A DNA stretch of 45,367 nucleotides from Cylindrodendrum hubeiense. Taxonomy: Eukaryota; Ascomycota; Sordariomycetes; Hypocreales; Nectriaceae. The position numbers and the translations under genes are program-made. Of the stretch, positions 1 to 45,367 are shown one piece after another (the first letter of the stretch is position 1; each line of letters opens with the position of its first letter). Where the stretch lies: contig JAANBB010000338.1 in the NCBI GenBank assembly GCA_014621425.1, positions 1 through 45,367 of the forward strand. The letters run 5' to 3'. The notes under the pieces were generated by a model. That model worked only from the letters and a program-made list of their open reading frames with translations, did not search any database and was not told the origin of the DNA.

Positions 1-2441
1 GGAGGCGACGCGTTGTCGTTGGAGCAGGGTGCGTGGGATGAGGACGAAGATGAGACGTGATTGGGGGTGGGCAGGCGTGGGCAGGCGTGGGCAGGAATGT
101 CATTTTGCGTAGATGGGGTCTCACCTGAACGGCAATGCCCCACGTCTTGAGTAGATTCATTGTTCCTGCTCTCGCGGCTGCCTTTGTAATGAGGACCCTG
201 AGATGGATCGCGGCCGCGGGCGACGATTAGATGATGGCGCCGAGGGGAGCCATGCGTTAGGGGAGGCGGCGCTGACGGGCGTCACGGCACGCCGCCTGTG
301 ATTGGATTGCCCAGTCCCAGTTAGGCATGTTGCACCTGCAGACACCCGCACTTCTGCAAGGCACCCGTGTGTGAGGACAGCCAAACCAAACATCGGGCTG
401 ATCATGATCCTCGCGAGAATGGATGGTCCGACATGGAATGGAAATCGACACAAAGAAGCGGCGGGGGGAACCCTGAGCCGCCACCGTCACTCACGCACCC
501 GCGCTCAGGAACGCCCGAAATAAACATTCGCCGCACCGTCAGCCAGGCCTGAAATCTAATTAATTCCCCTCGGGCACAGAGAGGCCCTGTGCGCTGGAGC
601 GTTGGACTCAACCGAGCACACGGCCGTGGCAGCCTCCCCCCCCGTTCTAGCGGGCTCGCTCCAGCGCGTCTGAGCACCTGGAGCTCCTGGGCCACCCGCT
701 GCCGTCCCCCGGGGCCGCCACTGAAACGGCGCTAGGCCGGCTTGGGCGTTGCGACTTCACTGGCGATGCTCCGGGCCTGATTTGGCCCGCGTTAGAGTTT
801 GGAGATGGACGGCGGTGCTTGTCTGTGCCCTCGTATCCCGCGTGATTCTTCTCTTCCTCATCTCTGCCGACGTGCTGCTCTCATCAGCTGCCGATTCTGG
901 CGGCGGACAGCCTCTTCGGTCCCGGCTGCTGCAACCTCAGCGACAGTGCCGACCGACCCCCCGGCCGGAGTGCCATCAACACCACCTGCCTGGTCTACCG
1001 CTCCTCCACTCTCAACCTCACACACTCCAAACGCACTCCACCGAGGCCACCCCAATCCATCCGATGCCCAGCGCCCCCGGTTGAAACGCAATGCTGCGCC
1101 GCAGCCAATGGCAGTCGCGGATCCCCTTGGAACCCCCCCTGCGCGCCGGCCCCTTGCTCGCTCGCTCCGCTGCGTCGATCATGGTGGCTCCACCGCCATC
1201 AGTGGCGCTTCGTCCGAGAGACACCACCAGAGACAGAGCCACAGGCCATCGTCCACAGACACAGACAGACACAGACGCCGGAGCCCATCCGACGGAGGCG
1301 TCGGCCTTGGATTCGGACTCGGCACCACCACTCACACCCATGCCCGTGCCCATGACTATGCCCTTGTCCCTGCTCATGCTCCTCACGATGCGACTGCTAC
1401 CCATGCTCCTCGAGCCAGTTGAACATGGATGATGGACGGACACCCACTATCCATCCATCTCTATTAGCCTCGCCCTCCTAGTCAAGACATTTTAGCCCAG
1501 GTCACATATAAGACACCCGAACACGCGGGTCTGTCCTCGTCTCCCTTGCCCTTTGCCTCTCTATTCTTTCTCCGCCTCAACCTACGGTCCTTTTCGTGAA
1601 CGCGCGCGTGCGTGTGTCTCTCTTTCAATCCTTTTATTCTAACCCTCCCTCTTCCGCCATATTTATTTTCATTCGAATCCGTCCACTCGTTTTCGCCCAC
1701 CTGCCTTGACTGGTCTCGGCTATCATCATTACGCTTAGGCCCCAGCAACGATCCGGTAAGTGAGAAGAGAGTGAAGATCACCATGTTCAGCCGGGAGTCC
1801 CATGGCATCCAACACCTAGCGCCTCCATTCTCCATTTCATTGTTCCGGTGGTTCCGTCTTGTGCAAGACGGCACGAAAATGCTATACATGCCTTGGTTGG
1901 TTTGCAAAGTCTGCGCCTCACATCAGGGCATTGGCTGGCTCTGACAACTTGGGTCGATTGGTCTCGCACCAAGAAAACAATAGTCGCGTTGCGCGTGACG
2001 GAAACCCATTCAGACCAACCAGCAAAGCACACTTGATGTGATTTTTCATTCACTCATTCACCAATTGCCCTATTGTTCCTTGTTGGGCAGTCCCCTTTGA
2101 GCATTGTTCGCTTCATTGTTCACCTCCCGCTTCATTCACTTCCTTCGTTTCGAACCTTCCCCATTTGCTACCTCGAGAACCTCCATTTCACTTCGGACCG
2201 CAGCATAAACTGCTTTCTCGCCAGAAAATACCATCCCGTCCAATATTTCTTTTTCCACTCATTCCATCACTTTGCCAAGACATATATCACATAACCGAAA
2301 AGCAAGACAAGAGAGAACACGCGGCTGACCCGATCTACATATACATAGTCCGCTGCTGGAATAACTTCATCAACAACTTCTTTTGATCTACCACCGATCC
2401 CGATTCCCTGGAGGACATCGCTCAAGCGGTACTACGTCACG
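1..2441. other. Long upstream region of the GH55 gene, no protein gene supported
   Basis: No convincing coding region: the open frames here are short, overlap on both strands and show no domain. Bases 67-95 carry a 10-bp direct repeat (GGGCAGGCGT, about 2.7 copies). From about 1500 the sequence becomes pyrimidine-rich, with a TATA-like stretch near 1504-1511 and another at about 2336-2346, as is common in fungal leaders. A consensus donor (GTAAGT) at about 1756 could mark an intron in the 5' untranslated region, but I could not place a convincing acceptor. Confidence 0.5.
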
Positions 2442-5021
2442 ATGGGTCTTTCAACGATCTTCACCACCAGCCTCTTGGCCTTGCGCCTTTTCGCCACGGT
2501 CAGCGCTGCTCCTTCACCTGTTGCCGAGGTATCCCTCGAAGCCAGAGCCGACTCTACTTGGTGGTTCGCCAACATCGAGCGCCAGGGCGCCGCCGCCTAC
2601 GGAGCTTCAGACTACAAGGTCTTCCGCAACGTCAAGGACTATGGCGCCACCGGTGACGGCAGCACCGACGACACGGATGCTATCAATTCCGCCATGTCTG
2701 ATGGCAACCGCTGCGGCAAGGGCTGCGACTCGAGCACCGTCACCCCTGGTCTCGTCTACTTCCCTCCCGGTACCTACGTCGTTTCCTCGCCCATCATCCC
2801 CTACTACTACACCCACATGGTTGGTGATGTCAAGTCCCTCCCCATCCTGAAGCCTACTGCTGCTTTCGCCGGTATGGCTGTCATCGATGCCGATCCCTAC
2901 AATGACGATGGCACCAACTGGTTCACCAACCAGAACAACTTCTTCCGCCAGATCCGCAACTTCAAGATCGATCTCACTGGCATGCCCAAGACCTCCGGTA
3001 CCGGTATCCACTGGCAGGTTGCCCAGGCCACTTCCCTGCAGAACATCGAGTTCATCATGATCGAGGACTCGAGCGAGGACAACGCTCAGCAGGGTCTGTT
3101 CATCGACAACGGCTCTGGAGGTTTCATGACCGACCTCACCTTCACTGGTGGAAAGTACGGTGCTTTCGTCGGCAGCCAGCAGTTCACCACCCGCAACATG
3201 ACCTTCAACAAGTGCAACACTGCCATCTACATGAACTGGAACTGGGCCTGGGCCTTCCACGGCATCACCATTGAGAACTGCGGTATCGGCATCGACATGA
3301 CCGCTGGCGACAGCATCCAGAACGTCGGCTCCATCCTGCTCCTCGACAGCACTATCTCCAACACCCCCATCGGTGTCTCCACCAACTACGACCCTGCTCA
3401 GTCTGGTGGCACCAACGGAACTCTCATCCTCGACAACGTCGACATGTCCTCCAATGTCCCCATTGCTGTCAAGAACGCCGGTACTGAGGCCACCATCCTT
3501 GCTGGCAACGCCAAGATCGAGTCATGGATCCAGGGACGCACCTACATTGACGGCGAAGGCAATGCTGTCCAGGACACCCAAACCGCTATCACTAAGCCCG
3601 ATGTCCTGCTCAACAGCGACGGCAATGTTGTGACCAAGAGCAAGCCCCAGTACGATGATGTCGCTGCTGCCAAGTTTGTCTCCGTCAAGACCAAGGGTGC
3701 CAAGGGTGATGGTTCCACCGATGATACTGCTGCAATCCAGGCCGTCTTTGACGGTATTGCCGCTGACGAGATTGTCTACTTCGACCATGGTGCCTATGTC
3801 ATCACCGACACCGTCAAGGTTCCCAAGGACATCAAGATCGTCGGTGAAATCTGGGCTCTCATCATGGCTGGTGGTGACACCAACTTCAAGGACCAGGCCA
3901 ACCCCAAGGCTGTCTGGCAGGTTGGTGAGAAGGGCGATGTTGGCAACGTTGAGATCCAGGACATCATGTTCGAGACTCTGGGCCCCCAGCCCGGTGCCAT
4001 TCTCATGGAGTTCAACGTGGCTGGCGAGACTGCTGGCTCTGCCGGTCTCTTCGACGTTCACTTCCGCGTTGGTGGCTCTGCTGGTACCAACCTGCAGTCA
4101 GACACTTGCAAGAAGACCCCCAAGGTTACCACCGAGCCTATTGACGAGTGTGTCGGCGCCTTCATGCTCATGCATGTTACTGAGAAGGCCAGCATCTACA
4201 TGGAGAACACCTGGCTCTGGGTTTCTGACCACGAGCTCGACCTGTCCGACCACTCCCAGGTTAACATCTACAATGGCCGCGGTATCCTGATTGAGAGCTC
4301 TGCGGGCTGCTGGCTCTGGGGCACTAGCTCCGAGCACAACGTCCTCTACAACTACCAGCTGACCGGTGCCTCCAACGTCTACATGTCACTCATCCAGACC
4401 GAGACTGCCTACTTTCAGGGCAACCCTGATGCTACTGTTCCCTTCACCGTCAACTCTGACTACTCTGACCCCGACTTCTCCACCTCTTGCACTGGCGATT
4501 CGACCAAGTGTGCCCGTACCTGGGGTGTCCGCGCCGTGGACTCATCTGACATCTTCATCTATGGTGCTGGTCTCTACAGCTTCTTCAACAACTACGACCA
4601 GGTGTGTGTCGGCGAGAACAACTGCCAGGACAACATTATCAGTATCGAGAGCTCCACTCTGCACCTCTATGGCCTGAGCACCAAGGCCAGTGTCAACATG
4701 GTCACTGTGGATGGAACCTCCGCTGCCCTCGACGCGGACAACCGCAACAACTTCTGTGCCGCTATCGGTCTTTTCTCCACGACCAGCAGCGGCCAGGCCG
4801 ACGGCAACAACAGCGGCGATGACAACTCGGCCTCTAGCTCTGCCAAGGCCAGTGCGTCCAAGACGGCTGTGGTCGACGATACCGCTTCGACAGCAGTGCC
4901 TGTGGTTGCTACCTCGGCCGCAGCGACCTCAGTTGCCGCAACTACTATTGCGACGTACATCTCCGTGACGACTGTCACTGTCACGAAGACTGTCGTTCAG
5001 ACGATTTACCCTACTGCCTGA
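2442..5021 (+). CDS. Secreted GH55 exo-beta-1,3-glucanase
   Basis: Intronless 859-residue protein. It begins with a hydrophobic signal peptide (about residues 1-22, cleavage near SAA/PSP). Two right-handed beta-helix halves follow, each opening with a pectate-lyase-superfamily signature: KDYGATGDGSTDD near residue 67 and TKGAKGDGSTDD near residue 417. This double helix is typical of GH55 glucan 1,3-beta-glucosidases. The conserved block MENTWLWVSDHELD (about residue 587) belongs to the catalytic half. About 70 C-terminal residues are Ser/Ala/Thr/Val-rich and look like an O-glycosylated tail. The family releases glucose or gentiobiose from beta-1,3/1,6-glucan, in fungal wall remodelling or mycoparasitism. 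The start at 2442 (context ACGATGG) is followed directly by the signal peptide. Length matches family members of about 750-950 residues. Confidence 0.93.
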   Translation: MGLSTIFTTSLLALRLFATVSAAPSPVAEVSLEARADSTWWFANIERQGAAAYGASDYKVFRNVKDYGATGDGSTDDTDAINSAMSDGNRCGKGCDSSTVTPGLVYFPPGTYVVSSPIIPYYYTHMVGDVKSLPILKPTAAFAGMAVIDADPYNDDGTNWFTNQNNFFRQIRNFKIDLTGMPKTSGTGIHWQVAQATSLQNIEFIMIEDSSEDNAQQGLFIDNGSGGFMTDLTFTGGKYGAFVGSQQFTTRNMTFNKCNTAIYMNWNWAWAFHGITIENCGIGIDMTAGDSIQNVGSILLLDSTISNTPIGVSTNYDPAQSGGTNGTLILDNVDMSSNVPIAVKNAGTEATILAGNAKIESWIQGRTYIDGEGNAVQDTQTAITKPDVLLNSDGNVVTKSKPQYDDVAAAKFVSVKTKGAKGDGSTDDTAAIQAVFDGIAADEIVYFDHGAYVITDTVKVPKDIKIVGEIWALIMAGGDTNFKDQANPKAVWQVGEKGDVGNVEIQDIMFETLGPQPGAILMEFNVAGETAGSAGLFDVHFRVGGSAGTNLQSDTCKKTPKVTTEPIDECVGAFMLMHVTEKASIYMENTWLWVSDHELDLSDHSQVNIYNGRGILIESSAGCWLWGTSSEHNVLYNYQLTGASNVYMSLIQTETAYFQGNPDATVPFTVNSDYSDPDFSTSCTGDSTKCARTWGVRAVDSSDIFIYGAGLYSFFNNYDQVCVGENNCQDNIISIESSTLHLYGLSTKASVNMVTVDGTSAALDADNRNNFCAAIGLFSTTSSGQADGNNSGDDNSASSSAKASASKTAVVDDTASTAVPVVATSAAATSVAATTIATYISVTTVTVTKTVVQTIYPTA

Positions 5022-5520
5022 ATATATTCCTCGCAAACGTACATAGGACTGAAGGAGTCGCCACAGACGTGGTTGCTGCCTTATTCTTTTCGAGAGCTCT
5101 TTTTTATGTGGTTTTGTTACGGTACCGTAGTGACTGATTGGGTTTTAAAAGTCACTGGGAATTGGAGTTTGGGATAGCGACACAACGCGCCAGGCAAGGG
5201 TCGGTGCCCGGATGAGCTATACGGGGCAGCTAGATAAACTGAATCGAAGCGCTTCCCTTGAATGATTGCGAATCTTTGTGTGTGACATGATGTGACAATT
5301 GTGATGCGAGGCAGTAGTGATGCGAAGCCATCGAGTGACGGGACAGACCACCTCCCTCACATGCCGGCTGCCAGGTTCTTTCATCCCATCGTGTCGCCTG
5401 AGGCCACACGAAGACGTCGGTGCTTGACATGAGAAGAGATGATAGAGAGAAAGAACATGTACAAAAGAAAATTGTCGAAAACGGATATAAGTTAAAAAAC
5501 GAGTGGTGTCGTACTGTCAC
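5022..5520. other. 3' flank of the GH55 gene
   Basis: No coding region seen. The stretch holds the presumed 3' untranslated region of the glucanase and a short palindrome around GGTACC (about 5120-5128). Nothing else is recognisable before the first RNA-like repeat unit. Confidence 0.4.
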
Positions 5521-5673
5521 GGAAAAGAAGACGGGGTCTCGAACCCACGGACCTGGGTCACTACGACTGGCAAAAAGCGAAGCTCACCGAGGTGAGGATG
5601 TAATTCGTAGGACTTATGAGGTTTCGCTACTTCGCTGAGAGACTTGACAATTAGTTTCGCTTATAAGGGCTCA
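5521..5673 (-). ncRNA. RNA-like tandem unit, copy 1 (putative Pol III transcript)
   Basis: Read on the minus strand: A-box-like CAGCGAAGTAGC (5637-5626), then a hairpin of CTCACC/GGTGAG (5583-5588 with 5591-5596 on the plus strand), then CTTCGCTTTTTGCC, a B box with a tRNA T-arm look (GGGTTCGAGACCC, about 5549-5537) and a TTTT run at 5526-5523. The segment AGCGAAG (plus 5576-5582) is complementary to CTTCGCT (plus 5630-5636), giving a closing stem. This copy has the best tRNA-like T-arm, but no complete cloverleaf can be drawn. Transcription is inferred, not shown. Confidence 0.55.
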
Positions 5674-5993
5674 AGGCTGTGCAGATGGATGCCTGGTGTG
5701 TGGCGTTGGTAGCAGGGGACGTGGTGGCTTGGCCTGGCGTCACGGGAGATGAGCGTGATTGCGGGAGAAGTGATGGTATGATGGAGACATGTCAACATGC
5801 TCATAGTGAATGGGAATATGGGTGTGATGAATAGTTGGATATTTGGCCAGTGTTTAGACATCAATCGATTTGGTGACAGTAACTAATCCTATGTGTTACA
5901 GGTTGGCCGAAGCCTCACGACAGTTCAACATGTAGACGAGCATACGGTGAATTTTAAACGAGATCAATTCAGAAACACGGTCATAGAATTACC

Positions 5994-6212
5994 AAAAATG
6001 AATGAATCGGGTGGCATCTATAACGTTATTCGAAAGAAGAACCCAGCCTATCTACCCATCTGTGCCAAAAAGCGAAGTCCCGAAGCGCGGGCAACCATCC
6101 ATAGTGTTCATCGGCCACGCCGCACGGCCACACCATGTAACTTGAGTTGGATCTTGCTACTTCACTGGCAAAGAACATTGCTGATTTGGGATATCAGGAT
6201 TCCATTGATGAC
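5994..6212 (-). ncRNA. RNA-like tandem unit, copy 2 (putative Pol III transcript)
   Basis: Same order as copy 1 on the minus strand. The A box is CAGTGAAGTAGC (6167-6156). The closing stem is 8 bp (plus 6071-6078 AGCGAAGT with 6159-6166 ACTTCACT), keeping pairing through a G-U pair where the A box has changed. The adjacent hairpin is CCCG/CGGG (6079-6082 with 6088-6091). The B-box core TTCGAA is at 6029-6034 and a T5 run at 5998-5994. A GTGGCCGTGCGG segment in the loop is shared with copy 3. Confidence 0.55.
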
Positions 6213-6417
6213 CACTGGGTGCTGGAGTGAGAAGGCGGGTGGAGGCGACCTCGGGCGAGCACGCCGAGTGACTCAGAGCTCTAGGCCGCTTCACCACAGA
6301 ACATTGATGAAGTGCATACAGAGAATAATAATGATCAAATGTTTATGAAGAACGAGATCTACATGAAAGATGATGCAAATAATACCAAGAAAAATAAAGT
6401 AAGAACAAGCAGCAGGT

Positions 6418-6630
6418 AAAAAAGTGAAACAAACGGTACTCGAACAACAAATCTCAAGCCCATCTCTGACGTCCCAAAAAAGCGAAGGCACCGTGGGCCG
6501 GGGGCGAGCCTCCCTGCTGGTCATGCGGTCGCACCGCACGGCCACTAAACCTGGTGTCATAGTTTGAAAGTTTGGGTCTCGCTACTTCGCTGGGAGAAGA
6601 TATTGTTACTTTGGTATATCTGGGTTTCCA
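6418..6630 (-). ncRNA. RNA-like tandem unit, copy 3 (putative Pol III transcript)
   Basis: Minus-strand A box CAGCGAAGTAGC (6592-6581), closing complement AGCGAAG at plus 6481-6487, B-box core TTCGAG (plus ACTCGAAC, 6438-6445) and a T6 run at 6423-6418. The loop holds a perfect hairpin GCGGT/ACCGC and the GTGGCCGTGCGG segment shared with copy 2. The hairpin beside the closing stem, clear in the other copies, is weak here, so this copy may be decaying. Confidence 0.5.
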
Positions 6631-6805
6631 TTGTTTGCGGTTGGAGTCTCTGGGCTGGTGGGGCGGGAGAAGTGGGCGGAGGTTGGCTAGAACGTCAAGG
6701 CAGCCATGTGGCGGACAACCCGGATGAAGGGAACTAACTTCACCACGGAGAGGAACGTCATGATTGAACCGAGTTTAAAGAAGGAGTCTTGAAGATAATT
6801 TAAGT

Positions 6806-7035
6806 AAAAAAAAATACAAACAAAATAGAAGCGATAACTGACTATAGGTGAAAGGCGAAATACGCAGCCTCGAACACATGAACTTTTCCAGCGATATCGC
6901 CGAAAGGAGCAAAAAGCGAAGGCTTCCTGGGGAAGCTAAAGTGGAATTTGCTTTCGCTGTTGATGCCGTTAAGGCAGAAGAGTGTCTGCTACTTCGCTGA
7001 AAGAGCAACCTGTTACTTTGACATATGACGGCTCC
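6806..7035 (-). ncRNA. RNA-like tandem unit, copy 4 (putative Pol III transcript)
   Basis: Minus-strand A box CAGCGAAGTAGC (6999-6988), closing complement AGCGAAG at plus 6915-6921, and a perfect 6-bp hairpin GCTTCC/GGAAGC (6922-6927 with 6931-6936) directly beside it. The B-box core GTTCGAG is at 6875-6869. T-runs follow at 6825-6822 and 6814-6806 (nine Ts). A second small hairpin TGCC/GGCA lies in the loop, as in copies 6 and 7. Confidence 0.6.
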
Positions 7036-7252
7036 ATTGCTAGTGGCTGGGTGGTGGGGCGAGAGGTGCCTTGAGCAGCCAGGCAACAGGCAGCAGGCAG
7101 CAACAAGGGGATGACGGAGCATGCTTCACAACAACACAATGACAGACCATGAACATGAATGCAATTGTCAAGTCATTGTAAATAATGAGATTGAAATAGA
7201 AAAATAAAGAAAAATGTATCTTTGATAGAAAGATGAACAGCAATCGGTTATA

Positions 7253-7422
7253 AAATCACACGCCATTTCGAACTCCACACCCTTATTCAGGGAACTTACA
7301 CAAAATGGCAAAAAGCGAAGGTGGACTTTGACAGAAAGTCCACTGGGCTAAGACCGAAGTTTCCTTGTGTTTTTGCTACTTCACTGGGAGATTGCCCTGT
7401 TACTTTGGGATATCAGGACTCC
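7253..7422 (-). ncRNA. RNA-like tandem unit, copy 5 (putative Pol III transcript)
   Basis: Minus-strand A box CAGTGAAGTAGC (7386-7375), closing complement AGCGAAG at plus 7314-7320, and the longest hairpin of the family: 9 perfect pairs GTGGACTTT/AAAGTCCAC (7321-7329 with 7335-7343, loop of 5). The B box AGTTCGAA is at about 7274-7267 and a T4 run at 7256-7253. Upstream of the A box the conserved CAAAGTAACA and GATATC segments are present. Confidence 0.6.
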
Positions 7423-7634
7423 TTGAAGTTGGATAGTGGGGGTGCATCATGCCTCATGCACCAGGCACCAGGCACCAGCGCCAGATAGGGGCCGCCCCTT
7501 TCACGATCAGCACACCTGAGGAGCATAGAAGATCAGAATGATCAAATAGATAGAAATCATGGAACGAAGATCAAGAATAGAAGAAAATATTAAAAATAGA
7601 AGAATACGGGAACTCACATACATCATGAAGTAAT

Positions 7635-7811
7635 AAAAGTGATTTCGAACCAAAGCCCTTATTTGGGACGTCGCCTAAAACGGCAAAAGCGAAGGCATCC
7701 CAGGGAATGCTTGATTTGAATTGCAAATATCCAGAGGATTGCCACGAAGGCAGAAGGTTTTTACTACTTCGCTGAGATACCTGACTATTAAATTAGGATA
7801 TTAGGGCTCCC
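7635..7811 (-). ncRNA. RNA-like tandem unit, copy 6 (putative Pol III transcript)
   Basis: Minus-strand A box CAGCGAAGTAGT (7774-7763), closing complement at plus 7688-7694 pairing with 7767-7773, hairpin GCATCCC/GGGAATGC with one bulge (about 7695-7710), B box TGGTTCGAAATC (7652-7641) and T4 at 7638-7635. The outer ends AGCCCT and AGGGCT are also complementary (6 bp), which would enclose the whole unit. The loop contains the TGCC/GGCA mini-hairpin. Confidence 0.6.
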
Positions 7812-8011
7812 TCCGGGAAGATGGTGGGAGAAATGCGAGTGGTGGGTGGATGGCGTTCAGGCGTCCAGGCGTCTAGGCAGCAGCCACTAACACGGTATGA
7901 CACAGAGCACTCTTGGAGCAATGGGACAATCGAACAATGAGGATACGAATAAAGCATTCCAAGAAATGTCAACGATGAATTGAGATCAAAAATAAACTAA
8001 AAGTCACGAAT

Positions 8012-8230
8012 AAAAAGACAAATGACAGCCAATATATGCCAGCATGTAGCAGAAGCCTTTTCGAACTCAAGACTCCTTTTCAGAGGTGTCATCCAAATCG
8101 GCAAAAGCGAAGGCTTCCCGAGGGAAGCTGATTGTGTAACAAATGTTCGTTGGTCTTGCCGATGAGGCAGACAGATGGCTGCTACTTCGCTGGTAGAATG
8201 ATCGGTTGAACCTGGCTATAAGGTGGCGGT
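8012..8230 (-). ncRNA. RNA-like tandem unit, copy 7 (putative Pol III transcript)
   Basis: Minus-strand A box CAGCGAAGTAGC (8192-8181), closing complement AGCGAAG at plus 8106-8112 with 8185-8191, and a perfect hairpin GCTTCCC/GGGAAGC (8113-8119 with 8122-8128). The B box GAGTTCGAA is at 8068-8060. The nearest long T-run is T5 at 8016-8012, about 45 bases past the B box. The TGCC/GGCA loop hairpin is present. Its 5' end is less conserved than in copies 2-6. Confidence 0.55.
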
Positions 8231-8776
8231 GTTGCCAAGGCTTGCACGCTAGCATGCGTGCCTGATGAGCGCCGCTTACATGCAAGCATGGATCTGCTGA
8301 ATAATACTTGTGTTATAATGTGCATTCTTAGATTATTTCTGCAGTTTAAGTTATGCAGAGTAAGTCAGCTTGTGCCAAACGCTCTCAATCAGGACAACCA
8401 GTCCCTCTGGGCAGCATATCCGCCCATTGAAGCAGCTCCTCCCATTTAAGACCTTCAGTCACGGAAATCTAACACATCCAGTGATTCTATCACCTTGAAA
8501 TGTCCTGGTGACGACCAGGGCAAGAGAAGAACGACCTGGAGAGAGCGAATCTAGTATTAGAACAGGTTCTAACTAGTGTGGTTGCACTGGACAGACCAAG
8601 GCCGTGCCTGGATTATTACGAAACTCGCATGGTCTTACTCCAGAGTTTTATTTCACGATAAAGTAATTGATGTAGAGCTTCTTTGGTACTCTCTCCTCGT
8701 TGCCAGCCTAGAGGGACATGTCGAATACTCCTTTACCTGGCACTCTTCTATCTTGTTTCTAGTATGACTGCCAGAC
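8231..8776. other. Spacer between the RNA-like array and the GH3 gene
   Basis: No coding region or repeat recognised. It includes the 3' flank of the minus-strand beta-glucosidase. Confidence 0.4.
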
Positions 8777-11563
8777 TCAGAGTCCCAGCCACTCATAGTC
8801 CTTGTCTACCACAACCGTACTCTCCAGCCCCTCGGCATTACCAATGCTGATACCATAAGTTCCCTTGTCAACTTTCCATACGTTCTTCGCAACATCCCAA
8901 TGACTAAGAGCCTTCTTTAGATCTATTGCAATATCCACCTCCTTCGAAGCTCCAGGCTCAAGCGCTACCTTGGTAAGCCCTCTGAGTGATTTCGGACGCG
9001 ATACCGCCATCTCGATTGGTCGGACGTATACTTGGACTGCTTCTGCACCAGCCACGCTTCCAGTATTCTTCAAGTTCACCTTGACACTGAACTCCTCGTT
9101 CTTTTCGATGTTCTCGATCTTGCTGGGTTTGATGACCAAGCCGCTGTATTGGAAAGACGTGTAAGATAGACCAAAGCCGAAAGGATATCTGTGGTCAACT
9201 TCCGTCGTGTCGCGGCGATACCCGACTTCAAGTCCCTCACTCAGATGCAGGTCAATGGTACCATCGGCAGCTTGGGTGGCAGGGAAATGAGAAAATGAGC
9301 CGACATCCTCCAATCGCTTCGGCCACGTTGTAGCCAACTTTCCACTGGGATTCACCTTGCCCGAAAGAACATCCGCAATCGCTGCGCCACCTTCTTGTCC
9401 TAGATAGTGGGCGTGGATGATGGCATCTACATCCTCGACAAAGGAAGACACATCCAGAGGACCGCCGCTGTAAAGAACCACAATAGTCCGCTTGCTGACA
9501 GCTGCCACAGCCTTCACCATGGCAGCTTGGTTGCCAGGTAGGTAAATATCTGGCATATCTGAGCCTTCTCCTTCATGCTCGGAATTCCGACCCGCGAAGA
9601 CGATGGAGATGTCGGAGTCGGAAGCAATTGAGACAGCCTCCGCAATAGCGTCATCGTCCGAGTAGGCGTACTGGAAGCAGAGGCGCCCGATATGGGGAGC
9701 GGGCTCGTTGGGCTTTTGCTTTATAGAGGTCCAAGATTGAATGACAAGCTTGATGGAATAGGACTTGCCGGCTTCCATGGGGTGCGAGTAGGATTTTTCG
9801 AGCTTGAAGGATGCGAAGAGGAACTCTTCAGCGTTGCAGTTCGGGGAGGGTGCAGACAATACCTGATAAATCGATTAGCTTCTGCCCGGATATGTAGAAG
9901 GGTCAAATAGTTACCTCGGAGCCATCTATAAACAACTTAAAGGCGCCAGTTGTGTGTACACCAATAGTATGATTGCCAGTGGTTTCTGGCGTCAGGGTTG
10001 TACTCAACTCGTACCTGAAGCCAGCTGAATCCAAGCCAGGCTTGATATGACCGAGCATTGTAACCTGTCCATGGCTCTGGAACTCCTTGAGCGCAGGCAC
10101 ATCAGGCGACTTGTTGTTATAATAAGTAACATCAATCCCGTTCTTTCCATTCTCTGCTGTAATCAAGCTGGTGGGTATCGGTGGAAGAACCTTATTACAA
10201 CGAACACCGGCAGCGAACCGGACAAGGTCCGGCTGAGTGTGTGCAGCCTGAATACAATCCAATGGCTTCAGAACATATTGCGGGGGTGCAAGGGAGCTGC
10301 CTCCGCCACCCACCGGAGGGTCAACTGCTGGTTGTCCAACAATGGCAAGCTTGGGGGCTTTCTTTAGGTCTAGAGGCAGGGCCTGGTCCTTGTTTTTGAG
10401 CAGGACAATTCCCTCCGATGCGACCTGATGAGCGACGGAGACGGCTTCTTCATTGCTCAAGGCTGGCTTGCGATCGGAACCAGTCACTTTGTCGATCCAC
10501 TCTAGCATTTTGCGTGCGCACCGATCAATATGCTCCTCGGTGACTTGGCCCTCTTTGAGAGCTTTTAGAAGTCGGGGCCCACGGAATATGGATGGCCCAG
10601 GCATCTCCAGATCCTGGCCGGCTATAATCGATGCAGCTGTAGAGACAGTACCAAACCAGTCCGACTGGATGGCGCCGTCGTAACCCCATTCTCCTCGGAT
10701 GACCTTCTCAATGAGTGGCGTCTCTGAAGTATAAATACCGTTGACTTTGTTATAGCTTTTATGAGGTAGTTAGAATCATGTCCTTCGTTGGAAGGCTGGT
10801 AGGTAGAACTTACGAGGTCATAATGCAGACCGGGTTTGAATGGACAAGGAGCTCTTGGAAGGCAGAAAGGTAGAGCTCTCGGAGGGCGACGCCGCCAGTA
10901 GGATCAATGACATTATATGCCCTTCGGTAATCCTCGGCATCGTTGGCGACAAAATGCTTTGCACATGCACCAACTCCCTGTTGTTGGATGCCGTTGATCA
11001 TGGCGCCGCTCAACAAGCCGGTGAGATAGGGGTCCTCGCTGAAGTATTCAAAGTTTCGTCCGCAACGTGGGTCGCGATGCAAATTGACACCAGGGCCCAT
11101 GATAGTTGCTATGTCCTTCTCTCGCGCCTGACTGCCGAGTGCCTGACCAAGCCGATAGCTCAATTCCGGATTAAATGTAGCTCCAAAGCAGCTTGTGCTT
11201 GGGTAGCAGACTGTCTTGGGACCACCGCCTGCGAGGACATCGGCGACTGTGTCGCCGGCATCGATGGCCATGGCGTCCTTGACACCATTTACTCCCTCAG
11301 CCAACTATGCCGCATATCATTAGCCAAGTTCGTAATCAGTGGCTAGTTTTCCACTCCAGGAATCGAGGTGGGTTTACCTTGAGGGAGGGAATGTCCAGCC
11401 GGGGAATTCCTGCTGTGGTGGTAAATCCGGAGCCGGCGAGAAGAGATATCTTTTCTTCAATTGACAGCTGCGCCAACTGCGCGGCCACTTTCTCGCCATC
11501 GTAGGACAGAGAGACCCTCTCGGATGTCTCTGTAGAGTGGTCCATATTTGAATAAAGCTGCAA
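8777..11563 (-). CDS. GH3 beta-glucosidase with PA14 insert, probably intracellular
   Basis: Four exons: 11563-11378, 11304-10814, 10755-9915, 9862-8777 (introns of 73, 58 and 52 bp, all GT-AG); 867 residues. The N-terminal GH3 barrel holds GRNFEYFSEDPYLTG and the QSDWFG motif, whose Asp (about residue 258) is the family nucleophile. A PA14 carbohydrate-binding insert (about residues 395-545) sits inside the second GH3 domain, as in fungal PA14-type beta-glucosidases. SEHEGEGSDMPD lies in the acid/base region, and a fibronectin-III-like domain (RYPFGFGLSYTSF onward) ends the protein. There is no signal peptide, so a cytosolic role in cleaving imported cellobiose or glucosides is inferred. The usual DGPNGVRG block reads EGVNGVKD, a mild departure. 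Confidence 0.9.
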
Positions 11564-13220
11564 GTTTAAACTCAGAGTAAAATGGTTATCTCTACTTCAA
11601 CTAAACGGGATGAAGTGAATCGCTCCTGGGCAATATCATGAGTCCTGGCGATGTGTGCTTAGATCTCGTTCATTACAGTTGAATGTGAATGATTACTTAT
11701 AAGTCCCAACATAAAAGTCTCTTGGTATAGTGAATTTGGTCCACCTCCCGAAAGACATGCCGGATCACAGCTTGATCGTTCCGGGCTCACTAACCCACTT
11801 TCCGGACTTCCCGGGATCGCGGGGTCGTGGGGTCGCAGGGGCAAGTCGCATGACGTTAGTTTCACGATTGAGGTCAACGCCAAGTGGAGCTGTGTCGTTT
11901 GAGGCCGCATTACTTGCTCGCTGTCGCAACATTCACCTCCGAAACTAAAACATCTTCCCTGTCGCCCCAATCTAGATCATCGTTCTTTGTCCCGCACCAA
12001 TAGGGCCAGAGCAGCCCCAAAGGATACTTGCCTAAATAATAGAGTAGTTAGGCTAATTGAGTGCTCTCCCACGGCAAGTGGACACGGCACCGAACAGTGG
12101 GCTTCTACAGGTTCGCTAAATATTACCCACGCGCACCTAGGATCGCGAATTTGACTTGAAGACATATGGGGCTCAGCTCAAGCCTGGAGTAGTCACACAG
12201 GCCCATTGAGAGGCGTCTGAGATAATATCTCTTATGCACCCCATTCCTTGTGATGCAGAATCTTGACTTGCTAAGATGCTGCTGAAGCCACCTCGGTGCC
12301 CCGTACTAGTGCTTTTGGCAGCCACCCCAGGTTGAACCTATATTGAGGTTCGAGTATGGGGAAATGAACTTTTTGACTAAGTCATCGAGGTACTCAGATC
12401 CCTAGATTTGTTCCTGGAAGAGTGATTTGTTTTCGATATAGACTTTCATTTTCGCTCCGTAGAAAGCGATTAAATTACCTTTTACCACTCTTCTCTATTG
12501 TCATTCAAGGGGATGGCAGACAAACCTGATGTGGTCTCCCTAGAATAACTAGATGGTACACTCGAAGTTAAAGAGGGCATTCGGCTCTAGGAATCGGAGC
12601 GGAACATGACCTCCTACAAAGAGCTAAGACTCGATTCCTCGCGGCCATATCCAATGTCTTTTTCGCTTGGTTGATCTCTTCCATTACTCCCTAAATGTAC
12701 CATATGGACATACCAATGGGCTTTCTATACACCTGATTCAAGCTGTCCTTACCACAGCTTCAAAATTCGGATCCAGGGCTCCCGGTCTCAAGCTTCTGGG
12801 ATGTGGGTCTTCCGGGCCCGGAATCTGTTCGAGGCTCCGGAGACCTCCGGAGGCTGCCCTCTCATGATCTATAAGTCTGACCCTTAGATCAGCACTGGAT
12901 ATATATAAATTCAGAGTTTTTACCATATATCACCATCACTCGATATGACATGATTAGAGTCTGGAGCCTTGCTTAGTTGGCACATGAGACGCTGTAACTT
13001 TCTGCCTTCACTTATAACTATAAGCAGAGCAAAGATAAAATCCAAGTGATTGGGATTGTGTAAGTATTTAGGAGCCGAAAATATTCCCTTGGTGCTGTTT
13101 CTTGTGTGTTGAATCTTTTTTTTAATTGGAATGGAGGACAGTAGCCAGGCAGAGTGAGTACTAGCTGTTCATTTCCCCCAAAAGATGCGCCATTATGCTT
13201 GAGCATCTGAACTATTCTCA
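11564..13220. other. Intergenic region upstream of the GH3 gene
   Basis: No gene supported. The proximal part is the promoter of the minus-strand GH3 gene. Bases 12833-12853 contain two close palindromes (CTCCGGAG and CCTCCGGAGG), the kind of CGG-containing inverted repeat bound by zinc-cluster regulators, but without a clear target. The rest is unremarkable. Confidence 0.4.
11819..11832. promoter_or_regulatory. Candidate pair of CreA/CRE1 sites upstream of the GH3 gene
   Basis: GCGGGG (11819-11824) and GTGGGG (11827-11832) both fit the SYGGRG consensus of the fungal carbon-catabolite repressor and lie about 260 bp upstream of the beta-glucosidase start. Paired close sites are the form usually considered functional. 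The motif is short, so chance occurrence is possible. Confidence 0.3.
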
Positions 13221-14114
13221 TCATCCCGTTTGCCCTATACCCCCTTCAACTAAACTCACGCAAGCAACCGCTGTTCCAGCCGCCAGCATTCCCAATATTA
13301 ACATCTGCAAGCCCTCCCAAATGCAGCGCCAACCCAATCCCTCGCCTCTTAGAACCCAGCTCTTCCCTGAGCCAAACGTGAACAGTGCGACGAGACAAAG
13401 GCAAATACTCAAACGTAGACCTAATCCGACAGTAGCAGCAAAGAAGTACGGACATAGTGGGATGATGCCGCCAATTGTGTAGCCGAGTGATATGGAGAGG
13501 CCGGAAAGAACGGGAGAGATTGGGAGGGGATCGGTGGTCGAGGCAGAGAGCTTGTCGTTGTAGGATTGTAGGCTAGCAGCGGTGCGAACCGCTCTACTGG
13601 GTTCATCTTGTAGAGTTGTGAGGATTGTTGATATGATCGCCGGAGGGAGGTCTAGAGGTTCAAGATGTTGGCGTATAAGCTCCTCTGTATTGCCACTGGC
13701 CTTCTCTGCGACATCCAGGCTGGTGCTACTCTCGCTATTCCCATCGTAGCTGAGCATCCCTCTCGCCTCCTCCTCGTCATCGACGTCGCTTTGTTGTTGG
13801 CTAGGCCTTTGCGGTTGGGGTATCTCATCTCGAGCAGCCAAGTAACCCCCAATGCCCATGCTGATGCAACCAGCACATAGCTCCGCCAAACCACCAGAGA
13901 TGACGGTGTCGGTGTTCCCGAGGGAGCTGAGCCCCGCGGTCAGGGCGAAGGGAACGGTCAATCCATCTGAGAACCCGAGGGTGAAGTCGGAGAGGAAGCG
14001 GGTGAGGGACGGGCTCTGTGACGGCTTCATTTGGTTGCTGCTTTTCGAGATAGCAAAGGAAGATGGGAAAGGTATGAGCGACAGGGTCTCAATCCCAGAG
14101 CTCTCTGAGCTCAT
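13221..14114 (-). CDS. CCC1: CCC1/VIT-family vacuolar iron/manganese transporter
   Basis: Single exon, 297 residues. FLSDFTLGFSDGLTVPFALTAGLSSLG is the typical first membrane segment of the VIT1/CCC1 (DUF125) family, followed by a second segment with GGLAELCAGCISMGIGGYLAARDE. A polar, acidic cytosolic metal-binding loop spans about residues 100-190. ISLGYTIGGIIPLCPYFFAA and two further membrane segments close the protein. Members move cytosolic iron or manganese into the vacuole. The open frame extends upstream to 14342, but the start at 14114 (MSSESSG) gives the usual short polar N-terminus; the upstream part reads as non-coding. Confidence 0.85.
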   Translation of the reverse strand: MSSESSGIETLSLIPFPSSFAISKSSNQMKPSQSPSLTRFLSDFTLGFSDGLTVPFALTAGLSSLGNTDTVISGGLAELCAGCISMGIGGYLAARDEIPQPQRPSQQQSDVDDEEEARGMLSYDGNSESSTSLDVAEKASGNTEELIRQHLEPLDLPPAIISTILTTLQDEPSRAVRTAASLQSYNDKLSASTTDPLPISPVLSGLSISLGYTIGGIIPLCPYFFAATVGLGLRLSICLCLVALFTFGSGKSWVLRGEGLGWRCIWEGLQMLILGMLAAGTAVACVSLVEGGIGQTG

Positions 14115-14804
14115 GGATAAAACGCACGGCAGGCTGTTCCGGAGCTTCCAGCCACATAGCGGCGATCCACATGTAAGCTCACTTTCTACATGCCTCTTCG
14201 GTCCGTCCATAAGGACCCTCGGTGACGATCTTGGATAGGCCTCACATCCTTCCCGCCATCTCGGCATCTTGCTGCCGTCCAGCCCATGCACCAGAACGGC
14301 AGGGGTTGAGAAACAGTCCCCGCAACCCTGTGAAGCATGCATACTGCTCCATTATCGGCTTAACAACGCCCACAATCTCATTCGCCTCCTCCGGGCTGCC
14401 CTGGATCGATGGCAGCGGAGCCCCTGCGGGTGGCGTTCCCGGGGAAGGTGGTAAAGCCACAACCGACGGACGTTGAGGCACGTGGGTGGGGAATTGTTGC
14501 TGGGATGAAGCTTGTGTGCCGATCTTCCATCGACTTGGCGACTTGGCGAGATCGCGCGCATACGTCATCCGTGCGAATAACTTCAAGACTTTGCTTATTT
14601 CTGCATGTCATCTGTACTTTCAATCACATTCTCGGTTCAATCACATTCTGGGCGAGCTGCATGATGGTGGGAATTAGTGTGTTGTCACCTGTAATTACAT
14701 GCTTAATTGTAAATGTCGCTAATTGCTTTTCAACTATTATTCTTCTACAGAGTGGATTCCATCTATGTACAAGCCTAGCAACCTAGCAACAAAAGTACAG
14801 CTAC
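14115..14804. other. Region between the CCC1-like gene and the acid phosphatase
   Basis: It contains the promoter of the minus-strand CCC1-like gene and the 3' flank of the acid phosphatase. A minus-strand open frame at 14586-14242 (114 codons, Pro-rich middle, then a helical-looking segment PEEANEIVGVVKPIMEQY) might be a small gene. I do not recognise it, and it overlaps the likely promoter. Confidence 0.3.
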
Positions 14805-16142
14805 TTATTCGACAGGGGCATAGCCCTTGGGGGGGCTAAGACCGTCGGGCACCTGGATGGTATCCTTGTAGTACGTGGGCGCGTGGCTCTTCTTCCACTC
14901 CTCCTTCACGGGTCCGTAGACCTTTCGGCCGGAAAAGCTCTTATCAAGGTCCAGGTTGGGCGCAGGGTACCGGGCATTGCCGCCGTCGGTATTGAAGACG
15001 CCGGCGTACGAGTAGTTCCAGAACATGTTCGCAAACGTCTTCTCGGACTTCCACTTGCGGATCTTGTCGCCCGTCTTCTTAGCGACTAGACTAAAGACGT
15101 TGGCGCCGACGTCCCAGCGACCCAGGGTGGGAAGACCCCAGTTGGCCTGGACGGTGGCGATTTCCGAGTAGTGGTTGTAGAAGCTCTTATCGGTGGTACC
15201 GACAAGGTGCTTGGGGATGACATCGCCAACAAGGATGGCGAGGATGTTGTTCTGCAGAGCGTAGGTCTCGTTCTCATCCCAGGTGATCAGGACGAGGGTG
15301 TTGTCCATGAAGTGCTTGTCCTCCATGAGGGGTCCGAGGAAAGAACGGCACCAAGCACCGGCAACAGTAGCGGAGGTGTCGTGGCCGTCAGAAGTCATGT
15401 TGGGGGTGATGAACATCCACTGGGGCAGCTTGTTCGCCTTGAGATCCTTGTGGAACATGGAGCGCTTGGTATCGATCATGGAGAGGTTCTTGATCTGCGA
15501 CAGACGCTGCTCAGAGCTGGCGACCTTGTCGACCAGAACGGCGGGGTTGTGCTTTCGCACGTAGTCGTTGGCGCCGTTCTCCTGGTTCACCCAGCTGTAG
15601 CCCTCGAAACCGGAGTAGGGCATGTCCTCCTGGTACATTCCCCAGGAGACACCACGCTGCTCGAGCAGATCGATGACGGTGGTGATGTTGGAGGCAGCTC
15701 GGTTGAAGTCATCGTTCTGCATGCCAAAGTAGTCACCGGCAATGGCGGCCAGGTAGTTGGGCTCGGAAGGATGGGTGACGCCGAAGTAGTTGGAGAGCGT
15801 GATGCCCTTGGAGGCGAACCAGGCAAAGTTGGCTGGATGAATGTTAGCATGAGGCTGCCTTGAAGGCGGGATGAGCAATCACTTACGGTCACCAATGGCC
15901 TTGTCATAGTTCTCATTCTCGAAGTAGATAATGGCAATGCGGTCGAAAGCCTTGCCCTTCACCTTGCTGGTAGGGCTGCTCGTCTTGGCAGTGGCAGCGG
16001 CGGCAGCAACCTCGGCGGTACCAGTAGCAGTGTACTTGGTCTCCCATCCGGTTACTTGGGAGGGCTTGTTATAACTCGCCTTGCGAGGACTAGCAACAGC
16101 AAGTCCGGCGACAGCCAGGACGGTGGCGGCTTTGAACAACAT
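14805..16142 (-). CDS. Secreted acid phosphatase (phosphoesterase family)
   Basis: Two exons, 16142-15887 and 15832-14805, separated by a 54-bp GT-AG intron; 427 residues. A signal peptide (MLFKAATVLAVAGLAVASP) precedes an Ala/Thr-rich stretch. The phosphoesterase domain begins at FDRIAIIYFENENYD, where ENENYD matches the ENxxYD metal-binding signature. It continues with HPSEPNYLAAIAGDYFG, MFITPNMTSDGHD and LVLITWDENE, all characteristic of the fungal phosphate-repressible acid phosphatase/phospholipase-C-like phosphoesterase family (PF04185). The enzyme would release phosphate from organic esters outside the cell or in the wall. Joining the exons restores IGD-P-NFAWFASKGI, which supports the intron. 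Candidate phosphate-response sites lie upstream. Confidence 0.92.
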
Positions 16143-16742
16143 CTTGGTGAGCTGGTGGCAGTTCAGCTGGAAAATTTACCGATGATGCAAATAGCTAGAA
16201 GTCGACTTCCACCACGGGAACACTGAGGTTCATATCAACACCGTCTATTATTCCCACGGTCTCACAGAATGCGGTTCACTGCGGCGAAGCCAACACGTTC
16301 ATGGATCTGCTTCCGACTTCCGGGCCCAGTTCACACGCCATCTCCACCCTCGGTCAACGAAAGTTCTATGGTCTTAGGTGACGCTTGAGCTTGCATCCAA
16401 CTAAGCTTCTTCTCCATGGGTCAGATCCCAATCCTTCTTCCAGCGCATGCACGTGCGGTCGAGGTTCAGAGCGTGTGGAGTGGCACACGCGGCGCTCGCG
16501 TGCCGTCTGATCCGGCGCGGAGGATGCAGATCCCAACTCCACCAAAAAGTCCCGGCAATGTGAGCCCGTGTGCACCGGATACGAACGATGTCACCTAATG
16601 CCGATTCACATGATTGTGACTGGCTGCCGTGCCTAACATGGCGGTCTCTCTGGGGAGTACCTCTTTCGCCTTCCGGATTCATCTGAGTCGGACAAGAAGT
16701 TTGCTTAGTTTGAAATGGTGAACTGCGACTGCTGACGATGCC
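16143..16742. other. Divergent promoter region, acid phosphatase / multicopper oxidase
   Basis: About 600 bp shared by two divergently transcribed genes. No coding region is supported. Two PHO4-like sites are listed separately; nothing else stands out. Confidence 0.5.
16294..16455. promoter_or_regulatory. Candidate NUC-1/PHO4 sites
   Basis: CACGTT (16294-16299) and CACGTG (16450-16455) both match the CACGTK core bound by the bHLH phosphate regulators PHO4 (yeast) and NUC-1 (Neurospora). They lie 150-310 bp upstream of the acid phosphatase start, where such sites occur in phosphate-repressible phosphatase promoters. Function is inferred from position and gene identity. Confidence 0.4.
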
Positions 16743-18875
16743 ATGGACGAGGCGACGACAAAAAATGCGGAAGCTATGAGCGACCAAGTATGTCAAGACC
16801 AAGATAGCCACGAAAGGATGGCGATGTTGGTCGATGAACCTGATCACGCGACTCGTGTGAGTTCTTCGGATGACGATCGAGCTCTCGAGGAGCAGCCATT
16901 CCTCAAAGCTCACGAGGACTCTGGCCATGACGAGGAAGATAGCCCAAAGAAGCGATCATTATGGAGTCATTGGCGAATGGGGCTGTTTGTCTTTCTAGCC
17001 ATTGCTTCAATCCTCGCTCTCGCAGCTCTCACATTGGGGTTCCAGCGCAGCTCAGCGTCCACATCGCACGGCAATGGCCATGAAGCCCCTCAACAACCAG
17101 AGGTCTCACCATCAGCAGACGCCATCTACTACCACGAAGACATTCCCAAGATACCTCAACTTCGCAACTCCGAAGAATATGTTCTCTCCCAAGCATGGGA
17201 CTTCGCCGCGCCTCCTACCACGCGCGAATATAACTGGACGATCGTCTCCGCTACCCTCAACCCGGACGGAGTCTACCGTCCGATGATCCTCATCAACAAC
17301 CAATACCCAGGGCCTTTGGTCGAATGCAACGAAGGCGACACCATCATCGTCCATGTTAATAATCAAGCGGTCAACGCGACGGCCATCCACTTCCATGGCA
17401 TGTTCCAAAACGGCACCAACAACATGGATGGCACCGTGGGAATAACGCAATGCGCAATCGCCCCCAAGTCATCCTTCACTTACAAATTCGATGTGAAAGG
17501 GCAGTCAGGTACATACTGGTATCATGCGCATCATAGCGCGCAAGCGTCAGATGGACTCTTAGGTCCAATGGTCATACACTCGCCACAGGAGCGGAAGCTT
17601 CAGAAGCTGGAGTATGCGACTGACCGAGTGGTGATGGTTCAGGACCACTATCACAACTTGACCTCAGACCTCCTGATGGAATACCTGGGTCCCGACCAAG
17701 AAAATGACGAGCCTGTACCCGAAAATGCACTCATCAATGGCCGTGGCTTCCGGGATTGTGCGGACTTCGAAGGCTGGCCATGCGACAGCAGCAACCGCTC
17801 GACGCCGACATTCGATCTCGCCGCTGGAAAACGGCACAGATTACGCATCATCAACGTGGGCGCATTCGCAGAATTCCAGATCCAGTTTGACGAACATCCC
17901 TTCTATGTGACGGAAGTCGACGGCACGGATGTCCACCCTGAGCCATTTCACCGGCTGAACATCCTCCCTGCACAGCGATACAGCGTCGTAATCGAGACGA
18001 ACGTCACAACTGCGTCGGAATTTTGGATGAGATCTAGGATGGTGACGCATTGCTTCACAAGACCGAATAAATATCTCCAACCCGAGATCAGGGCGGTCAT
18101 CAGATACACTTCTCCCGAGCTGGAGCCGTCGCTGAATGAGCCGACAAGCAAGGAGTGGCCCGAGGCAATCGAGGTCATCTGCCGCGACCTCAACACCAGC
18201 CTCCTTCATCCCGTGGAGGCTATATCACCACCTCCTGCAGATGACTTCGTATTTCTACGCGCCAACTTTGAGATTGGGGCGTGGCGCCTGGCGAGAGGAT
18301 TCTTCAACGACTCATCCTGGCACGCAAATGCAACACATCCATCTCTGCACCGCTTCCTCGACTCCGAGGTTGAGAACACCTCACTGAAGAGCCCCATCGG
18401 TATCAATGAACTGGCATTCAATCGCCAGACAGAGATGGTTCTCCAAACAACCGGAATCCGTACTATCGACATCTCAATCAACAACTTCGACGACGGCGCG
18501 CACCCTTTTCATCTTCACGGGCACAATTTCTTCGTCCTTGTACAGGGAAGCAGTGGCTACCCTCCTACTGAGGCTGAATTACCCAATTTTCTCGAGGAGC
18601 ACGGGTTGTTGGAGAATCCACTACGGCGCGATACTGTAACGATTGAAGGATACGCATGGGCAATTATCCGGGTTACTCTTGACAACCCGGGTCTCTGGGC
18701 CTTCCACTGCCACAATACATGGCATGCCGAGTCGGGCATGTTGATGCAGTTCCTAGTTCGCTCTGATGTTGTAAACGGGTGGAAAGTTGAACCGGAACAG
18801 AGAGAGATGTGTAAGCGGGAGGGTGTTGACACAGGAATGCGACCGGACGACAGCATTTGGTTTGGACAATTTTAG
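16743..18875 (+). CDS. Membrane-anchored multicopper oxidase (laccase/ferroxidase-like)
   Basis: Intronless, 710 residues. All four copper-binding signatures are present in order: HFHG (about residue 218), WYHAHHSAQ (about 258), HPFHLHGH (about 587) and HCHNTWHAESGM (about 654, with an axial Met for type-1 copper). Three cupredoxin domains are therefore intact. The N-terminus is unusual: about 75 acidic, Ser-rich cytosolic residues, then one hydrophobic span (about 80-100, MGLFVFLAIASILALAALTL) and no cleavable signal, suggesting a type II anchored enzyme facing the lumen or outside. Yeast FET3 has its anchor at the C-terminus instead. Many N-glycosylation sequons follow the anchor. Substrate (Fe2+, phenols, ascorbate-like) cannot be told from sequence. 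Confidence 0.9.
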   Translation: MDEATTKNAEAMSDQVCQDQDSHERMAMLVDEPDHATRVSSSDDDRALEEQPFLKAHEDSGHDEEDSPKKRSLWSHWRMGLFVFLAIASILALAALTLGFQRSSASTSHGNGHEAPQQPEVSPSADAIYYHEDIPKIPQLRNSEEYVLSQAWDFAAPPTTREYNWTIVSATLNPDGVYRPMILINNQYPGPLVECNEGDTIIVHVNNQAVNATAIHFHGMFQNGTNNMDGTVGITQCAIAPKSSFTYKFDVKGQSGTYWYHAHHSAQASDGLLGPMVIHSPQERKLQKLEYATDRVVMVQDHYHNLTSDLLMEYLGPDQENDEPVPENALINGRGFRDCADFEGWPCDSSNRSTPTFDLAAGKRHRLRIINVGAFAEFQIQFDEHPFYVTEVDGTDVHPEPFHRLNILPAQRYSVVIETNVTTASEFWMRSRMVTHCFTRPNKYLQPEIRAVIRYTSPELEPSLNEPTSKEWPEAIEVICRDLNTSLLHPVEAISPPPADDFVFLRANFEIGAWRLARGFFNDSSWHANATHPSLHRFLDSEVENTSLKSPIGINELAFNRQTEMVLQTTGIRTIDISINNFDDGAHPFHLHGHNFFVLVQGSSGYPPTEAELPNFLEEHGLLENPLRRDTVTIEGYAWAIIRVTLDNPGLWAFHCHNTWHAESGMLMQFLVRSDVVNGWKVEPEQREMCKREGVDTGMRPDDSIWFGQF

Positions 18876-19170
18876 ACGCGGAACAAATGCTCTTACACTT
18901 GTACATAGAGAGAAATCCAGGCCGTCTGTATATCTTTACGATTTTTCATCTTGAAGCCGAGCATGAGCAAGTAATTTCCAAGTGAGCATCTCGCAAAATG
19001 ATGGCCAGATACGTAGATTGCTTGTGCTAGACTTACAACATGGCGCGTCATGGGTGGGTCTGACTGTCAACAGATGGGGATACAAGATGGGTGAAATGAA
19101 GACGTGTGGGCAAGCGAACAAAACAAAAAAGACAAAACCAACATAAGTCAGGAAGAGATCAAACGGTACC
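18876..19170. other. 3' flank of the multicopper oxidase
   Basis: Nothing recognisable apart from the presumed 3' untranslated region. Confidence 0.4.
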
Positions 19171-19393
19171 AAAAACAACATCATGTATGCAACAGTAGCG
19201 ATGGGGTTCGAACTCATAACCATTCGACTCAACTCAAGCCCAAAACGGCAAAAGCGAAGGCAACCCGAAGGTGGCGGGGTTTGTGGTTCATAGCTGACGA
19301 CCACCGGAAGTGATCAGTCGGCCAAAAGGACGGTTGTTTGTTTGTGGCTACTTCGCTGGAAGGGTAGCTATTGTTTTGATACATAGGGTCTTG
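19171..19393 (-). ncRNA. RNA-like unit, dispersed copy 8 (putative Pol III transcript)
   Basis: A solitary member of the 5.5-8.2 kb family, about 11 kb away and in the same orientation. Minus-strand A box CAGCGAAGTAGC (19358-19347), closing complement at plus 19253-19259 with 19351-19357, and a hairpin with one mismatch and a UUCG loop (GCAACC 19260-19265 with GGTGGC 19270-19275). The B box is GAGTTCGAACCCC (19215-19203), and a T5 run lies at 19175-19171, about 30 bases downstream. Being isolated, it helps define the ends of the conserved unit. Confidence 0.6.
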
Positions 19394-19884
19394 TTCACGG
19401 CTGTTGGTTGTGGCCCATCGGAGGGACTTGACCGGGGTGGTGATGACGGTCTGACTCAGCCGGCAACGTGCTGTCTGGACGTGGCTTCGGGAGCTGATGA
19501 ACCAGCTAATCCAGGATTCAACGCTTGTGGCTGATGAGGCCATAAATCACCGGAAGTTCCTGAGTAGCTTGATGCATCTTGAGGTTGTGGTGGGTGTTCA
19601 GATGGTCGATAGATCTCGCCCGCCAGATCAACCCCACCGGAAGTTCGTTCCACCGCCGCCGGGATGGAAGCATCACGAACACAGGCCCCACGCCACCCGT
19701 AGACGTCATAGGTGGCAGCTCTGGTCATCGCCAACAAGCTGCCAGCAAGGCCATTCTGCCACCGCGCATGCCAGTCTTCCCTCCCGCTCACTGCTAGAGT
19801 TTCGTCACGCTCAATCCACTCGATGCGATATTGATTCCAGTATCAGCCTCCCGTTCGCTTCGTCGCGACCTCCTCCACACACCT
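19394..19884. other. Promoter region of the FIT/SCS3 gene
   Basis: No coding region supported. The motif CACCGGAAGT occurs at 19548-19557 and 19635-19644 (and at 19302-19311 inside copy 8), a spacing that suggests a repeated regulatory word. The regulator is unknown. Confidence 0.35.
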
Positions 19885-20926
19885 ATGGCCACCACCCGCC
19901 GCGCCGCAAAACAGGCGGCCTCCCCCTCCAACTCCAAGACCGAACCGATGGCTTCCGCCGCAGCGTCCACTGCGGCGCCGCGCAACTCGCCGTTCATTCC
20001 GACGCCCATCGAGCGGCTCTTTCTCGCAGTGTTCCCCGTTGTGCTTGTCTTCGGCACCGTCTACTCCGTCCTCTCTCCGGAAACGCGCGCCGCCCGGTAC
20101 GACCCCGTGTCGCAGTCGCACTCGCAAGACCCGACCGCCGCCCCGAGCTACTTTGCCCAGAAGTCAAACGTCTTCAACGTCTTCTTCGTCAAGCGCGGTT
20201 GGGCATGGATCACTGGCGCGTTCGCTGCCTTCGTCTTTACCCACCCTAGCACCGCTGTCGCACCGCGCCGGCTTCGCGCCAGCCTGCGATGGGTCGCTGT
20301 CACCTCGCTGTGGTTCTTCGTCACGCAGTGGTGCTTCGGCCCTCCGATAATCGACCGAGGCTTCCGGTGGACCGGCGGCCGATGCGAATTCGCTAACCGG
20401 GAGGTGGAGATGGGAGATACTAGCATCGGAGAGATGGTAACGTCAATGGCCTGTAAAGCCGCGGGCGGGAAATGGAAAGGTGGACATGATATCTCAGGCC
20501 ACGTTTTCTTGTTGACGCTCGGAACTGCCTTCTTGATGCAAGAGGTCGGATGGCCCATCTTGCGATGGTCCGGCTGGCTGACCGAGGAGAGGTCTGTGGT
20601 CATGTCCGACGGCGCATTGAAGAGCGCTCACGTCGAGGCCCAGGAGCCGGTTGGTCAGGGTGCAGGAAGGCCTCCTTTGGGACTGGGCGGCAACTTCGCG
20701 CTCGGTGTAATGGGCTTGAATGTCTGGATGCTCTTGATGACGGCCATTTACTTCCACACCTGGTTTGAAAAGGTAAGTCTCGCTGACCAAGACCCCCGCG
20801 CGAGAATGAAGCTAATGTCCCCAGTTTACTGGACTCTTAACCGCAACAACGGCGTTCTACATTGTGTACATTCTGCCCCGGTTTGTCCCGGGCATCAGGC
20901 AGATCATTGGCCTTCCGGGTATTTGA
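19885..20926 (+). CDS. SCS3: FIT-family ER membrane protein (SCS3/FITM2 homologue)
   Basis: Two exons, 19885-20772 and 20825-20926, with a 52-bp GT-AG intron; 329 residues. The FIT signature GHDISGHVFLL (about residue 207) carries the first conserved His, and YFHTWFEK-FTGL, reconstituted across the intron, carries the second. FIT proteins of the ER are acyl-CoA diphosphatases needed for lipid-droplet formation and ER phospholipid balance; yeast SCS3 is the homologue. Several hydrophobic spans are visible, for example LAVFPVVLVFGTVYSVL and WVAVTSLWFFVTQWCF. The C-terminal exon adds the last membrane span ending RQIIGLPGI. An in-frame ATG at 19831 is possible, but the ATG at 19885 has the better context (CCTATGGCC). 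Confidence 0.88.
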
Positions 20927-21223
20927 TCTAAGCTGATGAGACGCGGTGTTGAGGAATTGTGGAATACAGCCATTAATGGCGATGGACGGGATAGACGCTA
21001 GAACTATACATGTAATACTATCACTAATTTATGCCTTAAGCGCTGTAGCTAAGACTGAACCTATTCAATGAGCATTGCTATTGGCATACACACATGCACA
21101 TCTTTACCCTCACGCAAGTATAAATTACTTTGACATGCTTAATTAATGTGCCTGGCTTAGACGCGTGGGTAAAAGTACCTTCTTCTGCAATCAAAAGAAA
21201 AGGAGAAAATGATTATACACTAG
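20927..21223. other. Convergent 3' flanks
   Basis: Lies between the ends of the FIT gene and the minus-strand unknown gene. No further feature seen. Confidence 0.35.
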
Positions 21224-22646
21224 CTACTCCATCTCCGGGTCCAGAATTGGATACGCAATGCTAAAGAACACTTCCTCTAGTTCTTCCAGCAACGGCTGTT
21301 CCACTTTGCTCCGCAGAGCCTCGGCGAACCCTGATCTTACTATGCGTCTTGTCAACAATTCAATCTGGTCCCCGTCGTCAAGAACAGGATCCTCTGGCCA
21401 TGAGCCATGCCGGATGACCTCCAACTGTGCCATGGTAGCGAGTTGCTCAATCTCGGGAATTCCTAGAGCAAAGTTAATCCACCGGTTGTCTCAAAGATCG
21501 CAAGAGAATATTACCACATTCCCGAATATACCCTATATCAGTGATTAGCCGACAATAACGTTACCAGTAAAATGTGGATAAAATCACCTGGCTTCTCGAA
21601 AGCAAACTTGTATACATGCCTCATCATATACATGACAGAATTCGGATGAGGCAAACTTGCGAGTACCTGAAACTTTGTTCTTTCGATGTCGTTCCCGGCA
21701 ACATGGTAAATAAGCCTCGTGAGCTTTTCTTCCTTGATGACATGGTAGGCTACCCAAAACGTTAACATCTCTCGAACGAGAGGCAGAGAGAATGGTGCTT
21801 ACCGCGGGCGATGACGTCTTCAGGTCCCTCTCCCACTTCATCTGCCAAAATATGTATCCCTTCGCTTAGCTCAATTCGCCCCAAAGATTTCGCTTGGTGG
21901 TTAAGACCTGAAATTCTGAGATGCTTCGCAAAGAGCCACACTCGGGACGGAGGAAGCCGGAGGTAAGCATCGATCAGAAGATCGCGATTCCGCCGCCTTA
22001 TAAACTCGTCAACACCTTGAGACCAGACATCAATCTTCACCCGTAGTTTCCACATGAGACCAGCCTGTTCCAATTCAGGTAGCCATGTTTTTGGTAAGCC
22101 ACCTGAGAAAGATTAGTCGCATTTTCTTCATAGTCCAAATTGAGGCGATATACCAAGTCCATAATATATTTTCATGAGCGCCGGGCTTGAACCTTCGTCT
22201 TCATTCTTCTGTAGATGGTTGGCCATCTGCTGTCTCATGATTATCCCACTTCGAAATGCCTCGTAGTCTGTAATCGGTGGAAAAGAGACCACCTTCCAAG
22301 ACGGCTCTTTTTCAGACCCTAGACTATGCAACAAAGCAGCCAACTTCTTCAAACATAGGAATCGAGGATCGTCGGTCTCATTAGTGAGCATTTTCCCAAA
22401 TGAACAGTCTTCTGACAAGTACCATTCTAGAGTTTGGTAGAACGCTGGTTCCGATTCGAACACCACACTGGTACAAGTGTAAACATTGTCCAATAATACG
22501 GCGTTGATTAGAAGGACCTTTTCTGTTTCAATAGGGAAGAACTCAAAACAGAATTTGTGGTCTTTCCGTCCTCCCCCATCCTCACCATCAATAAGTCGTA
22601 ATTTGCCATCAACAATTTTGTTGCAGAACCCGGTAATGGTAGGGCA
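21224..22646 (-). CDS. Unrecognised multi-exon gene, 5' end lost or unclear
   Basis: Five exons join in frame through consensus introns: 22646-22154, 22102-21803, 21749-21588, 21532-21515 (18 bp) and 21462-21224, with introns of 51-55 bp. The product has about 400 residues, is mixed polar with no signal peptide or membrane span, and ends EEVFFSIAYPILDPEME. I recognise no domain. The frame is open upstream to a stop at 22649-22647 but contains no ATG before TTG at 22493; reading beyond that (KFCFEFFPIETEKVLLINAV) looks protein-like. The true start therefore lies in an exon I cannot find or was lost where the sequence meets the AT-rich block, about 200 bp further on. It could be a recent pseudogene. 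Confidence 0.55.
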
Positions 22647-22699
22647 TCAGTGTTATCCTCGATGGTGTGCCTCACTACATTGTGGCGATCTGGGCTAGC

Positions 22700-22960
22700 C
22701 AGAGGAAATACCCAGGGATATTTCCAAGGATTGGAAAAAGAAATCAGCCAGAAATCCTAAGACACGCTCCAGATAGCTCCTGGATTTCCGCGGGATTTCC
22801 TGGAATATGGGAAAAGTAATTCTAGGGAAATCCCTGGGATTTCCTTGGGAAAGCTAATCCCATTTTCTGAGCCTTTCCGAGGATTAACGGAGGATTTTCC
22901 TTACATTTTCTAGAGATTTCCTAAGTATATAATACTCTAGGAAATCTCTAGAAATCTTAA
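22700..22960. repeat. Cluster of GGGATTTCC-type palindromes at the island edge
   Basis: Short inverted repeats built on GGAAATCCC/GGGATTTCC follow one another. The best is the perfect 9+1+9 palindrome at 22826-22844. A near-palindrome lies at 22704-22725 and several partial copies continue to about 22960, where they become AT-rich. This could be the terminal subrepeat region of the decayed element that fills the AT island. Confidence 0.5.
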
Positions 22961-25900
22961 AGATTATCTTTCTTTCTATATTTAATTATATAATAATAGA
23001 GAAAATTTACTTTACTATTCCTCTAGTAATCCTAGATAATTCTTTTTTTTCTTTATATTAGATTAATAAATTCTATATTAATTTAGTAGTAATTATATAT
23101 TTCCCTTTATTATATAATTCTATATATTGCTAGATATTAGTCTTTGTGGAAAACTCCTTTTTATTTATTATTAATTTCTGGATATCTATTATTACTTTAT
23201 TAAAAAGATCCTTATTAAATTAATTAATAAGAAATAGACTAGGATAGAGAAAGATATTACTATTAAAACTTTTTAATAATAAAGAGAAGAATATCTAATC
23301 TCTCTAAGGAAAGTTCAGAATCTCTATTATCTTATTTAATTAATATAATTTGCAAATTCTTAGAATTATAATTATAATCTTATTATAGATAGTCTATAAA
23401 ACTAGGAATATAATCTTAAATACCTTAAATATAGAATATAATTATATAGTTATACTAATTATCTCACTTACTATAAAAATAAACTATATATTAACTAAAT
23501 ACCCCTTCTAGGTCTATTAATAACTATAGCTAATATAGGATTAGCTAGTATATAGCTAGACCCTCTAGCTAATATAAGATTATAATATCAAGAATTACCT
23601 AACTCTCTTATAGGGAATGATGATTATATAAGCCTGTATCTTTTATTATAAATACTAACTAATAGATCTCTGATCTGATCTCTAATCCTATTTCTAGATC
23701 TAATAACTAATATACTTCTAGTGATTATTATAACTAATAAGTAATTCTAATAATTATTAGATAATATATAACCTACTCTAATAAATATAAGTAATACTTA
23801 TATCCACTTCTAGCTAAAAGAAGTAGGATAATTCTAATCTTTAGGAATCTATAATAAATAATTTAATAATATTATTATAGATAATATTAAGGTTATCTAT
23901 TAGTAAGTAAAATACTTTAATAATATTCTAATTTAATATATAGTTAGANGANTANAATATAAAATATTATTANTANTAAATATCNTATAATTNCTCTTAG
24001 AATNNNNTCTTAATTAATATAATAATAATCTAGATAATATNTAGTAGAGTNCNTATATAAATANTATTATTAGACTTANATANTAATATAANTTACTTAA
24101 AGAATAATTCTAGATATAGANTAATATTATCTTATANTCTTTTAATAAANTNAGNTATANCNTTTAANATATTTATAATTAGATAGACTTCTATACCTAG
24201 ATATCTTAGGTAAAATATTAATCTATTATAGCCAGGTATAATAATATATAGCTAAAATTAATTATCTTTATTAAATTAGATAATCCTCTATATAAAAAAC
24301 TAATAGTCTTAACTCTATTATAAATACTTCCTAAATAGATTAAGTAATATATATATATAATACTAAATCTTTATTATACTATTATTAAGGGAAGTCTTAA
24401 AGACTAGATAAATAAGTTCAAGTAAAGATAAAATATATCTTCTTACCTAAGTCTAAGTATTTCCTATTTTATCTAGCTAGGAGTAATAAGATCTATTAAG
24501 ACCTTAGAATAATTATATAATATTCTAAGTGGAGATTATAGTATTAGAAATTAGTATATTCTCTAAAATGCTTATAGATCTAGGATACTAACTCTATACT
24601 TATAGATTCTAGCTATATCTAGATCTCTAAATATTAATTCTCTTAATTAAATCTTAATTAAAGTATTATTAGGATAATCTGATTAAGTAATCTTAGATAT
24701 TCCTAGACTATCTCTAATATATTAATCCTCTTCTTTCTAATAAGAAAGTATATATTCTAGTAATATCCTATAGGGAAATTATATTAATTATCTAATTAAG
24801 AATATCTTAGTAAATAATTAAGATAAAGTCTATTTCTTTAAGGAAATACTAGAATAGGTATTAATAATTAGTAAATAAGATTACTTTTTAATTGAAGATT
24901 ATATTATAGAGATAGTGAGTTTTATAAATAATAAGATTTTAGATAAAGATAAAATAGATAATCTAATAATATCTAGAACTGAGAAATTCTATAGATTTAT
25001 CTAAGAGATTATTATTATTATCTTATAGGTAGAGTATATTAGCTTTATCCTAGATATTAATAATAGAAAACTAGTATTTAATAATATTACTTTCCCTTTA
25101 TAGAAAATATCTCTACTATTATCTATAGTTAAATATATCTTAGTGGAAATTACTCTAGGATTAAGATTATTAGTATAATATATATATTTCCAGATTTAAG
25201 TATAAGCTAGACCTTATAAAAAGACTAGGTAGGAAGTTTATCTTAATTCTAGGACTATTAAATTAATTATCTTATAGGAAATATTATCCTTCTTTCTAGA
25301 TATCTCTATAAATAAAAGTCTTTAGGTAAAACTTAAAGATATAAGAATAAGCTATATTAAAAGATAGGTAATCTTTATTATTTATTTACCTAAGTATAAA
25401 GATAGAAAACTAATATTAATAAAAGCTATTATTAGTATATAGGTAATATCTAGTTTAAGTATTAGTCTTTTCCTAAGATAAGAATTTAATATATCCTATT
25501 AAATAGATATTCTAAACTTAACCTAGGAAATAGTAATTGAGTTAGTTAATAGAATATACCTATTAGTAATAGTATATTACAGGTCCAAATTAACTAGAAT
25601 ATCCTTATATATAATAGACTCTATAATAATTCCCCTAAAGAGTAGTAAGGCTATATAAGTTTCTAGAGGAGAATAAGTTAAAGGATAGGATTATCTTCTT
25701 AATCCCTGATATAAAGAAATGATTAGTATTTTAATATAATAACTAGAGATAGTATATGTAATAAACTATTCCTAGAAATCTATAATCTTCTAGCTAAACT
25801 AATATGTGATTACTTTAAATCCTATTAATCTTAGTGAAAAAATCAAGGAAGTTAATTGGGCTTGGCTTATAGTTATTCATGGAGAATATATACTTATTAG

Positions 25901-26885
25901 CTATAATATACTAGCTGAAATAGTGGAAATTAATATCCTAGAAGAAGATAATCTCTAGAAAGATAACCTATCTATTTAGATCTAGGGTATAGATAGTAAT
26001 ATTAAGCTAAGTATTTCCTAGTTAAAATATCTATTAGTATATACTCTCTTATAAGGAATTTATATATTTAAAGGAAAACTGGGGTTTATTAATAAACTCT
26101 AGGAACTAATAGAGTCCTTTTCTGAATTCTAGACTAATATTAGAGTAATTAATATTAAGGAAAAATACTAGATAAAGATATTATTAGCAGAGAATTAATA
26201 TAAATAAAAGCTTAATTTTAGGATATATTCTCTTAGTTTTAAAAGTAGAGAATTCCTAGATAAAATATTTAATAAATTATATAAGTAAGATAGGATAGAA
26301 TAAGTTCATGAACTTACTCTCTTTATTAACTTAATATTTATTATATAGTGAATAGTTAATAGAAAAGAAAAGAGTTATGTTATAGTTAATTTATAAACTC
26401 TTAATTATATTATTATCCTAGATATTTATCTAATATCTCTCTAGTAGGATATTCTCTGAAAACTCTATAGAAAGAAATAAATAATAATTATAGATATTTA
26501 AAACTTCTTTTACTAGTTCCTTGTATATTAAACTTATTATAACCGGTTTATAGTAATTAATTATTAAGGGATAGAATAATCTAAGATTATCCTAATAGAC
26601 TTTAAGAATTTACTAATCTATATCTAATAATTTATAGATTATATCTTAAAAGATTATTAGGAATATATTTTTATATTTATTAATAATATTATTATTTATT
26701 TTAAATATTAAAATCTTTTTTATTTAATATATTTAAAATACTTATTTTATATTTATAAGTGTGTTTAATAATATTTATCTTATTTTTTATATATCTTTCT
26801 TATATATCTTATATTATATTATATTATATTATTCTCTACTATATTATCTTAATAATTAATAAATAACTTATATATACATATTCTG
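22880..26885. mobile_element. AT-rich RIP-mutated block with a Ty3/gypsy-like retrotransposon relic
   Basis: About 4 kb of extreme AT content begins and ends sharply. CA, TG and CG dinucleotides are rare by eye and TA is abundant, which is the pattern left by repeat-induced point mutation. No frame stays open. On the plus strand at about 26490-26720 a reverse-transcriptase-like reading is still visible: an FFY segment, YYNRF, and FINNIII where the polymerase motif normally has Asp-Asp (GAT to AAT, consistent with RIP on the other strand). Many stops are TAA or TAG where Gln is expected. Order and spacing resemble Ty3/gypsy polymerase. Scattered single N bases occur at 23949-24168. Confidence 0.75.
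26490..26720 (+). pseudogene. Decayed reverse transcriptase segment
   Basis: Translation in one frame across stops gives the spaced landmarks of a retrotransposon polymerase palm: NFFY, then YYNRF about 14 residues on, a FIDYILKDY stretch, and FINNIII at the position of the catalytic FxDD box. Both catalytic Asp are replaced by Asn. The segment is non-functional. Assignment to Ty3/gypsy rests on this motif order and is moderately sure. Confidence 0.55.
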
Positions 26886-27003
26886 TGTATGCTCATAACG
26901 GGGTCGTATTATACTAAAAGATATCCCATCAGCCAGTAGTGCACTCCTTCCCAAGTGAAACAACATCAACAAGTAGCTCCACGCTGTACCTCTGTTCTAC
27001 TCA

Positions 27004-28325
27004 ATGGCGAAACTCGAGATATTCCGGGCTTTCCGGACTCCTTATTCAGACCACGGACCTGGATTTTGGGGTAAACAAACATCCACGCTCAACTTTTGCG
27101 AAGAGGTGAGTTGAAGTCTTGGTCTATTTTCCAAAATCAACCAGCAAAACTAACATGCGCAGGACTATGTGCTCTCATTCTATTGCGCCGAGCTTTGCAA
27201 TGTGAGTTTCCTCATATTTCACGACTGACCCATGGATACTAATAGCAATTCAGACGGTGACAAATGGCTTGTTCCTATGGCTTGGGGTGAAGGGAATTCG
27301 CAACTGCCTCAAGTACTCACACCCGGGTATCTTCTTGGTCGCCTACATTGGGTACATTGTGGTGGGATTGGGGTCTATATCCTTCCACGCCACCCTCAAG
27401 TGTAAGCCAATCCTTATGAAAGAATTGCACACGAAATGGATGCAATTTGAACTTACATGTAACGACAGATCCTATGCAACTTGTGGATGAGCTTTCCATG
27501 ATTTACACCACTTGTCTCATGATGTATGCGAGCTTCTCCTTTTCGAGATCCAAGGCATTCTCGGTCATACTGGGAGTCAGCCTGCTTGGCCTAGCTGGAT
27601 TCATCACAGTTTGTCTGACGCAAGCCAAAATCCTAGGGTCGCGCTGATGATTACAGCTGTACTACCACATTACCAAAGACCCAAACTTCCACCAGACCGC
27701 CTATGGCCTTCTCACGGCCCTCGTTGTATTCCGGAGCATGTGGGTTATGGAGTCGCAACTTCGGCCAGCACTTGAGGCGCGGCGTGGCGAAAAGTCAGGG
27801 GAGTTGCTCAAGACAATGTGGGCCATGGTTATCACTGGTGAGTCGACACAATGCTCCCGCCACGGCGACCCAGTGCGCAGAGGTTGACAAAAAGTTGAAG
27901 GGCTCTTGGTGTTCCTAGGTGGATATCTCCTTTGGACGCTCGACAATGAGTTCTGCCCACAAGTGACAGGGTGGAGGCGCGCTATTGGTCTTCCATGGGC
28001 AGTGGTGCTTGAGGGCCATGCGTGGTGGCATCTGATGACAGGTCTCGGTATGTTTTTGCGTGGGTTGAGGCGTGTTTGAGCGAGTACATGCTAACGAGGC
28101 GCACAGGAGGTAACACGATCTTGATCCGCCGTGACTAGGTGACAAACTGGCTAACGTGGTTCTAATTCTTTTACTGTGGTAGCATACTACTACATCACTT
28201 GGGGCATTTGGCTTCGTCGCTGTCTGACTGGACCCAACGACGAGTACGTGTTGCACTGGCCGCGCTTGCTGACATCAATCCCCGAAGTTCGACGGGCCAA
28301 GCAGCAGGGCGCCAAGCAACAGTGA
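27004..28325 (+). CDS. Alkaline ceramidase (YPC1/YDC1/ACER family)
   Basis: Seven exons: 27004-27105, 27163-27201, 27254-27401, 27469-27608, 27657-27837, 27919-28047, 28183-28325; 293 residues. All junctions are GT-AG and in frame. The spliced product shows the family blocks: GFWG near residue 22, SISFHATLKYPMQLVDELSM (crossing exons 3-4) with the conserved Ser/His/Asp zinc-site residues, and LEGHAWWHLMTGL with the two distal zinc His. About seven hydrophobic spans fit an ER or Golgi membrane enzyme that hydrolyses (phyto)ceramide to sphingoid base and fatty acid. The last intron (135 bp) is longer than the others and could hide alternative splicing. The gene begins only about 120 bp from the AT-rich island but appears intact. 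Confidence 0.92.
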
Positions 28326-29043
28326 CCAGATCGATTCTGAGTTGCGGGCGGGGAGCCCCGAGTGCAACCCGGAAGAGCCGGATGTGAGTTTTGCACGTGA
28401 AAGCAGGCCCTGCTGCTCCTGCTCCCGCTGTTCGGGCCACGAATCAATCCAGACCGAATTTGTTGGGTGCTTACCGAAGTCGACAGGCATCTTTCGGCAG
28501 TAAGCTGCCGGCTATGCAATGCTTTGGACGAGGAGGCATGTGGAGGCAGCAGTGCAATTGGGAACGAACGGCGTGGGCGCGCCCTGCCCAACACGTCCTT
28601 GCTGGTCGATGCCTTGGGGGAAACCGGTTAATCGACAGGTTCCGACCGAGTTGACTGAGTCAGGCGTCTGCACCCTCTGTTCTGAATGGTCTGGACCTTC
28701 TGGACCTTCTGGGAAGGAGCTGAGATGAATGATTGATTTTGGAATTGAGTGGAGACGAAGGAACCCTGCTAGACCCACCATCCATGTACAATACCGACAT
28801 GCATAGCGCGGACCCAGAGCTCTGGTGCAGCAGCGATGGGTACCTACCTAGGTACCTACCTACCTACCTATATACATATGTACATTACCGACGATCAGTG
28901 GTCATTCATCTATTGGTGCATGCGGCAAACGGGGCTATGCCTGTGCGGAACACTGGCCACGCGGGCACCAGCAGGCGTCCACACCGAGTTACAAAACCAC
29001 ACAACAAACACCTTTTCCACCGTCCCGCTCTTGTTCTGACGCC
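28326..29043. other. Intergenic region before prefoldin subunit 1
   Basis: No coding region supported. Bases 28841-28870 hold a TACC-rich microsatellite that includes the palindrome CCTAGG within GTACCTAGGTAC-like sequence, a type of short repeat also seen near 35160-35200. Confidence 0.4.
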
Positions 29044-29843
29044 ATGGCGATTCCCAATGAGGCTTTGCAGAAGGTAAGATCTAGACTTACAGTTGTATGC
29101 CGCTAGTTTCCCGCCTGATATGTCTGGAGAAATCCGAGGCACCCATCGCACTAATCCCCGCCTGATGTCCCTCTTGCCCTGCCCGACCAAGCACAACCCT
29201 CGGAGGGCGGCATTCGCTGATTCCAGAGAATAGCTGGTGCACGAAATTGAGAGCCAGGCTGTGGCGGCCCAACAGCAGATTGGTCTGGCCCGCACTCAGA
29301 TAACGGCCAAACAACGGGAGCAGCGCCTGGTGCGACTCACCCTCAGCGAGATGGCCAGCCTGCCCGAGGACGCCGTCGTGTATGAGGGTGTAGGCAAGAT
29401 GTATGTGGATTTCATATTCCCCCCATTCTGAGCTTCGTTGGTCTTATCCCACTTGTCGTCGTCGTCGTTGTCGTCGTCATCATCATCACCCCGGTCCTTC
29501 TCAAACCCTCTGTGAGATTCTTATTCACCCATCAATCCTTTGCCCCTCAGTCCATTTCCCCACCTTATTAAATATACTTGGGCTCCTTCTCAAACCCCTT
29601 CCTCCACCTACCCACCACCTACCAGCGTCCAACCAACGTCTCTCGTTGTCTAACATCAAGGTTGCTGTGTGCGCCAATTGCAGGTTCGTCTCGCTCCCCG
29701 TAGACTCCCTACGACAGAAGCTGGATGGTCAAACCCAGAACCTCGAGACCGAGGTGGACAAATTGGGCTCGCGGCTATTGTACTTGGAGACGACACACAA
29801 GAACAGCCGCGACCACATTGAGCAGATGCTGCGTACCAAGTAG
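29044..29843 (+). CDS. PFD1: Prefoldin subunit 1
   Basis: Three exons, 29044-29073, 29234-29400, 29684-29843; 118 residues. The first exon is only 10 codons (MAIPNEALQK). The rest is the beta-type prefoldin pattern: a long helix with heptads (EIESQAVAAQQQIGLARTQI), a short beta-hairpin region (ALPEDAVVYEGVGKMFVSLPV-like core) and a second coiled-coil helix ending IEQMLRTK. Prefoldin is the cytosolic hexameric chaperone that delivers unfolded actin and tubulin to TRiC/CCT. Length fits the family (about 110-130). The second intron is long (283 bp) and contains a GTC/ATC trinucleotide microsatellite near 29456-29490. Confidence 0.88.
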
Positions 29844-30648
29844 CCTAAGCGCCCAACGCCAGTGCGCCGCCTCTGGGCTCCCAGACTCCCGGGTTCTTGG
29901 GCTCCCTCTCAGCCGTCCTAGCCGTCGTCAAGCCGCTGTGGTCTCGGACCGTTTCAGGTGCCGCCCGCAGGTGCATCACGTTGGCGCCTCCAGCGCGGCC
30001 AGCCCTATCACTGCGCCGCACCGCCACGATCCTGGCCGGCTTGGCTGGGTTGGTTGTGCAGTGTCCGGCCCAATCAGGCGGCTCCGCCCCCAACTGTCCT
30101 TGGGATTGTCGGGAGTTTCAGTACCCTAGATACGTATCTACATAGAGGAACTGCTCATCAGAAGACTTGACGCGCTCTTGCCGCCGCCCATCCTTGCCGT
30201 GACTTGTTGGGATACCCTCGGCCGAGCGCTCATGACAGTGCAGCCCCGCGTACCGTTCAGTAATGGCCAACTACCCCGCCACACCGTCCCACGATGGTTA
30301 ACCGCCCACTAAGTATCTCGATACGCCCCGTACAAGGCGTCCACTGTACACAGAGTGCCTGGTCTACTGCAAGCTCCCTCTCTGTCTCCGCCTCTTTGGC
30401 CCCCACCTGGTCTCAGCCCCGCCCCTCCCAGTCCAGCCCTACCAAAAGTCCGATGCCACCCCCCGGGAGCGATTCCTTCATCTTTGCCGCTCTCGCACCT
30501 TCGGCGTCTTCTTCTTCTTCCTCCTCTTATTTTCTCATCTGACCCCTCTCCCCCTCTCTCTCCCATACTGATCACCTGACACCCTCTCGATTCCCAACCG
30601 ACACTCTAGTCGGCATAATAGCTGCGCTGTGGTCTACACACTCTCAAG
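29844..30648. other. Intergenic region and CT-rich leader
   Basis: No gene supported. The last 250 bp before the next start are strongly pyrimidine-rich (TTCTTC and TCTCTC runs), a common fungal core-promoter or leader feature. Confidence 0.45.
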
Positions 30649-32201
30649 ATGAGCCGCAACTACTACGACGACGAGGATGATCTCGACATCCATGTCCGTC
30701 ACCGTGGTCCGTCGCCAGGCCCGGTTCGCTATGTCCAGCGACCTGCTGCTCGGCCACAAAGCTATTACGACGCCGCCCCTGGTCCTAGCTATCTAGCTCC
30801 CGAGCACCTCGTTACAGTGGCAAGGTCTCGCTCTCGCGATCGCTCTCGATCTCACGACCGTCGCACAAGCAGTCCTCCACCACCAGCTCCCGTCATAATC
30901 AACAACCGCATTTATAACGAGCACTCTTCTGATGAAGACGACGACCGTCGCATGCAACTGGTCGGCTCCTCTCGCCACCGGCACCGGTCCCGCTCTTGGT
31001 CCCGCTCTCGTTCTCAATCCTCATCGCACATGACTCGCGAGGATTGGGAAGCCGAACAGGCCCGCAAAGACCTTGAGGGCTTGCTACTTTCCAATACTCG
31101 TGAGAAGGATGAGCGTCGCCTCCTCAAGGAGTATCAAGAGGAAGAAGAGCTGAGACGTGCCAAGCGTGAATTGGACGACATCAAGGGCCGCGAAGCACGC
31201 ACCGAGGAGGAGAAGCGCCTCAAGAAGGAGATGGAGCTGAAACGTCTCAGAGAAGAGGATGAGGAGAACGAGGAAAGAGATCGACGTGAGAAGGAAGCTA
31301 AGGATGCTGTAGAGCATTACAAACAGGCTGAAAGGGATCGCATTCTCAAAGCGAAAAAGCAGGAGGAAGAAAAGGAGAAGGAGGCCAAGGAGGCTGTTGA
31401 GCGCTATAAGCAAGCTGAGAGAGATCGCCTCCTGAAGGAGAGAGAGGAAAAGGAGGCTACAGATCGGGAGTACCAGCGCCGACTCGAGGAGGACTTGCGA
31501 CGATCCGGACTTGATGACAAGGCCATCAAGGCTATCCTCAAGAAGGAAAAGGTGAAGAAGGAAGCACAAGAGCACGTGCCGACTCAGGTTCCTATCAGCC
31601 ATGTCGGTCATGTTGGCCATACTGGTCAGATCGACTACGCCGGCCAATATGGGCACTCCAGCCAAACCAGCCAATATGGGCATTCCAGCCAAACTGGTCA
31701 ATATGGACAATCTGGTCACTCCAGCCAAACTGGTCAATATGGACAATCTGGCCACTACGGCCAAATGGCTCCCTATGTCCCTCCACCCCAGGTTGTTCCT
31801 GTCAGTCAGCCCGGGACTGTTGCTATAGCTCGGCCCACCTACACTCGCATGGCTCGCAAGCATCTCTCAATCGAGACTCTGCGGTCTTACCAAGTTGACT
31901 TTGATTTTGATTCGGTATGGAAATTCCCCTGTACGCGAACTATACTATGTTGTAGAGCTGACACTACCAATAGGATCCCGACTATGTCTTGATCAAGCGT
32001 TGGGTTCCCGAGTGGGAGCAGGACCAGTTGTGGAAGCACACTAAGTACCTTCGTGAAAAGCGTGGTAAGATGCTTCTGGTTGAGGAGAAGAAGCACGCTC
32101 ACCACGAGCCGGAGTTCGAATGGGTGCGCAAGAAGCATGATCGCAAGAGGAGCAAGTCACCTTCACTTTTGATGTATCTCGCTGGTGCTCGTCCGGCATA
32201 G
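30649..32201 (+). CDS. Fungal conserved protein with SR-like, coiled-coil and QYG-repeat regions
   Basis: Two exons, 30649-31914 and 31974-32201, with a 59-bp intron; 497 residues. In order: an acidic N-terminus, an Arg/Ser-rich stretch (about 60-130, RSRSRDRSRS-like), a long charged coiled coil (about 135-310) rich in Glu/Lys/Arg, a low-complexity Gly/Gln/Tyr/Ser/His repeat (about 330-372, units like HSSQTGQYGQSG), and a conserved C-terminal module that crosses the intron (VDFDFDS-DPDYVLIKRW...EWEQDQLWKHTKYLRE). That module is recognisable from uncharacterised fungal proteins. SR and QYG stretches suggest RNA binding or phase separation, but function is unknown. Confidence 0.8.
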
Positions 32202-32338
32202 ATGAGTTTTGAGCGTACGCGAAGTGATGATTGGGCAACGATGGGAGTCTGTTGGAGGAGTTAAGCGCTGACATTTGGCCATGACGTATCTATTTATGAG
32301 ACGAGTTGTTACATCTATTGTACATGTTTTTATATGTT

Positions 32339-33401
32339 TTACATTGTCCCAGCCCGGCGGATGAGCTCTTCGTAAACGGTCCATGCGAGTGCTGAGCTGA
32401 GCGCCTTTCGGCTCATACGTAGCGCCAGTCCATCCCAAAGCGAGCGAGCGCCCTCGTGCGTCACCATTTTGTAACAGGCATGCCATATGTTGCGATAGAG
32501 CTGGGGTTGCAGTTGAATACGGGTTTTGACTGCATCAAAAGGATTCGAAACCACTGAGCAGGCGCCGCCAGCGAGCATCGCCGATGTGAAATTGACGGAA
32601 CTGGCCAATGTAGCCTGCATTTTGCCCGGGGTGTTTCCAGTAGAAGTAGCTGGCGCGGCCAGAGACCCAAGCCGCTTCTTGAGCATTTCGTAAAAGAGAA
32701 CGTACATACCCGCGTACGGAGCATCTCGCAACGCCGTGGCACCAAAGCCGGAGAAAAATCCACGCCAGCCATTTGCTCTGCGTATATCGGCAGCCGCAGT
32801 CAACAAGGTCGGATACGAATACAGACTTGACTCAAACCGCACCTTGATGACAGTGAGAGGCATCAGTACAAAGCCGGCAAAGGTCCTGGCTACAGCTCCG
32901 GACACTAGATTGGCTGAGTTGCTCAATGAAGGCAACGCCGACGAGCCATTCTGGGGTTGGAGGCGCCGGCCTAGAATTCCGGTGCGCTGAGCATGCTGGC
33001 GAATTGCGTTGAGAGAGGTGAAGTAAAGGGCTGAACCGAAGCCGGTGCGCAGAGCAGAGGGCACTGTGCCTCTCCACAAGGCTTGCACCAAACTGGATGA
33101 TTGTCGTAACTCGCCTAAGGTTGCCGCGAGGGATGAATTGCCCGACTGTTGGACCCGCGTTTTCAGCAGGTCAAGAGGCTGCAAGATAACCGCCGAGGCA
33201 ACGCCCGAGCCGAGGCCGGAGACGAAATGATGGGCTGCGAAGCAGTGTTAGAAGGGAGGAGGGCGTTGAGCCGGTGGCTGCACCGGGAACCTCGGTCAGC
33301 GTACCTGAGTTGGCCGGCCGCGAGGCGCGTTGCGAATTCGCCGGTGTAGGGATTGCAATCTCATCCTGTTGAGCTGGGGGGGTGGCGATTGTGACGCCCA
33401 T
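32339..33401 (-). CDS. HEM25: Mitochondrial glycine transporter HEM25 (SLC25A38 family)
   Basis: Two exons, 33401-33305 and 33234-32339, with a 70-bp intron; 330 residues. Three mitochondrial-carrier repeats carry the signatures [21 protein letters not shown] and [25 protein letters not shown], restored across the intron, is the first helix, and the order and wording match the SLC25A38/HEM25 subgroup. The family imports glycine into mitochondria for 5-aminolevulinate and heme synthesis. The stop lies 137 bp from the stop of the preceding plus-strand gene, so the two 3' ends converge closely. A short, Pro/Ala-rich N-terminal extension of about 33 residues precedes the carrier fold. Confidence 0.9.
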
Positions 33402-33553
33402 GGCTGGAAGCTGATGTCGGCCACATATTCAGAGAGATGTTGATGTGTGACCTGACTGGATGGAATCAGGCCAGAGCAGGCCAAACGCCCCGGTAGTTGG
33501 GTTATGTCACTTTGGCGCATAATTACATTTCGCGTGCTCTTTCCATCCACTGC

Positions 33554-34810
33554 CTAATTGGCGCCAACCGGCTGGTTTTTGTGGCTACCCCGGTAGTCAC
33601 CAATGACGGATTCGAGCCGGCCAGCAAGAAGGCGATGACGCTTGACCAGCTCGACCCACTCGCCGACGCCAGTCGCGGCCAGCAGCATTCCAAAGTCGGC
33701 GCCAAGCCGTCCAAGGCTGCCAGCGCAATACAGCACCTGGGTCAGGATGCTCTCCCTTGACGCCTGGTCTTTGACTGTTGGTAGGTAGATGCGGAGAGTC
33801 TCAAGGAGCATCTCGACTAGGTGGAGGGGGAAGCTCGCCATGGGCGAGGGTAGGGGGCTTAGAGGGTCTTCGTCGCCATCTGACTGTGGCGTAAGGCTGG
33901 TGTTGATGCTCTTAAACACGGAGACGATGCTGAAGCTGTGCTCACGGAAGATTTCAATAAACCTTTTCAGATAGCGCTCAGTCTGCTGGCCGCCAGACCA
34001 TGAGTTGGCTGCCTTGTCCTGTCGCCGACGCTCTTCATCCGCTAGTTCTCTGAGCGGCTCCAACGCCTCGAGAGTTGTCAAAAGGGTGGCAAGGCGACAG
34101 ACCAAGAAGACGGCTGGAAGTGAATCCTCGGCGGGTGCGCCTGAGACTAAGTCTGGGACGATGCGCTTCAGCCAACCCATGGTGCGAACGGCCGCGGCTA
34201 GCTTTAGATTTGGAGTTTTCAGAGTGCCGACGAGGTCAGCAGCCATTTGGCGAATGGCGGCATCTGCCTCTTCTAGAACGGAGGAGACGACTGGCGAGTT
34301 GGGATAAAGAGAGGCAAGGCGGCGCACATGGGCGTATAGTTCAAGGGTTGACGAGTAGTTGACTGGGGCTGTCGAGACGGCCGAGGTGAGTAGTAGGGGC
34401 ATTTCCATGACGTCGACCAGGCGCTCTGAGTTGCGTAGCAGGAGCAATGCCTCTTTTCTTCGGGCAAGAAGTTTATTCTCGCTAGCCTTGCCAAAGGCGG
34501 AAGAGAAGTGCTCGGCGTGCGAATCCAGCCGGGGGACGGCCTGGGTCAGGTCCGCGGCCCTCTGTGCGAGGACAGGTAGCGTCTGGCGCAGAGAGGCATG
34601 GCTCGCGGCCGACTCGACGACGGGCTTGTGTGATCGCTTGGAGAGGGCTTGGACAGCGAGCAGCAGTGAGTGGGAGGCTTGGGCGAGAAGCTGAGGCTCC
34701 GAGGATTGCAAGACGTCCGACTGTTGCTCTGCGAGGTGGGCGAGATAGGCGAGGGCGGGGGCGTCTGTCTGTTGCTGAGGGGCCAGCAGGTCTCGCAATG
34801 CCTCGGCCAT
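33554..34810 (-). CDS. COG8: Conserved oligomeric Golgi complex subunit 8 (Dor1-like)
   Basis: Single exon, 418 residues, all helical in appearance. SLPVLAQR-like text (LRQTLPVLAQRAADLTQAVPRL), then SSAFGKASENKLLARRKE and LRNSERLVDVMEMPLLL, are the N-terminal blocks of the Dor1/COG8 family. VLYCAGSLGRLGADFGMLL near the end is another conserved block. COG8 bridges the two lobes of the COG tether that returns vesicles within the Golgi. The frame is open to 34933, but the ATG at 34810 (context ATCATGGCC) begins the conserved sequence. The gene is followed 152 bp later by HEM25 in the same orientation. Confidence 0.87.
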   Translation of the reverse strand: MAEALRDLLAPQQQTDAPALAYLAHLAEQQSDVLQSSEPQLLAQASHSLLLAVQALSKRSHKPVVESAASHASLRQTLPVLAQRAADLTQAVPRLDSHAEHFSSAFGKASENKLLARRKEALLLLRNSERLVDVMEMPLLLTSAVSTAPVNYSSTLELYAHVRRLASLYPNSPVVSSVLEEADAAIRQMAADLVGTLKTPNLKLAAAVRTMGWLKRIVPDLVSGAPAEDSLPAVFLVCRLATLLTTLEALEPLRELADEERRRQDKAANSWSGGQQTERYLKRFIEIFREHSFSIVSVFKSINTSLTPQSDGDEDPLSPLPSPMASFPLHLVEMLLETLRIYLPTVKDQASRESILTQVLYCAGSLGRLGADFGMLLAATGVGEWVELVKRHRLLAGRLESVIGDYRGSHKNQPVGAN

Positions 34811-35280
34811 GATGTATCGCGCTTCGAGTTTTGGCGGCCGAGGGGTCGAATTGAGTCGCGTTGAGGGGGACGGGCACTTGACCACGGGGGCTAGGGAATG
34901 TGATAGGATCGGATTGCTCGTGGGCCCTTGCACGTGGGTTTGATGTGAGAGACGTTACGAGGGTGTGTGATCTGGATCTGAGGTGGTGGTGATGGTGGTG
35001 GTGATGGTGGTGGCGGCAGGTGACCCACGATAGGGAGAGGAGCTGATACCTGGCAGCTGGCCTTGAGCAGGCTACGGTGGATGGTGGTGGTTGAGCTACT
35101 GCCTCCCACTAACTCCACTGCGCTGCTAGGTACCGAGTACACCAACCGGAGGCTGCCAACACTACCTGTAGGTACCTACGTAGGTACCTTAGGTATGTAC
35201 CTGGAAGACAGCTGATGGGGTAGTCTTCCACGAAAACTGGGCGACGGTCCTGGCCTGGTTAGGTAAGGTAGTTAGCAATG
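34811..35280. other. Upstream region of COG8
   Basis: No gene supported. It contains a GGTGGTGATG microsatellite at about 34981-35018 and palindromic GGTACCTACGTAGGTACC-type sequence at about 35160-35200. Confidence 0.4.
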
Positions 35281-35378
35281 CCTACACCAGGGGTAGCCAT
35301 ACTTGCACCGGCCCGGTGCAGGAAGTCACGTGGTCAGTTGCACCGGCCCAGTGCAGGTATGGCTACCCCTACACCAGG
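35281..35378. mobile_element. Small foldback element with flanking direct repeats
   Basis: Two 32-bp arms (35289-35320 and 35339-35370) are inverted copies of each other at 29 of 32 positions and enclose an 18-bp loop with a CACGTG. The arms contain their own palindrome TGCACCGG/CCGGTGCA. An 11-bp direct repeat CCTACACCAGG lies at 35281-35291 and 35368-35378, overlapping the arm ends slightly. Long terminal inverted repeats with a 9-11 bp duplication would fit a minimal Mutator-like miniature element. A simple large hairpin is the alternative. Confidence 0.5.
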
Positions 35379-35413
35379 CATCGAAAGCCTCTACACAACT
35401 AGGCTGCGGTGAT

Positions 35414-36126
35414 ATGGTCGAATCACAAGCACTCCCATGGGGAGATACCAAGAAATACCCTCTGTTATTCTGCTTTTTGAGGGAAATAGCGGCAGCTGAA
35501 TTTCTTAGACGTTTGGAGAATTGGGATGTGTGGATGCGCTCTCCTGAAACGACAGTTCGAACCTGGAAGATATCGAGAACAGATTCACAGGAAGCGATTC
35601 TGGCAAAAAAGTCTATCTTCAGGACGTTGAAACTTGACGTATGTCCTGTACTAGTTAAAGGATGAACCGCCAACTTTTGTATAGAAGGCACTAAGAGGCA
35701 CGATACTGTGTCACTCCGCAACTTGGGTCCCAAGTGCCTAGGGGTCCGAGCAGGAGAGCACCGCCGGGGGTATTGCAGCTGTAGCTTTTTGGGCCATGCC
35801 CTGATGCTGTGACCCTCGATTTCGGCACGGCCCAACTCATTCTGGTCACGCCTAACAACCTCAATTACAAAGACTTGAGATTCTCTAACCGCTGTGCGGG
35901 TTGTTACGCCAATCTCCTCCTGAGGGAGCCAGTACCCGGGTGTGGTAGTCGACCAATATCAGAAGACGAACCATGCGCTATTGAGAGTTACAATAAATAC
36001 ACTCTCATTGAATCAGACCGTTGTCTAGACCATTTTAATTCTCTGAGCCGAGAATACCTGAAGATCAAGCAGTATCGTGACTATTCAGCGCTTCGGACGG
36101 CATGGAAGTATGCTGCGGCTAAATAA
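35414..36126 (+). CDS. Possible two-exon orphan gene
   Basis: An open frame at 35414-35638 joins, through a GTATGT...TGTAG intron (35639-35784, 146 bp), to the open frame 35785-36126, giving 188 residues with no internal stop. The product is globular-looking, with several Cys and Trp (RCAGCYANLLLREPVPGCGS), no signal peptide and no domain I recognise. It sits in a gene-poor, decayed stretch between a foldback element and a pseudogene, so it may be a relic. The intron is longer than usual for this window. Confidence 0.35.
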
Positions 36127-36439
36127 TGAGAGTGTCCAGGCGACTACAATGTCGTTCTAGGTCGTGCTGAGGAGATACGAAGGGGTGAGAGCGACTCTCA
36201 TCAGATCTTGTCATCCTAGACGACGAGTTTTCTATCTCATCTCGCCAATTGTTCGAGTTTTCCATCATCGACCGTGTCAATGGTAAAACATTGATCAACG
36301 CTGTGCTGGGAAATACAATCCAAGAGGAAAATGGAAAAGCCGCCCCTTGTCGCGTGCAAAGTCCCAGTTCCAGTCCCAGTCCCATCCCCAGTCCACTGTC
36401 CCAGGGGTGGCGTTGGTTCTCCCTCCCCTCTGGGACTTT

Positions 36440-38263
36440 GAATGTCTCAATCAGGTTGATGTCAACGTATAAAATGGGCACTTTAAGAGAAGACGAGCAA
36501 TTCTCAAATTCTTTCTTCACGACAGAGATGAAGTGTAAGATTGCAACAATGCTCAGTGATTTCGGTATCGACTAGATCGAACTTACCAGCCCGGTATCGT
36601 CTCCTCAGTCGTACGAGGACTGCAAGACCATCTGCAAGCTTGGCCTGAAGGGTTGTACCCAAAATCTGTTACTTAGGAGTAATAATTATCTGTTATCTAG
36701 TCCAAATCCTCATACATGTGCGATGCAATATGGATGATACCAAGAAGGCTGTAGAGTGCGGTATCGATGGTGTCGATCTTATCATCGGAACCTCCAGCTT
36801 CCTGCGTGGGTATAGCCACGGAAAGAGCATGGAACTGATTTAGAAGACTGATCTCGAAGTCATTGAATACGTCAAGAGGTATCTTTCAATGCCAATCCCT
36901 GGTGTCGACTTCAAGACTGACACCTGCAACAGCCAAGGAGTTGAGGTGCGCTTCTCCTCCGAAGACTCGTTCCGTTCCGACCTCGCCGGGCTCCTCACTC
37001 TCTGCAGGGCTGTCGATAAGGGAGGTGTCAACCGAGTGTAAGTTTTGCCCCAATGGAGGCAGCAATCGTCCGGCATATTGACAGGAGCAGTGGAGTCGCC
37101 GACACGTTTGGAGGAGCTACGCCGCGAATGGTCCATGATCTGATCCGAACGCTACGAGGTGAGTAGCCGTTGACCAATGGATCAAGTCCGACGAAGTTTA
37201 AACGCTAACAACATGGACAGGCGTTGTGGGCTATGACATCGGCATGTCCCCCAATCACTAACATCAGATAGAAACACACTTCCACGACGACACCGGCTGC
37301 GCAGTCGCAAATGAGTTAACAGGGTTGGAAGATGACGGGACGCACGTGGACACCAGCGTCCTCGGCATAGGAAAGAGTCCGTATCCGGGGTTTCCTCCCT
37401 ATCGTGGTCGATGTGGTTTTCATGGCTAATTATTGACTTTTAGGGGACAGCATTACCCCCCTGTAAGTATTTGCCGCACCTCAAGGCCTGGAAGGTGACT
37501 AACAAAGGTGAAAAGCGGCGCCCTAATAGCTCGCATGGTTGTTACGTCTCCCGAATACACCACATCCAAGTACAGGCTTAAGATGCTCAACGATATCGAA
37601 GAATATGTCGCTTCTTGCGTGCAAGTGAATATTCCCGTAAGGAGCTCCCTCCGAAGCACCGGTTTACCAGAAATCAGTCATAAATATTTTGATCCATAGT
37701 TCAACAACCCTATTACCGGTTTCTGTGTATTGTGAGTTGTCCCTCGGTTGTTGGTGGGACCCCTGGCTAACTCTAAGACAGCACGCACGAGGCTGGAATC
37801 CACGCCAAGGGTAAGTCGACTCATAACATAAGTATTCCAGGGGTTTCTCGTTTTTTCTACCTTCTAGTAGCTATTCTGGCGAACCCTTCGACATAGGAGA
37901 TTATTGACCCCAGCCGTTTTGGATGTATGTTATCTGCTGTCCCTAAACTCCGGTCTACCGTGATGACTGACTACAATAGTAACTCGATACATCTCGATCA
38001 GTTCTAGAATTACAGGCTGGAATGCCGTGAAATCTCAAGTCGTGTAGTTAGGATATTTATTGATAGATGATCAAATCAAGGAAGTGTATGTTTCCCTCTC
38101 ATCAAACCACGAGACCGGATCGAGGTGAGAACTTGCGCTAACATTTGGGAATAGGACTGCTAAGATTAAGCAGAGGGGCGATATTCGTCCACTGGCGGTT
38201 GAAGATGCAGACAGTATCATACACTCGTATAATTTGAGTCTGCAGCAGGCGAAGGTCGCTTGA
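36440..38263 (+). pseudogene. Homocitrate synthase pseudogene
   Basis: Piecewise translation is unmistakable for the fungal lysine-pathway enzyme: TLREDEQFSNSFF, CNMDDTKKAVECGIDGVD, then [58 protein letters not shown] and a C-terminal DIRPLAVEDADSII. About eight introns with recognisable donors and acceptors still separate the pieces. In-frame stops occur at 36573-36575, 36841-36843 and about 38045-38047, and several joints are irregular, so no full enzyme can be made. Homocitrate synthase condenses acetyl-CoA and 2-oxoglutarate in the alpha-aminoadipate route. This is probably a surplus paralogue; some stops fit C-to-T change (CAG to TAG). Confidence 0.85.
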
Positions 38264-40301
38264 GAGGCGTTGCGTTATGGCTATTGTGGATCGGACGGGG
38301 GGAACTTCACATAAAAATGTAATAGTGTTTTTAGGGCTGGAGCATCAAAGTGATAATCAAATCTTCAGTAGTCGGCATCAGAAAGTGACCAGCCAATTCA
38401 TTTCCTGTATCTCTTGCGAAGAGCAAGATTGGCTTCCAAATGTCGGATGTCCGGCGTCCAGAAGCAAGGAGGAGCCGGTTTCGTGTCCACGATGCCGCAA
38501 AATATGACATTCGCCCGCCACCGTTGGCCGCCGCGGCGTGGGCCACTTCAAACAAGACAGAGTACCGTCTGCTGTCTCTCTCACTGGACGAATCCCGGAA
38601 GGCCAGGAAAAGGGTTCCCGGTTTGCACTGCAGCATCGTGCAGCATCGTGCAGCATCGCGCAGCATGCTGTCGCGGGAAGACCACGGTCAGGAGGTCCTC
38701 TTCGCGAGGAACCTACTCAAATTGCGCGACATTCACACCATCCGCCGCCCAGTTAAGCAACAGCTGGATAGTATATCAAAGACATAGGCATAGGACGAGG
38801 TGTCTTGTGCTAAGGCAAACGATACGATAGATGCATCTGTTTTAGGAACCGTAGCAAGACTACCGTAGAGGGACACAGAGAACTTCACGCGGAAAAGCTC
38901 GAGAAGAATCGCGAGTACTTCAAGCCAAAGTCAAAGAGTTCACATACCAATGCGACTATTGGGGTCATGATCCTCAATGCCTTTCTTTTTCGCACAACCT
39001 GTTGATAGCAACGCGCTGAGAGAACTCAGAGATCTAAATAAAGGGCAGAACAGCAGGCGTGGTGATGCAGGGGCAATCAATTCGTCGAGGATGCCAATTC
39101 CTTCGTCGTGTGAGTCTTGAACGTGGAAGCTGCAGGCTCCTGCCGTGCTTTATCTGGGCTCATTTTGAGGAACAAGCTGAACGCTTGAAGCAAAACTGGT
39201 GGCGCACACACTATGGTGCAATGGGGACTGGGCACTAGGTTCCTTGGCTAGCCTTTACCGTGGCGCACTACCTAAATGATAGAGGGATGGTCACTGGCTT
39301 CCCCATGTCCGCAGCTTGGTGCAAGTATATGCGGGGTTGTGTCGCGCTATTGTGTCGAGTAAACCTCAGTGGTTGTTGCATGTCAATACCAGAGATCTGG
39401 GCGCCTCTACTAATGCCGTACGCCCGGGTCGCATCCTCTACTATTCGAGAGCGTATTATATTAAGTAATAGAAAAATAATGTTTCCCTCACCATTCCCTA
39501 CCCAATAGGCCAGGAAATGGAAATCATAAACACTGGTCTGACCTATTGTGCATACCTGGGACCTGGAGCTGGGGCGTGTACCCAGGTGCTAGCACACAGT
39601 ATTGCAACCCGTACCAGCAACAGTGTGGTGGCCTACGCAGGCGCCTGAAATGTCGCTAAGCTGAGGCTCAGGCTCTGATCACTCTGCTCACCCTCCAGAT
39701 CACCCCGTGCGTGCTTAGGTTGAAGCAGTGACAGCTCAGGCTCCACGCCAGTAACGGATTTGGAGAACAAGAATTGTCCGGGGTGATTATTGAGGTAGAT
39801 ACATAGTCATGTGTAATTGTGCATGTACTGACCGCCTCAGCAGGGTGTATACACATAACATGACCCTCTTAGGGAAAAAAACAACGCTCTAGGGAGTCGA
39901 GTTACGCCACAGGGGGGGTCAGGTTGTCTGCACACTGCTCAGCAGGGCCCCTCATGCGCCACAGCCACAAAGACAAAGCCCAAGGGTCCACGTGAGCCAC
40001 CCCCAACAGACGTGAACCTACCTACAGGGGCTTGCCCCAGAGGAACTTGTCGACCTCCCTGGTCTTTACTTCAAATAACCCAGCCTTTCCATCCGCTGGG
40101 GCGTGCCTGTCGCGTGCCTGCTCGCTCTCTTACACCTCTCCAACATCTGTACTCGTGCATCCTCGGGTTTGCTCATCGCCGCTCTCGCCCCGGTTCATTC
40201 TTAAAGCCCAGCACCCAACGCATACCTCGGCGTCTTTCTACTTGTCTGGCGACCTTACAAGGCGTACTGCAGCCAAAGATAACCACCAGGCTACCGTCAC
40301 G
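38264..40301. other. Gene-poor region with possible gene relics
   Basis: No intact gene seen. Bases 38630-38665 hold three to four copies of GCAGCATCGT. Around 38850-39238 short coding-like pieces appear in changing frames (for example TYQCDYWGHDPQC near 38940 and FEEQAERLKQNWW near 39170), suggesting a decayed gene I cannot name. The last 250 bp are the pyrimidine-rich leader of the TLC-domain gene. Confidence 0.4.
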
Positions 40302-41346
40302 ATGAAAGATCCCTTCTTCCTCCCGCCCATCCCCTGGCTCTCGGAGCAGGTCCAGCCTTGGGCCGACTATTTCAGCCTCCCCACGCTGCCCCTGCATGTC
40401 CACGAGGTCCTCTTTGCCGCCCTGCTCTACTCGGTCATCTTTTACCCCATCTCGCCATTGCTGTCCAACTGGCTTGCCCCTGCTCATTACTCCAAGCTGC
40501 CCCGCAAGCGCCGCCTCAACTGGGATGCCCACGTCGTCTCCATGTTCCAGAGCATCCTCATTAATGGCCTCGCCATCTGGGTCATGTTCACTGATGACGA
40601 GCTCAAGCAAATGAATTGGGAGGAGCGAGTCTGGGGCTACACTGGCGCTTCCGGCTTCATCCAAGCCTTTGCCGCCGGTTACTTTCTCTGGGACCTTGTC
40701 GTCACCAGCCTGAATTTCGACGTCTTCGGCATCGGCACCCTGGCCCATGCCATTGCGGCCCTTTTTGTCTACTCACTTGGATTCGTTCGTCACCCCTTCC
40801 ATCCCGCTGATCCTATGTCAGCTAACATCTCCCCAGCGCCCATTTGTCAACTACTATGCTTGTGTCTTCATCCTCTGGGAGCTGTCTACCCCCTTCCTCA
40901 ACGTTCACTGGTTCATGGACAAGGTGGACATGACTGGTTCACGTGCGCAGCTTTATAATGGCATCGCACTTCTCTTCACCTTCTTCTCATGCCGCCTCGT
41001 CTACGGCACTTATTCGACTTACCATGTATTCCATGATATCTGGTCCAGCATTAATGCCAACCCAAGCCCCAGCAAGCTCGAGTCCTCGTCCACCATGGTC
41101 TTTGCGACCCAAGAATCCACGGTACCCCTGTGGCTTGGTGCCACATATCTTCTTAGTAATGTGACGCTCAACGGTCTGAACTTTTACTGGTTTTTTATGA
41201 TGATCCGGGCCGTTCGCAAGCGATTTGAGCCCTCCAAGGCTGCTGGAAAGCCCACGGTACCCGTCACCGAGGTTGAGATTGACGTTTCCTCCGTCGTGTC
41301 TGGCATGGAAAAATCCGCCACAAATGGGCGAAGGCGAAAGGCCTAA
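40302..41346 (+). CDS. TLC-domain membrane protein (TMEM56/TLCD4-like)
   Basis: Two exons, 40302-40784 and 40837-41346, with a 52-bp GT-AG intron containing GCTAAC; 330 residues. The product has about seven hydrophobic spans. WDAHVVSMFQSILINGLAIWVMF, GYFLWDLVVTSLNFDVFGIGTLAHAIAALFVYSLGF and WELSTPFLNVHWFMDK match the TRAM/LAG1/CLN8 (TLC) fold in its TLCD4/TMEM56 branch. Such proteins sit in ER or related membranes and are linked to lipid handling. Their reaction is unsettled, and the HHxxT-type ceramide synthase motif is not evident here. The open frame continues upstream to 40032, but ATG 40302 (context ACGATGAAA) begins the conserved part. Confidence 0.82.
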
Positions 41347-42063
41347 GTGGTTCAACTAGCCAACAACCCCCCTCGGCCCTCCATCCCTTGGATTGCTATA
41401 TACTATAGTGCGACAAATCTGGTAGAGTGGACATGGCCAGGCCGACGCTTGGCCTTGGCTTTAAGTGGAGGAGATCTGGAGCCCACACACTGAGTAGGAA
41501 CAGATGCCAATCTCGGTCGACTTGCCGCCTGATTGCACTTCTGCAGTTTCAATAACCTCAACAGATGCGTGAGGCGTTTGTTCATTGTGTGCAGCCTTGA
41601 TTGTTTAACTGCCCTCTTTCCTTTGTGGTTAGGAGTAGTCTTTTTGAATATCGTCGCTGGCGCCGCGGCCTATACAACAATGGACCATCTGGATAGGTTT
41701 ATGGATAGAGACTTGGAGGTTCGTTCTTGTGATGTGATCATGTCAAGAAGACGACGACGGACGGGTCAAATGCGGATGTTTAGAGTTGTTCGTCCACAGA
41801 ACCTCGCTCTTGTCATTGTCATCTCAGGGGCGGTGAAGGATACATAGAGATCAGGAAATATTAGATGAGGCCAGCCCGGGCTGGTCCTCGATATATATTA
41901 TTATCTTCCCACTTATCTAGATGTACCTACGTGATGTTGACTAGACATGAATGTAAGATATACGGCATATGTCCAAACCAACGCTGCCGATGATGACCAG
42001 CCACACGTCCCACCACCGGCCAACAAACCAACTACCACCACATGGCCAACACCCCATACTTTT
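41347..42063. other. Convergent 3' region between the TLC and SLA1 genes
   Basis: No gene supported. It holds the two 3' untranslated regions. Short open frames here lack any coding character. Confidence 0.4.
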
Positions 42064-45000
42064 TCAGAAACCAAAGGGATTTTGCGGAGCTAGAGGTTGC
42101 GTTAGGAGGGTACGTGGGGAGTACGAGGGGACGGGGGGACTTACTTGCTTGCGACAGGTTGGCCCTGCGCCCGGTTGCCTGGGGAGTGAGCTTGTTGGCG
42201 TCGCCTGTCACACCGAAACGGATGGCTGGCGCGGGGCCAGTCTGCTGTGGTTGCAGAGGTTGGGGGGGGCATTGGGCCGTTGATGCCTCCAAGGCCGGTT
42301 GCCTGGGGCTGTAGAACAGGCATCCCCGTTCGCTGAGGCTCCAGCGGCGGAGGGAGATAGCTGTTGACGCCGCCGGGAGCGGGTTGGCCGTACATGGACT
42401 GCGTAACGGGGAATGAGGGCTGGAAGCCAGTAGGCTGGCCGGGGATTGGCGCGAACTGGGGTTGTCCTGGCGCGCCCGTCATCATGGGTTGCATGAACTG
42501 CGCCGGTGCGCCGGTAGGGAACGGGACCATGCCTTGGGCTGGGTATCCAGTCATGGTAGGCTGCATAGGCTGCATCGGCTGCAAGGGCTGCTGTTGCTGC
42601 ATCTGCGCCGTGTACTGCTGCTGAAGGCGAGCCTGGTTGATTTCGAGGAGACTCTGGCCTGGCGGCGCAACCTGTCCCTGCAGGGAACCCGTCATCTGGG
42701 GCATCAGGGGCGGCGGGGAGAATGCGCTGGGCTGCACCGACTGCGGAGCCGAAAGTGGCCGTTGAGGCGGCGGGGGTGCCAGAGAACCCTGGTGTTGTAG
42801 TGTCTGGGGGGGGGGTAGGTCGCTGCCGCAGCAGTGCCTGGGGCGAGGCGTGGGCGCCGAGAGCGGGTTGCTGGGACTGAGACACAGCCGAGAAGAAGGA
42901 CGGCGTAGCGCCGGGCAGAGGTTGCGGAGGAGCCACGGCGGGCACCGACTGCTCCGGCAGCAGCTTCGGGCCTGGCGGCCGGCGGCGTCGGCTCAGTCTT
43001 GGTCGGCTCAAGGGGCGCCGTCAGCAGAGACAGCTCCTTCATGGAGCCCGTCAAGGCCGGGGCGGTCGGCGGCGCACTTGACGTAGGCTCAGATGGCGGC
43101 TTCGGCTTGGATTCTGCGGGTGGCTGATGCTTGCTCGGCTTCACATCCCAGGCATCGTCGTCGAACCCGCCCGTGGCCGTTTGGCGGGAGCTGGGGGCTG
43201 TCGTGCCTGGGCTGGTTGGTGTTGGAGACTTGGTATCCTCATCACTAGTTCCTGACTGTTCCGACTTGGAGAAGGCTTTGGCATCAACAACGTTGCTCGT
43301 TTGCACTGCAGGCGCTGGCCGGCCCTTGCGCGTGTTGTTCCGCAACGTGCCTCCAGGCCCCGAGAACAGACCCCCTGCCGCACCCTCCCCGTCCGCGCCT
43401 TGGTCTGATGCGAAGCTGACGCTCCGCTTGCCCCCGCGATTGCGCCCATACTTGGCGTCTAGTGCACGCACGACCTTGATAATGTCGCCCTCGCGAAGGC
43501 CTAGAGCTCGCAGAGTATTGGCGTCCACGTCGGGGAGCACGCTTTCGTCCATCGAGTCCTTGATGAAGGCTTGGGCATAGCGCTCGCAGAGGCCCACAGC
43601 AACTTCGCAAGATAAGAAGAACTGAAACCAGTCATAGTCGGATTTTTTCGACTTTTCTATCGTCACGCCTGCTTGCTCAGGCGCCTTCTTCTCGGCAGAT
43701 CTGGCCCGCTTCACATCCGCTAGGGGCTTATCATCTTCCAGAGAAATACCAGTAAAATTTTCGACGTACTCGAGATCTTCGCGGCACATTTTGGTGATGG
43801 GAACTGCAATCTTGACGCCGTTCATCTTGTGCAAATGAATCTTGCCGTCCTTGAGACCCAGAAACTGTGCGTCGACGCTAAATGACCGGGATCGATCTGT
43901 CCAAGTGCGCACTTTGGACGAATCCGGTTCTAGAACCATTGAGTAAGCCAGCTATCCGACTTCGACGACAAGGTGTATGATGAGGTATAGGATGGGGGCT
44001 CCTGGAGGGGATGATGTAGGAGAACTCACTCGACTTGGACTTGGGCTGGCCGTTGCCGTTGCCGTCGCCTCGTCCATTCTCTCGCCGACTTCGCTGCTGT
44101 CCAGAATTATTACCATTCTCTCTCGCCATGAGACTGCTGCCTCGTTCAGGAAGAGGCATTCCCGGCCCTACCTGCTGTGGTTCTTTGCCGGCTCTCATAG
44201 CCTCCTTTGTCAACCTGATCTCTTCCAATCTATTTTGCTCGACCGCGGACTTGGCCGAGAAACCTCCAGGAGGAGGTGTGATGGTGCCAGATAGCTCAAT
44301 GTAGCTGCTTGGGACGACACCTTCCTTGCCGTTCTTGAGACGGCGCACTTGCCACCACTCCTCGCTCTTGGCATCATCAAGAATGATGACCTCATCACCG
44401 ATGGCAACCGTCACCTCGTCTTCTCCTTGAGCCATGAAGTCATAGAGGATCTGGCCCTTCTTTTTGCTCTTGCCAGAACCCGCCATGATAACCTCCCGGA
44501 GTCCTTCGGCGCGTACAGCACCAGCCAATTCGCCCAGGGCATTTACAATCTCCTCAGCAGTGTCCTTGGCTCCGGCATGGAAGTCGACGCTCTTGCTTGG
44601 TCGAACAAGCTCCATGAAGACGTGCTTACCCTCGCGCGAGTAATGGGTCATACGGTCGGCTGTCCACTCCTGTGAAGGGCCATCTTGGATGTGCTCGGGG
44701 GCCACAAGGATCGTTCCTGTCAAGAGGTTAATGCCAAGTGTTGTGGGCATCTTCTTCCTCTTCCCCATTATCGAAACCATCTCATTTATGTTATACATAT
44801 GAAATGCCCCAGCCGTTCGGGCATCGTCCCTGGGAGTCTGGACGACGGGAGAAGATGGCTCATCATAGGTGGGTGATGGCGGCGAGAGCGGCCGTGGTCG
44901 AGTAGGCAGCGCGGGGGATCGAATAGGTTCGTCGTCGGATTCTTGGGGCTCCTGGTAGGGGAGGTTCCGTGCAGGTTGGGGAGGGGGGGAGGCTTGTCGT

Positions 45001-45367
45001 GAGGCTGCCCGGGCAGCAATGACACCGGCGAGGGCAGCGGCCGGGTTTGCGGGAGGCGAGGCTGGCTCGACCGGACTATCCGGCTCCGCTGGCTCAGGTT
45101 GTGGTGGCCTCGCGGGCAGTTGTGGGGGAGCTGGGGGCGCGGGTGGCGCGGGAGCCTCGTCAGCTGCGTCCAGGTCGATGTAGTTGGCCGGGACGAAGCC
45201 GTATTCGCCGTCGAGGCCGACGAGGATCCAATCGGGATCCGTGGCATCGAAGACATCGAGTTGGGCATCCTCGGGAAAGGACAACTCCTCGTCGGTCTGG
45301 CGTGTGTAGTCGTAGAGGGCGCGGGCATGGCTCAAGGATGGGGCCTTTGCGAGGAGGGGAGCATCAG
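42064..45367 (-). CDS. SLA1: SLA1 actin-patch/endocytic adaptor, 5'-partial, with three apparent frameshifts
   Basis: The gene enters from the right edge: the frame is open to 45367, so the start and first SH3 are outside. Exons are 45367-44030, 43929-42145 and 42089-42064 (introns 100 and 55 bp). Domains in order: SH3 (ALYDYTRQTDEELSF...YGFVPANYI), a linker region, another SH3 (LYDFMAQGEDEVTVAIGDE...VVPSSYIEL), SHD1 (AQFLGLKDGKIHLHKMNG, binds NPFxD cargo), SHD2/SAM-like (DYDWFQFFLSCEV...IIKVVRALDAKYG), a Pro/Gln-rich tail with repeated TG motifs, and a final ATPQNPFGF with an NPF motif. SLA1 couples cargo, clathrin and WASP-driven actin assembly. The tail is readable only after removing one base near 42960-43015, one in the C10 run at 42806-42815 and one in the C8 run at 42262-42269. 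This looks like sequence error more than gene death. Confidence 0.9.

Follow-up and report, generated by a model that had tools for sequence, protein, structure and literature searches.

Eight related units on the minus strand probably encode a family of small RNAs of the U6 type, transcribed by RNA polymerase III (Pol III), with fixed ends and a middle that is free to change. The units lie in a 45,367-nt stretch of DNA (the window), seven within 5529-8236 and one at 19198-19402. In each of them, a span of 65-116 nt begins with AGYGAAG and ends with CTTCGCT and 4-6 T. The initial annotation described seven minus-strand units spaced 374-495 bp apart, and as an observation on the sequence this is confirmed: CTTCGCTTTT is at 5573, 6068, 6478, 6912, 7311, 7685 and 8103 (steps of 495, 410, 434, 399, 374 and 418), and an eighth copy (19250-19357) is found outside the tandem block. 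The interpretation given there is, as a whole, partly supported. Exact AGYGAAGTAG occurs eight times in the window, always on the minus strand and inside the units; with at most one mismatch there are 13 matches, compared to 3.98 (sd 1.82) expected. The seven-copy block sits among protein genes, between a pectate-lyase-like gene and a GH3 gene, about 15 kb from where the AT-rich block of the window begins. The predicted RNAs, with the length of the T-run that follows CTTCGC, are:

19250..19357, minus strand: c1, 108 nt, AGCGAAG ... CTTCGCTTTT, T4
8103..8191, minus strand: c2, 89 nt, T4
7685..7773, minus strand: c3, 89 nt, T4
7310..7385, minus strand: c4, 76 nt, T5; held out of the covariance model and recovered by it
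6911..6998, minus strand: c5, 88 nt, T5
6476..6591, minus strand: c6, 116 nt, T6
6067..6166, minus strand: c7, 100 nt, T5
5572..5636, minus strand: c8, 65 nt, T5

Most likely, the word that resembles an A box forms one side of a helix between the ends of the RNA, termination takes place at the T-run after CTTCGC, and the B box is external to the gene. The initial annotation had instead proposed a promoter like that of tRNA genes, in which both the A and the B box are internal, and a T-run after the B box. That later run is not the one that is fixed in position. The fixed run directly follows CTTCGC and precedes the B box in all eight copies, though it is only T4 in three of them (c1, c2 and c3; T5-T6 in c4-c8). 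The B-box core TTCGA does lie downstream of the AGYGAAG word in every copy, as had been noted, and is 28-37 nt beyond the fixed T-run:

19208..19212, minus strand: TTCGA of c1, 37 nt after the T-run
8061..8065, minus strand: TTCGA of c2, 37 nt after the T-run
7645..7649, minus strand: TTCGA of c3, 35 nt after the T-run
7268..7272, minus strand: TTCGA of c4, 37 nt after the T-run
6870..6874, minus strand: TTCGA of c5, 36 nt after the T-run
6440..6444, minus strand: TTCGA of c6, 31 nt after the T-run
6030..6034, minus strand: TTCGA of c7, 32 nt after the T-run
5539..5543, minus strand: TTCGA of c8, 28 nt after the T-run

A TATA-like element, with its spacing compared to that in the U6 and SRP RNA genes of the same genome, places the putative start of the RNA at or near AGYGAAG. 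The matrix for this element was built from the upstream regions of the eight copies, and 359,894 positions served as background. The family motif begins at -34. An element about 30 bp upstream, in common with U6, was found for all copies; that of c2 is weak (leave-one-out score 0.9), and that of c1 matches only when moved by 1 nt (score without the shift -21.8):

19371..19390, minus strand: TATA-like element of c1, spacing 1 nt shorter
8206..8225, minus strand: TATA-like element of c2, weak
7788..7807, minus strand: TATA-like element of c3
7400..7419, minus strand: TATA-like element of c4
7013..7032, minus strand: TATA-like element of c5
6606..6625, minus strand: TATA-like element of c6
6181..6200, minus strand: TATA-like element of c7
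5651..5670, minus strand: TATA-like element of c8

With the family matrix, the U6 gene on contig C450 (L031) scores 20.65, compared to a background maximum of 16.9, and its element begins at -32 from the Rfam start, or -34 counted from the first G. Scores are lower for the U6 gene with an intron (L032; 9.75 at -31, p 1.6e-4 per position) and for the SRP RNA gene (10.96 at -33 from base 501, p 6.4e-5 per position; its Rfam start is base 502). The RNase P RNA gene is without such an element at the expected place. Because the TATA-like spacing puts the start at or near the supposed A box and the T-run comes before the B box, we favor a U6-type layout with an external B box.

It is unlikely that the units are instead type-2 (tRNA-like) Pol III genes, in which AGYGAAGTAG would be an internal A box, the B box would be internal as well, and transcription would end at a later T-run. 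The A-box likeness pointed out in the initial annotation stands, as in every copy CAGYGAAGTAG fits 6 of the 7 informative positions of the A box; the TATA-like spacing speaks against its role as an internal A box. As a rule, type-2 genes start 18-20 nt upstream of the A box. Such a start would leave only 14-16 nt from the beginning of the TATA-like motif, compared to 31-34 nt in the U6 and SRP RNA genes here. A T-run of at least 5 is indeed located 21-60 nt after the start of TTCGA in 8/8 copies, and c1-c3, with only T4 before the B box, have their next T5 37-53 nt past the B-box start. However, these later runs are at variable places in T-rich DNA with little conservation, and the T5-T6 found before the B box in five of eight copies are run lengths common after tRNA genes in this genome. 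In a survey of tRNA terminators, 30 loci of 59 matches were examined and 26 tRNA genes were counted, four loci of contig C360 being omitted as mitochondrial-looking. The first run of at least 4 T is T4 after 3 of these genes, T5 after 11, T6 after 8, T7 after 3 and T8 after 1, and T5-T6, as in c4-c8, is thus common after Pol III genes here. All three genes with T4 as the first run have T5 within 21 nt; T4 alone may therefore not stop Pol III, and in c1-c3 some transcription beyond T4 would be expected.

The ends of the predicted RNAs are complementary. AGYGAAG and CTTCGCT pair over 7 bp (P1) in 8/8 copies, as the initial annotation had it, and the only variation is one-sided, a C to U in the copies at 6157 and 7376 that is tolerated as a G-U pair. 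Just before the closing strand CTTCGC, each copy has a hairpin of 4-9 bp (P3):

19260..19275, minus strand: P3 of c1, one C-U mismatch, p 0.09
8113..8128, minus strand: P3 of c2
7695..7710, minus strand: P3 of c3
7321..7343, minus strand: P3 of c4, 9 pairs
6922..6936, minus strand: P3 of c5
6488..6505, minus strand: P3 of c6, imperfect, p 0.16
6079..6091, minus strand: P3 of c7, 4 pairs, one base before CTTCGC, p 0.16
5583..5596, minus strand: P3 of c8

This adjacent hairpin had also been proposed, and it is present in all eight copies but not significant alone in three (c1, 0.093; c6, 0.163; c7, 0.163). By dinucleotide shuffles, the joint p is 3.7e-6, a value that treats the paralogues as independent. 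Changes on both sides of the stem are found at pairs 1-5 of P3, in a register that was set by hand and that for c6 differs from the predicted fold. The units do show signs of the proposed selection on RNA pairing, with two-sided changes in P3 and only a one-sided C to U in P1. Overall, the covariation appears modest, and the eight copies are paralogues of one genome, not independent. Whole-RNA folding z-scores range from -3.5 to -0.35. The predicted folds are branched and none is a single long hairpin, with longer inner hairpins in c1, c6 and c7.

Apart from four islands, similarity among the copies is about what unrelated DNA would show. In ungapped windows (cheap gaps inflate gapped values), the flanks and the middle have pairwise identities of 0.23-0.40, compared to 0.45-0.58 in windows from -40 to -20, 0.96 at AGYGAAGTAG, 1.0 at CTTCGCTTTT and 0.65-0.72 at TTCGA. 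The covariance model that the initial annotation had called for was built from seven copies, and c4 was kept out as a test because MAFFT misplaces its CTTCGC. The model recovers c4 (7311-7423) at 67.5 bits (E 7.9e-15), whereas the best match in the window outside the family reaches 10.8 bits. Run on 86 loci that carry no family copy (259,407 bases), it gives 3 matches at E up to 10, the best of which is the U6 gene on C450 (17.2 bits, E 0.07). The Rfam search, also proposed there, found no family match at gathering in the whole window (Rfam 15); at E up to 10, six matches were found in 5400-8400 and 19100-19500, all far below gathering. The U6 model RF00026, which finds U6 elsewhere in the genome, does not match the units, and ACAGAGA is not seen in the eight spans. 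ARAGORN and the Rfam tRNA model find no tRNA in the window, and the claim of a structured, Pol III-like family without a match in Rfam or by ARAGORN is upheld.

In the 47.5-Mb genome, CTTCGCTTTTKBS has 38 sites, 8 of them in the family units, and no ninth copy with a convincing match to the covariance model was found among the 30 others. ATATNCCAAANTAA has 7 sites in the genome compared to 3 for its reversed control; at the four further sites the covariance model gives at most 9.9 bits and Rfam gives nothing. When c3 was searched against the whole genome at the DNA level, it matched only itself; the search also missed all seven known sisters and therefore lacks power. Within the window, the longest exact matches, sense or antisense, between the eight inner parts and the remaining sequence do not exceed those in shuffles, and thus no target was found there. 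Our literature search found no description of such an RNA family; one may still be in print.

From the sequence, we infer transcription of the units by Pol III, its start and stop sites, and assembly of the product into an RNP. We postulate that TFIIIB would be placed by the TATA-like element, which starts about 34 nt upstream, and that TFIIIC would help via the B box beyond the gene and perhaps also via a weak A box, the conserved UAGY just after the first helix. This UAGY, at +8, matches 4-6 of 7 A-box positions. In yeast U6 the intragenic A box is at about +21, where the eight copies have no consistent match. Transcription would start at or within a few nt of AGYGAAG and stop at the T-run after CTTCGC, and the 65-116 nt RNA would be closed by the 7-bp helix of its ends, with P3 against P1. 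The remaining oligo-U tail would bind La, and the conserved ends, together with the unpaired UAGC, would be held by a protein common to all copies. The variable middle might give each copy its own partner or, as another guess, might be neutral spacer.

The nearest parallels include yeast SNR6, whose TATA box is at -30 and whose box B lies outside the gene, past the terminator (PMC9136082). The units resemble SNR6 in the upstream TATA-like element, the terminal T-run and the B box outside the mature RNA. They also resemble both U6 genes of this genome, and most closely the one on C450, in the sequence and spacing of the TATA-like element; the B box of the second U6 gene (L032) is in its intron. 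Unlike U6, the family consists of eight diverged copies of a short RNA with paired ends, and it has neither an Rfam U6 match nor ACAGAGA.

Other explanations would account for some of these features. The units could be microRNA-like precursors, short Pol III hairpins with T-runs that are used by RNAi proteins, which we regard as quite improbable. The precedent is Neurospora, also a Sordariomycete, where Pol III is required for milR-1 to milR-4 and the milRNA is immediately followed by a T-run (PMC3547838). In that report, milR-1 needs TATA-like elements and is said to lack a predicted A or B box, and putative boxes among milR-1 to 4 are marked in the legend of Figure 2 (PMC3547838). The units share with these genes their short length, TATA-like elements and a structured part that runs directly into a T-run. 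The units end in a helix and T-run, and this genome has two Piwi-domain matches. However, no predicted fold is one long hairpin (P1 has 7 bp and P3 between 4 and 9), and there is no inner sequence of milRNA length that all copies have in common. All eight have a conserved external B box, in contrast to milR-1.

The eight B-box cores, seven of them in a row, could instead be a DNA element, an array of TFIIIC-binding sites that acts as a chromatin barrier and in which the RNA parts are incidental. Such a role has a parallel in fission yeast, where TFIIIC-bound B-box repeats and tRNA genes act as barriers (PMC2040200). TFIIIC binding alone, however, gives no reason to keep the T-run, the TATA-like element and the P1 and P3 pairing, and the block sits between protein genes some 15 kb from the AT-rich block; we find this explanation very unlikely. 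Hardly credible is decay of tRNA- or SINE-derived repeats, to which the A- and B-box-like words and the tandem copies might point. Decay would not spare four short blocks and pairing, and the lack of a convincing model match at the 30 other CTTCGCTTTTKBS sites and the ARAGORN result also speak against it.

To our knowledge, filamentous fungi have few known Pol III transcripts other than tRNA, 5S, U6, SRP and RNase P-like RNAs. If the U6-type reading is right, tandem RNA genes that have diverged strongly yet share U6-like promoters would form a new class in need of a name, and they raise the question of what preserves the ends, the promoter and the pairing in P3 when the middle of the RNA is free to change. 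Animal Y RNAs and vault RNAs are likewise small, clustered Pol III RNAs with paired ends, an oligo-U tail and variable middles, features that the units would share. Vault RNAs have internal boxes, unlike the units, in which the B box lies outside. We found no match to a Ro60/TROVE protein in this genome, in a search with a positive control in 1 of 14 genomes, nor to major vault protein, in a search without a working positive control.

Structural RNAs of fungi have also been recognized by conserved pairing by Gao, Jones and Rivas, who describe 17, four of them intergenic (PMC8216456). The intergenic four average little over one copy per genome (for example, 223 sequences in 207 genomes), occur across Pezizomycotina or Ascomycota, and in three cases carry an H box (PMC8216456). 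The family described here, with eight copies in one genome, differs from them in copy number. We speculate that the array could be a set of U6-promoter cassettes, each with a shared protein on the terminal helix and UAGC and a middle that would recognize a different RNA or protein target, forming a guide-like or decoy set peculiar to these fungi; we consider this doubtful. The middles have already diverged beyond sequence recognition among most paralogues.

On the evidence of its sequence elements, the family would work like a U6-type Pol III gene, with a TATA element at the corresponding spacing, a T-run and an external B box, although it has no A box at about +21. All eight copies (c1-c8) have the same order on the minus strand: a TATA-like element, CAGYGAAGTAG, a middle of 44-94 nt with the P3 hairpin at its end, CTTCGC, a T-run and TTCGA. 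The TATA-like motif begins 34 nt ahead of AGYGAAG (33 nt in c1, by alignment). The T-run directly follows CTTCGC and is T4 in c1, c2 and c3, T5 in c4, c5, c7 and c8, and T6 in c6; TTCGA lies 28-37 nt past it in 8/8 copies.

A covariance model built from seven copies, with one held out, recovers these seven in the window and the omitted eighth as well, the latter at 67.5 bits (E 7.9e-15); the next-best match in the window scores 10.8 bits. When the copies are compared pairwise without gaps in 10-nt windows, identity is 0.23-0.40 over flanks and middle, the upper values coming from a T-rich stretch past the B box, and reaches 0.45-0.58 in the upstream element, 0.96 in AGYGAAGTAG, 1.0 in CTTCGCTTTT and 0.65-0.72 in TTCGA. 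With islands so similar and flanks and middle so dissimilar, the copies resemble ancient duplicates that have retained little beyond these short islands. The adjacent copies c6 and c7 (6067-6591) have GTGGCCGTGCGG in common within otherwise unlike middles, and the middles of c2, c3 and c5 (6911-8191) have TCTGCCT ... GGCA in common, hinting at subfamilies.

The window is a complete 45-kb contig (C266) of a 47.5-Mb genome in 798 contigs. The seven-unit block is flanked by two genes:
2442-5021, plus strand, ORF for a pectate-lyase-like protein
stop at 8777, minus strand, GH3 glycosidase, on the other flank
No ATG-started ORF of at least 150 aa lies between the pectate-lyase-like ORF and the GH3 end. 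The eighth unit, c1, is flanked by a laccase ORF and a FIT-family ORF. The laccase is 80% identical to Neonectria ditissima and N. punicea proteins, 71% to a Thelonectria olida protein and 86% to one further protein; these identities point to a probable Nectriaceae host close to Neonectria. Positions 23000-27000 form a block of 18-23% G+C (42-66% in the rest of the window), which may be a RIP-mutated repeat.

The genome search found two U6 genes, the intronless L031 on contig C450 and an intron-bearing one:
L032 1501-1662, minus strand, U6 gene with intron (GTGAGT ... CTAAC ... CAG by reading)
A 20-nt matrix from the eight family upstream regions, scored against 359,894 background positions (maximum 16.9), was tried on both U6 genes and on the SRP RNA and RNase P RNA genes. 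It scores 20.65 at -32 from the Rfam start of L031, above every background position, 9.75 at -31 in L032, and 10.96 at -33 from base 501 of the SRP RNA gene (Rfam start 502); in the RNase P RNA gene the match of 6.33 is misplaced, at -66. In leave-one-out scoring of the family, six of eight copies reach at least 12.0, c2 has 0.9 and c1 has -21.8, its element fitting only after a 1-nt shift. Among 86 loci that contain no family copy, the covariance model ranked L031 first (17.2 bits, E 0.07). U6 keeps its primary 5' end, and this, together with the common spacing, places the predicted transcription start of the family at or near AGYGAAG.

Five of the eight units carry T5-T6, runs that are common after tRNA genes in this genome: the first run of at least four T has five or more in 23 of 26 such genes (30 loci of 59 matches, less four on the AT-rich, mitochondrion-like contig C360), and the other three have T5 within 21 nt. 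The T4 of the remaining units may leak. The B-box cores lie past the T-run, as does box B of SNR6 (PMC9136082). The P1 helix would then account for the A box of the initial annotation. UAGY at +8 may be a weak A box.

P1 pairs AGYGAAG with CTTCGCT in 8/8 copies, with G-U in two, in agreement with the earlier observation that c7 and c4, there numbered copies 2 and 5, tolerate such a pair. Change in P1 is one-sided only, so it is complementarity and conservation, rather than covariation, that support this helix. P3 closes immediately before CTTCGC in all copies (one base intervenes in c7). Against 300 dinucleotide shuffles per copy, its p values for c1-c8 are 0.093, 0.010, 0.037, 0.007, 0.010, 0.163, 0.163 and 0.020; the joint value (3.7e-6, Fisher) overstates the case because the copies are related. 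With the P3 register assigned manually, six copies have G-C and two have C-G at pair 1, pair 2 is C-G in six and T-A in two, pairs 3 and 4 are standard in 6/8 and 8/8 with four pair kinds each, and pairs 5 and 6 are standard in 7/7 and 5/6. Folding z scores of the whole RNAs, c1-c8, are -1.6, -3.5, -1.8, -2.3, -2.6, -1.0, -0.35 and -1.9.

By these searches, the family matches no U6, tRNA or other Rfam family. No Ro60 match turned up in the genome, which makes a Y RNA unlikely. The units could possibly be milRNA precursors, because the genome has Argonaute-type genes and the Neurospora milR genes are Pol III units with T-runs (PMC3547838), but the folds of the units are unsuited to this role. 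We favor, with moderate confidence, a family of small structured RNAs whose ends would be bound by a shared protein.

CTTCGCTTTT occurs 138 times in the genome (reversed control 127), AGYGAAGTAG 127 times (reversed control 330) and CTTCGCTTTTKBS, which fits all eight units, 38 times (control 29). The covariance model, applied to the other 30 CTTCGCTTTTKBS sites (22 with default filters, eight in a separate run), gave no convincing ninth copy among them; this search covers diverged copies only where they keep the same closing strand. The best of these sites (L100, 14.6 bits) was counted as chance; its inner part has 15 bases and no P3.

The intron of L032 holds GCGTTCGAGCC, by reading a putative B box. 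Some 100-200 bases downstream of L031 lies a tRNA-like unit (A-box word TGGTGTAGTGG, B-box word GGTTCGAACC) that neither ARAGORN nor Rfam calls a tRNA; it may provide U6 with an external B box. At L107 (C478:23786, plus strand), CCCTATATACCAAAGTAAC resembles the U6 upstream element and precedes a sequence that lacks P1 and matches no Rfam family; this could be a further Pol III gene. Lastly, 11 tRNA genes, Asp(GTC) by reading (L052-L062), all have a hairpin directly upstream and another downstream that precedes the T-run. Arm sequences vary between genes yet pair (for example the leaders CAGGCG/CGCCTG, CAGGTGC/GCACCTG and ATGGTTG/CAACCAT), with one mismatch in L061. Leader z scores are -3.1 to -7.6 and trailer z scores -1.5 to -3.2, whereas the 12 other tRNA genes analyzed alongside have none stronger than -2.1 and -1.2, respectively; the leader and trailer structure looks like it is under selection.
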